Assembly (NCBI RefSeq): GCF_900090295.1
Contig: NZ_LT607753.1
Location: forward strand, 4,898,001 to 4,962,000
Reading direction: 5' to 3'
Length of the DNA stretch: 64,000 nt
DNA from: Micromonospora coxensis
Lineage (GTDB): Bacteria > Actinomycetota > Actinomycetes > Mycobacteriales > Micromonosporaceae
Shown here: one piece after another, positions 1 to 64,000 of the stretch
Layout of the letters: the number at the start of each line of letters is the position of its first letter
Numbering within the stretch: position 1 is the stretch's first letter
Program-made: the position numbers and the translations under genes
Notes under the pieces: generated by a model
Told to the model about the DNA's origin: nothing
Database searches by the model: none
The model's input: the letters and a program-made list of their open reading frames with translations, nothing else

Positions 1-932
1 TCGACCCGGGCGCGCTCGGCGTGCTGCTGCCCTCCGCGCTGGCGGTGGCCGCCCTCGCCGCCCTGGAGAGCCTGCTGTCGGCCACCGTGGCGGACGCCAT
101 GACGGTCGGCGAGCGGCACGACCCGGACCGGGAACTCTTCGGCCAGGGCCTGGCCAACCTCGCCTCCCCGGTCTTCGGCGGCATCCCGGCCACCGCCGCC
201 ATCGCCCGCACCGCCGTCAACGTCCGCGCCGGGGCGTCGTCCAAACTCGCCGCCCTCACCCACGCGGTCGCCCTGGCCGGGATCGTGCTGGCCGCCGCGC
301 CGCTGGTCGGCCGGATCCCGCTCGCCGCCCTGGCCGGCGTGCTGCTCGCCACCTGCGTACGGATGGTCGAGGCCGGCTCGCTCTGGGCGTTGGCCCGGGC
401 CACCCGGGGCGACGCGCTGGTGCTGGTGCTCACCTTCGCCGTCACCGTCGTCTGGGACCTGGTCACCGCCGTCGCGGTCGGCGTCGGCGTCGCGGTGGTG
501 ATCGCCCTGCGGGCCGTGGCCCGCAGCGCCAAGTTGGAACAGGTCCCCCTCGACCAGGGCGAACACAGCGCCGAGGAGCACGCGCTGCTCGCCGAGCACA
601 TCGTCGCCTACCGGCTCGACGGGCCGCTCTTCTTCGCCGCCGCCCACACCTTCCTGCTGGAACTCTCCGAGGTCGCCGACGTGCGGGTGGTGATCCTGCG
701 GATGTCCCGGGTCAGCACCGTCGACGCCACCGGCGCGCAGGTGCTCGGCGACGCGATCCGGCGGCTGCGGGGGCGCGGGATCACCGTGCTGCTCTCCGGC
801 ATCACCCCGGGGCACGACCAGGTGCTCACCACCCTCGGGGTGGCCGAGGAGCTACGCCGGGAGGGGTTGGTCTTCCCGGACACGCCGTCGGCCATCCGAC
901 ACGCCCGCACCCTGGCCCTGGCGGCACACTGA
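1..932 (+). CDS. SulP-family anion transporter with STAS domain (5' truncated)
   Basis: This is the C-terminal part of a sulfate permease (SulP/SLC26) family membrane transporter; the reading frame is already open at base 3, so the start lies outside the window. The visible 300 or so residues hold several hydrophobic helices (up to about base 530) followed by a cytoplasmic STAS domain at about 600-900. That domain contains the typical sequence DGPLFFAAAH and the segment STVDATGAQVL. The family moves sulfate, bicarbonate or other anions; substrate cannot be told from sequence. It stops 30 bases before the end of the convergent ilvD gene. Confidence 0.85.
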   Translation, partial: DPGALGVLLPSALAVAALAALESLLSATVADAMTVGERHDPDRELFGQGLANLASPVFGGIPATAAIARTAVNVRAGASSKLAALTHAVALAGIVLAAAPLVGRIPLAALAGVLLATCVRMVEAGSLWALARATRGDALVLVLTFAVTVVWDLVTAVAVGVGVAVVIALRAVARSAKLEQVPLDQGEHSAEEHALLAEHIVAYRLDGPLFFAAAHTFLLELSEVADVRVVILRMSRVSTVDATGAQVLGDAIRRLRGRGITVLLSGITPGHDQVLTTLGVAEELRREGLVFPDTPSAIRHARTLALAAH

Positions 933-962
933 GCCACCGTCCGGCCGTCGGTGGGTGGCGGC

Positions 963-2810
963 CTACTCCGGCACCCTCCGGTACGCGCCGTCGCTGGCCG
1001 AGGTGGCCATCGAGGCGTACGCGCGCAGCGCCGCCGACACCGGCCGCTGCCGGTCCACCGGCGTGTACGGCCGGTCCCGCTTCTCCTCGGCGACCCGGCG
1101 CGCCTCCAGCACGTCGTCGGCCACGTTCAGCGCGATCGACCGGCCCGGGATGTCGATGACGATCTCGTCGCCGTCGCGCACCAGCGCGATCAGCCCACCG
1201 GAGGCCGCCTCGGGGGAGACGTGCCCGATGGAGAGCCCGGAGGTGCCGCCGGAGAACCGGCCGTCGGTGAGCAGCGCGCAGGCCCGGCCCAGTCCCCGGC
1301 CCTTGAGGAACGAGGTGGGGTAGAGCATCTCCTGCATGCCGGGGCCGCCCTTCGGGCCCTCGTACCGGATCACCACGACGTCGCCGGCGACGACCTCCTT
1401 GGCGAGGATGGCGGTGACGGCGTCGTCCTGCGACTCGTAGACCTTGGCCGGGCCGCGGAAGGTCAGGCACTCCTCGGGCACCCCGGCGGTCTTGACCACG
1501 CAGCCGTCGGGCGCGAGGTTGCCGTGCAGGATGGCCAGCCCGCCGTCGGCGCTGTACGCGTGCGTACGGTCGCGGATGCAGCCGCCGGCGGCGTCGGTGT
1601 CCAGCGACGACCAGCGGTTGGTGGTGGAGAACGGCTGGGTGGTGCGCACCCCGCCCGGGGCGGCGTGGAACAGCTCGACGGCCTCCGGCCTCGGTGACCC
1701 GCCGCGCACGTCCCAGTCGGCGAGCCACTGCGCCAGGCTGGGGGAGTGCACCGCGCGCACGTCCCGGTGGAGCAGCCCGGCCCGGTCCAGCTCGCCGAGG
1801 ATGGCGGGGATGCCGCCGGCCCGGTGCACGTCCTCCATGTGGTACTGCGGGGAGTTCGGGGCGACCTTGGCCAGGCAGGGCACCCGGCGGGAGATCGCGT
1901 CGATGTCGGCCACGTCGAAGTCCAGCTCGGCCTCGCGGGCGGCGGCGAGCAGGTGCAGGATCGTGTTTGTCGACCCGCCCATCGCCACGTCGAGGGCGAC
2001 CGCGTTCTCGAAGGCGGCCCGGTTGGCGATCGCGCGGGGCAGCACCGAGGCGTCGTCGCCGTCGTACCAGCGCTTGGCGATCTCCACGGCGGTGCGGCCG
2101 GCCTCGACGAAGAGCGCGCGGCGCGCGGCGTGGGTGGCCAGTGTCGACCCGTTGCCCGGCAGGGCGAGGCCGATCGCCTCGGTCAGGCAGTTCATCGAGT
2201 TGGCGGTGAACATGCCGGAGCAGGAGCCGCAGGTCGGGCAGGCGGAGCGCTCGATCTCGCCGAGCTGGTCGTCGGTGACCGCCTCGTTGGAGGAGGCGAT
2301 CATCGCGTCGATCAGGTCGATCTTGGAGTGCACGATCCCCTCGATCGCCACCGTCTTGCCGGCCTCCATCGGGCCGCCGGAGACGAAGACGGTCGGGATG
2401 TTCAGCCGCAGCGCGGCCAGCAGCATCCCCGGGGTGATCTTGTCGCAGTTGGAGATGCAGACCAGGGCGTCCGCGCAGTGCGCGTTGACCATGTACTCCA
2501 CCGCGTCGGCGATCAGCTCCCGGCTGGGCAGCGAGTAGAGCATGCCGCCGTGGCCCATCGCGATGCCGTCGTCGACCGCGATGGTGTTGAACTCCCGGCC
2601 CACCCCGCCGGCCTCGGCCACCGCGTCGGCGACCAGGCCGCCGAGGTCCTTGAGGTGTACGTGACCGGGGACGAACTGGGTGAAGCTGTTGGCGATGGCG
2701 ACGATCGGCTTGCCGAAGTCGTCGTCGGTCATCCCGGTGGCCCGCCACAGGGCCCGGGCGCCGGCCATCGTCCGACCGTGGGTGGAGGTCCTCGACCGCA
2801 GCTCAGGCAT
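963..2810 (-). CDS. ilvD: Dihydroxy-acid dehydratase
   Basis: IlvD dehydrates 2,3-dihydroxy-3-methylbutanoate or -pentanoate to the 2-oxo acids that are precursors of valine, leucine and isoleucine. The 615-residue protein matches the family length and begins [17 protein letters not shown], the usual IlvD N-terminus, so the ATG at 2810 is chosen over an in-frame GTG about 90 bases upstream. Fe-S ligand motifs are visible as [11 protein letters not shown] and [17 protein letters not shown]. No Shine-Dalgarno sequence precedes the ATG. Instead CACACT lies 7 bases upstream, so a leaderless message is possible but weakly supported. It is separated from ilvBNC by a divergent regulator-type gene, so it is not in their operon. 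Confidence 0.97.
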
Positions 2811-2920
2811 GCGTACCAGTGTGGCACCGCCGACGCGGCGGCCCCGGCGGGACCGGACGTGTCCCAACAGATGCACACCCGGTGCCCCACCGGTCACGCT
2901 CATCCGGCACAGTTGAGGAC

Positions 2921-5320
2921 GTGCGTTTCACCCCGGGCATGGTCGCGGTCGCGATCCTGAGCGCCCTGGTGGCCGCGGCGGCCACCGCGCTGCTCGCCGG
3001 GGCGGCCCGGCGCCGCACCGGTCCGCACCGCCGGGCGTACGTGCTGCTGGCCGTCGCCGGGGCGGCCGCCCTGGTCGGCCTGCTGGTCGGGGTGATCGTG
3101 GAACTCGGCCACCCGCACCGGTCACCGCACGCGGCCCGGCTCACCGGTTGGCCGCTGGTCGTCTCCGTCGCCGCCACGCTCAGCGGCCTTGCCGCCGCGA
3201 CCGGGCTGCTGCGACTGCCCGGTGTGGTGGTCAACCGGGCGGCCACCGCCCGGCTGCTGCTGGACGGGCTGATCATGGCGACCGCGCTCTGGTTCGTCGG
3301 CTGGGTGGTCTTCTCCGAGCCGACCCGGCTGCTCGGCGCGGCGACCCCGGTGGCCTGCCCGGCGATCCTGCTCGCCTCGGTCAACGCCGCGGTGACCGCC
3401 GGGCTGACGTTGATCGTGGTGCTCCGCGCCGCCCCGCCCCGCTCGCGGTTCACGCTGCTCGGCGCGGGCATCACCGCCAGCGCCTTCGGCGGGCTCGGCG
3501 TCGCCGCCGGGGTGTGCCAGGGCGGCGTGGGGATCACCCTGTCCGCCGCCGTGCTGCTCGCCCTGGGCCTGCTCGCCGCCGCGCTCGCGGTGCACCGGGG
3601 AGACCCGCCGGGGCAGGTCGACGTCGACCTGATCCGCCGCGACGGCGCGTACGCCTTCGTACCGATGTTCGCCATGGCCGGCTCGGCGATGTACCACCTC
3701 GTGCAGGGCGGTCGCTTCGACGCGCTCGGCATCGTGGCCGGCAGCGTCGAGGGCTTCGCCCTGGTCGCCCGGCAGTACCTCACCCTCAACGACCTGCGCG
3801 GGTACGCCGGCCGGCTGGCCGAGCGGGAGGCGCACTTCCGTGAGTTGGCCCACACCGACGCGCTGACCGGGCTGGCGAACCGCCGGGGCCTGCTGCGCGA
3901 GTTGCAGCGCTGCGCCGAGGAGAAGGTCGACTGCGTGCTGCTCGGCCTCGACCTGGACGGCTTCAAGAACGTCAACGACATGCGCGGGCACGACGTGGGC
4001 GACATGGTGCTGGCCGAGGTGGGGCGGCGGCTGCGCGGCAACCTGCGCCCCGGCGACCTGGCCGCCCGGCTCGGCGGTGACGAGTTCGCGGTGCTCATGC
4101 GCGGCCGGCCGGCCGACGCCGACGTGGTCGCCCGGCGGCTGCTCGGGGTGCTCGGGCGGGCGTACGAGCAGCCGGAGGGGCCGGTCTTCCTCTCGGTCAG
4201 CATCGGCGTGGCCGGGCAGTACGACGAGCCCGACCCGACGGCCCTGCTGCGCCACGCCGACCTCGCCCTGCGCTACGCCAAGCAGCGCGGCAAGAACCGG
4301 ATCGAGCGCTACGACGGCACCGAGGACCGGGCGCTGCTGCGGCGTACCCGGGTGGAGCACGAGCTGCGCGGGGCGATCGAGCGCAACGAGCTGCGGCTGG
4401 TGTTCCAGCCGGTCGCCTCGCTGCCCTCGGTGCGCCCGGTCGGCGCCGAGGCGCTGCTGCGCTGGCACCACCCGGAGCTGGGCAACGTCCGCCCGGACGA
4501 GTTCATCCCGCTCGCCGAGGAGTGCGGGATGATCGCCAAGCTGGGCGCCTGGGTGCTGCACCAGGCGTGCTGGCAGCTCTCCCACTGGCTGGCCGACGGG
4601 CACGACGTCTGGGTGTCGGTCAACGTCTCCCCGCGCGAGCTGCACGCCCCGGAGTACGTCGTGCAGGTGGCCGAGGCGCTGCGCGCGCACCACGTGCCGC
4701 CGCAGCGGCTGGTGCTGGAGGTCACCGAGCACGCGGTCGCCACCGACCTGGACGAGCTGATCCGCCGGTTGACCGCGCTGCGGCACACCGGCGTGCGGAT
4801 CGCCCTGGACGACTTCGGCGCCGGCTACTCCTCGCTCGGCCAGCTGCGCCGGCTGCCGATCGACATCCTCAAGATCGACCACAGCCTGGTCGCCGAGCAC
4901 GAGCCGGTCCGCCCGGTGGGCCGGGACGGGCCGGCGTTCGCCCCGATGGTCGACATCGTCATGCGGCTCGGGCACCAGCTCGGCATGGAGGTCATCGCCG
5001 AGGGGGTGACCTCCCCCACGGAGCTGGCCGCGGTGGTCGCCGCCGGCTGCCGCTTCGGTCAGGGCGCGCTCTTCGGCTGGGGGGTGCCCGCCGAGCACCT
5101 GGAGGCGATGCTGGAGGCCGCCACCTCCCCGGGGGCGCGCCCGGCGTCGGTGCCGCCGCCCGGGCCGCGCCGGGCCGCGCCGTCGCCGTTGCTGCCCCGG
5201 CTGCGGTCCCACCCGCCCGCGTCGCCGCCGGTGCCCGCGCCGCGGGTCTCACCGGAGGGATCTGCGCAGGCGGGGCCGGTTGTCGGGCCCGCGCCGGGGG
5301 ACGGTGTCCCCCGTTCGTGA
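2921..5320 (+). CDS. Membrane-bound GGDEF-EAL cyclic-di-GMP protein
   Basis: A protein of about 799 residues with roughly eight hydrophobic helices in its first 275 residues, then a diguanylate cyclase (GGDEF) and a phosphodiesterase (EAL) domain. The GGDEF motif is intact at residues 385-389. An RxxD inhibitory-site motif (RPGD) lies exactly five residues before it. The EAL motif is at 510-512, and the metal and catalytic motifs [22 protein letters not shown] and the late glutamine region FGQGALFGW are also present, so both activities look possible. A Pro/Ala/Arg-rich tail of about 60 residues follows. The start is uncertain: GTG 2921 follows GAGGA very closely, and ATG 2939 is an alternative. 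The membrane part suggests an integral sensor, ligand unknown. Confidence 0.9.
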
Positions 5321-5338
5321 ACCAACATGTGGGATCAG

Positions 5339-5367
5339 TTGACTCAGCGCTTGAGATGCGTCAGGCT
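5339..5367 (+). promoter_or_regulatory. Putative promoter of the ilvB leader
   Basis: TTGACT (5339-5344) is followed after 17 bases by CAGGCT (5362-5367). The -10-like box ends 7 bases before the ATG of the ilvB leader open frame at 5375. This geometry matches the many other starts in this window that appear to be leaderless, so transcription probably begins at or next to the leader peptide start codon. The -35 is strong and the -10 is weak (A at position 2, T at position 6). Confidence 0.55.
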
Positions 5368-5374
5368 GGTCCAC

Positions 5375-5410
5375 ATGTCGTCGATCCGGTCGCTGCGAGT
5401 ACTTACCTGA
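5375..5410 (+). CDS. Putative ilvB leader peptide (11 aa)
   Basis: ATG 5375 opens an 11-codon frame, MSSIRSLRVLT, ending at TGA 5408-5410. Four of eleven residues are Ile, Leu, Val and Leu. The Val and Leu next to each other are written GTA CTT, codons that are rare in this GC-rich genome, and are preceded by CGA. The stop codon directly abuts a hairpin (5411-5436) and then a T-tract terminator ahead of ilvB. Ribosome-mediated attenuation of ilvB operons by leader peptides rich in branched-chain codons is established in bacteria and has been predicted for actinobacterial ilvB; that this frame is translated is inference. Confidence 0.65.
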   Translation: MSSIRSLRVLT

Positions 5411-5470
5411 GCGCACTCTCCTCCTCGAGAGTGCGCTGGCCCCGTGCATCTGCACGAGGGCCGTTTTTAT
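5411..5470 (+). terminator. Transcription attenuator upstream of ilvB
   Basis: Two hairpins follow the leader peptide. The first pairs 5411-5420 with 5427-5436 (10 perfect base pairs, loop CTCCTC). The second pairs about 5438-5448 with 5451-5462 with one bulged A, and is followed by GTTTTTAT (5463-5470), which is the layout of an intrinsic terminator. T-runs are otherwise almost absent in this window. The terminator lies 87 bases before the ilvB start, so it must be bypassed for ilvBNC expression. The competing antiterminator fold was not resolved by eye. Confidence 0.7.
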
Positions 5471-5556
5471 TGCCGTCGGACCCTTCGGGGCGGGCACCCG
5501 CCCCCGTAGCACGTGTCGTTGAGCTCCACCCACTCCAGCCGAAGGCCTGAACCGCC

Positions 5557-7461
5557 ATGACGAGACCCACGCCAGAGACACTCGCCCACTCCGCCCGTCG
5601 GGCGCGCACGGTCGCCGAGCCGACCGGTGACGCCGAGCACGCCCCCGCGCCGCGCCCCGGGACCACCCCGGCCGGCACCGGCCGGGCCGCCGCCGGGGCC
5701 GCCCGGCAGTCGGCGCCGGCCCAGGTCTCCGGCGCCGGCTCCCTCGTGCGGTCCCTCGAAGCCCTCGGCGTCGACGTGGTCTTCGGCATCCCCGGCGGGG
5801 CGATCCTGCCGGCCTACGACCCGCTGTACGACTCCACCGTCCGGCACATCCTGGTCCGCCACGAGCAGGGCGCCGGGCACGCCGCCACCGGGTACGCGCA
5901 GGCGACCGGCCGGGTCGGCGTCTGCATCGCCACCTCCGGGCCGGGCGCGACCAACCTGGTGACCCCGATCGCCGACGCGTACATGGACTCGGTCCCGATC
6001 GTCGCGATCACCGGCCAGGTGGCCCGCCCCTCGATCGGCACGGACGCCTTCCAGGAGGCCGACATCCAGGGCATCACCCTGCCGATCACCAAGCACAACT
6101 TCCTGGTCCAGAGCGCCGAGGAGATCCCGCAGGTGCTGGCCGAGGCGTTCCACCTGGCCTCGACCGGGCGGCCCGGGCCGGTGCTGGTCGACATCCCCAA
6201 GGACGTCCTGCAGGCGCCGACCACGTTCGCCTGGCCGCCCACCCTGGACCTGCCCGGGTACCGGCCGACGCTGCACCCGCACGGCAAGCAGATCCGCGAG
6301 GCGGCCCGGCTGATGGCCGCCGCCCGCCGTCCGGTGCTCTACGTCGGCGGCGGCGTGCTCAAGGCCGGCGCCACCGAGGGGCTGCGTACGCTCGCCGAGC
6401 TGACCGGCATCCCGGTGGTGACCACGCTGATGGCGCTCGGGGCGTTCCCCGACTCGCACCGCCAGCACCTGGGCATGCCCGGCATGCACGGCACCGTCGC
6501 CGCGGTCTACGGCCTGCAGAAGTCCGACCTGATCGTGGCGCTCGGCGCCCGTTTCGACGACCGGGTGACCGGCCAGCTGGACTCGTTCGCCCCGGACGCC
6601 ACGGTGGTGCACGCCGACATCGACCCGGCGGAGATCGGCAAGAACCGCCACGCCGACGTGCCGATCGTCGGCGACGCCCGGCACGTCATCGACGAGCTGA
6701 TCACCGCGGTCACCAGCGAGCAGAAGGCCGGCCACCGCGCCGACCTCACCGACTGGTGGACCCAGCTGGACGACCTGCGCGAGCGCTACCCGCTGGGCTA
6801 CGAGGAGCCGTCCGACGGCACCCTCTCCCCGCAGCACGTGATCAAGCGGCTGGGCGAGATCGCCGGCCCGGACGCGATCTACGTGGCGGGTGTCGGCCAG
6901 CACCAGATGTGGGCCAGCCAGTTCATCTCGTACGAGAAGCCGGGCACCTGGCTCAACTCCGGCGGCCTCGGCACCATGGGGTACGCCGTCCCGGCGGCGA
7001 TGGGCGCGAAGGTCGGCCGGCCGGACGCGGTGGTCTGGGCGGTGGACGGCGACGGCTGCTTCCAGATGACCAACCAGGAGCTGGCGACCTGCGCGCTGGA
7101 GGGCATCCCGGTCAAGATCGCCGTGATCAACAACGGCAACCTCGGGATGGTCCGCCAGTGGCAGACCCTCTTCTACGGCGAGCGCTACTCCAACACCGAG
7201 CTGGGCACCCACAAGCACCGCATCCCGGACTTCGTGAAGCTGGCCGAGGCGCTCGGCTGCGTCGGCCTGCGCTGCGAGACCGCCGAGGACGTGGACAAGA
7301 CCATCGAGGCCGCGATGGCGATCAACGACGCGCCGGTCGTCATCGACTTCACGGTCGGCAAGGACGCGATGGTCTGGCCGATGGTGGCCGCCGGCACCAG
7401 CAACGACGAGATCATGTTCGCCCGTGGCGTCCGCCCGGCATTCGACGAGGACGAGCTGTAG
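5557..7461 (+). CDS. ilvB: Acetolactate synthase large (catalytic) subunit
   Basis: This thiamine-diphosphate enzyme joins pyruvate to pyruvate or 2-oxobutanoate, the first common step of valine, leucine and isoleucine synthesis. The 634-residue protein has a poorly conserved Ala/Pro-rich N-terminus of about 60 residues. The Pyr domain follows, with catalytic Glu103 in [11 protein letters not shown], then the segment SGPGATNLV. The PP domain carries the diphosphate-binding motif GDG (residues 498-500) and [12 protein letters not shown] about 25 residues later. It is first in ilvB-(short frame)-ilvN-ilvC and sits behind an attenuator. The ATG at 5557 is preceded only by a weak GAAGG-like site. 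Confidence 0.97.
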
Positions 7462-7463
7462 TC

Positions 7464-9132
<1,669 letters not shown>

Positions 9133-9145
9133 CGTTCCCCGCACG

Positions 9146-9189
9146 CGGTGACGCGTCCGACGCTCTCCCCGGCGTCGGACGCGTCACCG
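9146..9189 (+). terminator. Terminator hairpin after ilvC
   Basis: Positions 9146-9162 and 9173-9189 form a perfect 17-base-pair inverted repeat with a 10-base loop, 13 bases after the ilvC stop. There is no T-run, as is common for actinobacterial terminators. It separates ilvBNC from serA. The 200 bases from here to serA hold no gene; TACGAT at 9271 is a possible -10 box without a clear -35. Confidence 0.8.
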
Positions 9190-9388
9190 CCGTCCGTTAA
9201 CACCCCGGACATGTCTGGTTTGTGAGGGCACTCACCCCGCCGACCGGGACCCGCCGGCCGGGGCGCCACCTACGATCCTTGATAGGTGCGTAGCCGGCAC
9301 CTGACGGCCATGGCACGGATCAGCGTAGGGGCGCAGCGCGGCGTCCCCGTCGCCCCAGGCCGACCGCATACGACGTCTACGAGGACCG

Positions 9389-10987
9389 ATGAATCCTGTC
9401 GTACTGATCGCCGAAGAACTCGCTCCCGCCGCCATCGAGGTGCTCGCGCACGACTTCGACGTACGCCACGTCGACGGCACCGACCGCCCGGCCCTGCTCT
9501 CCGCGCTCTCCGAGGCCGACGCGGTGATCGTGCGCAGCGCCACCCAGATCGACGCCGAGGCGATCGCCGCCGCGCCGCGGCTGAAGGTGGTCGCCCGGGC
9601 CGGTGTCGGTCTGGACAACGTCGAGGTGCCGGCCGCCACCGCGCGGGGCGTCATGGTCGTCAACGCTCCCACCTCCAACATCGTCTCCGCCGCCGAGCAG
9701 GCCGTCGCGCTGCTGCTCGCCGTCGCCCGCAACACCGCCGCCGCCAGCGCGGCGCTCAAGGCGGGGGAGTGGAAGCGGTCCAAGTACACCGGCGTGGAGT
9801 TGCAGGGCAAGACCGTCGGCGTGGTCGGCCTGGGCCGCATCGGCGTGCTCTTCGCGCAGCGCATCGCCGCCTTCGGCACCCGGCTGATCGCGTACGACCC
9901 CTACATCCAGCCGGCCCGGGCCGCCCAGCTCGGCGTCCGCCTGGTGGGCCTGGAGGAGCTGCTGCGCGAGGCCGACTTCATCTCCATCCACCTGCCGAAG
10001 ACCCCGGAGACCGTGGGCCTGATCGGGGAGAAGGAGCTGGCGATCGTCAAGCCGGGCGTGCGCATCGTCAACGCCGCCCGGGGTGGCCTGGTCGACGAGC
10101 AGGCGCTCGCGGACGCGATCGCCGAGGGCCGGGTCGCCGGCGCCGGCGTCGACGTGTACGCCAAGGAGCCCTGCACCTCCTCGCCGCTGTTCGCCTTCGA
10201 CAACGTGGTGGCCACCCCGCACCTGGGCGCCTCCACCCACGAGGCGCAGGACAAGGCGGGCCTGGCCGTGGCCAAGAGCGTCAAGCTGGCGTTGCAGGGC
10301 GAGTTCGTCCCGGACGCGGTGAACGTGCAGGCCGGTGGCGTGGTCGCCGAGGACGTCCGCCCGCTGCTGCCGCTGGCCGAGAAGCTGGGCCGGGCGTTCA
10401 CCGCGGTGGCCGGCGGGGTCGCCGCCAGCGTCACCGTCGAGGTGCGTGGCGAGATCGTCAACCACGACGTCTCGGTGCTCAAGCTCGCCGCCACCAAGGG
10501 GCTGTTCAGCTCCGTGGTGGAGGAGCAGGTCACCTACGTCAACGCCCCGCACCTGGCCGCCGAGCGTGGCGTCGAGGTCACCCTCACCACCCAGGCCGAG
10601 ACGATCGACCACCCGAACCTGGTCACCGTCCGCGGCGCGCTGCCCGACGGCCGTACGGTCAGCGTCTCCGGCACGGTCACCCAGGCCGGCCCGCGCGAGG
10701 TCATCAAGCTGACCGAGGTGGACGGCTTCGACGTGGAGATCGGCGCGGAGGGCATCCTGCTCTTCCTGCGCTACGTCGACCGTCCGGGCGTGGTCGGCAC
10801 GGTCGGCACCCTGCTCGGCGAGGCCGGCGTCAACATCGCGGCGATGCAGGTGGCGCGGCGGGAGGCCGGCGGCGAGACGCTGATGACCCTCACCGTCGAC
10901 CAGGCGCTCGGCGCCGACCTGCTCACCTCGGCCGCCGACTCGATCGGCGCGACCTCGGCGAGCGCGGCGGACCTGCGCGACGAGTAG
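9389..10987 (+). CDS. serA: D-3-phosphoglycerate dehydrogenase
   Basis: SerA oxidises 3-phosphoglycerate to 3-phosphohydroxypyruvate, the first step of serine synthesis. The 532-residue protein is the long actinobacterial type. The NAD-binding domain shows VGVVGLGRIG, followed by the dehydrogenase signature segments IHLPKTPET and NAARGGLVDE, and ATPHLGASTHEAQDKAG holds the catalytic histidine. After this come an intervening domain (about 320-450) and a C-terminal ACT domain (from FLRYVDRPGVVGTVGTLLG) that normally binds serine. ATG 9389 follows GAGGA at 9380-9384. It is flanked by hairpins on both sides, so it is probably a single-gene transcript. Confidence 0.97.
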   Translation: MNPVVLIAEELAPAAIEVLAHDFDVRHVDGTDRPALLSALSEADAVIVRSATQIDAEAIAAAPRLKVVARAGVGLDNVEVPAATARGVMVVNAPTSNIVSAAEQAVALLLAVARNTAAASAALKAGEWKRSKYTGVELQGKTVGVVGLGRIGVLFAQRIAAFGTRLIAYDPYIQPARAAQLGVRLVGLEELLREADFISIHLPKTPETVGLIGEKELAIVKPGVRIVNAARGGLVDEQALADAIAEGRVAGAGVDVYAKEPCTSSPLFAFDNVVATPHLGASTHEAQDKAGLAVAKSVKLALQGEFVPDAVNVQAGGVVAEDVRPLLPLAEKLGRAFTAVAGGVAASVTVEVRGEIVNHDVSVLKLAATKGLFSSVVEEQVTYVNAPHLAAERGVEVTLTTQAETIDHPNLVTVRGALPDGRTVSVSGTVTQAGPREVIKLTEVDGFDVEIGAEGILLFLRYVDRPGVVGTVGTLLGEAGVNIAAMQVARREAGGETLMTLTVDQALGADLLTSAADSIGATSASAADLRDE

Positions 10988-11005
10988 TCCGCGCGCGACG
11001 CATCG

Positions 11006-11032
11006 GGGGCCCGGCCGTCTCGGCCGGGCCCC
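11006..11032 (+). terminator. Terminator hairpin after serA
   Basis: A perfect 12-base-pair stem (11006-11017 with 11021-11032, loop TCT) starts 18 bases after the serA stop codon. It has no T-run. Confidence 0.75.
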
Positions 11033-11092
11033 TCGTCGTGGCCCTGCGGATCGCGTCGGGATCCGCGGGGCCACGCCTCGTCGTGCGGCGGG

Positions 11093-11470
11093 TCAGCCCA
11101 CGACCCGCGACGGCGGCGGGTAGACCGAGCCGTCCTGGGCGTCGAAGAGCATCAGGTCGTGCTCGCCCGCCAGCCGCTCGATGTCGAGCAGGACCTGGTC
11201 CTCGCAGGTCGGCACGAGGTTCAGCTCCACGTGGTCGCCGGCCGCGTGCAGCGGCGCGACCTCCCACGGGGTGCCCGGCCCGACGGGCCGGTCGGGATAG
11301 GTGGCGGTGATGGCCCGGTAGAAGCCGACCACTCGCGGGTCCGGGTGTCGGTCGCCGTGGCGTCCCTCGCGGCACCGCCGCACCGCGGCGTGGACGTCCT
11401 CGGGCGTGGCCCCGTCCGGCAGGGCCCACACGCTCAGATCGAAACTCACGGCGGACAGCGTGCCATCCAC
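11093..11470 (-). CDS. Small conserved-looking protein of unknown function
   Basis: A 125-residue protein that I cannot assign to a named family. Its layout (FDLSVWALPDGATPEDV near the start, a central VVGFYRAITATYPDRP, and HDLMLFDAQDGSVYPP at the end) resembles small cytosolic proteins of actinobacteria that contain a conserved W and a closing YDPQ-like segment. There is no signal peptide or membrane segment. The GTG start at 11470 follows GGGTGA; a second GTG at 11449 is possible. Codon third positions match its neighbours. It is convergent with serA and not part of a visible operon. Confidence 0.7.
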   Translation of the reverse strand: MDGTLSAVSFDLSVWALPDGATPEDVHAAVRRCREGRHGDRHPDPRVVGFYRAITATYPDRPVGPGTPWEVAPLHAAGDHVELNLVPTCEDQVLLDIERLAGEHDLMLFDAQDGSVYPPPSRVVG

Positions 11471-11809
11471 CGTTCACCCGGTCGCAACTGACCCGCCGGG
11501 CAGCGACCGGATCGTGACACCGTGTCCGGCCAGGACGGTCCGCTGTGGAGACCCTTGCGTCGAGTTGCGTCGATTCGCTAGCGTACCCGTGCGGTCACCG
11601 GCTGAGTGGGGGCGTTCGGCCCGTCTTCGGGTGACGAGGTCAGGCGTCCGGCCGACCGGTCCGCACCCCTCGAATGCGCGAGCCACGCGCACTCGTCGCT
11701 GACCGGCCCCCACGGTCGTTGCCGAGACCGTGGGGGCCGATCGCGGGCCCGTCGACCGCGCCACCGGAGTGGACCCCCTCCACCCCGTCGGCCGACGCGC
11801 CCCGGCGCC
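11471..11809. other. 339-base gap with one strong hairpin
   Basis: I see no supported gene here. A perfect 14-base-pair inverted repeat (11704-11717 with 11726-11739, 8-base loop) is probably the terminator of the minus-strand ApbE-like gene that ends at 11810. The segment 11540-11600 is slightly less GC-rich (it contains ATTCGCTAGCG) and may hold a promoter for the minus-strand gene at 11470. Long open frames run through it on the plus strand, but they are GC-rich read-through upstream of leuB. Confidence 0.5.
11704..11739 (-). terminator. Hairpin terminator of the apbE-like gene
   Basis: A 14-base-pair perfect stem with an 8-base loop (GTTGCCGA), about 70 bases beyond the stop of the minus-strand ApbE-like gene; no T-run. 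Confidence 0.55.
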
Positions 11810-12685
11810 TCAGCGGCGCCGGTGGGCGAAGAGAGCCTGATATCCCGACCCGGTGCGGAACCACGCCAGCCCGACCGGCCCGGCGGCGTAGAGCGCGGTC
11901 GCGTACGCGTCGGCGACGGCGAGGTCGGGACCGACGACGGTCGCCGCGACGAGCTGTTCGGCCGGTTCGCCGGTGTGCGGGTCGACCACGTGGCCCTGCC
12001 GACCGGACACTCCCGAGGTGCCCACCGCCCCGGCGGTCATCTCCAGCACCAGCGGCGCGCGCCGGCCGTCGGTCGGGTGGTGCACGGCCACCCGCCACGG
12101 CCCGCCGTGCGCGGCGTGCCCGCGTACGGTCAGGTCCGCGCCGGAGAGCACCGCGTAGTCGGTGATGCCGGCGGCGCGCAGCCGGGCCGCCGCGCGCTCC
12201 ACCGCCCAGCCGTTGAGCAGGCCGCCCGGGTCGAAGCCGCCGGGCACCGCCCAGGCGTCGAACCAGCCGTCGGTCGCCGCGCGCATGGCCGCGCAGCGGT
12301 CCACCAGGTCGGCCAGCGGCGGGTACGACTCGGGGCTGATCTCGCCCCGGCGCAGCCGGGAGACCAGGCTGTCCGGGCGGCTCGGGCCGTACGTGAGGTC
12401 GACCGCCCGCAGCTCGGCGACGGCGTCGCGCAGCGCGTCGCCGACCGTGCGGCGCCCGACGTGCTCGGGGGCGTTGAGCAGCAGCGAGTACTCGGCCGTG
12501 CTGGTGCGCACCCGGTGCTGGACGGCGATCCGGTCACCGGTGGCGGCGGCGGCGGCGTCGACGCGGTGGCTGCGGGCGCCCAGGCGCAGGTCCGGCCGGC
12601 GCAGCGCGAAGGCGGCCTGGTCCACCCACCGGGTGCGCGGCTGCTGGTCGAGCCCCGCCGGCCCGCGCTGCTGGTCGGTCCGCAT
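11810..12685 (-). CDS. apbE: ApbE-like FAD:protein FMN transferase
   Basis: ApbE proteins attach FMN from FAD to threonine or serine of target flavoproteins. The 291-residue protein keeps the family order: [16 protein letters not shown] (the FAD-binding loop), a VAVHHPTDG strand, [21 protein letters not shown], and near the end [12 protein letters not shown] with the metal-site acidic residue. There is no lipoprotein signal or membrane segment, so it looks cytosolic. The lysine normally seen in the loop (KGYAVD) is Asn here. ATG 12685 lies 8 bases after AAGGAG, and a GTG directly before it is also possible. No target flavoprotein gene is adjacent. Confidence 0.82.
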
Positions 12686-12904
12686 CACACCTGCTCCTTC
12701 GCTGACCGCGCCGCCACCGCGGCGGATCCGTCGCGAGCCCCCGTGACCCGCTCCCGACTGACCCTAGGCAGTGGAGATGACCGCACCATGAATGTCACCT
12801 GGGAGCCTCCTGAGCATTCTGATGTCCCGAATCGTGGAAGACGCGTACCGGGAAACGGGACGGCGACGTACCGTTCACGGGAACGACGAGGTGAGGAGCG
12901 CCAG

Positions 12905-13936
12905 GTGGCACGGATCGCGGTGGTGGCCGGGGACGGGATCGGACCCGAGGTGGTCGGGCAGGCCCGCAAGGTCCTCGACGCCGTGCTCCCCGGGATCGAG
13001 GCCACCGAGTACGACCTCGGCGCCGCGCGCTACCACCGCACCGGCGAGGTGCTGCCCGACTCGGTGCTGACCGAGCTGTCCGGGCACGACGCCATCCTGC
13101 TCGGCGCGGTCGGCGACCCGAGCGTCCCGCCGGGCGTGCTGGAGCGCGGCCTGCTGCTCAAGCTCCGCTTCGCCTTCGACCAGTACGTCAACCTGCGTCC
13201 GTCCCGGCTCTGGCCGGGCGTGGCCGGCCCGCTGGCCACCGTCAAGCCGGGCGAGGTGGACCTGGTGGTGGTCCGGGAGGGCACCGAGGGGCTGTACGCC
13301 GGCGCCGGCGGCTCGCTGCACCGCGACACCCCCGCCGAGGTCGCCACCGAGGAGAGCCTGAACACCCGGCACGGGGTGGAGCGGGTCATCCGCGACGCCT
13401 TCGCCCGGGCCGCCCGTCGGGAGCGGCGCAAGGTCACCCTGGTGCACAAGACCAACGTGCTGACCCATGCCGGGTCGCTCTGGGCGCGTACCTTCGAGGC
13501 CGTGGCCGCCGAGCACCCCGACGTGGCCACCGAGTACCAGCACGTCGACGCCGCCGCGATGTTCCTGGTCACCCAGCCCCAGCGGTACGACGTGGTGGTC
13601 ACCGACAACCTCTTCGGCGACATCCTCACCGACATCGCCGCCGCCGTCACCGGCGGCATCGGGCTGGCCGCCAGCGGCAGCATCAACCCCTCCGGGGCGT
13701 ACCCGTCGATGTTCGAGCCGGTGCACGGCTCGGCGCCGGACATCGCGGGCAAGGGCCTGGCCGACCCGGTGGCCGCGGTGCTCTCCGCCGCCCTCCTGCT
13801 CGACCAGCTCGGCCACGCCGACGCCGCCGCCCGGGTGACCGCCGCGGTCGGCGCCGAGCTGGCCAACCGCACCCCGGGCGTACCCCTGCGCACCGAGGAG
13901 GTCGGCGACCGGCTCGCCGGGTACGCCGTAGCCTGA
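12905..13936 (+). CDS. leuB: 3-isopropylmalate dehydrogenase
   Basis: LeuB oxidatively decarboxylates 3-isopropylmalate in leucine synthesis; with a CimA pathway it also acts on 3-methylmalate to give 2-oxobutanoate. The 343-residue protein starts [17 protein letters not shown]. It shows LRPSRLWPG, the catalytic segments [17 protein letters not shown] and [13 protein letters not shown], and the cofactor-loop region [18 protein letters not shown] 12905 lies 7 bases after GTGAGGAG. The 216-base upstream region has no recognisable leader peptide, in contrast to ilvB and cimA. In related actinobacteria leuB is a target of the IclR-type regulator next to leuC. Confidence 0.96.
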
Positions 13937-14173
13937 CCGGGCGCCGAGTCGCCCGCTCCCACCGGCCCGCCGCCCGGGTCCGCCAGACCCCGGGCCGGGC
14001 CGGCTCCCTCCCCGCCGTCGTCGGCGCCGCCGCCCCTGCGCCGCACCCGATCGGGTGCGTTCGTTCCGCCGGGCGCAGCTATCCGCTGAACGACCGTTCG
14101 GGGTAAGTTTCTGGCACCAGTGATGTCGGTGTGCGACCCCGTACGCCGTTCAACCCTCAGGGAGGTCAGCGCG

Positions 14174-15271
14174 ATGAGCGGTGGTGACAAGCTCGATTTC
14201 GAGATCCGTCCGAATCCCGCCCCGGTATCCGCCGCCGACCGGGCCGCTCTGCTGGCCAACCCGGGCTTCGGCCGGGTCTTCACCGACCACATGGTCACCA
14301 TCCGCTACGCCGAGGGCAAGGGCTGGTACGACGCCCGCGTCGAGGCCCGCGCGCCGATCCCGATGGACCCGGCCGCCGCGGTGCTGCACTACGCGCAGGA
14401 GATCTTCGAAGGGCTGAAGGCGTACCGGACGGCCGACGGGTCGGTCACCATGTTCCGTCCGGAGGCCAACGCCGCCCGGTTCGCCGCCTCCGCCCGGCGG
14501 CTGGCCATGCCGGAGCTGCCGGTGGAGACGTTCGTCGAGTCGCTGCGCCGGATCGTGGAGATCGACCGGGAGTGGATCCCGCAGGGGCCGGACGCCAGCC
14601 TCTACCTGCGGCCGTTCATGTTCGCCAGCGAGGTCTTCCTCGGCGTGCGCCCGGCCAACGAGTACCTCTACTGCGTCATCGCCTCGCCGGCCGGGGCGTA
14701 CTTCGCCGGTGGGGTCAAGCCGGTGACGGTCTGGGTCAGCCCGGACTACACCCGCGCCGCCCCGGGCGGCACCGGCGCGGCCAAGTGCGGAGGCAACTAC
14801 GCCGCCTCGCTGGCCGCGCAGGCCGAGGCGATCGAGGCCGGCTGCGACCAGGTGGTCTTCCTCGACGCGGTGGAGCGGCGCTTCGTCGACGAGTTGGGCG
14901 GCATGAACGTCTTCTTCGTCTACGACGACGACACCCTGGTCACCCCGCCGCTGACCGGCACGATCCTGCCGGGCATCACCCGCGACGCGGTCCTGTCCCT
15001 GGCCGCCGCCTCCGGACACCGGGTCGAGGAGCGGCCGGTGAGCTTCGCCGACTGGCAGGCCGACGCGGCCAGTGGCCGGCTGCGGGAGGTCTTCGCCTGC
15101 GGCACCGCCGCGGTGATCACCCCGATCGGCCGGGTCCGCTTCCCCGACGGCGAGTTCCTGATCGGTGGGGGCGGGCCGGGTCGCTCCACGATGGCGCTGC
15201 GCGAGCGGCTGGTGGCGATCCAGCGTGGCGAGGCCGAGGACCCGCAGGGCTGGGTGCGCCGCGTCTGCTGA
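14174..15271 (+). CDS. ilvE: Branched-chain amino acid aminotransferase
   Basis: IlvE is a class IV, pyridoxal-phosphate aminotransferase that performs the last step of valine, leucine and isoleucine synthesis using glutamate. The 365-residue protein carries the segments [22 protein letters not shown] and [15 protein letters not shown], in which the lysine binds the cofactor, followed by [11 protein letters not shown] and [16 protein letters not shown] 14174 is preceded at good spacing by GGGAGGT. The upstream in-frame ATG at 14120 would add an unlikely sequence. It stands alone between leuB and a convergent gene; no attenuator is visible. Confidence 0.97.
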
Positions 15272-15341
15272 TCCAGCCTGATCGCCGACCGCCGGTCCGC
15301 CGCTGCCGCGGCGTGGCCGGCGGTCGTCGTTCGCGGGCCGG

Positions 15342-15737
15342 TCAGGGCCAGGTGCGGGCGTGGGCGGCGAACACCGCCGGCGGGCTCTCCACCGGCAGCA
15401 CGCAGACCAGGTGTCCGCCGGGCGCCCGCAGCACCCGGCACTCCTGCCACCGGGTCACCTCGGTGGCGCCGAGGGCGAGCAGGCGGGCGGTCTCGGCGTC
15501 GACGTCGTCGCTCTCGATGTCGAGGTGCATCCGGGGCGCGTCGTCGCCGACCGCCTGGACCGCGAGGCCCATGTCCGGCAGCGCGCGGTGCAGCTCGACG
15601 AACTGCGGTTCGTCGGGCAACGGCCGGGCGGGCACGCCGAGAGCCGCCGACCAGAAGGCGACCGCCCCGTCGGCCTGGTCGCGTGGGGTGTCGATCAGGA
15701 CGGCGAAGACCCGGCTCCGATGCATGCGAGGCACCAT
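15342..15737 (-). CDS. VOC-family (glyoxalase/bleomycin-resistance-like) protein
   Basis: A 131-residue single-domain protein with the vicinal-oxygen-chelate pattern: VFAVLIDTPRDQADGAVAFWSAALG at the start, DAPRMHLDIESDDVDAETARLLALGA in the middle, and RAPGGHLVCVLP at the end. Such proteins bind a divalent metal with His and Glu residues and act in isomerisation, dioxygenation or drug binding; the substrate here is unknown. The start is uncertain, as ATG 15737 and ATG 15725 both lack a clear ribosome-binding site. It is convergent with ilvE. Confidence 0.8.
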   Translation of the reverse strand: MVPRMHRSRVFAVLIDTPRDQADGAVAFWSAALGVPARPLPDEPQFVELHRALPDMGLAVQAVGDDAPRMHLDIESDDVDAETARLLALGATEVTRWQECRVLRAPGGHLVCVLPVESPPAVFAAHARTWP

Positions 15738-15836
15738 ACCGCCGGCAAGGCCACAGTGGACGCCCCCGGACGGTGGGCCGGTGCGACGGTACGGCCGGGC
15801 GGGGTGGCCGTACCGTCGGGCGCGGCGCCGCCCGGG

Positions 15837-16574
15837 TCACTCCAGCAGGTGCTCGCGCAGCGCGGCGAAGTCGGCGTCGGTCAGGCCGGCGTGGCGCAGG
15901 TAGCCCTCCACCGAGCCGTGCCGGTGGCGCAGTTCGGTGAGGAAGAGGATCATCGCCTCGGCCGGGGTGGTGAGTGGGGGCAGGCCGGGCCGCACCTGCT
16001 TGCCGGTGGAGTTGAACCACGTCTGGAACCGTTCGGCGGCCTCGGTGCTGAGCGCGTAGTCGGCGGCGATGTCGGTGTCGGGGACGCCGAGCACCGCCAG
16101 GGTGAGCCCGCAGACGATGCCGGTGCGGTCCTTGCCGGCGACGCAGTGCACCAGCACCGGGGCGGCGGTCTGGTCGGCGATCAGCCCGACCGCCTCGCCG
16201 AGCCCGGCCGCGCCGGTCTCGGCCAGGTCGGCGTACCGGTCGGCCAGGTAGCGGGCGAGGTCGGCGCCCGGCCGGTACGGGTTGTCGCCCCAGTCGGCGT
16301 GCTCCGGGTGGATGTTGCGGTACGCCAGCCCGTCGAACTCGGGCACCCGGCCGTCCCGCTCGACCTCGGAAGGGCGGCGCAGGTCGATGACGGTCCGGAC
16401 GCCGAGGGCGGCGAACGCCTCCCGGTCGGCGCCGTCGAGGCGGTGCGGTGAGTCCGAGCGGTAGAGCCGGCCCCGGCGCACGGTGCGGCCGTCGCGGGCG
16501 GGCTGGCCGCCCACGTCTCGGAAGTTGAACATGACGGAGAAGGGGATGCGGCGGTTGACCTGTGTGTCGTCCAC
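15837..16574 (-). CDS. Tyrosine-protein phosphatase (MptpB-like fold)
   Basis: A 245-residue phosphatase of the actinobacterial Y_phosphatase3 type. The catalytic P-loop HCVAGKDRTG is intact, with the nucleophile near residue 144. The N-terminal NFRDVGGQPARDG and GRLYRSDSPHRL are typical of this family, which removes phosphate from phosphotyrosine and sometimes phosphoserine or phosphoinositides. GTG 16574 is chosen because TACCGT (16581-16586) lies exactly 6 bases upstream, predicting a leaderless message. An in-frame ATG at 16607 would place the start above the -10 box. No kinase gene is nearby. Confidence 0.88.
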   Translation of the reverse strand: MDDTQVNRRIPFSVMFNFRDVGGQPARDGRTVRRGRLYRSDSPHRLDGADREAFAALGVRTVIDLRRPSEVERDGRVPEFDGLAYRNIHPEHADWGDNPYRPGADLARYLADRYADLAETGAAGLGEAVGLIADQTAAPVLVHCVAGKDRTGIVCGLTLAVLGVPDTDIAADYALSTEAAERFQTWFNSTGKQVRPGLPPLTTPAEAMILFLTELRHRHGSVEGYLRHAGLTDADFAALREHLLE

Positions 16575-16586
16575 GCGGACACGGTA

Positions 16587-16614
16587 ACGGCCGGTGGGTC
16601 GCCCCACCGGCCGT
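16587..16614 (-). terminator. Terminator of the PRC-barrel gene
   Basis: A perfect 12-base-pair stem (16587-16598 with 16603-16614, loop TCGC) starts 16 bases past the PRC-barrel stop. It lies directly upstream of the phosphatase -10 box, so terminator and next promoter are packed together. Confidence 0.65.
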
Positions 16615-16629
16615 CGAGGTCCGTCGCGG

Positions 16630-17088
16630 TCAGCGCGTGGTGCCCGGGGGCACGTTGCCGTACGTCTCGTCGTAGTAGCCGCCCAGCGTGTCCCGGTACG
16701 CCGGGTCGCTGTGGCTGGTCTCGTCGTACTCGGGCGCGGCCTTGATCTGGTCCTTGCTGCGGTCCACGTAGACCTTCCGGTCGTCGTGGTCCACCTGGTT
16801 CACGGTGCCGGCCGGCAGCATCACCTTCTTGCCGAAGATCCACGGGCCGGTGTCGACGACCAGGTAGCTGCCGCCGACCTCGTGGCTCGCGTCGTCGATC
16901 TTGCCGATGCCACCGTCGGTGGCCTCCACCTTGTAGCCGACCAGGTCGGCGTCGGCCACTCCGGCCTCGTCCCGGTAGCGCCAGGGGTTGAAGGCGCCGG
17001 CGGGGGCGCCGCCCGCGATGCTGCCCTGACCGTCGTCGATCATCGGGTCGGTGCTGCCGTGCGCGGCGTGCGGGTCGAGCCTGTCCAT
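16630..17088 (-). CDS. PRC-barrel domain protein
   Basis: A 152-residue protein with one PRC-barrel domain in its middle (NPWRYRDEAGVADADLVGYKVEATDGGIGKIDDAS, shown here only as a location, about residues 30-100). PRC-barrels occur in photosynthetic reaction centres and in RimM, and stand-alone actinobacterial copies are of unknown, possibly stress-related role. The tail is acidic and Tyr/Gly-rich (GGYYDETYGN). ATG 17088 follows AGGAG at 7 bases, a strong site. It is a single gene between a terminator and the ahp operon. Confidence 0.83.
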   Translation of the reverse strand: MDRLDPHAAHGSTDPMIDDGQGSIAGGAPAGAFNPWRYRDEAGVADADLVGYKVEATDGGIGKIDDASHEVGGSYLVVDTGPWIFGKKVMLPAGTVNQVDHDDRKVYVDRSKDQIKAAPEYDETSHSDPAYRDTLGGYYDETYGNVPPGTTR

Positions 17089-17199
17089 GGGGAGCTCCTG
17101 CCTCGACTGTCGTAGTCGTATCGGAGAGAAAGTGCTTCGTGTCCACGGATGGGGTACCCGGACCCGCCGCTCTCCACACTCGGTGACCGGAAACGACGA

Positions 17200-17231
17200 C
17201 GGGCCGGCACCGCGGTCGCGGTGCCGGCCCG
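17200..17231 (-). terminator. Terminator of the ahpC-ahpD operon
   Basis: A 14-base-pair perfect stem (17200-17213 with 17218-17231, loop GGTC) begins 16 bases after the ahpD stop; no T-run. Confidence 0.7.
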
Positions 17232-17246
17232 GGCGGGCCGTCCGGC

Positions 17247-17777
17247 TCAGGCCAGGGCGGCCTGCGCGTCGAGCGCCACGGCGGCGGCGTGCACGACGGC
17301 GGCGATGCGCAGCCCCTCGTGCACCTGCTCGCGGGTGAACCCGGCGGACCGCAGGGCCTTCTCGTGCGACTCCAGGCAGACGCCGCAGCCGGTGATCGCC
17401 GAGACGGCGAGGCACCACAGCTCGAAGTCACCCTTGTCCACGCCCGGCCTGGCGATGATCTGCATCCGCAGCCGGGCCGGCATCGAGGCGTACTGCTCGT
17501 CGCCGATGAGGTGCTTCGCCCGGTAGTAGACGTTGTTCATCGCCATGATCGTGGCGGCGCCCTTGGCCGCCTCGACGGCCTCCGGCGACAGGTGGGTCGA
17601 GGCCTCGTCGGCGATCTCCCTCAGCACCACCGGGTTGCGTGCGGCGACCGCGCAGGCCAGGGCGGTGCCCCAGGCCTGCTCGGGCTTGAGCGTGGAGGTG
17701 CCGACGGTGGAGCCGAGGTTGAGCTTGATGTCCTTGGCGTACTCGGGCAGCGCCGACTTGACCGCGTCCAGACCCAT
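17247..17777 (-). CDS. ahpD: Alkyl hydroperoxide reductase AhpD
   Basis: AhpD is a small disulfide reductase that recycles AhpC in actinobacteria, replacing the AhpF of enteric bacteria. The 176-residue protein has the catalytic CxxC pair with its conserved surroundings, ITGCGVCLESHEKAL (Cys131 and Cys134), and the usual upstream Glu in FELWCLAVSA. ATG 17777 lies one base after the ahpC stop (TGACATG), so translation is probably coupled. A GTG nine bases upstream is an alternative start. Confidence 0.95.
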   Translation of the reverse strand: MGLDAVKSALPEYAKDIKLNLGSTVGTSTLKPEQAWGTALACAVAARNPVVLREIADEASTHLSPEAVEAAKGAATIMAMNNVYYRAKHLIGDEQYASMPARLRMQIIARPGVDKGDFELWCLAVSAITGCGVCLESHEKALRSAGFTREQVHEGLRIAAVVHAAAVALDAQAALA

Positions 17778-17778
17778 G

Positions 17779-18339
17779 TCAGGCACCGGCGCCGGCGAGC
17801 AGGGCGTTGGCGTCCAGGGTGGCGCCGCCCTTGTTCCAGTTGCACGGGCACAGCTCGTCGGTCTGCAGCGCGTCCAGCACCCGCAGCACCTCGGAGACGT
17901 TGCGGCCGACGGAGCCGGCGGTGACCATGGCGAACTGGATCTCGTTGTCCGGGTCGACGATGAAGGTGGCCCGCTGCGCCACGCCGTCCTCCCCGAGCAC
18001 GCCGCAGGCGGCGCTCAGCTCGCGCTTGATGTCGCTGAGCATCGGGAAGGGCAGGTCGCGCAGGTCCGGGTGGTCCTTGCGCCAGGCGTAGTGCACGAAC
18101 TCGTTGTCCACCGAGACGCCGAGCACCTGGGCGTCGCGGTCGGCGAACTCACCGTTGAGGCGGCCGAACTCGGCGATCTCCGTCGGACAGATGAAGGTGA
18201 AGTCCTTCGGCCAGAAGAAGACGACGCGCCACTTGCCCTCGTGGGACTTGTGGTGGAGCGTCTCGAACGCCTTGTCGGCGTCGAGGGAGACGCACGCGGT
18301 GAGTTCGTACTCGGGGAAGCGGTCACCGACAGTGAGCAC
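17779..18339 (-). CDS. ahpC: Alkyl hydroperoxide reductase AhpC (peroxiredoxin)
   Basis: AhpC reduces organic peroxides, hydrogen peroxide and peroxynitrite. The 186-residue protein has the peroxidatic cysteine in FTFICPTEIAEF (Cys51) and the C-terminal cysteines in DELCPCNWNKGG, the pattern of mycobacterial AhpC that works with AhpD. GTG 18339 is preceded by AAGGAGG at about 5 bases, the best ribosome-binding site in the area; upstream in-frame sequence looks non-coding. In many actinobacteria an OxyR gene is divergent from ahpC, but here the divergent gene is cimA and no oxyR is present. Confidence 0.96.
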   Translation of the reverse strand: MLTVGDRFPEYELTACVSLDADKAFETLHHKSHEGKWRVVFFWPKDFTFICPTEIAEFGRLNGEFADRDAQVLGVSVDNEFVHYAWRKDHPDLRDLPFPMLSDIKRELSAACGVLGEDGVAQRATFIVDPDNEIQFAMVTAGSVGRNVSEVLRVLDALQTDELCPCNWNKGGATLDANALLAGAGA

Positions 18340-18564
18340 GGGTCCTCCTTGACTGCGGCACGAGGGCCGGTAACTGGATCGGTTCCAGATACTTCCGCAG
18401 CGAGGTTTCCCGCTGGTGGCGGCCGGGTGACTTGTGAAGTCGATCACCGATGGCGGGTTCTGCCCGGTACGCCGCGGTGAATGAGGTATGAACACACTCC
18501 GTCACCGTCCCGACATGTGGATTATGCCTCCCAGAACCCGGTCGGGGGTGGCAGAGTAGCGACC
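18340..18564. promoter_or_regulatory. Divergent control region between ahpC and the cimA leader
   Basis: No gene is seen here. CTGGA (18374-18378) and TCCAG (18384-18388) form a short inverted repeat 35 bases upstream of the ahpC start, placed where a peroxide-responsive regulator could bind; its identity is unknown. The stretch 18485-18535 is relatively AT-rich and should contain the promoter for the cimA leader. Confidence 0.4.
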
Positions 18565-18597
18565 GTGAGCAGCACCGTCCTGATTATTGGCACGTAG
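18565..18597 (+). CDS. Putative cimA leader peptide (10 aa)
   Basis: GTG 18565 opens a ten-codon frame, MSSTVLIIGT, closed by TAG 18595-18597. Four consecutive residues are Val, Leu, Ile, Ile, and both Ile codons are ATT, which is rare in this GC-rich window. CAGAGT lies 7 bases before the GTG, the spacing seen at the leaderless starts here. A hairpin begins at the stop codon and a T-tract terminator follows, ahead of cimA. Both leaders begin MSS. The arrangement predicts that starvation for branched-chain aminoacyl-tRNA stalls a ribosome here and raises cimA transcription; translation is not proven. Confidence 0.65.
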   Translation: MSSTVLIIGT

Positions 18598-18657
18598 CGC
18601 GCCGGCCTCCCCTCCGCCGAGCGCGCAGACCTCCCGCACCCCGCGGGGGGTCTTTTT
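18597..18657 (+). terminator. Transcription attenuator upstream of cimA
   Basis: A first hairpin pairs GCGCGC+CGGC (18597-18606) with GCCG+A+GCGCGC (18616-18626). The abutting second stem pairs 18627-18637 with 18643-18653 (11 pairs including one G-T, loop ACCCC) and runs into TTTTT (18653-18657). It ends 34 bases before the cimA start. The pyrimidine loop of the first hairpin (CTCCCCTCC) could pair with the G-run of the terminator, which would make a possible antiterminator. Confidence 0.7.
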
Positions 18658-18691
18658 GTTGCTCCCCCCGGCCTGTGAAGAAGGGACTCCC

Positions 18692-20275
18692 ATGACGTTC
18701 CAGGTGTACGACACGACGCTGCGCGACGGCGCGCAGCGCGAGGGGCTCAGCTACTCGGTGGTCGACAAGCTGGCCGTGGCCCGGCTCCTCGACGAGCTGG
18801 GGGTGGGCTTCATCGAGGGCGGGTGGCCGGGCGCGGTCCCGAAGGACACCGAGTTCTTCCGCCGGGCGCGCACCGAGCTGGACCTGAAGCACGCCGTCCT
18901 GGTCGCCTTCGGCGCCACCCGCCGGGCCGGCGTGGCCGTGCAGGACGACCCGCAGGTGCGGGGCCTGCTCGACGCCGAGACCCCGGCGATCGCGCTGGTG
19001 GCCAAGGCCGACATCCGGCACGTCGAGCGGGCGCTGCGCACCACCGGCGCGGAGAACCTGGCCATGATCCGGGACACGGTGGCGTACCTGGTCGCCCAGG
19101 GCCGGCGGGTCTTCGTCGACGGCGAGCACTTCTTCGACGGGTGGCGGCACGACCCGGCGTACACCGCCTCGGTGGTCCAGGCGGCGCTCGACGCCGGGGC
19201 CGAGCGGTTCGTGCTCTGCGACACCAACGGCGGGATGCTGCCCTCGCAGGTCACCACGGCCATCGCCGACCTCACCGCGCGCACCGGCGTGGCGCCGGAA
19301 CTGCTCGGCATCCACTGCCAGAACGACACCGCCTGCGCGGTGGCCAACACCATCGCCGCCGTCGAGGCCGGGGTCCGGCACGTCCAGGGCACCGCCAACG
19401 GGTACGGCGAGCGCCCCGGCAACGCCGACATCTTCGCGGTCGTCGCCAACCTTCAACTCAAGCTCGGCATGCCCGTCCTACCGGAGGGCTGCCTGGAACA
19501 GATGGTGCGGGTCTCGCACGCCATCGCCGAGATCGCCAACATCGCCCCCGACACCCACCAGGCGTACGTCGGGGCCGCGGCCTTCGCCCACAAGGCGGGG
19601 CTGCACGCGAGCGCGATCAAGGTCGACCCGTTGCTCTACAACCACGTGGACCCGTCGGTGGTGGGCAACGACATGCGGATCCTCGTCACCGAGATGGCCG
19701 GCCGGGCCAGCGTCGAGCTCAAGAGCCGCGAGCTGGGCCTGGACCTGGCCGGCCATCCGGAGGCGTTGTCGAAGGTGACCAGCCGGGTCAAGGAGCTGGA
19801 GGCGGGCGGGTGGTCGTTCGAGGCCGCCGACGCCTCGTTCGAGCTGCTGGTCCGCTCCGAACTGCCCGACGCGGCACCGGCGCGACCGTTCGCGCTGGAG
19901 TCGTACCGGGTGCTGGTCGAGCACCGCGAGGACGGCGCGGTGGTCTCCGAGGCCACCGTGAAGATCCGGGTACGCGGGGAGCGGGTAATCGCCACCGCCG
20001 AGGGCAACGGCCCGATCAACGCCCTCGACGAGGCGCTGCGGGTCGGGCTGTCCCGGCACTACCCGGAGCTGCGCGCCTTCGAGCTGGCCGACTACAAGGT
20101 GCGGATCCTGGAGGGCAGCCACGGCACCGGCGCGGTGACCCGGGTGCTGGTGGAGACCGCCGACGGCACCGGCCGGGACTGGACCACCGTGGGGGTGCAC
20201 CCCAACGTGGTCGAGGCGTCCTGGCACGCCCTCGTCGACGCGCTCACCTACGGCCTGGACCGCGCCCGGGTCTGA
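18692..20275 (+). CDS. cimA: (R)-citramalate synthase
   Basis: CimA condenses acetyl-CoA and pyruvate to citramalate, entering the threonine-independent isoleucine route that continues with LeuCD and LeuB. The 527-residue protein has the N-terminal TIM-barrel catalytic domain (YDTTLRDGAQREG, the metal-binding HCQNDTACAVANT, and GTANGYGERPGNAD). A central linker and a C-terminal LeuA-type regulatory dimer domain follow (about 385-520, with NGPINALDEALR). Length and the TLRDGAQREGL start favour CimA over LeuA or homocitrate synthase. ATG 18692 follows AAGGGA. Confidence 0.93.
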   Translation: MTFQVYDTTLRDGAQREGLSYSVVDKLAVARLLDELGVGFIEGGWPGAVPKDTEFFRRARTELDLKHAVLVAFGATRRAGVAVQDDPQVRGLLDAETPAIALVAKADIRHVERALRTTGAENLAMIRDTVAYLVAQGRRVFVDGEHFFDGWRHDPAYTASVVQAALDAGAERFVLCDTNGGMLPSQVTTAIADLTARTGVAPELLGIHCQNDTACAVANTIAAVEAGVRHVQGTANGYGERPGNADIFAVVANLQLKLGMPVLPEGCLEQMVRVSHAIAEIANIAPDTHQAYVGAAAFAHKAGLHASAIKVDPLLYNHVDPSVVGNDMRILVTEMAGRASVELKSRELGLDLAGHPEALSKVTSRVKELEAGGWSFEAADASFELLVRSELPDAAPARPFALESYRVLVEHREDGAVVSEATVKIRVRGERVIATAEGNGPINALDEALRVGLSRHYPELRAFELADYKVRILEGSHGTGAVTRVLVETADGTGRDWTTVGVHPNVVEASWHALVDALTYGLDRARV

Positions 20276-20286
20276 CCGCCGCAGCC

Positions 20287-20313
20287 GGCGCGGCCCTCCA
20301 CCGGGGCCGCGCC
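20287..20313 (+). terminator. Terminator hairpin after cimA
   Basis: A perfect 10-base-pair stem (20287-20296 with 20304-20313, 7-base loop) 11 bases after the cimA stop; no T-run. Confidence 0.65.
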
Positions 20314-20380
20314 GCCGGCCCGGCCCGGCCCCACGCTGTCAGACCCGGGCTCGGTCCGGTCCACCGGTCCGCGCCGCCTC

Positions 20381-20445
20381 GGTCGCCGGCCCGGGTCGCC
20401 GGCCCGGGTCGCCGGCCCGGGTCGCCGGCCCGGGTCGGCGGTCCG
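20381..20445. repeat. 13-bp tandem repeat (four exact copies plus one degenerate)
   Basis: The unit GGTCGCCGGCCCG is repeated exactly four times from 20381 to 20432 and once with two changes to 20445. It fills the gap between the convergent cimA and exonuclease-like genes and stops three bases before the latter gene's end. This is a probable variable-number tandem repeat. Confidence 0.85.
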
Positions 20446-20447
20446 GC

Positions 20448-21431
20448 TCAGGCGGCCGGGAGGCGCAGTTCGGCGAGGACCGCCCGGTGGTCGCTGCCCG
20501 GCACCGGGTGCACGTCGACCGCGCGGACGGCGATCCGCCGGTCGACCAGCACGTGGTCGATGGCGACCGGCGGGATCGGGTCGCCGTCGTACGGCCCCCA
20601 GGTGCCGGCCAGCCCCGCCCCGGCGGCGTCGGCCGCGTCGACGTACCCGCTGTCCAGCAATGCGCGTAGCGGAGCGTGGTCGAGGGTGGCGTTGAAGTCC
20701 CCGGCGAGGATGCTCAGCGGCCCGTCCGGGGTGGCGCGTGGCTGCGCCCGCAGGTCGGTGAACCAGTCGTCGACCACCTCGACGCCGTACGGGGCGGCCG
20801 GGTGCGCCGACTCGACGCGCAGCGGCGCCGCGCCGGGGACCGTCATCCACGCGTACGCCTGGGTGAACGCGAAGCCGGGATTGCGCCGGAAGCCGCCGCC
20901 GGTGAGCGGTTGGCGCGCGTAGAGCCCCGAGCCGGTGGTGCCGACCTCCGGGTTGAGCTGCCGGTGCGGCAGCAGTTCGGCCAGCCCGTGCCGGTCCAGT
21001 TCGGCCTGGGCCTGCGGGGTGAACTCCTGCACGGCCAGCACGTCCACCCGGTGCCGGCGGACCAGGTCGACCAGCGTGCGGGCGTCGGCGGAGCCCTTGA
21101 GCAGGTTGGCGGTGAGCAGCCGCAGCACCGGCCCGGCCGCGTCGGGCTGCCCGGAGGCCAGCGCCCTGGGCGCCACCGCGCCGATCAGCGCCAGCGCCAC
21201 CAGGGCCGCGACCAGCGCCGCCCGGCGACGCCGCAGGGCGAGCGCCAGCGCCAGCGGCGCCAGGCTCCCCACCGCGACGTACGGGGTGAAGGCCAGCGCC
21301 TGCACCAGCGGGCCGCGCTCCAGCCCGGCGAGGCGGACCACCGCCCAGGCGAGGCCGGGCGCGACCGCCAGCCAGCAGAGCAGCGTCGCCCGGTCGCGGT
21401 GCGCGCGCGGTGGCGCGACGGTGTCGATCAC
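20448..21431 (-). CDS. Membrane-anchored endonuclease/exonuclease/phosphatase-fold protein
   Basis: A 327-residue protein with three hydrophobic helices in its first 95 residues and then an EEP-fold hydrolase domain, predicted to face outside. The metal and catalytic motifs are present: TANLL, VQEFTPQ, LAGDFNATLD, IDHVLVD and GSDHRAV. Family members include nucleases and phospholipid or inositol phosphatases, so the substrate is unknown; a YafD-like or extracellular nuclease role is possible. The GTG start at 21431 has TAGCCT 7 bases upstream (21439-21444), so the message is probably leaderless. Confidence 0.87.
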   Translation of the reverse strand: MIDTVAPPRAHRDRATLLCWLAVAPGLAWAVVRLAGLERGPLVQALAFTPYVAVGSLAPLALALALRRRRAALVAALVALALIGAVAPRALASGQPDAAGPVLRLLTANLLKGSADARTLVDLVRRHRVDVLAVQEFTPQAQAELDRHGLAELLPHRQLNPEVGTTGSGLYARQPLTGGGFRRNPGFAFTQAYAWMTVPGAAPLRVESAHPAAPYGVEVVDDWFTDLRAQPRATPDGPLSILAGDFNATLDHAPLRALLDSGYVDAADAAGAGLAGTWGPYDGDPIPPVAIDHVLVDRRIAVRAVDVHPVPGSDHRAVLAELRLPAA

Positions 21432-21556
21432 GCCGCCCAGGCTAGCCGTCCGCCGTTCCCGACGGTGCCCGCCACACTATTTCGTGAATGGTCGAGGCGG
21501 CCCTTCTCGCGTTTTCCATAATTGTCGCCGGGTTGCTGAAACGCATTGATCAACTA

Positions 21557-21586
21557 TTGACGCTCGGCTTTTTGCGGTGCTACGTT
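21557..21586 (+). promoter_or_regulatory. Sigma-70-like promoter in an AT-richer gap
   Basis: TTGACG (21557-21562) and TACGTT (21581-21586) are separated by 18 bases. They lie in a 349-base gap (21432-21780) that is much less GC-rich than its surroundings and holds no gene. The predicted message for the secreted protein at 21781 would have an untranslated leader of about 190 bases. Within the gap, TTTTGCGGTGC occurs twice (around 21570 and 21660). Confidence 0.6.
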
Positions 21587-21780
21587 CCTCCTGGTTGAGG
21601 CGCCACAACAGAGCGTAGTAATGCCTGCTCAAGTCGGGTGTAAAACATCGCTTGTCAGCGTTTTGCGGTGCGGGGCGAAGGGGTGCGACCTTCGCCTGTC
21701 CCGGCCTGTCGGCAGGATTCAACCGGCTCGCGGAAATGTGAGTCGGCCGTATCACCACGGCAACCAGAGGGAGACCTGTC

Positions 21781-22338
21781 ATGGCCACATTCTTCAGGCG
21801 CAAGGCGGCAGCGGTGACGCTCGGCGTCCTGGCGCTCACCCTGGCCGGCGGCGGGATCGCCGCCGCCCAGCCCACCACCGAACGGTCCGCCGCTCAGGTC
21901 GTGCAACCGGCCCCCCGTTCCGACCTGCAGCCCCGGCCGTCGGCGGAGCGGGTGCGCGAGGCCAAGGCGGCCCTGGCCGCGCAGTCGGAGATCGGCACCG
22001 AGGCGATCGGCGGCGCGGTGTCCTTCGCCGTCGTCAAGTCCGGCCCGGGCGGGGGCGTGAACCTGCTCGTCCGTGGCCACGACGCCATCGCCGCCTACAA
22101 GTACGGCCCCGGTCAGTACGAGGTCTTCTTCAACCGCAACGTCGCCCGGGGCGGGTTCGTCGCCACCATCGGCACCGTCGCGGTGCCGACCCCGCCGACC
22201 GGGGAGATCCCGCTGCCCGGCGAGGTCGGCGTCGCGCCGCGCGGCTACGGCCTGACCAACGCGGTCTTCGTGCAGACCCGCAACTCGGCCGGCGTGCCGA
22301 CCGACCTTCCGTTCCACCTGGCCGTGCACACGCCCTGA
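21781..22338 (+). CDS. Secreted protein of unknown function
   Basis: A 185-residue protein with a clear signal peptide: basic start MATFFRRKAAA, a hydrophobic core, and a likely cleavage after GIAAAQ near residue 30. The mature part has a charged helix (RVREAKAALAAQ) and then a beta-rich region with VLVRGHDAIAAYKYGPGQYEVFFNRNV and the closing LPFHLAVHTP, which may form one small domain. I do not recognise the family. ATG 21781 has AGGGAGA at 8 bases. The long leader and AT-rich upstream region set it apart from neighbours and suggest regulated expression. Confidence 0.8.
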   Translation: MATFFRRKAAAVTLGVLALTLAGGGIAAAQPTTERSAAQVVQPAPRSDLQPRPSAERVREAKAALAAQSEIGTEAIGGAVSFAVVKSGPGGGVNLLVRGHDAIAAYKYGPGQYEVFFNRNVARGGFVATIGTVAVPTPPTGEIPLPGEVGVAPRGYGLTNAVFVQTRNSAGVPTDLPFHLAVHTP

Positions 22339-22355
22339 CCGGCGCGGCACGTCTC

Positions 22356-22389
22356 ACGTCGGCTCCCGCCCCACAGCGGGAGCCGACGT
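22356..22389 (+). terminator. Terminator after the secreted-protein gene
   Basis: A perfect 14-base-pair stem (22356-22369 with 22376-22389, loop CCCACA) starts 17 bases after the stop codon; no T-run. Confidence 0.75.
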
Positions 22390-22588
22390 CGTGGGTGGGT
22401 CCCGCGACGGGTCGGCTGCTCGCCGGTCCCCGCCGTCCCGCGCCGTCGCGGGTCTGAACCGCCGCCGCGCCCCTCCGCCCGGCGCGGTGTCGCTTGTGGC
22501 GCCGGTCGTCCCCGAATGGCCCGCGGACGCGCCGTCCGGTGCCGAAATTCCGACGTTTGTCGGCCCGGTGGCCCGGGAAGCAAGCACC

Positions 22589-23634
<1,046 letters not shown>

Positions 23635-23638
<4 letters not shown>

Positions 23639-24639
23639 GGCGGGCCGCCGTCGCGTCCCAGGCCGACCCGGGACTGGCCGACCTCGCCCCCGGCGAGCGG
23701 CTGCGCCGGCTGGAGCTGACCGTGACCCGACGCCTCGACGGCCTGCTCCAGGGACAGCATCGCGGACTGCTGCCCGGCCCGGGCAGCGAGATCGCCGGCA
23801 GCCGCGAGTACCGGCCCGGTGAGGACGAGGTGCGCCGGATGGACTGGGCGGTGACCGCCCGCACCGGCGTGCCGCACGTGCGCGAGGTCGACGCCGACCG
23901 GGAACTCACCACCTGGCTGCTGGTCGACGCCAGCCCCAGCATGGAGTTCGGCACCGCCGAGCTGGACAAGCGGGAGCTGTCGGTGGCCGCCGTCGCCGCG
24001 GTCGGCTTCCTCACCGCCGGGGCGGGCAACCGGCTCGGCGCCCAGGTGCTCGGCCCGTCCGGGCTGCGCCGCTTCCCGGCGCGCGGCGGGCGTACCCATC
24101 TGTTGAGCCTGCTGCGGACGCTGCTGGCCGCCCCGCGCTCCGGCGGCCACGACGGCGCCGACCACTCGCCGCAGCCACCGGACCTGGGCGCGGCACTGGC
24201 CGCGACGCAGCGGGTCGCCACCCGGCGGGGCCTGGTCGTGGTGGTCTCCGACTTCCTCGACGGACTGCCGGAGCGGCACGACGAGGCCGCCGGATGGGAG
24301 CCGGCGCTGCGCCGACTCACCGCCCGCCACCAGGTGCTGGCGGTCGAGATCACCGACCCGCGCGAGCTGGAGCTGCCCGACGTCGGCCTGATCACCCTGG
24401 TCGACCCGGAGACCGGCCGGCGGCGTGAGGTCTGGACCGGCGATGCGGTCCTGCGCCGGCGCTACACCGACGCCGCCGTCGCCCAGCGCGACCAGGTGCG
24501 CCGGGCGCTGCGCCGGTGCGGAGCGGCCCACCTGCCGCTGCGGACCGACCGGGACTGGACCGCCGACATCGTGCGCCACGTGCACGCCCAGCGTCGCCTC
24601 GCGGCGGCGCCCGCGGCGGCCCGGGAAGGTGCGGCGTGA
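23635..24639 (+). CDS. DUF58 / VWA-like protein
   Basis: A 334-residue member of the DUF58 family that accompanies MoxR. The signature GPGSEIAGSREYRPGEDEVRRMDW is at about residues 47-70 (quoted in part: GSREYRPGEDEVRRMDW), followed by a VWA-like domain with VDASPSMEFG (metal-adhesion DxSxS type) and VVVVSDFLDG. No membrane segment is evident. It overlaps moxR by ATGA and the following VWA gene by GTGA, so the three are one translational unit comparable to the Rv1479-Rv1481 group of mycobacteria. Confidence 0.9.
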
Positions 24640-25595
24640 GCTGGCAGTCACCGGCCCGGCTGCTGCTGCTGTTCGGGGTGCTCGCGCTGGCCGTCGGCTA
24701 CCTGCTCGCCCAGCGCCGGCAGAGCCGCTACGCGGTCCGCTTCACCAACCTGAGGCTGCTCGACCGGGTCGCGCCGGCCCGCCCCGCCTGGCGGCGGCAC
24801 GTGCCGGCCGGCCTCTTCCTGGCCATGCTGGCGCTGCTGGTGGTGGGCTTCGCCCGGCCGGAGGCCGAGGTGCGGGTGCCCCGGGAACGCGCCACCGTCA
24901 TGGTCGCCGTCGACGTCTCCACCTCGATGCTCGCCACCGACGTGGAGCCGGACCGGCTGGCGGCGGCCAAGGAGGCGGCCCGCCGCTTCGTCGAGGGGCT
25001 GCCCGACGAGTTCAACGTCGGTCTGGTCGCCTTCGCCGGCAGCGCCGCGGTGCTGGTGCCGCCGAGCACCGACCGGGAGGCGCTGGACGAGGGGATCGAC
25101 CGGCTCGCCGAGGGGATCACCGGCGTGCAGGGCACCGCGATCGGCGAGGCGATCAGCGCCTCGCTCGGCGCGGTCAAGAGCCTCGACGCCAACGCCGCCA
25201 AGCAGCCGCCGCCGGCCCGGATCATCCTGCTCTCCGACGGGGCGAACACCTCCGGCATGGACCCGATGGAGGCGGCCTCGGCCGCCGTGACGGCGAAGGT
25301 GCCGGTGCACACCATCTCGTTCGGCACCCCGGGCGGCTTCGTCGACCGGGGCGGCCGGCCCATCCAGGTGCCGGTGGACGGGCAGACCCTGAAGGCGGTC
25401 GCCGAGGACACCGGGGGCCGGTTCCACGAGGCGGGCACCAGCCAGCAACTGCGCGAGGTGTACGAGGACATCGGCTCCTCGGTGGGGTGGCGCAAGGAAC
25501 GCCAGGACGTCTCCGCCCGGTTCATCGGCCTCGGGCTGGTGTTCGCGATGGGCGCCGCGGCCGGGTCGATGCGCTGGTTCTCCCGGCTGCCCTGA
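24636..25595 (+). CDS. Membrane VWA-domain protein (BatA/Rv1481-like)
   Basis: A 319-residue protein with two N-terminal transmembrane helices (about 5-20 and 55-75), a von Willebrand A domain whose metal site is VDVSTSM with later GTAIGEAI and LLSDGANTSG, and one C-terminal helix (about 295-312). This is the partner normally encoded after MoxR and DUF58, thought to work at the envelope. GTG 24636 overlaps the upstream stop by four bases (GTGA). Confidence 0.92.
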   Translation: MSWQSPARLLLLFGVLALAVGYLLAQRRQSRYAVRFTNLRLLDRVAPARPAWRRHVPAGLFLAMLALLVVGFARPEAEVRVPRERATVMVAVDVSTSMLATDVEPDRLAAAKEAARRFVEGLPDEFNVGLVAFAGSAAVLVPPSTDREALDEGIDRLAEGITGVQGTAIGEAISASLGAVKSLDANAAKQPPPARIILLSDGANTSGMDPMEAASAAVTAKVPVHTISFGTPGGFVDRGGRPIQVPVDGQTLKAVAEDTGGRFHEAGTSQQLREVYEDIGSSVGWRKERQDVSARFIGLGLVFAMGAAAGSMRWFSRLP

Positions 25596-25627
25596 CCCCC
25601 GACGAGTGACGAGTGAGGAGCACGCGT

Positions 25628-26491
25628 ATGGCAGTGCAGACCGGTCTGGGCGAGCCCCGGGGACCGTGGTTCGTCTCGCCCGAACTGGGCCCCGACGGGC
25701 GTCCCCGGTGGGACGTGCCGGGGTCGGGGGAGGACCCGTCCCGGCGGCGCTGGCGCGGCCGGCTGCTGACCGCGGCGGCGGTGGTGGCCCTCTCCACCGT
25801 CTCCGGCGCGGCGGCGGGCGGGTGGGTGGCCGGCCAGGGCGGGGCTCCGGGGCCGACGGCGGCCTCCGCCGCGCCGGTGCCGGCGGAACTGGTGACCGCC
25901 GCCCAGAAGACCGTGCCGGGGGTGGTGTCGGTGATGGTCGGCGGGGGTACCCGGGCGGGCGCCACCGGCTCCGGTTTCGCCATCGACAACCAGCAGCACA
26001 TCATCACCAACGACCACATCCTGGCCAAGGGTGGCGGTGGCGAGGTGACCGTGGAGCTGCCCGACGGCCGCCGGTACGCCGCCGAGGTGGTCGGCCGGGA
26101 GCCGGGCAGCGACCTGGCGGTGCTGAAGGTGCCGACCGAGGCCGGCCTGGCGCCCCTGCCGTTGGCCAAGCCGCGCTCGACCCGGGTGGGGGAGCCGGTG
26201 CTGGCGGTCGGCTCGCCGCTCGGGCTGGCCGGCACGGTCACCGCGGGCATCGTCAGCGCGCTGGACCGCCAGGTGCGCCTGGGCACCAACCGGCGCAGCG
26301 CGGTGCAGACCGACGCCTCCATCAACCCGGGCAACTCCGGCGGTCCGCTGGTCAACGCCCGGGGCGAGGTGGTCGGGGTGAACACCGCGATCGCCACCAT
26401 CGACGGCAACGGCTCGATCGGGATCGGGTTCGCCATCCCGATCGACCAGGTCCAGCAGACCGCCGACACGATCATCGGCAAAGGCGGCTGA
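25628..26491 (+). CDS. Membrane-anchored S1C (HtrA/DegP-like) serine protease without a PDZ domain
   Basis: A 287-residue protein with a cytoplasmic N-terminal stretch, one transmembrane helix (about 45-70) and a trypsin-like domain. The catalytic triad is visible as TNDHI (His130), GSDLAVL (Asp162) and NPGNSGGPL (Ser237). The chain ends 50 residues after the active serine, so the PDZ domain of typical HtrA is absent. ATG 25628 is 7 bases after GAGGAG. It follows the MoxR cluster by 32 bases on the same strand, so it may be co-transcribed and act on envelope proteins. Confidence 0.9.
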   Translation: MAVQTGLGEPRGPWFVSPELGPDGRPRWDVPGSGEDPSRRRWRGRLLTAAAVVALSTVSGAAAGGWVAGQGGAPGPTAASAAPVPAELVTAAQKTVPGVVSVMVGGGTRAGATGSGFAIDNQQHIITNDHILAKGGGGEVTVELPDGRRYAAEVVGREPGSDLAVLKVPTEAGLAPLPLAKPRSTRVGEPVLAVGSPLGLAGTVTAGIVSALDRQVRLGTNRRSAVQTDASINPGNSGGPLVNARGEVVGVNTAIATIDGNGSIGIGFAIPIDQVQQTADTIIGKGG

Positions 26492-26579
26492 GTCGGACGC
26501 GCCAGGACCGGACGGGCGTAACGGTAGAACTGTCGGATACCTGGCGTGGGACCATCGGGCCATAGAAATATCACGCTGA

Positions 26580-26903
26580 GTGTGGATACTGGCGTGGGTG
26601 GAGCTTCCTCTCGTTGCGGTCCTGCTCGCGGTGGGACTCTTCCTCGGATGGGGCGTGGGCGCGCAGTACGCCCGGGCCAGACGCGGCTGGAACGACTACA
26701 AGGCCGCAAAGAACGCCGTGCCGGGTGCCCGGCGGGCCGCATGGCTGCTGGTCCGGGCGGTCACCACGAAGGTCGGCGTGATCGCGCTGCTGCTCGTCGG
26801 CGCGGTCGCGTACGCCGCCGTGGGGCCCGACCACGAGCGCGCCGAGCCGGCCCCGAGCCCGTCACCGACCGCTTCCACCAAGGCCGGCGTGCAGGAGCGC
26901 TAG
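26580..26903 (+). CDS. Small membrane protein of unknown function
   Basis: A 107-residue protein with two transmembrane helices (about 5-28 and 62-83) joined by a basic loop (YARARRGWNDYKAAKNAV) and ended by a Pro/Ser-rich tail. I do not recognise the family. GTG 26580 lacks a ribosome-binding site, and the upstream region is locally AT-rich (CATAGAAATATCACG). It is followed after 9 bases by arfB. Confidence 0.68.
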   Translation: MWILAWVELPLVAVLLAVGLFLGWGVGAQYARARRGWNDYKAAKNAVPGARRAAWLLVRAVTTKVGVIALLLVGAVAYAAVGPDHERAEPAPSPSPTASTKAGVQER

Positions 26904-26912
26904 CCTCGGGGC

Positions 26913-27338
26913 GTGGATGACGGACTGCGGGTGACCGACCGGTGGATCGTGCCCGCCGCCGAGCTGCGGGAGCGGTTCTCCCGGTCGTCCGGCCCCGGCG
27001 GGCAGGGGGTCAACACCACCGACTCCCGGGTGGAGCTGAGCTTCGACCTGGCCGGCACGCCCAGCCTGCCCCCGGCGCTGCGGACCCGGGCACTGGAACG
27101 GCTGGCCGGCCGCCTCGTCGACGGGGTGCTGACCATCGCCGCCAGCGAGCACCGGGCCCAGCTCGCCAACCGTGAGGCGGCCCGCGAGCGGCTGGCCGCG
27201 CTGCTGCGCGAGGCCGTCGCGCCGCCACCCCCGCCCCGGCGACCCACCCGGCCCTCGCGCGGGGCCAAGGAACGCCGGCTGGCCGAGAAGAAGCGCCAGT
27301 CCCAGCGCAAGCGGGACCGGCGGGTCGACAGGGACTGA
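26913..27338 (+). CDS. arfB: Alternative ribosome-rescue factor B (peptidyl-tRNA hydrolase)
   Basis: ArfB (YaeJ) releases stalled ribosomes that lack a stop codon. The 141-residue protein has the GGQ catalytic motif in SSGPGGQGVNTTDSRVEL and a lysine/arginine-rich tail (KERRLAEKKRQSQRKRDRR) that normally enters the empty mRNA channel. It lacks the codon-recognition domains of RF1 and RF2. GTG 26913 has TAGCCT exactly 6 bases upstream (26901-26906), so it is predicted to be leaderless. Confidence 0.93.
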   Translation: MDDGLRVTDRWIVPAAELRERFSRSSGPGGQGVNTTDSRVELSFDLAGTPSLPPALRTRALERLAGRLVDGVLTIAASEHRAQLANREAARERLAALLREAVAPPPPPRRPTRPSRGAKERRLAEKKRQSQRKRDRRVDRD

Positions 27339-27384
27339 CCGGGAAAGCCGGCGTACCCGCCCGACGCGTGCCTAGGCTGCGAAC

Positions 27385-27774
27385 ATGTCCGGCGACACCC
27401 TCGTCACCCTGCACGGCCGCTCGGTGCTGGCCTGCGCGGCCGACGGGCCGAAGCTGTGCGAGGGCGCGGACGCGCTGCGGGTGATCGCGGAGGCGGCCGG
27501 GTACGGCGCGCAGCTCGTGGTGGTCCCGGTACGGCGGCTGGCCGGCGAGTTCTTCACGCTGCGTACCGGGGTGGCGGGGGAGCTGGTGCAGAAGTTCGTC
27601 AACCACCGGCTGCCGTTGGTCGTGGTCGGGGACATCTCCGTCCACGTGGCACGCAGCGCCGCGCTGCGCGACTTCGTCGCCGAGGCCAACGCGGGCCACC
27701 AGCTCTGGTTCGTCGACACCCTGTCCGAGCTGGAGGAGAAGCTGCGCCGGCAGGGTCGGCCCGCGACCGCCTGA
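27385..27774 (+). CDS. DUF4180 protein
   Basis: A 129-residue protein matching the DUF4180 pattern: a glycine/cysteine start, DALRVIAEAAGYGAQLVVVP, then LVQKFVNHRLPLVVVGDIS and a final LWFVDTLSELEEKL. Family function is not known. ATG 27385 lies exactly 6 bases after TAGGCT (27373-27378), the leaderless layout. No partner gene is evident. Confidence 0.85.
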   Translation: MSGDTLVTLHGRSVLACAADGPKLCEGADALRVIAEAAGYGAQLVVVPVRRLAGEFFTLRTGVAGELVQKFVNHRLPLVVVGDISVHVARSAALRDFVAEANAGHQLWFVDTLSELEEKLRRQGRPATA

Positions 27775-27891
27775 GCCGGCCGGGACGCGCCGCCCGGCCG
27801 GGCACGAGGGCGCCTGGACGGCAGGGCGTTGAGCTCGATGATGTTCGCACGGGCCGCCGGCGTACGCCCGTCGCCGCGGTGACCGGGTCGG

Positions 27892-28779
27892 TCAGCCGTC
27901 CGAGGCGGCGACGAGCCGGTCGCACTCCGCCAACAGCCGGGCACGCAGCAGCGCGGCCCGGTCCGCGAACGACCGCTGCGCCAGCACGTACTCGTGCCGA
28001 CCCTCGACGGTCTCGACCCGCACGGGCGGGTAGCCCAGTGCGGTCAGGTCGTACGGGGACGCCCGCATGTCCAGCGTCCGGATCTCCCTCGCCAGCGCGA
28101 AACAGTCCGCCACCAGCTCGCTGGGCACCAGCGGGGAGAGCTTGTAGGACCACTTGTAGAGGTCCATGTTGGCGTGCAGGCAGCCCGGCTGCTCCAGCGC
28201 GTGCTGGCTCTCCCTGGTCGGCGTGAGCAGGTTCAGCGGCCGCGCCGGCGGGGTGAAGAAGCGGAACGCGTCGAAGTGGCTGCACCGGACGCCGCGCTCC
28301 TCGACCACCGCCGCCGTCCGCTCCGCCGACAGGCGCAGCGGCCAGGCGTTGTGGCGTACCTCGTCCTGGGTCTGCCGGTAGACCATCGCCCACTCGTGCA
28401 TCCCGAAGCAGCCCAGGTGCGCCGGCCGGCCGGCGGTGGCGGCGAGCAGGTCACGGATCCAGGTGACGGAGCCGGCGCGGCGCTCGCGTACCCGATCGGT
28501 GTCGAGGGTGACCCCGGCGGTGTCGGCGCGGTAGTCCGGGCCGAACTCGGCCGGGTCCGCGTCGCGCAGCACCACCCCGGCACCGGGGTGCCAGCGGCGC
28601 AGCTGGGCCGGGCGGTGCGAGTAGTAGGTGAAGAGGAAGTCCTCCACCGGGTGCTTCCCACCCGCCCGGCGGCGGGCCAGGTGGGGCGCCAGCCAGGCGT
28701 CCACCCGCTGCTCGTGCGCGGCGCGCCGGGCCTGCCAGTCGGCCGCGTCGAGGGCGGCGGGGGCGAGGGCGGCGGTCAC
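27892..28779 (-). CDS. Conserved actinobacterial protein, often labelled 3-methyladenine DNA glycosylase
   Basis: A 295-residue soluble protein. It contains PVEDFLFTYYSHRPAQLRRWHPG, HLGCFGMHEWAMVYRQ and CLHANMDLYKWSYKLSPLVPSEL, which I recall from a widespread actinobacterial family commonly given the glycosylase name. I see no helix-hairpin-helix glycosylase signature that would support that activity, so the function should be treated as unknown. GTG 28779 has TACCCT exactly 6 bases upstream (28786-28791), so it is probably leaderless. Confidence 0.75.
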   Translation of the reverse strand: MTAALAPAALDAADWQARRAAHEQRVDAWLAPHLARRRAGGKHPVEDFLFTYYSHRPAQLRRWHPGAGVVLRDADPAEFGPDYRADTAGVTLDTDRVRERRAGSVTWIRDLLAATAGRPAHLGCFGMHEWAMVYRQTQDEVRHNAWPLRLSAERTAAVVEERGVRCSHFDAFRFFTPPARPLNLLTPTRESQHALEQPGCLHANMDLYKWSYKLSPLVPSELVADCFALAREIRTLDMRASPYDLTALGYPPVRVETVEGRHEYVLAQRSFADRAALLRARLLAECDRLVAASDG

Positions 28780-28812
28780 CCGTTCAGGGTACGACCGCCG
28801 CCCGCCCGCCGG

Positions 28813-30360
28813 TCAGGGCACGTCCACCCGCACCCCGGCGGAGAAGACCCCGCTGCGCAGTTCGAGCTGTTCCGGCTTCTGCGTCCCGGTCATGGTGAAG
28901 ACCAGCGGCAGCACCACCCGGCTGTTCGCGGCGACCGGCTGGGCGAAGACGTCGCGGCCCAGGTTCGCCACCCGGGTGGCGTCGGCGTCGGTGGTGACCC
29001 AGTTGCCGCCCCGCAGGTACGCCCGTTGCAGCTCGCCGTGCCAGGTCTGCTGCTCGGGCGTGACGTTGCGCACCCCGACGGTGGCCTGGCAGCGCCGGGC
29101 CGAACCGGCGGCGCTGGCGCAGTCCACCCGGTAGACGGTGAACTCGAACGACTGCTCCCGCAGCGGCACCCCGACGGTCCCGGTGGCGCTGCGCCCCACC
29201 CAGGCGCCGCTGGTCGGCTGCTTGGCCGTGTCGATCGCGGACACCCGCCGGGTGGCGGTGAACACCGCCGTGGAGACCACCACGGCGAGCACCACCACGG
29301 CCACCCCGACGATCGCCCAGACCGGGGGCCGGCGGCGTCGCCCGGGGGCGCCGGGAGCGGCCGGACGCGGGTAGACGGTGCCCCCGGGAGCGTCGGGGCC
29401 TCCGGCGTACGGCGGGACGCCCGCCGCCGCCGACGCGGCGCCGGTCGGCTCGACGTGCCGACGGCGGGCCCGCCGCCACATCCAGACGCCGACGGCGCTC
29501 AGCACCAGCAGCACGACCAGCGTCGCGGCCAGGATCGGCGGGCGTCGCCAGGCCGGGGCCGCCTCCTCCGCCTCGGCGGCGGGCACCGCCGTGCCCTGCC
29601 AGGTGGCGGTGGCGCAGTCGTACGGCCGGTTGCCGTCGCCGGTGAAGGCGCAGGCGGGCGCGGTGAGCGCTCGGCCCGGCGCGGTGACCGCGAGGGCGGT
29701 GTCCAGCGTCGTGGTGCTCCGGGCCGGCAGGCGCAGCCGCCAGGTCACCTCCCCGGTGCTGTTCGGCCCCGGGACGCGGGTGGCCCGGCCGCCCGCGCTC
29801 ACCGCCGTCGTCGACGAGCCGGCCGGCAGCTCCTGCCGCACCGTGGTCTCGATCGTGGTGGTGGCGTCGTTGTGCACGCGGATCCGGTAGCCCGGCGCGG
29901 GCGTCCCGGCCGCCGTCACCGACACGGTGACCGGTGGGGCCGGCCGGGGTGCTCCGGGCGCGGCCGTGGCGCCCATCCCCGGGGCCGGCACGGCGGGTGT
30001 CACCGGGATCACCGCCCCGGTCGCCGCGACCCCCGGGGCCGCCGGCGCCTCCCGCGCCCCGGGCGCCGCCACCGGTGCGAGCCTCCCGGTCGCGTCGGGC
30101 GTCGGGCTCGTCGCCGTGGAGGGCGTCGGGCCGGTGGCCGTGACCGGCGCCGGGCTGGTGGCCGTCGCCGGTGCCGGGCTCGTCGCCGTCGACGGCGCCG
30201 GGCTCATGGCTGCGGCCGGTGCCGGCGCCGGGGCGACCACCGCCGGTGCGGCCTCGGCTCTCGGGGACGTCGCCGCGGGCAGGGCCGGCACGGCGGCGAG
30301 GACGCCCAGGCCGTGCACGAACACGGCGAGGGCCCTGTGGTGTCGTCTCGATGCAGGCAT
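28813..30360 (-). CDS. Secreted or membrane protein with Pro/Ala/Thr repeats and two internal helices
   Basis: A 515-residue protein. A signal-like hydrophobic segment (about 8-38) is followed by a Pro/Ala/Thr-rich region in which an eight-residue pattern (SPAPSTAT, SPAPATAT, SPAPVTAT, GPTPSTAT) is repeated. Next come a beta-rich domain (about 150-265), a transmembrane helix near 280-300, an Arg- and Gly-rich linker, and a second helix near 350-375. A C-terminal ectodomain with FEFTVYRVDC and VGVRNV resembles the DUF4352 type. Topology is unclear, and fusion of two membrane proteins is possible. It shares no operon. Confidence 0.75.
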   Translation of the reverse strand: MPASRRHHRALAVFVHGLGVLAAVPALPAATSPRAEAAPAVVAPAPAPAAAMSPAPSTATSPAPATATSPAPVTATGPTPSTATSPTPDATGRLAPVAAPGAREAPAAPGVAATGAVIPVTPAVPAPGMGATAAPGAPRPAPPVTVSVTAAGTPAPGYRIRVHNDATTTIETTVRQELPAGSSTTAVSAGGRATRVPGPNSTGEVTWRLRLPARSTTTLDTALAVTAPGRALTAPACAFTGDGNRPYDCATATWQGTAVPAAEAEEAAPAWRRPPILAATLVVLLVLSAVGVWMWRRARRRHVEPTGAASAAAGVPPYAGGPDAPGGTVYPRPAAPGAPGRRRRPPVWAIVGVAVVVLAVVVSTAVFTATRRVSAIDTAKQPTSGAWVGRSATGTVGVPLREQSFEFTVYRVDCASAAGSARRCQATVGVRNVTPEQQTWHGELQRAYLRGGNWVTTDADATRVANLGRDVFAQPVAANSRVVLPLVFTMTGTQKPEQLELRSGVFSAGVRVDVP

Positions 30361-30535
30361 ACGAACGAACCTCCGCAGCCGACGCTAGGGGCGGCCCACC
30401 TCCGGCCGGGTACGAAGTGCCGAACCTCGCCCCCGCCGGCCGCCGATGGCGTACGCTGCGCCGACGCGCCGGTGGCCGAGCCGTCGCCGGGCCGTCGCCC
30501 GGCTCGGGGCGCACCGGCGGGGCTAGATTGGCCTG

Positions 30536-31339
30536 GTGCGTATCGCTCGTTTTGCTCATGCCAAGGGAATGTCGTTCGGGGTCGTCGAGGGCGAGCCGGG
30601 GGCCGGGCCGCAGGGCCTGACCATCGCCGAGATCGAGGGACACCCGTTCGGCCCGATCCAGTTCTCCGGCGCCCGCTGGGCGCTCTCCGACGTCCGGCTG
30701 CTCTCGCCGATCCTGCCGAGCAAGGTGGTCTGCGTCGGGCGCAACTACGCCGAGCACGCCGCCGAGCACGGCAGCGAGGTGCCCAAGGAGCCGCTGCTCT
30801 TCCTCAAGCCCTCCACCTCGGTCATCGGGCCGCGGGACGCGATCCGGCTGCCGATCTTCTCGAAGCAGGTCGAGCACGAGGCGGAGCTGGCCGTGGTGAT
30901 CGGCGCGCCCGGCGCGCGACGGGCCGACCGGGCCGCCGCCGAGAAGGCGATCTTCGGCTACACCTGCGCCAACGACGTGACCGCGCGGGACCTGCAGCGC
31001 TCCGACGGGCAGTGGACCCGGGCCAAGGGCTTCGACTCGTTCTGCCCGATCGGGCCGTGGATCACCACCGGCCTGGACGTCTCCGACCTGGAGGTCCGCT
31101 GCGAGGTCGGTCGTGACCCGGAGGAGATGGAGGTACGCCAACTCGGCCGGACCAAGGACATGGTCTTCGACGTGCCGGCGCTGGTGTCGTACATCTCGCA
31201 CGTGATGACGCTGCTCCCCGGCGACGTGGTGCTGACCGGCACCCCGGCGGGGGTTAGCCCGCTCACGGAGGGGGATACGGTCACCGTGCGGATCGAGGGG
31301 ATCGGCGAGCTCACCAACCCGGTGGTCCCGGTCGCCTGA
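30536..31339 (+). CDS. Fumarylacetoacetate hydrolase family protein
   Basis: A 267-residue FAH-superfamily enzyme. It shows VCVGRNYAEHAAEHG, LFLKPSTSVIGP, the metal-binding EHEAELAVVIG and CANDVTARDLQ, and LTGTPAGVSPL at the end. Members are isomerases, hydratases, decarboxylases or acylpyruvase-like hydrolases on 2-oxo acids; substrate not assignable. GTG 30536 lies exactly 6 bases after TAGATT (30524-30529), so it is probably leaderless. In many actinobacteria this gene precedes gltX and these tRNAs; here no gltX follows. Confidence 0.9.
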   Translation: MRIARFAHAKGMSFGVVEGEPGAGPQGLTIAEIEGHPFGPIQFSGARWALSDVRLLSPILPSKVVCVGRNYAEHAAEHGSEVPKEPLLFLKPSTSVIGPRDAIRLPIFSKQVEHEAELAVVIGAPGARRADRAAAEKAIFGYTCANDVTARDLQRSDGQWTRAKGFDSFCPIGPWITTGLDVSDLEVRCEVGRDPEEMEVRQLGRTKDMVFDVPALVSYISHVMTLLPGDVVLTGTPAGVSPLTEGDTVTVRIEGIGELTNPVVPVA

Positions 31340-31390
31340 TGCGTCCGACGCCCTGTTTCCGCAGCTCAGAGGCGGTTCGGGGGGTTGGAT

Positions 31391-31419
31391 TTGGCCTGCT
31401 GGCGCGGGGAGGGTAAAGT
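31391..31419 (+). promoter_or_regulatory. Promoter of tRNA-Gln
   Basis: TTGGCC (31391-31396) and TAAAGT (31414-31419) with a 17-base spacer, 27 bases before the mature tRNA end. Similar -10 boxes, TAGAGT at 31608 and TAGACT at 31833, stand before the two tRNA-Glu genes. Confidence 0.6.
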
Positions 31420-31445
31420 TCTTTCTCGGCGCCGCAAGGGGCCAA

Positions 31446-31517
31446 TGGGGTATGGGGTAATTGGCAGCCCGACTGATTCTGGTTCAGTTAGTCTAGGTTC
31501 GAGTCCTGGTACCCCAG
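31446..31517 (+). tRNA. tRNA-Gln (anticodon CTG)
   Basis: A complete cloverleaf of 72 bases. The acceptor stem TGGGGTA (31446-31452) pairs with TACCCCA (31510-31516), the anticodon stem ACTGA pairs with TCAGT around loop TTCTGGT with anticodon CTG (31479-31481), and the T-arm carries GGTTCGAGTCC. CCA is not encoded. Confidence 0.95.
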
Positions 31518-31656
31518 CGCAACCGCGGATTCGCGAGAGTCCCGGACGCTGGATTCTGGCGGAGTTCCGCTCCGCTCCTCCTCGGAGGGGCGGCAGATGA
31601 TCTCTGGTAGAGTGCAGCTTCCCCGCCCGCCAGGGTGGGGAAGCACGATGAGTTCT

Positions 31657-31729
31657 GGCCCCGTCGTCTAGCGGCCCAGGACGCCGCCCTCTCAAGGCGG
31701 TAGCGCCGGTTCGAATCCGGTCGGGGCTA
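31657..31729 (+). tRNA. tRNA-Glu (anticodon CTC), copy 1
   Basis: A 73-base cloverleaf. The acceptor stem GGCCCCG pairs with CGGGGCT, the anticodon stem CCGCC pairs with GGCGG around loop CTCTCAA (anticodon CTC at 31691-31693), and the T-loop is TTCGAAT. CCA is not encoded. A hairpin of CTTCCCC (31618) with GGGGAAG (31637) lies in its leader. Confidence 0.96.
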
Positions 31730-31740
31730 CAGCGCTGACA

Positions 31741-31766
31741 GCCCGTTCCACCTCGGTGGGACGGGC
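31741..31766 (+). terminator. Terminator between the tRNA-Glu genes
   Basis: A 12-base-pair inverted repeat with one G-T pair (31741-31752 with 31755-31766) followed by TTCCT, 11 bases after tRNA-Glu copy 1. Confidence 0.65.
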
Positions 31767-31882
31767 TTCCTCGTGTCTCGCGTCCGCCCGTGCGAGGGTG
31801 GCCCCCGCGTCGGCGCCGGAAAGCGGTGCCGCTAGACTACAACCGCACCGCTCGTCAGGGTGGTGATGCAGCAAAAGTGCCT

Positions 31883-31955
31883 GGCCCCGTCGTCTAGCGG
31901 CCCAGGACGCCGCCCTCTCAAGGCGGTAGCGCCGGTTCGAATCCGGTCGGGGCTA
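31883..31955 (+). tRNA. tRNA-Glu (anticodon CTC), copy 2
   Basis: A second 73-base tRNA-Glu, identical to copy 1 over its whole length but with different flanks and its own -10-like box (TAGACT, 31833-31838). It also has the CTC anticodon, so this is a recent duplication or gene conversion. GAA reading would depend on a TTC isoacceptor elsewhere. Confidence 0.96.
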
Positions 31956-31963
31956 CAGAGCAG

Positions 31964-31998
31964 AACGGCCCGTCTCGCTGAGCGCGAGGCGGGCCGTT
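31964..31998 (+). terminator. Terminator after tRNA-Glu copy 2
   Basis: A 15-base-pair stem with one wobble pair (31964-31978 with 31984-31998, loop TGAGC), 9 bases after the tRNA. Confidence 0.7.
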
Positions 31999-32396
31999 CG
32001 CCGTATCGGGCGAGTTCGCCGTTCCGGGCTGCTGCGGGCGGCCGGGGCGCGGTGTTCCCGGGCGCGGCTTCGCGCCGTTGGCGGCCGGCGCCCGACACCG
32101 CTGCGGAGCCTGGTGCCGTGCTGATCTCACCGAGCGTGTGCCCGCCCGTCGTTACCCGGCGTGCGCGTCGCTGCCGGGTCGCCTGATGCCCTTCCCCCCC
32201 GGGCCAGAGTCGGCCTCGGGGGTCGAGTCCGTCCGCCGCCATGGCCTTGGCCGCCGTCCCGTCCGAGGCAAGGGTCGGCCCCGGACCCGCGTCCGTCGGC
32301 CTCACGGCCTTGGTCGCCGGCCGTCCCGTCCTCGGTCAGGGTCGGCCCCAGGGCCGCGTCCGTCGGCTGCCACAGCCCCGCTAGGGCGAGCTGCGG
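31999..32396. other. Gene-free stretch with a degenerate 66-bp tandem repeat
   Basis: I see no supported gene in these 398 bases. From about 32206 to 32375 a unit of 65-67 bases is repeated two and a half times with many changes; recognisable anchors are GTCGGCC, CGTCCGTC and GGCCTTGG at matching positions. It may be the remains of a decayed tandem repeat. Confidence 0.5.
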
Positions 32397-33095
32397 TCAG
32401 AGGCCGGAGAGGCGTTGGCCGGCCCGGACCACCGCCATGGCGTGGCGCTCACCGGGGCGGCGGCCGAGCCGCTCGATCGGGCCGGAGATGCTGATCGCGG
32501 CGATCACCCGGCCGGTGCGGTCCCGGATCGGGGCCGAGACGCTCGCCACACCCGCCTCCCGCTCGGCGACGCTCTGCGCCCAGCCGCGACGACGGACCTC
32601 GGCCAGGGTGCGGCCGGTGAACTTCGACCGGGGCAGCAGCGGCATGACCGCCTCGGGCGGCTCCCAGGCGAGCAGGATCTGCGCCGCCGAGCCCGCCGTC
32701 ATGGGCAGCACCGAGCCGACCGGCACGGTGTCCCGCAGGCCGCTGGCGCGCTCGGCGGCGGCCACGCACACCCGCTCGTCGGCGCGGCGCAGGTAGAGCT
32801 GGGCGCTCTCCCCGGTGGCGTCGCGCAGCGCGGCCAGCAGCGGCTCCGCCGCCGTCAGCAGCACGTCGGGAGCGGCGTTGGCCAGCTCGCCGAGCCGGGG
32901 CCCGGGACGCCAGCGCCCCTGGGTGTCCCGGACCAGCATCCGGTGGATCTCCAGCGCCTGTGCCAGCCGGTGCGCGGTGGCCCGGGGCAGCTTGGTGCGT
33001 TCAACGAGTTCGGCCAGGCTGGCGCCGTCGACACAGGCGGCCAGGATGACCACCGCCTTGTCGAGGACGCCGACACCGCTCATACTGTGTCCCAC
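32397..33095 (-). CDS. ndgR: IclR-family regulator of leucine genes (NdgR/LtbR type)
   Basis: A 232-residue IclR-type regulator with an N-terminal winged helix-turn-helix (GVLDKAVVILAAC, LAELVERTKLPRATAHRLAQAL) and a C-terminal effector-binding domain (VASVSAPIRDRTGRVIAAISISGP). Divergence from leuCD identifies it with LtbR of Corynebacterium and NdgR of Streptomyces, which control leuB, leuCD and other amino acid genes. GTG 33095 has TAAATT 7 bases upstream and TGGACA 17 bases further, predicting a leaderless message; ATG 33083 is an alternative start. Confidence 0.92.
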   Translation of the reverse strand: MGHSMSGVGVLDKAVVILAACVDGASLAELVERTKLPRATAHRLAQALEIHRMLVRDTQGRWRPGPRLGELANAAPDVLLTAAEPLLAALRDATGESAQLYLRRADERVCVAAAERASGLRDTVPVGSVLPMTAGSAAQILLAWEPPEAVMPLLPRSKFTGRTLAEVRRRGWAQSVAEREAGVASVSAPIRDRTGRVIAAISISGPIERLGRRPGERHAMAVVRAGQRLSGL

Positions 33096-33132
33096 AAGCC
33101 GAAATTTACCTCCCAGAATTTAGGATGTCCAG
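33096..33132. promoter_or_regulatory. Overlapping divergent leaderless promoters of ndgR and leuC
   Basis: Only 37 bases separate the two start codons. On the plus strand TAGGAT (33121-33126) is 6 bases before the leuC ATG. On the minus strand TGGACA (33126-33131), a 17-base spacer and TAAATT (33103-33108) lie 7 bases before the ndgR GTG. AAATT (33102-33106) and AATTT (33117-33121) form an inverted repeat that overlaps both -10 boxes and is a good candidate operator for NdgR itself. Confidence 0.7.
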
Positions 33133-34575
33133 ATGGTGGGAGTCACTCGACCGAGGACCCTGGCCGAGAAGGTCTGGGACGCGCACGTCGTACGGACCGC
33201 CGAGGGTGAGCCGGACCTGCTCTACATCGACCTGCACCTGCTGCACGAGGTGACGAGCCCGCAGGCCTTCGACGGGCTGCGCCTGGCCGGCCGCCGGGTC
33301 CGCCGCCCCGATCTCACGCTCGCGACCGAGGATCACAACACCCCGACCGGGTACGACGACCCGTCGTTCCGGCTGCGCCGTGGTGACCTGCTCACCATCG
33401 CGGATCCGACCTCGCGCACCCAGATCGAGACGCTGCGCCGCAACTGCGCCGAGTTCGGCGTGCGGCTGCACCCCCTGGGCGACGAGAACCAGGGCATCGT
33501 GCACGTCATCGGCCCGCAGCTCGGCGTCACCCAGCCCGGCATGACCATCGTCTGCGGCGACTCGCACACCGCCACCCACGGCGCCTTCGGGGCGCTCGCC
33601 TTCGGCATCGGCACCAGTGAGGTCGAGCACGTCCTGGCCACCCAGACGCTGCCCCAGGCCCGGCCGAAGACCATGGCGGTGAACGTCACCGGTCAGCTCG
33701 GCCCCGGCGTCACCGCCAAGGACCTGGTCCTCGCGCTGATCGCCCAGGTGGGCACCGGCGGTGGACGCGGCCACATCGTGGAGTACCGGGGCGAGGCGAT
33801 CCGCGCCCTGTCCATGGAGGGCCGGATGACGGTCGCGAACATGTCCATCGAGTGGGGCGCCAAGGCCGGCCTGATCGCGCCGGACGAGACCACCTTCGCG
33901 TACCTCAAGGGCCGGCCGAACGCCCCGCAGGGCGCGGACTGGGACGCCGCGGTGGCCTACTGGCGGACCCTGCCCACCGACGCCGACGCCACCTTCGACG
34001 CCGAGGTGACCCTGGACGCCGCCCGGATCACCCCGTTCGTGACCTGGGGCACCAACCCCGGTCAGGGCGCGCCGCTCGGCGCGGCCGTGCCCGACCCGGA
34101 GGAGTTCGTCAGCGAGGCGGAGCGGACCGCCGCCCGCCGGGCGCTGGAGTACATGGACCTCACCCCCGGCACCCCGTTGCGCGACCTCGCGGTCGACGTG
34201 GTCTTCGTCGGCTCCTGCACCAACGGCCGGCTGGAGGACCTGCGCGCCGCCGCGGACGTGCTGCGCGGCCACAAGGTGGCCGACGGCGTACGGATGCTGG
34301 TGGTGCCGGGCAGCGCGGCCGTGCGGGAGGCGGCCGAGGCCGAAGGGCTGGACAAGGTCTTCGCCGACGCGGGCGCCGAGTGGCGCTTCGCCGGCTGCTC
34401 GATGTGCCTCGGGATGAACCCGGACACGCTCCGGCCCGGCCAGCGGTCCGCCTCCACCTCCAACCGCAACTTCGAGGGCCGCCAGGGCCGGGGAGGACGC
34501 ACCCACCTGGTGTCCCCGCCGGTCGCCGCCGCCACCGCCGTGGTCGGCCGGCTCGCCGCCCCGGCCGATCTGTAG
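33133..34575 (+). CDS. leuC: 3-isopropylmalate dehydratase large subunit
   Basis: LeuC with LeuD isomerises 2-isopropylmalate to 3-isopropylmalate, and in the CimA route citramalate to 3-methylmalate. The 480-residue aconitase-family protein has the 4Fe-4S ligands Cys362 (GSCTNG), Cys422 and Cys425 (GCSMCLGMN), plus [14 protein letters not shown] and [15 protein letters not shown] 33133 is exactly 6 bases after TAGGAT, so it is predicted leaderless. It is followed by leuD after 15 bases. Confidence 0.98.
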
Positions 34576-34590
34576 AAGGGCAGCCGAGAG

Positions 34591-35178
34591 ATGGACAAAT
34601 TCACCACCCACACCGGCACCGCCGTGCCGCTGCGCCGATCCAACGTGGACACGGACCAGATCATCCCCGCCGTGTACCTCAAGCGGGTGACCCGGACCGG
34701 TTTCGCGGACGGGCTCTTCAACGCGTGGCGGGAAGATCCGAAATTCGTGCTCAACGATCCGGCGTATTCCGGTGCGTCGATTCTCGTGGCCGGTCCCGAG
34801 TTCGGCACCGGATCCTCGCGGGAGCACGCCGTCTGGGCGCTGCGTGACTGGGGCTTCCGCGCGGTGATCTCTCCCCGGTTCGGTGACATCTTCCGGGGCA
34901 ACGCCCTCAAGGAAGGGCTCCTGCCGGTGGAGCTGGAATTGAGAGCGGTCGAGGAGATCTGGGACCGGATCGAGTCCGACCCGGGTACCCCGCTGACCGT
35001 CGACCTGACCGCCCGCGAGGTCCGGCTCGGCGAGTCCACCTGGGCGTTCCCGCTCGACGACCACAGCCGCTGGCGGCTGATGGAGGGCTTGGACGACATT
35101 GGACTCACCCTCCGGCACGCCGATGACATCGCCGCCTACGAGGCCACCCGGCCGTCCTTCAAGCCCGCCGTGGCATAG
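34591..35178 (+). CDS. leuD: 3-isopropylmalate dehydratase small subunit
   Basis: LeuD supplies the swivelling domain of the isomerase. The 195-residue protein shows [24 protein letters not shown], then [17 protein letters not shown] and the family segment [17 protein letters not shown] 34591 follows AAGGGCAG. It is the second gene of leuCD; a 14-base-pair hairpin terminates the operon. Confidence 0.98.
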
Positions 35179-35203
35179 CCGTACGCCGCGCCACTCATCG
35201 CTT

Positions 35204-35236
35204 TTCGCCCCCACCGGTTCGCCCGGTGGGGGCGAA
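35204..35236 (+). terminator. Terminator of leuCD
   Basis: A perfect 14-base-pair stem (35204-35217 with 35223-35236, loop TTCGC), 25 bases after leuD. A T-run (35255-35261) lies 18 bases further on. Confidence 0.8.
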
Positions 35237-35272
35237 TCCGTTACGACACAAGGGCTTTTTTCCACCGAATGT

Positions 35273-35301
35273 TTGTGTCCCGGCAGCACAGGGCATACCG
35301 T
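35273..35301 (+). promoter_or_regulatory. Promoter of the HU-like gene
   Basis: TTGTGT (35273-35278) and TACCGT (35296-35301) with a 17-base spacer, giving a leader of about 40 bases with the strong ribosome-binding site GGGAGGAAG before GTG 35351. Confidence 0.55.
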
Positions 35302-35350
35302 GCGCGCAGAATGGCTCGCGTCGAGTCAGTTGCACAATCGGGAGGAAGTC

Positions 35351-36031
35351 GTGAACAAGGCCGAGCTCATCGAGGCGCTCGCCGCTCGCCTGGGGGACCG
35401 GAAGACGGCGACGGCCGCGCTCGACGCGGTCCTCGCTGAGGTCCAGGCGGCGGTCACCAAGGGCGAGAAGGTGGCGATCACCGGTTTCGGAGCGTTCGAA
35501 AAGCGTGTCCGAGGGGCCCGAACAGCGCGCAACCCACGCACCGGTGAGGCGGTGAAGGTCAAGAAGACGTCCGTCCCGACCTTCCGTCCGGGCGCCGGAT
35601 TCAAGGAGATGGTGGCCAGCGGCAAGGTGCCGAAGGCCGCGGCCCCGGCGAAGAAGACCGCCACGGCGGCCGCCAAGACCACCGGGGCGAAGGCGACGGG
35701 CGCCAAGGCGACCGGGGCGAAGGCCACCGGGGCGAAGGCGACCGGGGCGAAGGCCACCGCCGCGAAGAAGACCACGGCCACCGCCGCCGCCAAGAAGACC
35801 ACGGCGGCCAAGGCCACCAAGGCCACCAAGACCACCGCGGCGAAGACCGCCACCAAGAAGGCCGCCCCGGCGACGAAGACCGCCGCGACGACCAAGGCCA
35901 CCGCGGCCACCAAGAAGACCGCCGCGGCGAAGAAGACCACGGCCACCAAGAGCGCCGCGGCGAAGAGCACCGCGGCCAAGAAGGCCCCGGCGAGGAAGGC
36001 GCCGGCCAAGAAGGCGGCCACCAAGCGCTGA
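35351..36031 (+). CDS. hupB: HU-type nucleoid protein with long lysine/alanine-rich tail (HupB type)
   Basis: The first 95 residues form a DNA-binding HU domain (NKAELIEALAARLGDRKTA, ITGFGAFEKRVR, ARNPRTGEAVKVKKTSVPTFRPG). The remaining 130 residues are almost only Lys, Ala and Thr with PAKK-type motifs, like mycobacterial HupB and Streptomyces HupS, whose tails bind DNA and are modified. The total is 226 residues. The tail contains five copies of TGAKA. GTG 35351 follows GGGAGGAAG, and in-frame sequence further upstream overlaps leuD and is not credible. Confidence 0.95.
   Translation: MNKAELIEALAARLGDRKTATAALDAVLAEVQAAVTKGEKVAITGFGAFEKRVRGARTARNPRTGEAVKVKKTSVPTFRPGAGFKEMVASGKVPKAAAPAKKTATAAAKTTGAKATGAKATGAKATGAKATGAKATAAKKTTATAAAKKTTAAKATKATKTTAAKTATKKAAPATKTAATTKATAATKKTAAAKKTTATKSAAAKSTAAKKAPARKAPAKKAATKR
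35681..35755 (+). repeat. 15-bp tandem repeat inside hupB
   Basis: Five in-frame copies of ACCGGGGCGAAGGCS (the second copy diverged) encode TGAKA five times in the basic tail. Because the unit is three times five bases, copy-number change would keep the frame. Confidence 0.9.
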
Positions 36032-36050
36032 TCCCCGCGTACGACGCACA

Positions 36051-36077
36051 GGGCGCCCACCGTCACGGTGGGCGCCC
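36051..36077. terminator. Shared terminator between hupB and mutT1
   Basis: A perfect 12-base-pair stem (36051-36062 with 36066-36077, loop TCA) between the two convergent genes. It ends in TT on the plus strand. Confidence 0.75.
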
Positions 36078-36092
36078 TTCGCGTGCGCCCGG

Positions 36093-36977
36093 TCAGAGCC
36101 GGTCGGCGGCGAGCAGCCGGTCGGCGGTGAAGGCGAGCAGCCAGCCGCCGCCCTTCGGGGTGCTCCAGTCGTCGGCCCGCCCGGTCAGCCGCTCCAGCGC
36201 GCCCGGGATCACCTTGCCCTGGCTGCACACCCCGACCGACCCGCCGGCGGCGGCCAGCTCCGCCAACCGGCCGGCCGCCGCCAGCGCGCACTCCTCACGC
36301 TGCTGACCCGGACGCGGCTCGTCCAGGTCGCCGCAGACCTCGATCGACAGGTCCAGCAGGGCCGCCACCGGGGCGAGGGTCTGCACGCAGCGGCGCGCCG
36401 ACGCCGACAGCAGCCGGGTCGGGCGGACCAGCGCCAGCAACGGCGCGAGCGCCTCGGCCTGGGCCTCGCCCTCGGCGTCGAGCGGGCGGCCGTCGTCCGG
36501 GCCGGACCAGGTGGCCCGCCGTCCGGCGTGCCCGTGCCGGATGAGCGCCATCGTCGCGGTCACCGGGGGCAGCGCGGCGAACGCGGCCAGCACCTCCGCG
36601 TCGTGCGGGTAGCTGACCAGCCGAACCGCGTCGTCGACGCCGAGCCAGCGCACGTCGTCGACCTCGGTGCCCGGCTGGAACCCGCCCTCGCCCACCGCCC
36701 GCATGGACCAGTAGTCGACCGCCTTGGATCGGCCCTCGCTGCGGTAGCGCACGGTGGGCAGCCGGACCTGCGGGACGGCCCGCACGTCGCTCTCCTCGGC
36801 CACCTCGCGGACGGCGGCCAGCAGCGGGTGCTCGCCGGACTCCAGCTTGCCCTTCGGCAGCGACCAGTCGCCGTAGCGGGGGCGGTGCACCAGGCAGACC
36901 TCGACGCCGCCGTCGGCGTCCGGCCGCCAGGCCACCCCGCCGGCAGCCCGGATCCCGACCGGTTCGTCGTCCACCAT
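36093..36977 (-). CDS. mutT1: NUDIX hydrolase fused to a histidine phosphatase (MutT1 type)
   Basis: A 294-residue two-domain protein. The NUDIX domain (1-135) has the box GKLESGEHPLLAAVREVAEESD. The histidine-phosphatase domain (from about 145) has the RHG motif in ALIRHGHAG. Mycobacterial MutT1 has this layout and removes 8-oxo-dGTP and diadenosine polyphosphates. ATG 36977 is exactly 6 bases after TAGGGT (36984-36989), so it is probably leaderless. It lies next to ppk, as in mycobacteria. Confidence 0.92.
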   Translation of the reverse strand: MVDDEPVGIRAAGGVAWRPDADGGVEVCLVHRPRYGDWSLPKGKLESGEHPLLAAVREVAEESDVRAVPQVRLPTVRYRSEGRSKAVDYWSMRAVGEGGFQPGTEVDDVRWLGVDDAVRLVSYPHDAEVLAAFAALPPVTATMALIRHGHAGRRATWSGPDDGRPLDAEGEAQAEALAPLLALVRPTRLLSASARRCVQTLAPVAALLDLSIEVCGDLDEPRPGQQREECALAAAGRLAELAAAGGSVGVCSQGKVIPGALERLTGRADDWSTPKGGGWLLAFTADRLLAADRL

Positions 36978-37047
36978 CTGGTCACCCTACGTCCGGGACG
37001 GCCCCCGCACGGGCCGCTCGGGCTCCTCCCCGCACGCCTGCGCCGGC

Positions 37048-39342
37048 TCAGCCCGCCGTGCCGCCGACCCGGCGCAGCAACAGCTCCTGCAGGTCGACCA
37101 GCGGCTCCTGGTCGCTGCCGGTACGCCGGGTCCAGGTGCCGTCGGCGGCCAACTCGAAGGCGTCCACCTCGGCGCTGAACGCGGCGGTCAGCACGTGGTC
37201 CAGCTCGGCCCGGGCCACCGGGTCGCTGACCTGCACCAGCGCCTCCACCCGGCGGTCCAGGTTGCGGTGCATCAGATCGGCCGAGCCCATCCAGAACTCG
37301 GCGTCGCCGTTGTTGCCGAACCGGAAGATCCGCGAGTGCTCCAGGAACCGGCCGAGGATCGAACGGACCCGGATGTTCTCCGACAGCCCCGGCACCCCCG
37401 GGCGCAGCGTGCACATGCCCCGGATCAGCAGGTCCACGTGCACCCCGGCGCGGGAGGCCCGGTACAGCGCGTCGGTCACCTCCTCGTCGACCAGGGCGTT
37501 CACCTTGAACTGCACCAGGCCCGGCATGCCGAGCCGGACGTGCGCGATCTCCCGTTCGATCCGCTCGACCAGGCCGCGACGGATGCCCTGCGGCGCCACC
37601 AGCAGCCGCCGGTACGCGGTCTGCCGGCTGTACCCGGTGAGGACGTTGAACAGGTCGGTCAGGTCGGCGCCGATCTCCGGGTCGGCGGTGAGCACCCCGA
37701 AGTCCTCGTAGAGCCGGGCGGTCTTCGGGTGGTAGTTGCCGGTGCCGATGTGGCAGTAGCGGCGGATCTGGTTGCCCTCCTGGCGTACCACCAGCGCGGT
37801 CTTGCAGTGCGTCTTGAGGCCCACCAGGCCGTAGACGACGTGGCAGCCGGCCCGCTCCAGGGTGCGGGCCCAGCCGATGTTGGCCACCTCGTCGAAGCGC
37901 GCCTTCAGCTCCACCAGCACCACCACCTGCTTGCCGGCGGCGGCCGCGTCGACCAGGGCGTCGACGATCGGGGAGTCGCCGCTGGTGCGGTAGAGGGTCT
38001 GCTTGATGGCGAGCACGTCCGGGTCGGCGGCGGCCTGCTCGATGAAGCGCTGCACGCTGGTGGCGAACGAGTGGTACGGGTGGTGCACCAGCACGTCGCC
38101 GTCGCGCAGGGTGGCGAAGACGCTGCGCGGCACCTCGCCCTCGGCGAGGCGGGGGTGGGTGGCCGGCACGAACGGCGGGTCCTTCAGGTCCGGGCGGTCG
38201 GCCTCGCCGTAGAGCTGCCAGAGCGCCGACAGGTCGAGCAGCCCCGGCACCCGGAGCACGTCGTGCCCGTCCATGTCCAGCTCGCGGACGAGCAGCTCCA
38301 GCATGTGGTCGGAGATCGACGCGGCGACCTCCAGCCGGACCGGGGGGCCGAAGCGGCGTCGGGCCAGCTCCCGTTCCAGCGCCTGGAGCAGGTCCTCGTC
38401 CCGGTCCTCGTCGACCTCCACCTCGGCGTTGCGGGTCACCCGGAACAGGTGGCACTCCACCACCTGCATGCCGGAGAAGAGCTGCCCCAGGTGCACCGAG
38501 ATCAGCTCCTCGACCGGCAGCATGTGCACGCCGGGCCGGTCCTTGGCGACCCGGACGAAGCGCGGCACGTTGTTCGGCACCTTGACCCGGGCGAACAGCT
38601 CCGAGCCGCCGTCCGGGTCGCGTACCGCCACCGCCAGGTTCAGCGACCGCCCGGAGATGTACGGGAACGGGTGCGCCGGGTCCACCGCGAGCGGCGTCAG
38701 CACCGGGAAGATGTGCTCGCGGAAGTAGGTGCGCAGCCGCTCCCGTTCCGGGTCGTCCAGCTCGGCCCAGCGCAGGATCCGGACGTCGGCCTCGGCGAGG
38801 CGGGGCAGCACGTCGTCGACGAAGCAGGCGGCGTGCCGGGCCACCAGGTCGGCGGTCTTCTCGGTGATCCGGTCGAGCTGGGTCCGCAGCGGCAGCCGGT
38901 CCCCGCCGCGTACCGGCAGGCCGGCGGAGAGGCGGCGCTTCAGGCCGGCCACCCGCACCATGTAGAACTCGTCGAGGTTGCTGGCGAAGATGGCCAGGAA
39001 CTTGGCCCGCTCCAGCAGCGGGGTGCGCGGGTCCTCGGCCAGCGCCAGCACCCGGGCGTTGAAGTCGAGCCAGGAGACCTCGCGGTTGAGGAAGCGGTCC
39101 TCCGGCAGCGGCTCGCGGGCCGCCGTGGCGTCCTCCGGGGTGGGCCGCTGCCCCGCGTCCAGCACCTCGTCGAGTCCCGCCGAGGCGCCGGCGGCGCCGG
39201 TCCCGGGGGAGTCGGGGGTCGTGCCGACGACGTCCTCCGGGCTGCGCGGGGCTCGGCCGCCGCGACGGCGGGCGCCGTTGCGGGAGGCCGTCGGGTCGGT
39301 GGCGTGCGGTGGGCCGGTGGGGTGCTCCCGAGGGGTGCTCAC
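37048..39342 (-). CDS. ppk: Polyphosphate kinase 1
   Basis: PPK1 builds polyphosphate from ATP by way of a phosphohistidine. The 764-residue protein has a variable Ala/Pro/Arg-rich leader of about 80 residues, then the conserved [19 protein letters not shown]. The kinase core includes [15 protein letters not shown] and [21 protein letters not shown] segments, and [19 protein letters not shown] carries the active histidine. GTG 39342 has GATTAT 6 bases upstream. ppk in actinobacteria often belongs to the phosphate-starvation response; no PHO box was recognised. Confidence 0.97.
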
Positions 39343-39396
39343 CCGCTCATAATCACCCGATTCCGGTTAACGCAAAATGAACTCCGGCCGGGTCGG

Positions 39397-39594
39397 TCAG
39401 GCCATCGTCGGGAACGTCACCCGGACGACCGCTCCGTCCGGGTCGCGTTCCACCCGCAGCCGCTGCCCGAGGCGGAGCAGCCGCAGCCCGGAGGCGTCGA
39501 AGGCGCGCGCCGGGAAGGCCAGCTCGGTGCCGTCGTCCAGCAGCAGCACCCCGGTGCGGGTCTGCGCGTCGAAGCTCGCCACGGTGCCCTGCAT
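39397..39594 (-). CDS. Small OB-fold (cold-shock-like) protein
   Basis: A 65-residue protein beginning MQGTVASFDAQTRTGVLLLD, which follows the beta-strand pattern of cold-shock domains (GTV..FD...G...DDG.E..F) but lacks the aromatic RNP motifs, so nucleic-acid binding is uncertain. ATG 39594 has TACGGT exactly 6 bases upstream (39601-39606), in the 22-base gap after cofC, predicting its own leaderless message. Confidence 0.72.
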   Translation of the reverse strand: MQGTVASFDAQTRTGVLLLDDGTELAFPARAFDASGLRLLRLGQRLRVERDPDGAVVRVTFPTMA

Positions 39595-39616
39595 GCCAGC
39601 ACCGTACACCGGTGGG

Positions 39617-40243
39617 TCAGGGGCAGGGCGCCAGCAGCGCGGCGCTGCGCGGGCCGAGCCCGAGCCGGGCGGCGGCGGCCAGGTCGGCGGCGGTGTCCAC
39701 GTCCCGGCGCAGGGTGGGCCAGTCGCCGTGCAGCGGCAGCGCCCCACCGGCGGCGTGCGCCGCCGCCGAGCCGACCCCGAAGCGGGGCTCCAGCGCGACG
39801 CCCGGCGGCGCGGCCAGCAGCACGGTGCCGCTGCCCGGGGCGTCGGCGACGAACCGGCGTACCCCCGGGGTGTCGGTGGCGGCGGCGAGCAGCGCGGCGG
39901 CCAGCTCCGCCGGGCGCAGCGCGGGCAGGTCCGCGGTGAGGCCGGCGACCCAGCCGCGGCCGGCGACCTCGGCGCCGTGCCGGAAGGCGGCGTTGAGCCC
40001 GGCGTCCGGCCGGTCCGGGACGACCCGCGCGCCGGCCGCGCCGGCGGTGGCCGCCACCGCCGGGTCGTCGGTGACCACCAGGACCTCGGCCACCGCCGGG
40101 CAGGCCACCGCCGCGCGGACCGTGTCGGCCGCCAACGCCAGCGCCAGCTCCTCGTGGGGTACGGCCGGCAGCGCGCCCCGCAACCGGCTCTTCGCCGCGT
40201 CGAGGCGCTTCACCGGCACCACCACGGTCCAGGTCGGCTGCAC
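39617..40243 (-). CDS. cofC: 2-phospholactate / phosphoenolpyruvate guanylyltransferase (coenzyme F420 synthesis)
   Basis: CofC (FbiD in mycobacteria) attaches GMP to a phosphorylated three-carbon acid in the first committed steps to F420. The 208-residue protein has the nucleotidyltransferase start TWTVVVPVKRLDAAKSRL, VVTDDPAVAATA, GLTADLPALRPAEL and a late RRDVDTAADL. Which acid is used is not readable. GTG 40243 has CAGGAT 6 bases upstream. Its place beside ppk and gpsA matches mycobacteria. Confidence 0.9.
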   Translation of the reverse strand: MQPTWTVVVPVKRLDAAKSRLRGALPAVPHEELALALAADTVRAAVACPAVAEVLVVTDDPAVAATAGAAGARVVPDRPDAGLNAAFRHGAEVAGRGWVAGLTADLPALRPAELAAALLAAATDTPGVRRFVADAPGSGTVLLAAPPGVALEPRFGVGSAAAHAAGGALPLHGDWPTLRRDVDTAADLAAAARLGLGPRSAALLAPCP

Positions 40244-40358
40244 GCGCCAATCCTGCCAGCGTCGCCGGCCGGTACCCTCACTGGCCGGACCCGGGGCGAG
40301 CAGGCATGATTTCCGCTGCGGGCCACACCGCGGGGGTCCGGGGCGACGAGGAGGCAGG

Positions 40359-41084
40359 GTGACACGGCGCAGGCTGGGCTTCTGGCAACGATTCGCCGTG
40401 GTGCTGGTCAAACCGGTGATGCTGCTCTGGACCCGGCGCACCTGGCGCGGCGCCGAGCAGTTGCGCCGCGAGGGCGGGATCATCATCGTGCCCAACCACC
40501 TCTCGCACGCCGATCCGCTGGTCTCCGCGCACTTCATCTACGAGGCCGGACGCTGGCCGCAGTACCTCGGCAAGGCCAGCGTGTTCCGGGTGCCGGTGAT
40601 CGGCTGGATCCTGCACCGCTGCAAGCAGATCCCGGTGGAGCGGGAGACCGTCCACGCGGTGAAGTCCCTGGACAAGCTGGTCGCCGCCCTCGACGCCGGT
40701 GGCGCGGTGGTGATCTACCCGGAGGGGACGATCACCCGCGAGCCGCAGCTGTGGCCGATGAAGGGCAAGACCGGGGCGGCCCGGCTGGCGCTGGCCACCG
40801 GCGCCCCGGTGGTCCCGGTGGCGATGTGGGGGCCGGAGAAGCTCTTCGACCCGCGTACCAACCGCTTCGGGCTGCGGCCCCGCACCCCGGTGACCGTGGT
40901 CGCCGGCCCGCCGGTGGACCTGAGCCGCTGGGCGGGCGCGACGCCGACCCGGGCCGTGCTGGAAGCGATGACCGACGAGATCATGCTGACCCTGCGTGAC
41001 CAGCTCGCCGAGATCCGGGGCGGCACGCCCCCTCCGCTGTGGGAACGTCCCGCCCGTCCGCGTACTCCCGAGGTGACCGAATGA
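40359..41084 (+). CDS. plsC: 1-acylglycerol-3-phosphate O-acyltransferase (PlsC type)
   Basis: A 241-residue membrane-associated acyltransferase that adds an acyl chain to lysophosphatidic acid in phospholipid synthesis. It has the catalytic NHLSHAD (HX4D) box and the PEGTITREP box, with the substrate-binding [13 protein letters not shown] between. GTG 40359 lies a few bases after GAGGAGG. Its stop overlaps a SERSE-type short frame that leads into gpsA, so plsC and gpsA are probably co-translated. Confidence 0.92.
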
Positions 41085-41110
41085 GCGAGCGCAGCGAGGT
41101 GACGGCATGA
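41081..41110 (+). CDS. SERSE-type short open frame between plsC and gpsA (9 aa)
   Basis: A nine-codon frame, MSERSEVTA. Its ATG overlaps the plsC stop (ATGA at 41081-41084) and its TGA overlaps the gpsA start (ATGA at 41107-41110). GAGGTGA lies four bases before both its own ATG and the gpsA ATG. The 30-base element is 26/30 identical to the one before thiL (49459-49488). It may be a translated coupling peptide or a portable ribosome-binding element. Confidence 0.45.
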
Positions 41111-42111
41111 GCCATGTGGCGGTGCTGGGGGCGGGTTCCTGGGGGACCGCCTTCGCGAAGATCCTCGCCGACGCCGGCCGGGACGTGACGATCTGGGCCC
41201 GCCGGGAGTCGGTCGCCGAGGCGATCTGCACCCACCGGCGCAACCCGGACTACCTGACCGACATGCGGCTGCCCGAGCGGGTCACCGCGACCGGCGACGC
41301 CGCCAAGGCGATCGCCGGCGCCGAGCTGGTGGTGCTGTCGGTGCCGTCGCAGACGCTGCGCGGCAACCTCGCCGACTGGGCCCCGCACCTCGCCCCCGAC
41401 TCGACCCTGGTCTCCCTGATGAAGGGGATCGAGCTGGGCACCACCCGGCGGATGAGCGAGGTGATCGTGGAGACGGCCCGGGTCACCCCGGACCGGGTGG
41501 TGGTGGTCTCCGGCCCCAACCTGGCCCCCGAGATCGCCGCCGAGCAGCCGGCCGCGACGGTGGTCGCCGGCACCGACGCCCGCCGGGCCGAGCTGGTGCA
41601 GCGCTCCATCCGCACCCCGTACTTCCGGCCGTACACCAACGACGACGTGATCGGCTGCGAGCTGGGCGGCGCGGTCAAGAACGTGATCGCCCTGGCGTAC
41701 GGGATCGCCACCGCGATGGGCTTCGGCGACAACACCCGGGCGATGCTGATGACCCGAGGGCTCGCCGAGACCGCCCGGCTGGGCGTGGCGCTCGGCGCCG
41801 ACCCGATCACCTTCGCCGGCCTGGCCGGCATGGGCGACCTCGTCGCGTCCTGCTCGTCGCCGCTGGCGCGCAACCGCACCTTCGGCGAGCACCTGGGCCG
41901 GGGGGAGACCCTGGAGCAGGCGCAGGCGGCCACCCGGCAGACCGCCGAGGGGGTGAAGAGCTGCCTGGCCATCCGGGACCTGGCCCGGGCGCACGGGGTG
42001 GAGATGCCGATCACCGAGCAGATCGAACGGATCTGCCACGAGGGAATGGACCCGAGACTCGCCGTGGACGCCCTGATGAGCCGTACCGCCAAGCCGGAGT
42101 CGTACGAGTGA
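41107..42111 (+). CDS. gpsA: Glycerol-3-phosphate dehydrogenase [NAD(P)+]
   Basis: GpsA makes sn-glycerol 3-phosphate for phospholipids. The 334-residue protein has the Rossmann motif [17 protein letters not shown] and the substrate/catalytic segments [33 protein letters not shown] and [12 protein letters not shown] (the former spans about residues 185-217). Start and end are both chained to short SERSE-type frames by four-base overlaps. Neighbouring plsC supports a lipid-synthesis unit. Confidence 0.97.
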
Positions 42112-42170
42112 GCGCGAGGAGTGAGCCGGTGTTGCGAGCCCCGCAGTCGCGAACCCAGGTGGCACCGTGA
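42108..42170 (+). CDS. SERSE-type short open frame after gpsA (20 aa)
   Basis: GTG 42108 overlaps the gpsA stop (GTGA) and opens a 20-codon frame, [20 protein letters not shown], whose TGA overlaps the next gene's GTG start (GTGA at 42167-42170). The tail APQSRTQ is echoed by the short frame before ddl (APQAARQSRTER). AGGTGG near its end can serve as the ribosome-binding site of the next gene. Confidence 0.45.
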
Positions 42171-43303
42171 GCGCGGACCAGTGGCACGACGGCACCCGCT
42201 GCGTGCACGCCGGCCTGCCCGAGCCCGCCCCGGGCGACCCGTTCCTGCCCGGGCCGGTCTTCGCCGCGCCGTACCACCTCGACCCGTGGCAGGGGCCGGC
42301 GGCGAGCCCGAACGGCTACGGCCGGCCGGACAACCCCACCCGCCGGCTGCTGGAGGCGGCCATCGGTGAGTTGGAGGGAGGCGACTGCCGGGTCTTCGCC
42401 AGCGGGCAGGCGGCCATCACCGGGCTGCTGCTGGCCCTGCTGCGCCCCGGCGACCGGGTGCTGCTCCCCGCCGACGGGTACTTCCCGGTCCGCGCCTTCG
42501 CCACGGCCACCCTGGAGGGCATCGGCGTCTCCGTCGGGTTCGTGCCGACCGCCGGGCCGTACCCGTCGTTCGACGGCGTCCGGCTGCTGATGCTGGAGAC
42601 CCCGGCGAACCCGGGGCTGGACGTGGCCGACGTCGCCGCGCTCGCCGCCGCGGCGCACGCCGCCGGCACGCTGGTCGTGGTCGACAACACCACCGCCACC
42701 CCGCTCGGGCAGCGTCCGCTGGACCTCGGCGCCGACCTGGTCGTCGCCTCCGGCACCAAGGCCCTGACCGGGCACTCCGACCTGCTGCTGGGCTACGTCG
42801 CGGCCCGCTCGGCGGAGCTGCTGGAGACGCTGACCGCCTGGCGTACCACCACGGGCGCGGTGACCGGGGCGTTCGACGCCTGGCTCGCCCACCGGTCGCT
42901 GGCCACGCTGGACCTGCGGCTGGCCCGGCAGTCGGCCAACGCGGCGGCCGTCGCCGAGCTGCTCGCCGGGCGCGCCGACGTGACCGGGCTGCGCTGGCCC
43001 GGCCGGCCGGAGGACCCGGCGTACCCGGTGGCGTCGGCGCAGATGCGGCGGATGCCCGGGGTGCTCTCCTTCGACCTCGGTGACGCCGCGCGGGTGTCCC
43101 GGTTCGTCGAGGCGTCCCGGCTGGTCGCCGCCGCCACCTCGTTCGGTGGCCTGCACACCACCGCCGACCGGCGGGCGCAGTGGGGCGACGACACCGCGCC
43201 CGGCTTCGTCCGGCTCTCCTGCGGGGTGGAGGACACCGCCGACCTGGTGGCCGACATCGCCGCCGCGCTGGACGCCGCCGGGCCGGCCGGTCCGCTATCG
43301 TGA
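42167..43303 (+). CDS. Trans-sulfuration pyridoxal-phosphate enzyme (cystathionine gamma-lyase-like)
   Basis: A 378-residue Cys/Met-metabolism enzyme. The cofactor lysine is in VASGTKALTGHSDLLLGYV, preceded by VVVDNTTATPLGQRPLDLGAD and ASGQAAITGLLLALL. The C-terminal VRLSCGVEDTADLVADI is typical. Cystathionine lyase or synthase and methionine gamma-lyase activities cannot be separated by eye. It lies on the gpsA transcript through a short overlapping frame, with no obvious metabolic link to it. Confidence 0.88.
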   Translation: MSADQWHDGTRCVHAGLPEPAPGDPFLPGPVFAAPYHLDPWQGPAASPNGYGRPDNPTRRLLEAAIGELEGGDCRVFASGQAAITGLLLALLRPGDRVLLPADGYFPVRAFATATLEGIGVSVGFVPTAGPYPSFDGVRLLMLETPANPGLDVADVAALAAAAHAAGTLVVVDNTTATPLGQRPLDLGADLVVASGTKALTGHSDLLLGYVAARSAELLETLTAWRTTTGAVTGAFDAWLAHRSLATLDLRLARQSANAAAVAELLAGRADVTGLRWPGRPEDPAYPVASAQMRRMPGVLSFDLGDAARVSRFVEASRLVAAATSFGGLHTTADRRAQWGDDTAPGFVRLSCGVEDTADLVADIAAALDAAGPAGPLS

Positions 43304-43439
43304 TCTCCGACCCGCAGGGGTCCCGACCGGAGGAGGTGAGTCCGATCCGCCAGACAGCAGGACCGGCGCTGCCCTCCGGGTCCCCGTCACCGCGCGGGTG
43401 ACGGCGGGAGCGCCGACGAGCGTTCCCGAGAGGCATTCC
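43296..43439 (+). promoter_or_regulatory. Structured leader with possible leader peptide before the methyltransferase
   Basis: TATCGT (43296-43301) is a good -10 box that overlaps the upstream stop codon. The next bases fold: CTCCG with CGGAG encloses GACCC-GCAG-GGGTC, and CCGTCACC pairs with GGTGACGG near 43384-43404. Between them GGAGGAGGTGAG is the strongest anti-16S complement in the window, yet it lies about 100 bases before the gene. It overlaps GTG 43338, which opens a 21-codon frame ending at TGA 43401. Regulatory role and ligand are unknown. Confidence 0.45.
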
Positions 43440-44225
43440 GTGACGTCCTTCCACCCTGACCGTCCCGCCCTCGTCTCGCGGCTGCGCGCCGCCGGCTGCG
43501 TCTACGCCGAGGACGAGGCGGACCTGCTCATCGCCGCCGTCGACTCGTCCGACGCGCTGGCCGCGCTGACCGACCGCCGGGTCGGCGGCGAACCGCTGGA
43601 GTACGTCCTCGGCTGGGCCGAGTTCTGCGGGCTGCGGGTCGCCGTCGCGCCCGGCGTCTTCGTGCCCCGCGCCCGTACCGCCCTGCTGGTGGAGGCCGCC
43701 GTGTCGGTCACCGGGCCGGCGCCCGCGGTGGCCGACCTGTGCTGCGGGTCGGGCGCGACGACCCTGGCGCTCGCCGCGCGGCTCACCCCGCGCTGGCTGG
43801 TCGCCGTCGACCTGGACCCGGCCGCGGTGGCCTGCGCCCGGCGCAACCTCGCCGGCCGGGACGTCCCGGTCCTGCACGGCGACCTGTACGACCCGCTGCC
43901 GCCCACCTGGCGGGGCCGGCTCGACCTGGTGGTGGCCAACGCCCCGTACGTGCCGACGGAGGCGGTGGCGCTGATGCCGGCCGAGGCGCGGCTGCACGAG
44001 GCGCCGGCGGCGCTCGACGGCGGGGCGGACGGGCTGGCCGTGCTGCGCCGGGTGACGGCCGGGGCGGTGGACTGGCTGGCCCCCGGCGGTCACCTGGTGG
44101 TCGAGGTGAGCGACGGCCAGGCCGACGCGCTCTGCGCGACGATGACCGGGCTGGGCCTGGCGCCGCGGGTGTGGCACGAGCCGGAGTGGGACGCCACCGC
44201 CGTCACCGCCCGCCGGCCCGGCTGA
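43440..44225 (+). CDS. Putative protein N5-glutamine methyltransferase (HemK/PrmC-like)
   Basis: A 261-residue class I methyltransferase. SAM binding is shown by VADLCCGSGATTLALA and VAVDLDPAAVACARRN. The catalytic motif reads VVANAPYVP where PrmC has NPPY, and the N-terminal domain (GGEPLEYVLGWAEFCGLRV) is HemK-like. It probably methylates a glutamine, but the N-A-P-Y change leaves open whether release factors are the target. GTG 43440 follows GAGAGG at 6 bases. Confidence 0.82.
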   Translation: MTSFHPDRPALVSRLRAAGCVYAEDEADLLIAAVDSSDALAALTDRRVGGEPLEYVLGWAEFCGLRVAVAPGVFVPRARTALLVEAAVSVTGPAPAVADLCCGSGATTLALAARLTPRWLVAVDLDPAAVACARRNLAGRDVPVLHGDLYDPLPPTWRGRLDLVVANAPYVPTEAVALMPAEARLHEAPAALDGGADGLAVLRRVTAGAVDWLAPGGHLVVEVSDGQADALCATMTGLGLAPRVWHEPEWDATAVTARRPG

Positions 44226-44323
44226 CCGCCGCTCGGGCCGGCCGGTTCGGGTCCTCCGGGCGTGGCGGGGCCCGGGAGCGGGAACTAGCCTCGCATCAGG
44301 ATCGGGGCGGGAGGCGGCGGGCG

Positions 44324-45376
44324 ATGGACAGCGCGGACGTGCCGGTGGTGGTCGGCATCGACAACGGTGGGACCAGCAACAACGCCACCGTCCTCACCGT
44401 CGACGGGCGGTTCCTGGTCGACGGGCTGCTGGAGATCCCCAGCGAGGTGGGGGCCGGCCCGGAGGCGGCGGTCGAGGCGATGGCCCGCGCGCTGGACGGG
44501 GCGCTCGCCCACACCGGCGTGCCGAGGGCGCTGGTGCGGGCGGTGGGGCTGGACACCCCGGGGCCGGCCAGCGCCGACGGGGTGATCTCGTCGCGGGGGT
44601 CGACGAACTTCGCCCAGGCCGCCTGGCACGGCTTCGACGTGCGGGGCGCGTTGCAGCGGCGGCTGGGCCTGCCGGTGGTGTACCACAACGACGGCAACGC
44701 GGCGGCGCTCTACGCCCACCACGTCCACTTCGGAGCCGAGGCGACGGCCCGCTCCTCGGTGTCGGCGATCGTCGGTACCGGGCTGGGCGGGGGAGTGGTG
44801 GTGGACGGCCGGGTGCTGACCGGGGCGGCGGGGATGGCCGGTGAACTCGGGCACGTGCACATCCCGCTGACCGGGCTGCTCGCCCCGGAGCAGCCGGTCC
44901 CGACCTGCGCCTGCGGGTTCGTCGGGGACGCGGAGAGCGTGGCCTCGCTGACCGCGATCCGGCGCAACCTGCTGCCGTACTGGCTGACCCGGTACCCGGA
45001 CCACCCGCTCGCGGCGGAGCCGGCCGACCGGGCCGCGAAGCTGCTGCGGGGGTACGCCGAGCGGGGCGACGCGCTGGCCCGGGAGGTCTTCGCCCAGCAG
45101 GCCGCCGCGCTGGGCCGGCTCTTCACGATCGCGGCCAACGTCGCCGACCCGCACGCGTACTTCGTGGGTGGCGGCGTGGTGGAGGCGGCGCCGGAGTTCC
45201 GGGACTGGTTCCTGGCGACCGTACGCGAGCACACGGTGCTCCGCGCGGAGCAGGCCGCCGTCGCGACCTTCGCCCTGGTCCCCGACCGGGACATGGCCGG
45301 CGCCCGCGGCGTCGCCATCGCCGCCCTCACCGCCCTGCGGCCGGCCACCCGCGCCCCCGCTCCGCTGCCCGGTTGA
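44324..45376 (+). CDS. ROK-family sugar kinase or regulator-like protein
   Basis: A 350-residue ROK protein without an N-terminal DNA-binding domain, so kinase-like. It has the phosphate loop VGIDNGGTSNNATVL, catalytic HNDGNAAALYA, the second ATP motif IVGTGLGGGVVVDG and GELGHVHIP. The zinc motif that normally reads CxCGxxGCxE is CACGFVGDAES, in which the third cysteine is Asp. TAGCCT (44286) could serve as -10, and GGGAGG precedes ATG 44324. Confidence 0.87.
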   Translation: MDSADVPVVVGIDNGGTSNNATVLTVDGRFLVDGLLEIPSEVGAGPEAAVEAMARALDGALAHTGVPRALVRAVGLDTPGPASADGVISSRGSTNFAQAAWHGFDVRGALQRRLGLPVVYHNDGNAAALYAHHVHFGAEATARSSVSAIVGTGLGGGVVVDGRVLTGAAGMAGELGHVHIPLTGLLAPEQPVPTCACGFVGDAESVASLTAIRRNLLPYWLTRYPDHPLAAEPADRAAKLLRGYAERGDALAREVFAQQAAALGRLFTIAANVADPHAYFVGGGVVEAAPEFRDWFLATVREHTVLRAEQAAVATFALVPDRDMAGARGVAIAALTALRPATRAPAPLPG

Positions 45377-45377
45377 G

Positions 45378-45429
45378 CAGGAGGTCCGCGTCCCCCGCAC
45401 CGGGCCGTGCGGGGGACGCGGACCTCCTG
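45378..45429 (+). terminator. Long perfect terminator hairpin after the ROK gene
   Basis: Positions 45378-45400 and 45407-45429 form a perfect 23-base-pair stem with loop CGGGCC, starting two bases after the ROK stop codon. It is the longest perfect stem in the window, has no T-run, and separates convergent genes. Confidence 0.85.
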
Positions 45430-45454
45430 AGCCGTCCCGTGGACCCGGGTCGGG

Positions 45455-45655
45455 TCAGCGCCGGGGCGGGGCGGCGGCGAAGGCGGCCCAGGCGGCCGGG
45501 GGGAAGAGCAGGACCGGGCCGGCGGGGTCCTTGGAGTCGCGTACGGCCACGGCCTCCGGCACGGTCGCCAGCTCCACGCAGGCCCCCTCGTCGCCGCTGT
45601 GGCTACTCTTGCGCCACGCGGCCGTGGCCAGCGCCGCGCTGATCGTCGGTGTCAT
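45455..45655 (-). CDS. DUF397 protein
   Basis: A 66-residue DUF397 member with the typical AWRKSSHSGDEGACVELATVPEAVAVRDSKDP segment (about residues 14-45). These small proteins are encoded in many copies in filamentous actinobacteria beside XRE/DUF5753 regulators and may bind or oppose them. ATG 45655 lies 2 bases after the stop of the regulator gene, with GAAGGGA as ribosome-binding site, so the two form an operon. Confidence 0.9.
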   Translation of the reverse strand: MTPTISAALATAAWRKSSHSGDEGACVELATVPEAVAVRDSKDPAGPVLLFPPAAWAAFAAAPPRR

Positions 45656-45657
45656 CT

Positions 45658-46503
45658 CTACCGTCCCTTCAACAGTTGCACGAGCTGGTCGCGGCTGTCC
45701 GCCGGGCTGAGCGCGACGGTCCGCAGGTGTTCCATGATCTTGGTGCAGGTACGCAGGTCACCCGGGCGGTCGAGGACCATCTGCCCGGCGACGGTCTCCA
45801 CCGAGGCGATCAGCGGATCCTCGGGGTCGGCGAACTCCAGGATGTGCAGCGAGCCGCGGGTGCCCCGGTGGTAACCCGCCGCCAGGGGGATCACCTGCAC
45901 GGTCACGTTCGGCAGCTCGCCCATCTTGAGCAGGTGCCGCAGTTGACCCTGCATCGCCGCGCGGTCGCCGACCGGCCGCAGCAGCGCGCCCTCGTCGATG
46001 ATCGCGTCGAAGATGGGCGGGTCGTCGGCGGTGATCCGCTGCTGCCGGTCCAGCCGTAGCTGCACCCGCTGCTCGACCTGGTCGTCGCTGAGGGTGTGCG
46101 GGCCGCCGCGCATCACGCCCCGGATGTAGTCCGCGGTCTGCAGCAGCCCGGGCACCACCGAGGGTTCGAAGTTGGCGATGCCGGTCGCCTCCGCCTCCAG
46201 CGCGATGAAGTCGATGGTGCGCTTGTCCAGCAGGTGTGAGTACGGCACCCACCAGCCGGGTTTGCGGGTGTCCTTGGCGAGCTGCACCGCCGCGGCGATC
46301 TCGTCCGGCCCGACGCCGTAGAGGCTGAGCAGCGCGCGCACGGTGGCGGGGCTGACCAGCGTCTGCGCGTTCTCGTAGCGGGAGAGCGTGCTGCGGGTGC
46401 TGTTGATCTCGTCGGCGGCGGCCTCCAGCGTGAGGCCGGCCGCCTCCCGGTGGGTGCGCAGGGCGATGCCCAGCCGTCGCGCCCGGGCGGTCTTGGGAGC
46501 CAT
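45658..46503 (-). CDS. XRE-type regulator with DUF5753 domain
   Basis: A 281-residue protein: an N-terminal helix-turn-helix (LGIALRTHREAAGLTLEAAADEINSTRSTLSRYEN, about residues 10-45) followed by the DUF5753 effector domain (ALEAEATGIANFEPSVVPGLLQTADYIR and VQVIPLAAGYHRGTRGSLHILEF). It partners the DUF397 gene just downstream, an arrangement widely found in Streptomyces and Micromonospora development and stress loci and proposed to be toxin-antitoxin-like. ATG 46503 has no clear ribosome-binding site; an ATG at 46566 would add an unusual leader. Confidence 0.9.
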   Translation of the reverse strand: MAPKTARARRLGIALRTHREAAGLTLEAAADEINSTRSTLSRYENAQTLVSPATVRALLSLYGVGPDEIAAAVQLAKDTRKPGWWVPYSHLLDKRTIDFIALEAEATGIANFEPSVVPGLLQTADYIRGVMRGGPHTLSDDQVEQRVQLRLDRQQRITADDPPIFDAIIDEGALLRPVGDRAAMQGQLRHLLKMGELPNVTVQVIPLAAGYHRGTRGSLHILEFADPEDPLIASVETVAGQMVLDRPGDLRTCTKIMEHLRTVALSPADSRDQLVQLLKGR

Positions 46504-46653
46504 ACGTCGATGGTGACATATGTCTTCGGGAAAGTGCGCATGAGAGAACGTCGATGAGAGTTGCATTCACGCCTGTCCACCTGTCAATCTGTGATGGCGT
46601 CCTCACCAACGGTTGTCGTGGCGACGGCGATGGTGAGCGACCGGAGGGGATGG

Positions 46654-46701
46654 GGCGCGTGGTGATCGGGTTTACTCCCCCGTACCCGATCGCCACGTGC
46701 C
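46654..46701. repeat. 18-bp inverted repeat upstream of the XRE gene
   Basis: Positions 46654-46671 pair with 46684-46701 (two wobble or mismatched pairs, 12-base spacer TTACTCCCCCGT). It lies in the 253-base divergent gap between the XRE gene and a small gene at 46757, and could be an operator or a cruciform. The gap otherwise holds no supported gene. Confidence 0.6.
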
Positions 46702-46756
46702 ACCCCGCGCCGCCACCGTCCACGCTGGAGGGAGACGTCGGAATGAGGTCGAGCGG

Positions 46757-47002
46757 ATGTCCTGGCGAGCGGCGATGACGCGGTTCCTCGTGGTGCTCAC
46801 CGACGTCCGTCCGGTGGAGGGGGAGGTCCGCAACGAGCGCACCTCCCCGGAGCGGCGCCGCCAGGTGGTCGGCGCCAGCAGCCGGGAGGCCGCCGACCGG
46901 ATCGCCGGCGCGTTCATGGCCCTGGGCATGGTCCGCGCCGGCCGGCAACGGGTGAAGGTGATCGCGGTCGGTCGCGGCCGGCACACCTGCCCGGACAGGT
47001 AG
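46757..47002 (+). CDS. Small basic protein of unknown function
   Basis: An 81-residue protein, MSWRAAMTRFLVVLTDVRPV at the start, rich in Arg and Val with SREAADRIAGAFMALGM in the middle. No family is recognised. Codon third positions are strongly G/C as in real genes here. ATG 46757 follows GAGGTCGAGCGG; ATG 46775 is an alternative start. It is divergent from the XRE/DUF397 pair and followed by the leader of ddl. Confidence 0.55.
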   Translation: MSWRAAMTRFLVVLTDVRPVEGEVRNERTSPERRRQVVGASSREAADRIAGAFMALGMVRAGRQRVKVIAVGRGRHTCPDR

Positions 47003-47102
47003 GTCACGCACCGTATCGGTCCGGGTGACCGTTTGCGAGGGAGGCTCAGCTCCTCCCGGGTATCACCATCGGCCCGCCGCCACCCACAGTAAGGTCAACC
47101 GG

Positions 47103-47147
47103 GTGAGCGCGCCGCAGGCGGCTCGGCAGTCGCGTACCGAGAGGTGA
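47103..47147 (+). CDS. SERSE-related short open frame before ddl (14 aa)
   Basis: GTG 47103 opens a 14-codon frame, MSAPQAARQSRTER, that stops four bases before the ddl start. TAAGGT (47090-47095) lies 7 bases before the GTG, so the short frame itself would be leaderless. Its last codons are the ribosome-binding site of ddl (GAGGTGA, then CCCA, then GTG). It shares APQ and SRT blocks with the frame after gpsA. Confidence 0.42.
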   Translation: MSAPQAARQSRTER

Positions 47148-47151
47148 CCCA

Positions 47152-48252
47152 GTGACCACCCCAGGCAAGACCCGCGTGGCGATCGTCTTCGGCGGCCGCA
47201 GCCCCGAGCACGGCATCTCCTGCGTCAGCGCCGGCAGCGTGCTCGCCGCGCTCGACCCGGACGAGTTCGAGGTGGTGCCGGTGGGCATCACCCGCCAGGG
47301 GCAGTGGGTTCTCGCCAGCGGCGACCCGAGCCGGCTCGCCATCGCCGACCGGAAGCTGCCGGAGATCACCGCCGGCTCCGGCGCCGAACTGGTCCTGCGC
47401 GCCGACCCCACCGCCGGTGGCCTGATGGTGCTCGACCCCGCCGAGGGCCCGCGCGCGATCGCCGACGTCGACGTGGTCTTCCCGGTGCTGCACGGCGCGT
47501 ACGGCGAGGACGGCACCATCCAGGGCATGCTGGAGATGGCCGACATCCCGTACGTCGGGGCGAACGTCTTCGCCTCCGCCGCGGCGATGGACAAGGAGTT
47601 CACCAAGAAGCTCTGCGCCGTCGAGGGCATCCCGGTCGGGCCGTACGCGGTGCTGCGCAACGGGATGACGCTCAGCGAGGAGGACAAGGAGCGCCTCGGC
47701 CTGCCGGTCTTCGTCAAGCCGTCCCGGGCCGGCTCGTCCTTCGGCATCACCAAGGTCGACGACTGGTCCCAGCTCGACGCCGCGGTCGCCACTGCCCGGG
47801 AGATCGACACCAAGGTGCTGGTCGAGGGCGCGATCGTCGGCCGGGAGATCGAGTGCGGCGTGCTGGAGGGCGAGGCCGGCGGCGCGCCCGAGGCGTCCGT
47901 GCTGGCCGAGGTGCGGGTCGTCTCCGGCCACGACTGGTACGACTTCGAGGCCAAGTACATCGACGACTCCTGCGAGTACGACATCCCGGCCACCCTGCCC
48001 GATCAGGTCACCCGCCGGGTCCAGGAGTACGCCACCCGCGCCTTCACCGCGCTGGACTGCTCCGGGCTGGCCCGGGTGGACTTCTTCGTCACGCCCGAGC
48101 TGGACGTCTACCTCAACGAGATCAACACGATGCCGGGCTTCACCCCGACCTCGATGTTCCCCCGGATGTGGGCGGCCTCCGGCCTGGAGTACCCGAAGCT
48201 GGTCAACCGCCTGATCCGCACCGCCCTGCACCACGACACCGGCCCCCGCTGA
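47152..48252 (+). CDS. ddl: D-alanine--D-alanine ligase
   Basis: Ddl makes the D-Ala-D-Ala dipeptide of peptidoglycan. The 366-residue ATP-grasp enzyme begins RVAIVFGGRSPEHGISCVSA. It shows HGAYGEDGTIQGMLEMADIPYVG, KPSRAGSSFGITKV, VEGAIVGREIECGVLEG, and the metal/ATP segment RVDFFVTPELDVYLNEINTMPGFTPTSMFP (about residues 307-337). No Phe-for-Tyr type active-site change suggestive of a D-Ala-D-Lac ligase was looked for quantitatively. GTG 47152 follows GAGGTGA. Confidence 0.96.
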   Translation: MTTPGKTRVAIVFGGRSPEHGISCVSAGSVLAALDPDEFEVVPVGITRQGQWVLASGDPSRLAIADRKLPEITAGSGAELVLRADPTAGGLMVLDPAEGPRAIADVDVVFPVLHGAYGEDGTIQGMLEMADIPYVGANVFASAAAMDKEFTKKLCAVEGIPVGPYAVLRNGMTLSEEDKERLGLPVFVKPSRAGSSFGITKVDDWSQLDAAVATAREIDTKVLVEGAIVGREIECGVLEGEAGGAPEASVLAEVRVVSGHDWYDFEAKYIDDSCEYDIPATLPDQVTRRVQEYATRAFTALDCSGLARVDFFVTPELDVYLNEINTMPGFTPTSMFPRMWAASGLEYPKLVNRLIRTALHHDTGPR

Positions 48253-48264
48253 CCCCCCGGCCAC

Positions 48265-48335
48265 CCCCACCGCGCCCAGACCCCACCGCGCCCGAGGCGC
48301 CGCGGGCGCCCCACCGCGCCCAGACCCCACCGCGC
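48265..48335. repeat. 27-bp direct repeat downstream of ddl
   Basis: The same 27 bases, beginning CCCCACCGCGCCCAG, occur at 48265-48291 and 48309-48335. Each copy itself contains CCCCACCGCGC twice, so the stretch is a small tandem array just upstream of the inverted element at 48351. Confidence 0.85.
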
Positions 48336-48350
48336 TCAAGATCCGCACAC

Positions 48351-48402
48351 TTTCAGAGAAAGTGTGGCTGTTTCGCTCCGGATAGCCACATTTTCTCTGA
48401 AA
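48351..48402. repeat. REP-like inverted element between ddl and the DUF3515 gene
   Basis: Positions 48351-48369 and 48384-48402 form a 19-base-pair inverted repeat with one G-T pair and a 14-base loop. Each arm is itself close to a palindrome (ACTTTC, AGA, GAAAGT). At about half G+C it is the least GC-rich spot nearby. It could terminate both convergent genes, but the internal symmetry and flanking direct repeats look like a dispersed REP-type element. Confidence 0.7.
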
Positions 48403-48451
48403 GTGCAGCCGGCACGGTGCCCGCCGCCGGCGCGGTGGGAGTCGGCGGGGG

Positions 48452-49087
48452 TCAGGCTCGGCAGCCGGCCGGGACCGCGCCGCCGGACGGGACCGAGGCG
48501 ACGATCGTGTCGGAGATCGGGGTGACCCACTGCAACGGCTGCTCGTACGACAGCGGCACGGTGACCGTCACGGCGGTCTCCCGGTCGACGGTGGTGAGCA
48601 CCGTGGCGTCGGACTTCTGCTCGGCGTACCAGCAGACCTTGTTGACCGTCCAGACGTCGGCGGTCGCGTCCACGGTCGGCTCGGCGCCGCCGCAGGCCAC
48701 GGTCAGCGCCGGGTCGCCGTACGCGGCGTTCTGCTCCGGCCCGGCGGTGACCGGCCGCTGCTTCAGCTCCCGGACGGAGTCGGGCAGCTGCGACATGAGC
48801 GCCCGGCAGACGACGGTCGGACGGGCGTCCAGTGCCGGGGCGGCCATCTCGACCGGGGTGGTGGCCTGCGCCCGCGCGGTCGTCGCGGTGGGGCTGGGCG
48901 CGGCGGCCGGGGTGTCCGGCGCCAGCCGGGCGAAGGTGATCCCGGCGACCGCGACGGTGATCGGCACCGCGACCAGGGTGGCGATCAGCGCCGCCCTGCG
49001 GGTCGCCGGATCCTTGGGCCGCCGGGCGCCCTTCGCGGGCTGCTCGCGGTCGACCCCGGCAACGGAGGTGGAAGTGTTCTCGTCCAC
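48452..49087 (-). CDS. DUF3515 membrane-anchored protein
   Basis: A 211-residue protein with one transmembrane helix (about 33-53), a Thr/Pro-rich linker and an extracellular domain containing several cysteines (TVVCRALMSQLPDSV, ALTVACGG, NKVCWYAEQ, and a final Cys). This is the DUF3515 pattern; function unknown, but the family is regularly found with ddl and thiL in actinobacteria. GTG 49087 follows the Lrp-domain gene stop without any gap (TAAGTG). Confidence 0.85.
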   Translation of the reverse strand: MDENTSTSVAGVDREQPAKGARRPKDPATRRAALIATLVAVPITVAVAGITFARLAPDTPAAAPSPTATTARAQATTPVEMAAPALDARPTVVCRALMSQLPDSVRELKQRPVTAGPEQNAAYGDPALTVACGGAEPTVDATADVWTVNKVCWYAEQKSDATVLTTVDRETAVTVTVPLSYEQPLQWVTPISDTIVASVPSGGAVPAGCRA

Positions 49088-49321
49088 TTACAGGCGCACC
49101 ACCGAACACGTGAGGGTGCGGGTGATGCCGGGCACCATCTGCACCTTGCTGACGATCAGTTTGCCGAGCTCGTCGACGGTGTTCGCCTCGGTGAGCACCA
49201 CCACGTCGTACGGCCCGGTGACGGCGTCGACCCGGACCACGCCGGCAAGGTCCGCGATCAGACCGGCCACGTCACGCGCCCGGCCGACCTCCGTCTGGAT
49301 GAGGATGTACGCCTGTACCAC
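49088..49321 (-). CDS. Stand-alone Lrp/AsnC effector-binding (RAM) domain protein
   Basis: A 77-residue protein consisting only of the ligand-binding and oligomerisation domain of Lrp/AsnC regulators (MVQAYILIQTEVGRARDVA, VTGPYDVVVLTEANTVDELG); the DNA-binding domain is absent. Such proteins bind amino acids and may form rings or join full-length Lrp. The start is preceded by GGAGGTCGAG. It is directly followed by the DUF3515 gene. Confidence 0.92.
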   Translation of the reverse strand: MVQAYILIQTEVGRARDVAGLIADLAGVVRVDAVTGPYDVVVLTEANTVDELGKLIVSKVQMVPGITRTLTCSVVRL

Positions 49322-49458
49322 GACTCGACCTCCGTCCGCCGCCGCCCGTGGGCGGCCCGAAGGGTGAAACTACCTTACGGAGCAGGGGTGATCCCTATCG
49401 GTGGCCGCCTGGAAGCGGTGAGCGAGCACACGTGGTGGCGGGACGGCAGGGGACGGGC

Positions 49459-49488
49459 ATGGACGAGCGCGGCGAGGGGACGGCATGA
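49459..49488 (+). CDS. SERSE-type short open frame before thiL (9 aa)
   Basis: A nine-codon frame, MDERGEGTA, whose TGA overlaps the thiL start (ATGA at 49485-49488). It is the same length as, and 26/30 identical to, the frame before gpsA, and likewise carries the purine-rich ribosome-binding site (GAGGGGA) four bases before the next ATG. A further SERSE-like beginning (GTGAGCGAGCAC) lies about 40 bases upstream. Confidence 0.42.
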   Translation: MDERGEGTA

Positions 49489-50423
49489 CGGTCGCGGGTG
49501 TGGGCGAGTTCGGACTGATCGACCGGGTGACGGCCCGCCTGGAGCACGGGCCGAGCTGCCTGCTCGGCCCGGGTGACGACGCGGCGGTGGTCGCGGCGCC
49601 GGACCGGCGGGTGGTGGCCTCGACGGACGTGCTGGTCGAGGGGAGGCACTTCCGCCGGGACTGGTCCGGCGCGGTCGACGTCGGGCACCGGGCGGCGGCG
49701 GCGAACCTGGCCGACATCGTCGCGATGGGCGCCACCCCCACCGCGCTGCTGGTGGCCCTCTGCATGCCGGCGGACCTGGACACCGCCTGGGCCGAAGGGC
49801 TGGCCGACGGGTTGGGCGCGGAGGCGGCCCTGGTGGGGGCGAGCGTGGTCGGCGGGGACATGTCGGCCAGCCCCACCCTGACCATCGCGGTCACCGCGCT
49901 GGGGGACCTCGACGGGCGTGCCCCGGTGGTCCGCTCCGGCGCCCGGCCGGGGGACGTGGTGGCGCTGGCCGGGCGGACGGGTTGGGCGGCTGCCGGGCTG
50001 ACCGTGCTCTCCCGCGGGTTCCGCACCCCCCGGCTGCTGGTCGAGGCGTACCGGCGGCCGGAGGTGCCGTACGCGGCGGGGCCGCACGCGGCCCGACTCG
50101 GCGCCACCGCCATGATCGACGTCTCGGACGGGCTGCTGGCCGATCTCGGTCACGTGGCGAAGGCCAGCGGGGTCGGGATCGACCTGCACCGGGACGCCTT
50201 CGAGGTGCCCCGGCAGATGCGTGACGCCGCGCAGGCGCTCGGCGTCGACCCGTACTCGTGGATCCTCGCCGGTGGCGACGACCACGCGCTGGCGGCGACG
50301 TTCCCCCGGTCGGTGGCCCTGCCGGCCGAGTGGCGCCCGGTCGGCCGGGTGGTCGAGGGCGAGGGCGTGACGGTCGACGGGGTCGGGTACGACGGCCCGG
50401 CCGGCTGGGACCACTTCCGGTAA
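49485..50423 (+). CDS. thiL: Thiamine-monophosphate kinase
   Basis: ThiL phosphorylates thiamine monophosphate to thiamine diphosphate, the cofactor of IlvB. The 312-residue protein has the PurM-like fold segments LLGPGDDAAVV, ASTDVLVEGRHFRRDW, NLADIVAMGATPTALLVAL and MIDVSDGLLADLGHVAK. ATG 49485 overlaps the stop of a short SERSE-type frame. It is followed closely by an acetyltransferase gene with its own leaderless-type promoter. Confidence 0.96.
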   Translation: MTVAGVGEFGLIDRVTARLEHGPSCLLGPGDDAAVVAAPDRRVVASTDVLVEGRHFRRDWSGAVDVGHRAAAANLADIVAMGATPTALLVALCMPADLDTAWAEGLADGLGAEAALVGASVVGGDMSASPTLTIAVTALGDLDGRAPVVRSGARPGDVVALAGRTGWAAAGLTVLSRGFRTPRLLVEAYRRPEVPYAAGPHAARLGATAMIDVSDGLLADLGHVAKASGVGIDLHRDAFEVPRQMRDAAQALGVDPYSWILAGGDDHALAATFPRSVALPAEWRPVGRVVEGEGVTVDGVGYDGPAGWDHFR

Positions 50424-50451
50424 CGGCCGGTCCCGGTCGTACCCTTTACCG

Positions 50452-50913
50452 GTGAGTGAGATCGAGATTCACCCGCGGGCCTTCGACGCGCCGGTGGCGC
50501 AGGCGCTGATCCGTGCCGCCCTGGCCGACCTCGGCCAGCGGTACGGCGGCAGCGGCGACGAGACCCCGGTCGACGCCGCCGAGTTCGTCCCGCCGCACGG
50601 CGCCTTCCTCGTCGCATACCTCGACGGCGAGCCGGTCGGGTGCGGCGGCTGGCGCAGCCACGACGACGACACGGCCGAGCTGAAGCGGATGTACACCGCC
50701 CCGGCGGCCCGGGGGCGGGGCGTCGCCCGCGCCGTGCTGGCCGCCGTCGAGCGGTCCGCCCGGGACCACGGCCGCAAGCGGATCATCCTGGAGTGCGGCG
50801 ACCGGCAGCCCGAGGCGATCGCGATGTACACCTCGGCCGGGTACGACCCGATCCCCAACTTCGGGTTCTACAAGGACGCGCCGGGCTGCCTCTCCTTCGG
50901 CCGGGTCCTCTGA
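50452..50913 (+). CDS. GNAT-family N-acetyltransferase
   Basis: A 153-residue acetyltransferase with the acetyl-CoA binding strand-loop ELKRMYTAPAARGRGVARAVL and a C-terminal AIAMYTSAGYDPIPNFGFYKD. Substrate unknown. GTG 50452 is exactly 6 bases after TACCCT (50440-50445), so it is predicted leaderless and independently transcribed from thiL. Confidence 0.9.
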   Translation: MSEIEIHPRAFDAPVAQALIRAALADLGQRYGGSGDETPVDAAEFVPPHGAFLVAYLDGEPVGCGGWRSHDDDTAELKRMYTAPAARGRGVARAVLAAVERSARDHGRKRIILECGDRQPEAIAMYTSAGYDPIPNFGFYKDAPGCLSFGRVL

Positions 50914-50945
50914 CGCCCCACCGCACCTCGGCCGGAGCGCCCGCC

Positions 50946-51051
50946 ACCGGCCGCCGGCCCAGCCCGCCCAGCCCAGCCCAGCACCGGTCGCAGGTCCAGC
51001 CACCACCGATCGCCGGGCGGCCCGCTCGGTACCGGCCGCCGGCCCAGCCCG
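50946..51051. repeat. 21-bp direct repeat in the gap before the ATP-grasp gene
   Basis: ACCGGCCGCCGGCCCAGCCC occurs at 50946 and again at 51031 (both followed by G), with a partial copy at 51058. The 198-base gap is otherwise low-complexity C/G sequence (CCCAGCCCAG runs) without a gene. Confidence 0.75.
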
Positions 51052-51111
51052 TTCACCACCGGCCGCCGGCGCGCCCTGCTCAGAACCGGCCGGCGGCGGG
51101 CCGGGAGCGGC

Positions 51112-52368
51112 TCAGCCGACGCTGATCCGGACCAGTCCGGCGGCGTGCCGGGCGGTCCGCGTCGCCTCCGCCGGGTCGGTGCCCCAGGTGAGCACGTGAC
51201 CGCCGCGCCGGGCGGAGCAGACCAGCTCGCCGACGGTGTCGCCGACCCGGACGTCCGGCTCGACGGAGAGCACCCCGGGGGCGCGCAGCGCGTCGCGTAC
51301 CCCGTCGACGGCGGTCACCGTCCCGGGCGGGGCGAGCAGGAACTCCACCGCCGCCGCGCCGGAGGGTCGGGCCGGCAGCGTCGGGCGCCCGCCGCGCAGC
51401 ACGTCCAGGTACGCGCCGATGAACCCGCACTCGTACGCGGCCGCGATCAGCGCGGTGATCATGTCCCCGGGCAGCCGGGCGGCGCACTCCACCAGGGTCG
51501 GCGTCCCGTCGGCGACGATCCACTCGCTGTGCAGCACCCCGGTGCCGAAGCCGGCCGCCCGGGCGAGCCGGGTGGCCACCGTCACCAGGTCCGACTGCTG
51601 TGGCGGGGGCAGCGCGGAGGGCACGGTGTGCCCGGTCTCGACCGGGCGGCGGCCGGGCAGGACCCGCTTGTCGGTGACATTGGCGAAGAGCACCTCGCCG
51701 TCGGCCACCAGCAGTTCGACGCTGTACTCCGGGCCGACGAGGGTCTGCTCGACCAGCACCTCGCTGGGCAGGCCCCGGTCGGTGGCCTCCGGCGACTCCT
51801 CCGGAGTGGCGGTGGCCGCCCAGGCGGGGTCGATCTGCTCCCGGTCGGTGATCAGCTGCACGCCCAGGCTGCCCGCGCGGCGGGTCGGCTTGAGCACGCA
51901 CCGCCCGCCGAAGCGGTCGGCGAAGAGCGCCGCCTCCCGCGGGTCGGTGACCAGCGCGTACGCCGGATTCGCCAGCCCCGCCGCGGTGGCGGTCCGGCGC
52001 ATCCGGTGCTTGTCGGTGAAGACCTCGGCGGCCTGTGGCCCGGCGCCGGGCAGGCCGAGCCGGTCGGCGAGCCGGGCCGCGGCGGTCACGGCGTACTCGG
52101 TGCCGGGCACGACCAGCCGGGCGGCGGTCAGGCCGGGTTCGCGGGCGAGCAGCGCGTCGACGTCGAGCCCGGTCTGGTACTCGGCGGCGACCGTGCGGGA
52201 GACGACGGGCAACCGGGCGGCGAGCCGGTCGAGGTCGCGCCGCCGGATCACGTCCGGCTCCTCGACGAGCACGATGCGCGACGGTGGGAGCTGCTCGTCG
52301 AGCCAGCGCAGGATGCCGACGGGGGACCCGAAGAGGATCATCTCCTCCGGGGCGAGGTCCAGGTGCAC
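51112..52368 (-). CDS. ATP-grasp ligase-like protein
   Basis: A 418-residue ATP-grasp enzyme. The central domain begins TDKHRMRRTATAAGLANPAYALV, the ATP lysine lies in CVLKPTRRAGSLGVQLI, and the lid and metal site include VLVEQTLVGPEYSVELLV and LVECAARLPGDMITALI. A C-terminal region of about 90 residues resembles those of L-amino-acid ligases and carbamoyl-phosphate-like enzymes. It probably joins a carboxylate to an amine, substrate unknown. GTG 52368 is 7 bases after GGAGG. It is not in an operon with a peptide or siderophore cluster. Confidence 0.85.
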   Translation of the reverse strand: MHLDLAPEEMILFGSPVGILRWLDEQLPPSRIVLVEEPDVIRRRDLDRLAARLPVVSRTVAAEYQTGLDVDALLAREPGLTAARLVVPGTEYAVTAAARLADRLGLPGAGPQAAEVFTDKHRMRRTATAAGLANPAYALVTDPREAALFADRFGGRCVLKPTRRAGSLGVQLITDREQIDPAWAATATPEESPEATDRGLPSEVLVEQTLVGPEYSVELLVADGEVLFANVTDKRVLPGRRPVETGHTVPSALPPPQQSDLVTVATRLARAAGFGTGVLHSEWIVADGTPTLVECAARLPGDMITALIAAAYECGFIGAYLDVLRGGRPTLPARPSGAAAVEFLLAPPGTVTAVDGVRDALRAPGVLSVEPDVRVGDTVGELVCSARRGGHVLTWGTDPAEATRTARHAAGLVRISVG

Positions 52369-52516
52369 CGGTCGTCCTCCGTGGGCGCGCAGGGAGCCGG
52401 TGCGGACGTGCCCCCGCCGGCCGGCGGGGGAGACGCTAGTCGGGTGCCCGGGGCCGGTCGAGAGACGAGTCGCCGACCGGTCAGAAGCAGCTGCGGGCGT
52501 ACCCGGACACGACAGA

Positions 52517-52543
52517 ACCGGCGGACCGTGACGGCCCGCCGGT
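52517..52543 (-). terminator. Terminator of rpmB
   Basis: A stem of 8 base pairs (52517-52524 with 52536-52543, 11-base loop), 34 bases after the rpmB stop. Confidence 0.5.
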
Positions 52544-52577
52544 GCTGGCGAATCTTCGAGCTGGAGGCGTTACCGCG

Positions 52578-52769
52578 TCAGGCGCGGGTGACCTTGCCGG
52601 CCTTGATGCACGAGGTGCAGACCTGCATCTTCTTGGTGTTGCCGCCACCGGCCGGGGTACGCACCGACTGGATGTTCGGGTTCCAGCGGCGGTTGGTCCG
52701 CCGGTGCGAGTGGGACACGTTGTGGCCGAAGCCCGGCCCCTTGCCACAGACGTCGCACACGCTAGCCAC
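52578..52769 (-). CDS. rpmB: 50S ribosomal protein L28
   Basis: A 63-residue L28 with both CxxC pairs ([11 protein letters not shown] and [13 protein letters not shown]), the zinc-binding form. It also has the conserved [14 protein letters not shown]. Zinc-free paralogues under Zur are common in actinobacteria; this is the zinc form. GTG 52769 lies 6 bases after AGGAG. It is divergent from the FakA-like gene. Confidence 0.97.
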
Positions 52770-53095
52770 GGGATACTCCTGGGATTGAAACGTTCATGAG
52801 GTCGCCGGCAGGCGCTGCCCGGGCAACCTGGCCAGGTTACCCGATGACTCCCACCCCGGACCAACCGGCCCGGCCCGCAGGCGTCGGCGTGACGGCGGTC
52901 ACCGTCCGCGGCGACCACGCCCCCGTGGCGCAGACCGACGGAGGGACGGCCCCAGACTACCGCCGGCCGGACCCCGGGCGCGACCGGCGTCCGCCGTGCC
53001 GGTCCGCGCCCGCCCCGCCGGCCGGGACCTCGGACACGCCGGGTGGGGACGGCCGACCCCGGCGGGTGTCGGTGCGCGACAGTAGGCTTCTCGCC
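52770..53095. promoter_or_regulatory. Divergent control region of rpmB and the FakA-like gene, with a perfect palindrome
   Basis: No gene is seen in these 326 bases. AACCTGGCCAGGTT (52825-52838) is a perfect 14-base palindrome. On the minus strand it overlaps a possible rpmB -10 box (TAACCT, 52834-52839), so it may be an operator. At the other end TAGGCT (53083-53088) lies 7 bases before the GTG of the plus-strand gene. Confidence 0.5.
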
Positions 53096-54715
53096 GTGCT
53101 GGACACCCTCGACGCCGCCGCGGTGCGCCGCTGGTGCGCCGGTGGGCTCATCGCGCTCCGGCACCACCAGGGCGAGATCGACGGGCTGAACGTCTACCCC
53201 GTCCCGGACGGCGACACCGGCACCAACATGGTGCTCACCCTCACCTCTGCCCAGCAGGCCCTCGCGATGGACCTGGACACCCTGCCGGAGGACGGGCACA
53301 CCCCGCACGGCCACGCGCTGCGGCTGATGGCCCGGGGGGCGCTGCTCGGCGCGCGGGGCAACTCCGGGGTGATCCTGTCGCAGATCCTGCGCGGCTTCGC
53401 CGACGCGCTCGCCGACGTCTCACCCGTCGGCGGCCGGGAACTGGCCCGCGCGCTGCGCCACGCCGCCACCGCGGCGTACGCGGCCGTCGCCCGGCCGGTG
53501 GAGGGCACCCTGCTCAGCGTGGTCGCCGCCGCCGCGACCGCCGCCGAGCAGGCCGACACCGACGACCTGCGCACGGTCGTGCGGGCGGCTGCCGGGGAGG
53601 CGGCGCGCGCCCTGGCCCGTACCCCGGAGCAGTTGCCCGCGCTCGCCCGGGCCGGCGTCGTCGACGCCGGCGGCCGGGGGCTCTGCCTGCTGCTCGACGC
53701 GCTGGTCGAGGTGGTCACCGGGGAGAGCCCGCCCCGGCCGGCGCCGCTGACCCGCGCGGTCCGCCCGCCGCTGACCGCCGTCCGCGAGACCGGCTCCGAG
53801 GAGTACGCCTACGAGGTGCAGTTCCTCCTCGACGCCGACCACGAGGCGGTGTCGAGGATGCGGGAGACGCTGGACGCGTTGGGCGACTCCCTCGTGATCG
53901 TCGGCGACGGGGCGGAGTCGCACGGCACCTGGAACGTGCACGTGCACGTCAACGACGTCGGCGCGGCGATCGAGGCCGGGGTGGTCGCCGGCCGGCCGTA
54001 CCGGATCTCGGTGACCCGCTTCGCCGACCAGGCCCCGCCGGCCCCACGGCCCGGGCCCGCCACCGACGGCCGGGCGGCCGTGGTGGTCGCGGCCGGCGCG
54101 GGCATCGCGGAGCTCTTCGCCGGGGAGGGCGCGACGGTCGTGCCGGGCAACCCGTCCACCGGGGAGCTGCTGGACGCCGTCCGGGCCACCGCCGCGGCCC
54201 GGGTGGTGGTGCTGCCCAACGACCCGAACACGCAGGCCGTGGCGAGCGCCGCCGCGAAGGAGGCGCACGCCCTGGGCGTCAAGGTCAGTGTGGTGCCGAC
54301 CCGCTCGCCGGTGCAGGCGCTCGCCGCGCTCGCCGTACGCGACCCGCAGCGACGCTTCGAGGACGACGTCATCGCGATGGCCGAGGCCGCCGGCGCCTGC
54401 CGGTACGCCGAGGTGTGCCGGGCCAGCCGGGAGGCGCTGACCGTGGCCGGCCCGTGCCGCCCCGGTGACGTGCTCGCCCTGGTCGAGGGGGAGGTGCACC
54501 TGATCGGCGCCGACCTCGTCGACACCTGCGTCGCCGTGGTCGACCGGATGCTCGGCGGCGGTGGCGAACTGGTCACGCTGCTCACCGGCGAGGACGCCCC
54601 GGACGGCCTCGCCGAGGCGGTCCGCGCCCACGTCGCCCGGCGCTGGCCCTTCGTCGAGGTGCAGGCGTACCCGGGCGGGCAGCCGCACTATCCGCTGCTG
54701 GTGGGGGTCGAATGA
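53096..54715 (+). CDS. DAK2-domain (YloV/FakA-like) kinase
   Basis: A 539-residue protein. The N-terminal DhaL/DAK2 domain (1-205) has the nucleotide and metal motif NVYPVPDGDTGTNM, GARGNSGVILSQILRGFA and DAGGRGLCLLLDAL. A middle domain follows, and the C-terminal DAK1-like domain has VVVLPNDPNTQAVASAAA. In Firmicutes FakA phosphorylates fatty acids held by FakB (DegV family); no degV gene is in view. GTG 53096 is 7 bases after TAGGCT, the leaderless layout, so the much longer upstream open frame is not used. Its stop overlaps recG. Confidence 0.9.
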   Translation: MLDTLDAAAVRRWCAGGLIALRHHQGEIDGLNVYPVPDGDTGTNMVLTLTSAQQALAMDLDTLPEDGHTPHGHALRLMARGALLGARGNSGVILSQILRGFADALADVSPVGGRELARALRHAATAAYAAVARPVEGTLLSVVAAAATAAEQADTDDLRTVVRAAAGEAARALARTPEQLPALARAGVVDAGGRGLCLLLDALVEVVTGESPPRPAPLTRAVRPPLTAVRETGSEEYAYEVQFLLDADHEAVSRMRETLDALGDSLVIVGDGAESHGTWNVHVHVNDVGAAIEAGVVAGRPYRISVTRFADQAPPAPRPGPATDGRAAVVVAAGAGIAELFAGEGATVVPGNPSTGELLDAVRATAAARVVVLPNDPNTQAVASAAAKEAHALGVKVSVVPTRSPVQALAALAVRDPQRRFEDDVIAMAEAAGACRYAEVCRASREALTVAGPCRPGDVLALVEGEVHLIGADLVDTCVAVVDRMLGGGGELVTLLTGEDAPDGLAEAVRAHVARRWPFVEVQAYPGGQPHYPLLVGVE

Positions 54716-56913
54716 CGAGCGAGCCGTCGACGGTGGACACGCCGCTGAAGAAGCTGGTCGGGGAGCGGACGGCCAAGGCCCTGGCCGGCCACCTCGACCT
54801 GCACACCGCCGGTGACCTGATCTACCACTTCCCCCGCCGGTACGACGAGCGCGGCGAGCACACCGACATCCGGTCGCTCGACGTGGGCGAACAGGTCACC
54901 GTGCTGGCCCAGGTGCAGCGCACCGCGGTGCGGCCGATGCGCCAGCGCCGGGGCAACCTGCTGGAGGTGACCGTCGGCGACGGCTCCGGCGGTGTGCTGA
55001 CCTGCACCTTCTTCGGCAACCAGGCGTGGCGGGAGCGGGAGCTGCGTCCCGGGCGTTGGGGGCTGTTCGCCGGCAAGGTCACCGAGTTCCGGGGCAAGCG
55101 GCAGCTCAACGGCCCGGAGTACGTCCTGCTCGGCGAGGGCGGCGACGGCGAGGCGGCGGCCAACGAGGAGGTCGAGGAGTTCGCCGGCGCGCTGATCCCG
55201 GTCTACCCGGCCGCCGCGGCGGTGCCGACCTGGGTCATCGCCCGTTGCGTGCGGGTGGTGCTGGACACCTTCACCCCGCCGGACGACCCGCTCCCGGCCG
55301 CCGTGCGGGCCAGCCGCAACCTGGTCGGCATCGGCGCCGCGCTGCGGGAGATCCACCGCCCGTCCAGCAAGGAGGAGCTGTACCGGGCCCGGCGTCGGCT
55401 CAAGTGGGACGAGGCGTTCGCGGTGCAGCTCACCCTGGTGCAGCGCAAGGCGCGGGCGGCGTCCTGGCCGGCGAAGGCCCGCCCGCCGAAGCGCGGTGGG
55501 CTGCTCGACGCGTTCGACGCCCGGCTGCCGTACGAGCTGACCCCCGGCCAGCGGGACGTGGGCGTCGAGATCGCCGCCGACCTGGCCACCCCGCATCCGA
55601 TGCACCGGCTGCTCCAGGGCGAGGTGGGCTCCGGCAAGACCGTGGTGGCGTTGCGGGCCATGCTCCAGGTGGTCGACGCGGGCGGGCAGGCGGCGCTGCT
55701 CGCCCCGACCGAGGTGCTCGCCGCCCAGCACCACCGGGGCATGCTGGAGCTGCTCGGCCCGCTCGCGCAGGCCGGTGAGCTGGGCGCGGCCGACGACGCG
55801 ACCCGGGTCGAGCTGGTCACCGGCTCTCTCGGCGCGGCCGCTCGGCGGCGGGCGCTGGCGGAGGTCGCCGAGGGCCGGGCCGGGATCGTGCTCGGCACCC
55901 ACGCCCTGCTCTACGAGGGGGTCGACTTCGCCGACCTCGGCCTCGTGGTGGTCGACGAGCAGCACCGCTTCGGCGTCGAGCAGCGCGACGCGCTGCGGTC
56001 CAAGGCCGAGCAGCCGCCGCACGTGCTGGTGATGACGGCGACCCCGATCCCGCGCACGGTGGCGATGACCGTCTACGGCGACCTGGAGACCTCCACCCTG
56101 TCCCAACTGCCGCAGGGGCGCTCGCCGATCGCCTCGCACGTGGTGCCGGCCGCCGAGAAGCCCGCCTTCCTGGACCGGGCCTGGCGCCGGTTGCGCGAGG
56201 AGGTCGCGGCCGGGCACCAGGCGTACGTGGTGTGCCCCCGGATCGGCGAGGGCCCGGTCTCCGACGAGGAGCCGCCCCGGGAGGACGACAGCGGCCGACG
56301 GCCGCCGCTGGCGGTGACCGAGGTCGCCCCGCTGCTCGCCGAGGGCCCGCTGCACGGGCTGCGGATCGGCGTCCTGCACGGCCGGCTGCCGGCCGACGAG
56401 AAGGACGCGGTGATGCGGTCCTTCGCCGTCGGTGACCTGGACGTGCTGGTCGCCACCACGGTGGTGGAGGTGGGCGTCAACGTCCCCAACGCCACCGTGA
56501 TGATCGTGCTGGACGCCGACCGGTTCGGTGTCTCCCAGCTGCACCAGCTGCGCGGCCGGGTGGGGCGGGGCAGCGCCCCCGGGCTCTGCCTGCTGGTCAC
56601 CGAGGCGGCCGAGGGTTCCTCGGCCCGGGAACGCCTCGACGCGGTCGCCTCCACCACGGACGGGTTCAAGCTGGCCGAACTCGACCTCGAACAGCGTCGC
56701 GAGGGTGACGTGCTGGGCGCGACCCAGTCGGGTCGCCGGTCGCACCTGCGGCTGCTGTCGCTGCTGCGCGACACCGACCTGATCCGCGACGCCCGCGCCG
56801 AGGCGCAGGCGCTGATCGCGGAGGACCCGGAGCTGGAGCGGCATCCCGCGCTGGCCGCCTCGGTCGCCGCGCTGGTGGACGAGGAACGCGCGGAGTACCT
56901 GGAGAAGGGCTGA
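54712..56913 (+). CDS. recG: ATP-dependent DNA helicase RecG
   Basis: RecG remodels stalled replication forks and Holliday junctions. The 733-residue protein has an N-terminal wedge/OB-domain, Walker A LLQGEVGSGKTVVALRAM, the DEQH-type box VVVDEQHRFGVEQR, TATPIPRTVAMTVYGDLE, and C-terminal ATTVVEVGVNVPNATVM with QLHQLRGRVGRG. ATG 54712 overlaps the FakA-like stop by four bases (ATGA), so the two are translationally coupled, an order common in actinobacteria. Confidence 0.98.
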   Translation: MTSEPSTVDTPLKKLVGERTAKALAGHLDLHTAGDLIYHFPRRYDERGEHTDIRSLDVGEQVTVLAQVQRTAVRPMRQRRGNLLEVTVGDGSGGVLTCTFFGNQAWRERELRPGRWGLFAGKVTEFRGKRQLNGPEYVLLGEGGDGEAAANEEVEEFAGALIPVYPAAAAVPTWVIARCVRVVLDTFTPPDDPLPAAVRASRNLVGIGAALREIHRPSSKEELYRARRRLKWDEAFAVQLTLVQRKARAASWPAKARPPKRGGLLDAFDARLPYELTPGQRDVGVEIAADLATPHPMHRLLQGEVGSGKTVVALRAMLQVVDAGGQAALLAPTEVLAAQHHRGMLELLGPLAQAGELGAADDATRVELVTGSLGAAARRRALAEVAEGRAGIVLGTHALLYEGVDFADLGLVVVDEQHRFGVEQRDALRSKAEQPPHVLVMTATPIPRTVAMTVYGDLETSTLSQLPQGRSPIASHVVPAAEKPAFLDRAWRRLREEVAAGHQAYVVCPRIGEGPVSDEEPPREDDSGRRPPLAVTEVAPLLAEGPLHGLRIGVLHGRLPADEKDAVMRSFAVGDLDVLVATTVVEVGVNVPNATVMIVLDADRFGVSQLHQLRGRVGRGSAPGLCLLVTEAAEGSSARERLDAVASTTDGFKLAELDLEQRREGDVLGATQSGRRSHLRLLSLLRDTDLIRDARAEAQALIAEDPELERHPALAASVAALVDEERAEYLEKG

Positions 56914-56974
56914 CGCCGCCGTCCCTCGTGGAGCGTGCCCCCACGGGCCGGCCGCCCGCGCCTAGGCTCGGCCG

Positions 56975-57907
56975 ATGGCTGTTCCCCTCACCCGCGGCGT
57001 GCTCCTGCTGGCCCATGGCGACGACCTCGTCCTGGAGCAGGTGGGCGGTGCCGCGGACGACACGTCCGGGGTGCCGTGCACCCGCGCCACCCGGTTCCAG
57101 ATCGCGTCGATCAGCAAGCAGATGACCGCGGTGGCGGTGCTGCTCCTCGCCGAGCGCAAGGCCCTCGACCTGACCGATCCGGTCGCCCGCTGGCTGCCGG
57201 GCACGCCCGCGCACTGGTCCGGGATCACGCTGCACCACCTGCTGACCCACACGTCCGGGATCGGACACTGGTCGGACTACCCGACGATCGACCTGGCCGG
57301 ACCGGCCGACCCGGACGACCTGCTCGCCGCCTTCGCCGCCGTCGCGCCGTTCTTCGCCCCCGGCGAGGGCTGGCGGTACAGCAGCCCGGGCTACGTGCTG
57401 CTCTCCCGCGTCGTCGCGCGGGCGGCCGACCGGCCGTACGCCGCCGTCCTCGACGAGGAGGTGTTCGGGCCGCTCGGGATGACCGGCAGCTTCGCCGGCA
57501 CGCCGGTGGACCGCACCGAGGTGGCGGTGGGCCACGAGGACGGCAGCCCGGTGCCCTCCTGGGACCTCGACGTCGTCAACCAGGGCACGGGCGACGTCTG
57601 GTGCACCGGGCCGGATCTGCTCACCTGGCTCGACGTGCCGCGCCGGGGGCGACTGCTGACCCCCGCGTCGGTGGCGGCGATGACCACTGCGCACGCGACG
57701 ACCCCGACCAGGGGCGGCGACGCCTACGGATACGGCTGTTTCCTCGGTCAGCTGGCCGGTGAGCCGGCGGTGCACCACTCCGGGTACAACCTGGGCTTCA
57801 AGTCGCTCGCGGCGTGGCTGCCGGAGTCGGACCGTCGCCTGGTGCTGCTGACCAACCAGGCCGAGGTCGATCCGGCGCTGGCGTCGGTGGCGCTCGCGCC
57901 GCGCTGA
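56975..57907 (+). CDS. Serine hydrolase of the beta-lactamase / penicillin-binding-protein family
   Basis: A 310-residue class C-like serine hydrolase. The active serine is in the SxxK motif ASISKQMTAVAV (Ser45, Lys48). The second motif reads YSSPGYVLLSR, and VHHSGYNLGFKS (His268) replaces KTG. There is no signal peptide, so it may be cytosolic and act as esterase or D-aminopeptidase, not a true beta-lactamase. ATG 56975 is exactly 6 bases after TAGGCT (56963-56968), giving a leaderless message separate from recG. Confidence 0.9.
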   Translation: MAVPLTRGVLLLAHGDDLVLEQVGGAADDTSGVPCTRATRFQIASISKQMTAVAVLLLAERKALDLTDPVARWLPGTPAHWSGITLHHLLTHTSGIGHWSDYPTIDLAGPADPDDLLAAFAAVAPFFAPGEGWRYSSPGYVLLSRVVARAADRPYAAVLDEEVFGPLGMTGSFAGTPVDRTEVAVGHEDGSPVPSWDLDVVNQGTGDVWCTGPDLLTWLDVPRRGRLLTPASVAAMTTAHATTPTRGGDAYGYGCFLGQLAGEPAVHHSGYNLGFKSLAAWLPESDRRLVLLTNQAEVDPALASVALAPR

Positions 57908-57962
57908 CACACGTCGAGGCCGCACGTGGCGGTGGCGCGCCTGCGGAGTCCCCGTCGCGAGA

Positions 57963-58038
57963 TGCCCGTCCGCGGCGGGTCCGTCCGCGGCGCGCCCGTC
58001 GGGAGGTGCCCGTCCGCGGCGGGTCCGTCCGCGGCGCG
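57963..58038. repeat. 32-bp direct repeat, period 44
   Basis: The same 32 bases starting TGCCCGTCCGCGGCGGG are found at 57963-57994 and 58007-58038 in the 291-base gap between convergent genes. The unit contains GTCCGCGGCG twice. The gap contains no supported gene. Confidence 0.85.
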
Positions 58039-58141
58039 TCCGTTCGGGTGCCGTCGGCGCGTCCCCGAGCCCGGCGCGCGTCCCCGATCCGGGTTGGCTC
58101 GGCCGGCACGCCCGAGCCGCCGGGCCCGGCCCGGAAACCGC

Positions 58142-58178
58142 GCGGGGGCGCGTCGACCTCTTCGGTCGACGCGCCCCC
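58142..58178. terminator. Terminator between the serine hydrolase and LPXTG genes
   Basis: A perfect 16-base-pair stem (58142-58157 with 58163-58178, loop TCTTC) between the convergent genes, 20 bases beyond the LPXTG gene stop. Confidence 0.75.
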
Positions 58179-58198
58179 GGCGGTCAGGCAGGTGTCGC

Positions 58199-59461
58199 TC
58201 AGGCGGTGAAGCGGATCCGTCGACGACGCGCGACGACGAAGAGCACCGCGCCGGCCGCCAGCAGGGCGAGCGCGCCCGCGGCGATGCCGCCGGCCGCCGC
58301 GCCGGTCACCGGCAGGCCGGGCTCCTCCGGCTCGCCGCCGCCGGTGCCACCGTCCTCGCAGCCCTCCGGCTGATCCCAGGCCAGCGGGCCGCCGGAGTCG
58401 AGGTCACCGGTGACGGTGACGGTGAAGCCCTTGCCGGCCTTGAAGCTGACGGTGCCGGTGCGGCCCGGCTCGACGGTCAGCGTCTTGGCCTCGCCCTTGC
58501 TCGGGGTGAACGTCGAGGTCAGCGTGACGCCGTCCTCCGGGTTGGTGATCCGGAAGATCATCTCGTCGCAGGTGGACTCGTAGTTGGCGTCCGGGACGCC
58601 GACCTCGGGCTGCTGGCAGTCCTCGGGCTTCGCCCAGCCGCCGGTGAAGTCCTTCATGCCCGGCGCGGTGACGGTGATCTCCTGCGCCTGACCCGGGGTG
58701 AGCTTGCGGGTCTCGATCTTGCGCATGGGGACGGTCACCTTCTCGGTGAAGCCGTTGCTGCCGGTGATGGTGAACTCGGCCGACGCGTTGCCGGTGCGGT
58801 TGACCAGGGTCAGCTCGACGGTGCCTTCGCAGTCGGACTCGGCGATGACCTCGGGGACGGCGGTGCAGGTGCCGGAGCCGCCGTTGTACCAGGCCTGCGG
58901 GCCGGTGGACCGGGAGCCGATGCCCTTCTTGCTGCCGACCTTGCGGTCGCCGTAGCGGTCGCTGGTGTCGGTCAGCGGGTCGATGATCGTGCTGCCGAAG
59001 ACGAAGTCGACCTGGGTGTAGCAGTTCGGCACCTCGACCGTGAAGTCCAGGGTGGCCAGGCCCAGCTCGCCCTCGCCCACGCCGGTGAACTTCTTGACCG
59101 ACTTGTCCAGCACGTACTGCGGCACGGCGAACTTCGCCGACGGCGTCACGTACGACACCAGGGCCAGCTCCTGCTCCTCGCCGGCGCAGAGCGGGCCGTT
59201 GGTCAGCGTGATCGAGGCCGTGCCCTTCGGGCCGTCGAAGGTGTGCGTGTACTTCGCGTCGGCGGCCTTGACGCAGGTCGGCGCCGGCTCCGACGGGGTG
59301 GTCGGCGTCGCGGTGGTGGTCGCGGTCGGCGAGGCCGACGGCGAGGGCGAGGTGTTGGTGGCGCTCGCGGGCGCCGTGAAGGCGAGTGCCGTGGCGAGGC
59401 CGGCCAGTGCGGCGGCGGCCACGGCGAGCGGTCGCCGGGGCGACAGCTGGGGACGGATCAC
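58199..59461 (-). CDS. LPXTG-anchored surface protein
   Basis: A 420-residue exported protein. A signal peptide (basic start, hydrophobic core, cleavage near ASATN at residue 35) is followed by a short Ser/Pro/Thr linker. About 330 residues of beta-rich, cysteine-containing sequence come next (CVKAADAKYTHTF, VEVPNCYTQVDFVFG, GSGTCTAVPEV, DCQQPEVG, YESTCDEMIF). The sorting signal is LPVTG at residues 383-387, then a hydrophobic helix and RRRRIRF. Sortase should attach it to peptidoglycan. The ectodomain is not recognised. GTG 59461 has GGGAG close upstream. No sortase gene is adjacent. Confidence 0.9.
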   Translation of the reverse strand: MIRPQLSPRRPLAVAAAALAGLATALAFTAPASATNTSPSPSASPTATTTATPTTPSEPAPTCVKAADAKYTHTFDGPKGTASITLTNGPLCAGEEQELALVSYVTPSAKFAVPQYVLDKSVKKFTGVGEGELGLATLDFTVEVPNCYTQVDFVFGSTIIDPLTDTSDRYGDRKVGSKKGIGSRSTGPQAWYNGGSGTCTAVPEVIAESDCEGTVELTLVNRTGNASAEFTITGSNGFTEKVTVPMRKIETRKLTPGQAQEITVTAPGMKDFTGGWAKPEDCQQPEVGVPDANYESTCDEMIFRITNPEDGVTLTSTFTPSKGEAKTLTVEPGRTGTVSFKAGKGFTVTVTGDLDSGGPLAWDQPEGCEDGGTGGGEPEEPGLPVTGAAAGGIAAGALALLAAGAVLFVVARRRRIRFTA

Positions 59462-59759
59462 GCGTACTCCCGGGGTGAAGAAGCGTCAGGGTGCGGCGGG
59501 TGGGGTGGCGGCGGCTGGTCGCGGTCGCCTGCGGCGTGTCCCGCGACGGCGCCCTCCCCGGCGCCGCGCGGCCGGCGCAGCGTCGCCGGCACCCGGCCGA
59601 CCCTAGTGGGATCGCCGTCCGCGTCACAGCGCTCAGGAAGGGCTAAGAATGATGTTATGAATCTGAGATCATTGATGTACCGATCGTGATCATCACGCCA
59701 CTCGGCCGGCACGCACCGTCTCGCCCGACCCGCCCCGGCCGTCGCGTAGCGTCATCGGT
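59462..59759. promoter_or_regulatory. Divergent gap between the LPXTG gene and rsmD with an AT-rich island
   Basis: No gene is seen. The stretch 59640-59695 (AAGAATGATGTTATGAATC and onward) is strikingly AT-rich for this window and includes overlapping TGATCA and CGATCG palindromes; it probably holds the LPXTG gene promoter. TAGCGT (59747-59752) lies 7 bases before the ATG of the short frame leading into rsmD. Confidence 0.5.
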
Positions 59760-59780
59760 ATGAGCAGGGGGAGACCGTGA
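59760..59780 (+). CDS. Six-codon leader frame coupled to rsmD
   Basis: ATG 59760 is 7 bases after TAGCGT and opens MSRGRP, ending in TGA 59778-59780, which overlaps the rsmD start (GTGA). Transcription starting at this ATG would make a leaderless six-codon frame whose own AGGGGGAGA sequence is the ribosome-binding site for rsmD. Confidence 0.4.
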   Translation: MSRGRP

Positions 59781-60340
59781 CCCGGATCGTGGCCGGCACG
59801 CTCGGCGGGCGGCGGATCGCCGCGCCACCCGGCGCCGGCACCCGACCCACCTCCGACCGGGTGCGGGAGGCGTTGTTCAGCGCGGTGCAGGCCGAGGTCG
59901 ACCTCGTCGGCGCGCGCGTCGCCGACCTGTACGCCGGCTCCGGCGCCGTCGGCCTGGAGGCGCTCTCCCGGGGCGCCGGCCACGTGCTGCTGGTCGAGTC
60001 CGATCCGCGCGCCGCCCGGGTGATCCGGGAGAACGTGGCCACGCTGCGGGCCGCGCCGGCCGCCCGGCTGGTCACCGGCAAGGTGGCCGGGGTGCTCGCG
60101 GCCGGCCCCGGCGGCGAGCCGTACGACGTGGTCTTCGCCGACCCGCCGTACGCGCTGCCCGACGCCGAGGTCACCGCGATGCTGGCCGCGCTGGTCGCGC
60201 ACGACTGGCTGGCCCCGGACGCCCTGGTGGTGGTGGAGCGGTCCAGCCGCACCGGACCGGTCACCTGGGTGGAAGGCGTCACCGGCGAGCGCAGTCGCCG
60301 CTACGGCGAGACCACCCTTTGGTACGGTCGCCGATCATGA
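59777..60340 (+). CDS. rsmD: 16S rRNA (guanine(966)-N2)-methyltransferase
   Basis: RsmD methylates G966 of 16S rRNA. The 187-residue protein has the family start TRIVAGTLGGRRIAAPPG and RPTSDRVREALFS. The SAM motif VADLYAGSGAVGLEALSRGA and the catalytic DPPY in VVFADPPYALPD are both present. GTG 59777 overlaps the short upstream frame, and the stop overlaps coaD (ATGA). The rsmD-coaD pairing is widespread. Confidence 0.96.
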   Translation: MTRIVAGTLGGRRIAAPPGAGTRPTSDRVREALFSAVQAEVDLVGARVADLYAGSGAVGLEALSRGAGHVLLVESDPRAARVIRENVATLRAAPAARLVTGKVAGVLAAGPGGEPYDVVFADPPYALPDAEVTAMLAALVAHDWLAPDALVVVERSSRTGPVTWVEGVTGERSRRYGETTLWYGRRS

Positions 60341-60825
60341 GACGTGCGGTGTGTCCCGGCTCGTTCGACCCGGTCACCAACGGACACCTCGACATCATCG
60401 GACGGGCCAGCCGGCTCTTCGACGAGGTGATCGTCGGCGTGCTGGTCAACCAGTCGAAGAGCGGCCTGTTCACCGTCGAGGAGCGGATCGACATGCTCCG
60501 CGAGGTGACCTCCTCGTACGACAACGTCCGGGTCGAGTCCTTCCGTGGCCTGCTGGTCGACTTCTGCCGGGCGCAGGAGGCGAGCGTGCTGATCAAGGGC
60601 CTGCGGGCGGTCAGCGACTTCGACTACGAGCTGCAGATGGCGCAGATGAACATCGGCCTGGCCGGGGTCGAGACGCTCTTCATGCCCACCAACCCGCTCT
60701 ACTCCTTCCTCTCCTCCAGCCTGATCAAGGACGTGGCGAAGTGGGGTGGGGACATCTCCGCGCACGTGCCGGACCGGGTCCGCGAGGCGCTCCAGGCGCG
60801 CATCGGCCCGGCGTCGCGCGGCTGA
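60337..60825 (+). CDS. coaD: Phosphopantetheine adenylyltransferase
   Basis: CoaD makes dephospho-coenzyme A from 4'-phosphopantetheine and ATP. The 162-residue protein begins MRRAVCPGSFDPVTNGHLDI with the TxGH nucleotidyltransferase motif, continues with LVDFCRAQEASVLIKGLRAVSDFDYELQMAQMN (about residues 68-100), and ends with FLSSSLIKDVAKWGGDI. ATG 60337 overlaps rsmD by four bases; TACGGT (60323-60328) lies 8 bases upstream and may give an additional start. Confidence 0.98.
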   Translation: MRRAVCPGSFDPVTNGHLDIIGRASRLFDEVIVGVLVNQSKSGLFTVEERIDMLREVTSSYDNVRVESFRGLLVDFCRAQEASVLIKGLRAVSDFDYELQMAQMNIGLAGVETLFMPTNPLYSFLSSSLIKDVAKWGGDISAHVPDRVREALQARIGPASRG

Positions 60826-60976
60826 GCCGTACCCGTCGGCCCCGGGTCGCCGCCACGCGACGCGCCGGGGCGGAAGGGGCGAGGTTCGCCCGCACACGAC
60901 ATCATGTGTGGAGCGGGAGACCGGCCGGAGCCCGCATCATGTAGGTCGGCCGACGGACGACAGGAGTGAGGTACCG

Positions 60977-61474
60977 GTGGACCCGCTCGATCGCATCGAC
61001 GAACTGATCGCCATGGTGGAGCAGGCCCGCTCCGTACCGATGTCGCGCAACAACTGCATGGTCGACCGGGGCGAGATGATCGCGGCCCTGGACGAGTTGC
61101 GCGCCGAGCTCCCCGCCGACCTGCGCCGGGCCGCCGCCCTCCTGGAGGAGCGCGACAAGATCATGGAGGCCGGCAAGCGGGAGGCCGACCGGATCATCAG
61201 CGAGGGTGAGGCGGAACACGCCCGGCTGGTCTCGGTGAACGAGATCACGGTCTCCGCCGAGCACGAGGGCGCCCGGATCATCGCCGAGGCCCGGGCCGAG
61301 GCGCAGCGGCTGCGCGACGAGGTCGACGACTACGTAGACACCGCGCTGGCCAACTTCGAGCAGTTCCTGACCCGGGCGTTGGCCTCGATAGAGCGTGGCC
61401 GGGACAAGATGCACGCGCTGCGTGAGATCGGCACCTTCGCCGGGGACGAGGCGGAGCGCCCGCTACCCTTCTGA
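60977..61474 (+). CDS. SepIVA/DivIVA-like coiled-coil protein
   Basis: A 165-residue protein that is nearly all helical and coiled-coil: VDPLDRIDELIAMVEQARSV, the conserved MSRNNCMVDRGEMIAALDEL, then long charged heptads to ALASIERGRDKMHALREIG. The family includes mycobacterial SepIVA, a DivIVA-domain protein needed for division and polar growth, found in the same place next to DUF177 and rnc. GTG 60977 follows GTGAGG. It probably acts at the cytoplasmic membrane. Confidence 0.83.
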   Translation: MDPLDRIDELIAMVEQARSVPMSRNNCMVDRGEMIAALDELRAELPADLRRAAALLEERDKIMEAGKREADRIISEGEAEHARLVSVNEITVSAEHEGARIIAEARAEAQRLRDEVDDYVDTALANFEQFLTRALASIERGRDKMHALREIGTFAGDEAERPLPF

Positions 61475-61584
61475 GCGGCACCTCACCAGCCGACATGAGC
61501 CGAGGGCGTCCGCCCCCGGTTCGACGGTGCGGCGGTCGCCCAGGTAACCTTTTTTGTCGGCCTCTCACCGGCCGGAGTCTGACT

Positions 61585-62148
61585 ATGCCCAAGCACTCGC
61601 CATCGAACCTGAACCCCAGGTCGCCGCTGGTCCTCGACACGAGGGACCTGCCGCGTCGGCCTGGTGCGATGCGTACGGTCAAGCGGGTCGCACCGGCACC
61701 GGCGGACCTCGGCGTGGAGTTGATCGGCGTGCCGGAGGGCGCGGACCTCGACCTCGACCTGAGGTTGGAGTCGGTGTCCGAGGGCGTGCTCGTCTCCGGG
61801 ACCATCAGCGGTCCCGTCCGGGGCGAGTGCGGCCGGTGCCTGCGTGAGATCAACGACTCGGTGGTCGTGAACGTCCAGGAGCTGTACGCGTACGAGGACA
61901 GCACCACGGACGAGACGACCGACGAGGACGAGGTGGGCCGGATGCAGGGCGATCTGATCGACCTGGAGCCGGCGCTGCGGGACGCGGTGGTGCTCACGCT
62001 GCCGACCAACCCGCTCTGCCGGGAGGACTGCCCAGGCTTGTGCCCCGAGTGTGGGGTGCACTGGGACGATCTGCCGGCCGACCACAGCCACCAGCAGATC
62101 GACCCGCGTTGGGCGGGCCTGTCGCAACTGAACCGTACAGAGGAGTAG
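61585..62148 (+). CDS. DUF177 (YceD) protein
   Basis: A 187-residue DUF177 protein with zinc-type cysteines GECGRCLRE and CREDCPGLCPECG. The N-terminal LVLDTRDLPRRPGAMRTVKR and the acidic segment STTDETTDEDEVGRM match actinobacterial members. In plants and bacteria the family is linked to 23S rRNA and ribosome assembly, and it is nearly always encoded just before rpmF as here (6 bases). ATG 61585 follows GGAGT; upstream ATGs give poor sequence. Confidence 0.92.
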   Translation: MPKHSPSNLNPRSPLVLDTRDLPRRPGAMRTVKRVAPAPADLGVELIGVPEGADLDLDLRLESVSEGVLVSGTISGPVRGECGRCLREINDSVVVNVQELYAYEDSTTDETTDEDEVGRMQGDLIDLEPALRDAVVLTLPTNPLCREDCPGLCPECGVHWDDLPADHSHQQIDPRWAGLSQLNRTEE

Positions 62149-62153
62149 GAACC

Positions 62154-62327
62154 GTGGCCGTCCCCAAGCGCAAGATGTCGCGCAGCAACACCCGGTCCCG
62201 CCGGGCGAACTGGAAGGCGGCCGTGGTCGCAACCGTGGCCTGCCCGCAGTGCAAGTCCGCCAAGCTGCCGCACGCCGCGTGCTCCGTCTGCGGCACGTAC
62301 AACGGCCGCCAGGTCCTCGAGGTCTGA
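62154..62327 (+). CDS. rpmF: 50S ribosomal protein L32
   Basis: A 57-residue L32: AVPKRKMSRSNTRSRRANW, then a zinc ribbon with CPQC and CSVC. GTG 62154 follows AGGAGTAGGA, overlapping the DUF177 end region. It is followed by plsX after 14 bases, the common rpmF-plsX-rnc order. Confidence 0.98.
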   Translation: MAVPKRKMSRSNTRSRRANWKAAVVATVACPQCKSAKLPHAACSVCGTYNGRQVLEV

Positions 62328-62341
62328 GACCTGGACGCCGA

Positions 62342-63421
62342 GTGACGCCCCCGACCACGGGTCGGGTGGCGCGCGCACCCTGGCGATCGCCCGGTGCCCC
62401 GGCTCCCTCCGACATCGACCGGCCCGCTCCGGCCGGTGTCACGGTGGAGCCGGGCACCGCGCGGATCGCCGTTGACCTCCTCGGCGGGGACGACGCCCCC
62501 GCCGTCGTGGTTGACGGCGCTCTGCGGGCTGTCCGCGCCGATCCGGACCTGCACCTGCTGCTCGTCGGCCCGACCGAGGTCGCGGCCGCGGTGACCGACG
62601 CCCTCACCCCGGTGCAGCGCGCCCGGATCACCGTCCGCCCGGTGCACGCCGCCGCCGGTCCGGCCCACCACGCGCCGCGCGCCGACAGCACCGTCCGGGC
62701 GGCCGTCGCCGCCGTCCGCGACGGCACCGCCGACGCCCTCGTCTCCGCCGGCTCGACCGGCGCCACCGTCTCCGCCGCCGCCCTCGGCTTCGGCCGGTGG
62801 GACGACGTGCGCCACCCGGCCCTGGTGGCCACCCTCCCGGCCGTCTCCGGCCCGGTGGTCCTGCTCGACGTCGGCGGCTCCCTGGAACCCCGTCCCGCCA
62901 CGCTGGCCCGGCACGCCCTGCTCGGCGCCGCCTACGCCGCCGTGGCGCACGCCGTCGCCGCCCCCCGGGTGGGGCTGCTCTCCGTCGGCACCGAGGCGGG
63001 CAAGGGCGACCGCCCCCGCAAGGCCGCCGACCCCCTGCTCGCCGCCGCGACGCTGCCGTGCGGCGCGCGCTACGTCGGCCTGGTCGAGGGGTACGACCTC
63101 TCGATCGGCGCGCGCGCCGATGTGGTGGTCACCGACGGCTTCACCGGTAACGTGCTGCTCAAGGCCATCGAGGGCGCGTACGCGATGGCCGGCGGCCCGC
63201 CCGAGATCGGCGGCGCGCCCCGCGCGGCGGCCCTGCTCGGTGTCGCCGGGACGGTGGTGGTCTGCCACGGCGCCGCCGAACCCGCCGACGTCGCCTCCGG
63301 CATCGCCCTCGCCGCGCACCTGTGGCGACGCCGCGCCACCGACCGGGTCCGCGCGCTGCTCGCCGGCGCCCCCGCGCACTCCTCGCCCAGTGACAGCATC
63401 GACACCGAGGTAAGCCCATGA
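62342..63421 (+). CDS. plsX: Phosphate acyltransferase PlsX
   Basis: PlsX converts acyl-ACP to acyl-phosphate for phospholipid synthesis. The 359-residue protein has a variable first 35 residues, then [55 protein letters not shown] (the family has NIGEE.KG) and [17 protein letters not shown]. It is shorter and more Ala-rich than the E. coli form, which is usual here. GTG 62342 is chosen from alignment and the 14-base gap to rpmF. Its stop overlaps rnc by ATGA. Confidence 0.93.
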
Positions 63422-64000
63422 CGAACGACAAGCGCCGACGTGCCCACGTCGGTCACCTGGAGGCGGCGTTCGGCGTGACGCTCGATCCCGAGCTGCTGGA
63501 GCGGGCCCTGACCCACCGCTCCTACGCGTACGAGAACGGCGGCCTGCCCACCAACGAGCGGCTGGAGTTCCTCGGCGACTCGGTGCTCGGCGTGGTGATC
63601 ACCACCGCGCTCTTCCGCAACCACCCGGACCTGCCCGAGGGGCAGCTCGCCAAGCTGCGGGCCAGCGTGGTCAACATGCGTGCCCTGGCCGACGTGGCCC
63701 GCGGCCTGGGGCCGGACGGGCTCGGCGCGTACCTGCTGCTCGGCAAGGGCGAGGAGGCCACCGGCGGCCGGGACAAGGCCAGCATCCTCGCCGACACGCT
63801 GGAGGCGCTGCTCGGCGCGATCTACCTCCAGTACGGCCTCGACACCGCCGCCCTGGTCATCCACCGCCTCTTCGACCCGGTGATGGCCGAGTCCGCCGGC
63901 CGCGGGGCCGCCCTGGACTGGAAGACCAGCCTCCAGGAGCTGACCGCCGCGCTGGGGCTGGGCGTGCCCGAGTACCGGATCGAGGGCACCGGGCCGGACC
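63418..64000 (+). CDS. rnc: Ribonuclease III (3' end outside the window)
   Basis: RNase III cleaves double-stranded RNA and processes rRNA precursors. The 194 visible residues contain the catalytic signature [57 protein letters not shown] (about residues 105-133) with the second acidic pair, and the start of the dsRNA-binding domain ([14 protein letters not shown]). ATG 63418 overlaps plsX by four bases. The gene runs off the end of the window without a stop. Confidence 0.97.

Follow-up and report, generated by a model that had tools for sequence, protein, structure and literature searches.

Short linker frames beside gpsA in Micromonospora coxensis are probably copies of two MIRU-like repeat families that preserve stop/start overlaps

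Introduction

In the 64,000-nucleotide stretch of the Micromonospora coxensis genome analysed here (the window; positions 4,898,001-4,962,000 of a single 6.77-Mb contig), gpsA is preceded and followed by very short open frames, each of which overlaps its neighbours by four bases that join a stop codon to a start codon. The locus raises the question of what such frames are and how they come to sit exactly on gene junctions. A preliminary description of the window had offered two answers, a dispersed element that preserves translational coupling or a family of translated micropeptides. Here we argue that the frames most probably belong to two families of MIRU-like interspersed repeats, short and non-autonomous, whose copies would form a coupling-preserving relay between the genes they separate.

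Results

Layout of the gpsA locus

Direct reading places plsC, a first linker, gpsA, a second linker and a trans-sulfuration gene in one chain joined via ATGA, ATGA, GTGA and GTGA, exact to the base as first described. The features are:

40359..41084, + strand: plsC-type acyltransferase (Pfam PF01553, sequence); its TGA stop lies within the ATGA at 41081-41084
41081..41110, + strand: 9-codon linker frame MSERSEVTA followed by a stop (sequence); the unit is 41081-41106 (26 nt)
41107..42111, + strand: gpsA (Pfam PF01210/PF07479); its start lies in the ATGA at 41107-41110, overlapping the linker stop
42108-42111, + strand: gpsA stop, within the GTGA that is the first codon region of the 20-codon linker frame
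42108..42170, + strand: 20-codon linker frame, beginning V(M); the unit, 42108-42166 (59 bp), is a standard type B
42167..43303, + strand: Cys/Met metabolism PLP enzyme (Pfam PF01053, Cys_Met_Meta_PP); its start lies in the GTGA at 42167-42170, over the linker stop
7464..7526, + strand: 20-codon leader; its stop lies in the ATGA of the next frame (called ilvN in the preliminary description)
47103..47155, + strand: degenerate linker before ddl, consisting of 14 codons, GTGA, 3 codons, GTGA, then ddl
49459..49488, + strand: second shortened type A-like linker, MDERGEGTA followed by a stop (pattern match, 1 mismatch); the stop lies in the ATGA of a 312-codon frame

The related short frames reported elsewhere in the window are thus present, at 7464, at 47103 (before ddl) and at 49459-49488. 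Part of the linker before ddl resembles type B by eye (GCAGTCGCG), and a Pfam match agrees with the call of Ddl further downstream. Using a crude gene caller, we found overlaps of the form DTGA, where D is mostly A or G, at 4/33 co-oriented adjacent gene pairs in the 64-kb window. The window also holds repeats of other kinds: a long near-perfect inverted repeat (CACTTTCAGAGAAAGTGTGGCT...AGCCACATTTTCTCTGAAAGTG) at 48348-48405, 3' of ddl, which is terminator-like or a mobile palindrome; two 84-nt copies at 31655-31738 and 31881-31964, 98% identical and resembling a duplicated tRNA gene; and Lys/Ala/Thr-rich tandem repeats at 35630-35990, with a period of about 15-18 nt.

Two repeat families

Both frames beside gpsA had been taken as one SERSE family. 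We rejected this, as types A and B are unlike in sequence and length, fold differently and do not share the same range; by sequence comparison, an intact type B follows gpsA, and what precedes it is a type A relic in shortened form. Full-length type A is 80 bp long, with the consensus MSERSERIIRLSAVVPHAGAERSEAAA (encoding MSERSER...AERSE), and carries GAGCGNAGCGAG near each end of its frame, 54 nt apart. The 26-nt unit in the window corresponds to type A without exactly the 54-nt interval that separates the two GAGCGNAGCGAG repeats, and we infer that it arose through deletion of this interval. The type B unit is 59 bp and consists of GTGAGCGCGAGGAGTGAGCCGG...GCGAGCCCCGCAGTCGCGAAC plus a tail, and the 20-codon frame of the window is a standard copy.

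Allowing ≤3 mismatches, the two family patterns matched 27 and 16 places in the genome, compared with 0 and 0 for the reversed controls. The bare motif GAGCGNAGCGAG gave 29 matches against 14 in its control and is weak evidence by itself. For type B, a 41-nt pattern (≤3 mismatches) returned 27 copies in the M. coxensis genome against 0 for its reverse, and these copies fall into 16 loci, frequently as tandem arrays with 59 or 60 bp spacing. All 16 map to the 1.10-5.90 Mb part of the 6.77-Mb contig, and both end regions are without any.

The two types differ in how far they reach. In a survey of 249 genomes of the order (33 of Micromonospora and 216 others), a 31-nt type B pattern with ≤1 mismatch was present in 33/33 genomes of the genus, 0/9 other members of the family and 0/207 of the remainder. 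The type A head (26-nt pattern, ≤1 mismatch) was found in 26/33 genomes of the genus plus six further ones, or 32/249, and its exact 21-nt form in 27/394 genomes and 13/137 genera of the class (control 0). A scan with the 21-nt head gave at least 120 stretches, of which 80 were listed with titles and 8 of these 80 are non-actinobacterial; among the matches listed are Nocardia, Aeromicrobium, Microbispora, Nonomuraea, Kitasatospora, Streptomyces, Kribbella, Catellatospora, Phytohabitans and Plantactinospora. One named Micromonospora record (L354) carries a 27-codon type A unit followed by a unit with a type B head, DTGA-chained, so that mixed arrays exist.

In non-actinobacteria, the same 21-nt head is preceded by C (CTGAGCGAGCG.AGCGAGCGAA) and lies away from start codons. 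The records concerned are metagenome-assembled genomes (MAGs) of Chloroflexi (L366), Terriglobia (L346) and Halobacteriales (L327), and two Acidobacteria (L356 and L373). The head in the Chloroflexi MAG lies inside a REP-like palindrome, and similar hairpin sequence thus occurs in unrelated phyla.

Linkers run into the downstream gene through DTGA overlaps

As read from the copies compared, a unit begins with DTGA, carries one open frame and ends right where the DTGA start of the following gene begins. Single units and tandems thus occupy start codons, in most cases codons that overlap an upstream stop, and all junctions stay stop/start overlaps. These overlaps were not imposed by the search, whose patterns left out both D and the tail.

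We followed 76 type-B arrays of 1-4 units, 16 of them from M. coxensis and 60 from seven other genomes. In 72 of the 76, DTGA overlaps connect the array to a long frame downstream (four of the 72 are in-frame fusions), and in 70/76 the frame reached is the one whose GC3 signal is best. Co-orientation holds for the downstream gene in 74/76 and for the upstream gene in 65/76, with 57 of those 65 stopping exactly in the element's GTGA, and the downstream genes belong to 59 families. The 5' boundary stays GTGA even where ATGA is the downstream start. In the frame control, 71/73 arrays pass compared with 9/73 in the third frame, which is the only valid shift for type B: a 2-nt deletion or 1-nt insertion gives an in-frame fusion that is also scored as reaching the gene (62/73). 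The proposal that the linkers carry the ribosome-binding site of the next gene holds in part: GGAG, GAGG, AAGG, AGGA or GGGG occurs in 64/76 type-B tails, an uncontrolled count, and the type B copy in the window itself has only AGGTGG.

Type A behaves in the same way. All 63/63 arrays chain by DTGA overlap, 60/63 of them in the best GC3 frame; the values are 47/49 and 46/49 for arrays from other families (L244, 1 of 50, was lost, with no match near the middle), and 68/69 and 64/69 for the usable arrays of named actinobacterial records among the matches listed (4 of 73 were set aside as cut off). The usable non-actinobacterial head matches among those listed (7, with 1 of 8 set aside as cut off) have an open frame in 1/7 cases and are in frame in 0/7. 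Linkage and fusion were separated for type A only. Linkage with -4 spacing in the right frame was seen in 61/63 arrays, in 41/49 from other families and in 58/68 from named records among the matches listed; in the same order, right-frame fusion accounts for 0 of 63, 6 of 49 and 6 of 68, and -4 linkage drops to 12/63, 4/49 and 13/68 after a one-base deletion and to 8/63, 4/49 and 4/68 after a two-base deletion. The 177 type A loci with a callable downstream frame lead into 150 families. These counts take copies as independent of phylogeny, and within-family frame conservation is partly common descent.

The last units of 59 type A arrays (4 of 63, L201, L207, L209 and L217, were left out with last units >96 nt) comprise 39 of 80 nt and 20 of 41 to 86 nt, and the overlap relation holds across many unit lengths. 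That 59/59 are 2 mod 3 long, and that 0/39 80-mers hold an internal stop, both follow from the use of the overlap chain to cut out the units and repeat what the chain had already given. The preliminary description had named copies at random positions, in both orientations and with broken frames as what would speak against a coupling element; across the 76 + 63 + 49 + 69 arrays this is not the pattern found. Chance would otherwise be a simple explanation in a GC-rich genome with many ATGA and GTGA junctions, as DTGA overlaps are common in bacteria and the excess of bare GAGCGNAGCGAG over its control is no more than two-fold. Set against this are repeat families with zero control matches and frame statistics far from those of the shifted controls, on which grounds we ruled chance out as next to impossible.

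A conserved frame with no sign of selection on its peptide

The frame being open from head to downstream start in 63/63 type A arrays would also be expected of a family of functional translated micropeptides (MSERSER...), the second answer offered at first. In 39 full-length type A units, entropies at codon positions 1, 2 and 3 are alike at 0.65, 0.78 and 0.70 bits, with no third-position excess of variation and hence no peptide-level conservation of the kind that marks such families. The bodies differ between families, large in-frame deletions are tolerated, and base 23 of the head, which covaries with the start codon (see below), is a second codon position (Ile/Thr) and so alters the amino acid. 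Stop-creating substitutions have little power here (2 possible transitions, 4 transversions, 1 observation). We rejected the micropeptide explanation, which we consider very improbable. To the extent that these comparisons reach, the frame is kept while the peptide bears no sign of selection, and the linker peptide itself is probably without function.

Filled and empty sites

Relatives have the same junctions without the unit. We searched the joined flanks of eight M. coxensis type-B loci (of ten prepared) in five relatives, and at 7/8 loci at least one relative has flanks that meet with nothing between them, immediately 5' of the DTG in a DTGA start. At locus L016, the relatives showed only a filled site, degenerate copies, or a site that is empty but for 3 additional nt. 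The inserts in M. coxensis measure 59, 60, 118, 119 or 177 bp. At 6 of 7 loci with an empty relative, the element's GTGA contains the stop of the upstream frame in M. coxensis. A unit can do without such an overlap, because at L017 the upstream gene ends in TAA a few bases 5' of the unit. Array copy number varies by species, with 2 copies at L017 and 6 at its orthologue L173 in genome G012.

At the focal locus, the overlap chain from plsC to gpsA is intact in 25/25 genomes of the genus (M. coxensis included), with inserts of nothing, 9, 14, 15+22, 24, 27 or 27+27 codons. The chain from gpsA to the next gene is intact in 22/25.

We also compared flanks with unit tails. In the 64 of 76 type-B arrays compared, agreement is 0.52 at -1 and 0.42 at -3, against 0.34 and 0.28 in shuffles, and the mean contiguous match is 1.42 against 0.60; in 52 type A units, agreement above shuffles is weak. 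This similarity is not enough to claim a 3-nt target duplication. Taken together, frames, orientation, empty sites and overlap chains give the proposed dispersed, coupling-preserving element good support as far as sequence goes.

Hairpins of type A appear to end on both DTGA sites

The type A head and tail appear to fold into hairpins that end on the DTGA sites at both boundaries, with base-pair covariation. Positions 1-23 of the head form a rod in which D1 pairs with Y23 and T2 with A22; it further contains two tandem G.A steps, pairs of the G-C and C-G type, and a GNA loop. Mini-hairpins of sequence d(GCGNAGC) have unusual stability. Among the matches listed, 247 distinct copies combine D and base 23 as A-T 110, G-C 88, A-C 29, G-T 4 and other 16, and the mutual information between the two is 0.443 bits compared with ≤0.051 at 15 other tested positions. 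Forty stretches whose titles are not shown (L376-L415) were counted in this covariation, in the 3' DTGA pairing below and in the last part of the focal-junction analysis; leaving them out, 202 copies among the matches listed give A-T 95, G-C 70, A-C 26, G-T 3 and other 8, with mutual information of 0.438 against ≤0.047 elsewhere. D was free in the search patterns, and base 23 was limited to C/T (one mismatch allowed) in the 26-nt pattern and free in the 21-nt searches. The pairing is not kept in Aeromicrobium-like genomes, in which base 23 is C in 16/16 copies and D is A in 7, G in 8 and C in 1.

In an alignment of 25 of the 39 80-mers, the 3' hairpin ends on the DTGA of the downstream gene. 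The structure collects 36 double-change cells in these 25 sequences compared with 8.1 in shuffles, and sliding it by ≤3 columns leaves 2-4 (0 at +3). D also covaries with column 51 at the 3' end. In RNA folds of the first 170 of 186 units (among the matches listed), the 3' DTGA is paired with a probability of 0.74, compared with 0.41 when the body is shuffled. Three full type A units gave z of -1.84 and -2.28, better than shuffles, and -0.21, not better; DNA-energy folding of two full units showed no excess over shuffles (z -0.41 and -0.63). The RNA folds of both window copies are no better than shuffles (z 1.00 and 0.68), and for this reason the shortened copy before gpsA falls outside the hairpin argument. 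In type B, the consensus fold pairs GTGA with an internal TCGC, and none of the 13 pairs covaries (0/13; both from 41 of 51 units). We looked for an Rfam family in 6 element loci and rejected the idea, with 0 matches above the gathering score.

Regulation and transposition

A hairpin that hides the downstream start, in a structure kept by double changes, would suit a set of regulatory uORFs, that is, leader cistrons that tune the downstream gene by attenuation or strict coupling and are selected site by site, not passive inserts. Also in keeping with this, species have either an A-T or a G-C version at the focal locus. Translationally coupled uORFs are likewise short frames that hand ribosomes on at ATGA or GTGA; the units here are dispersed repeats, and the coupled uORF cases known to us are locus-specific. 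Since the genes that follow these repeats are numerous and unrelated (59 and 150 families) and linkers are missing at orthologous junctions of relatives, spread fits better, and we regard site-by-site regulation as a minority possibility. The regulatory and spreading views may both hold together.

How would the units spread? Single-strand transposition of the IS200/IS605 or REP/RAYT kind would join hairpin ends to a DTGA paired with a guide inside the element, with a Y1 HUH transposase acting in trans. The guide/target pairing rule is known from IS608 work, and IS200/IS605-derived MITEs (PATEs) have hairpin ends beside a fixed short target. Points in its favour are the apparent DTGA ends of both type A hairpins, the covariation of D with base 23 in the head and with column 51 at the 3' end, and the folding of the type B GTGA onto its internal TCGC. 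As compared with IS200/IS605 MITEs, the units here have DTGA at both ends, and the cognate transposase is missing from the picture: PF01797 (Y1_Tnp) was not found in the M. coxensis genome, is present in 15/55 genomes tried, and was not found in high-copy genomes such as G205, G250, G005, G077, G568 and G513. In addition, a SERSE-like hairpin occurs in 0/12 fetched loci around Y1 genes. A resident Y1/RAYT mobiliser was rejected on the first and last of these results, and this route as a whole seems unlikely.

Discussion

Our preferred reading, a relay through MIRU-like linkers, would work as follows. A ribosome finishing the upstream gene would restart at the overlapping start codon, translate the linker, stop, and begin again at the gene that follows. 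Selection would remove changes that interrupt this relay. In type A, the 3' hairpin could keep the start and the ribosome-binding region of that gene masked until translation of the linker opens them, and the units would have spread by probably trans-acting machinery that favours DTGA junctions. It is possible, at a lower level of confidence than the relay itself, that the units are structured 'start-codon transposons', class-wide in Actinobacteria, whose hairpins pair with DTGA, choose the overlaps (A-type to ATGA, G-type to GTGA) and leave a locked portable cassette, mobilised by something other than a resident Y1 transposase.

MIRUs, the mycobacterial interspersed repetitive units, reportedly go back to Supply et al. 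1997. In the available excerpts of the sources, they are apparently mobile, insert at start codons and carry an internal ORF coupled to the gene with -4 spacing (PMC12548453), are 40-100 bp long with 41 locations in H37Rv, 12 of them variable (PMC2734929), and occur as 77- and 53-bp units in senX3-regX3 (PMC4213456). As these excerpts describe them, MIRUs are the closest known kind, being short, interspersed, often tandem, mobile-looking and inserted at start codons, and their 77/53 bp units and our 80/59 bp units are all 2 mod 3 in length. The present units are of comparable size and dispersal (59 bp with 27 copies at 16 loci, and 80 bp), lie at start codons in the orientation of the gene with an internal ORF coupled at -4, and form tandem arrays of variable copy number (2 at L017, 6 at L173, and 1-4 in the array set). 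Unlike MIRUs, they occupy other genera, fall into two sequence families (80 and 59 bp), include a type A head that is class-wide, and show covariation with a start-codon base. We call them MIRU-like, not MIRUs, as the likeness is one of layout and described features.

Other short repeats are less similar. REPs are very short imperfect palindromes with a conserved foot and are regarded as non-autonomous elements (PMC2817692). The REP/RAYT likeness consists in very short, non-autonomous repeats; the REP foot described there is of the GTAG/GTGG type and flanks RAYT genes in inverted orientation, whereas the foot here is DTGA, the units are co-oriented with genes and PF01797 was not found in the M. 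coxensis genome. The beta-proteobacterial repeat element (BRE) is about 90 bp, tandem, and differs in copy number between genomes; it is mostly intergenic with some copies within genes, and the excerpt of PMC3110155 describes no stop/start coupling. On that excerpt, BRE is similar in size to our units, and coupling is a feature of the latter.

The preliminary description knew of no described function and had missed MIRUs: judging from the excerpt of PMC12548453, the kind of element, together with the idea of insertion and coupling, is already known from mycobacteria. Among the literature matches listed, we noted no coupled elements of this sort outside mycobacteria, which is no proof of absence; the literal element sequences had no match in the searched literature, and MSERSER-type strings had unrelated matches only. 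New here are the two families outside mycobacteria, the class-wide spread and the covariation of the first base of the start codon with type A base 23.

For annotation, linkers fused in frame to the downstream gene (6/49 arrays, and 6/68 among the matches listed) would look like N-terminal MSERSER extensions. The pairing between the start codon and the unit may serve RNA-level coupling, DNA-level target choice, or both, and the covariation behind it makes two questions testable, namely how far actinobacterial operons depend on a stop-to-start hand-over and how such tiny elements find overlaps. The MIRU idea is thereby extended from mycobacteria to several actinobacterial families, with a structure that can be tested.
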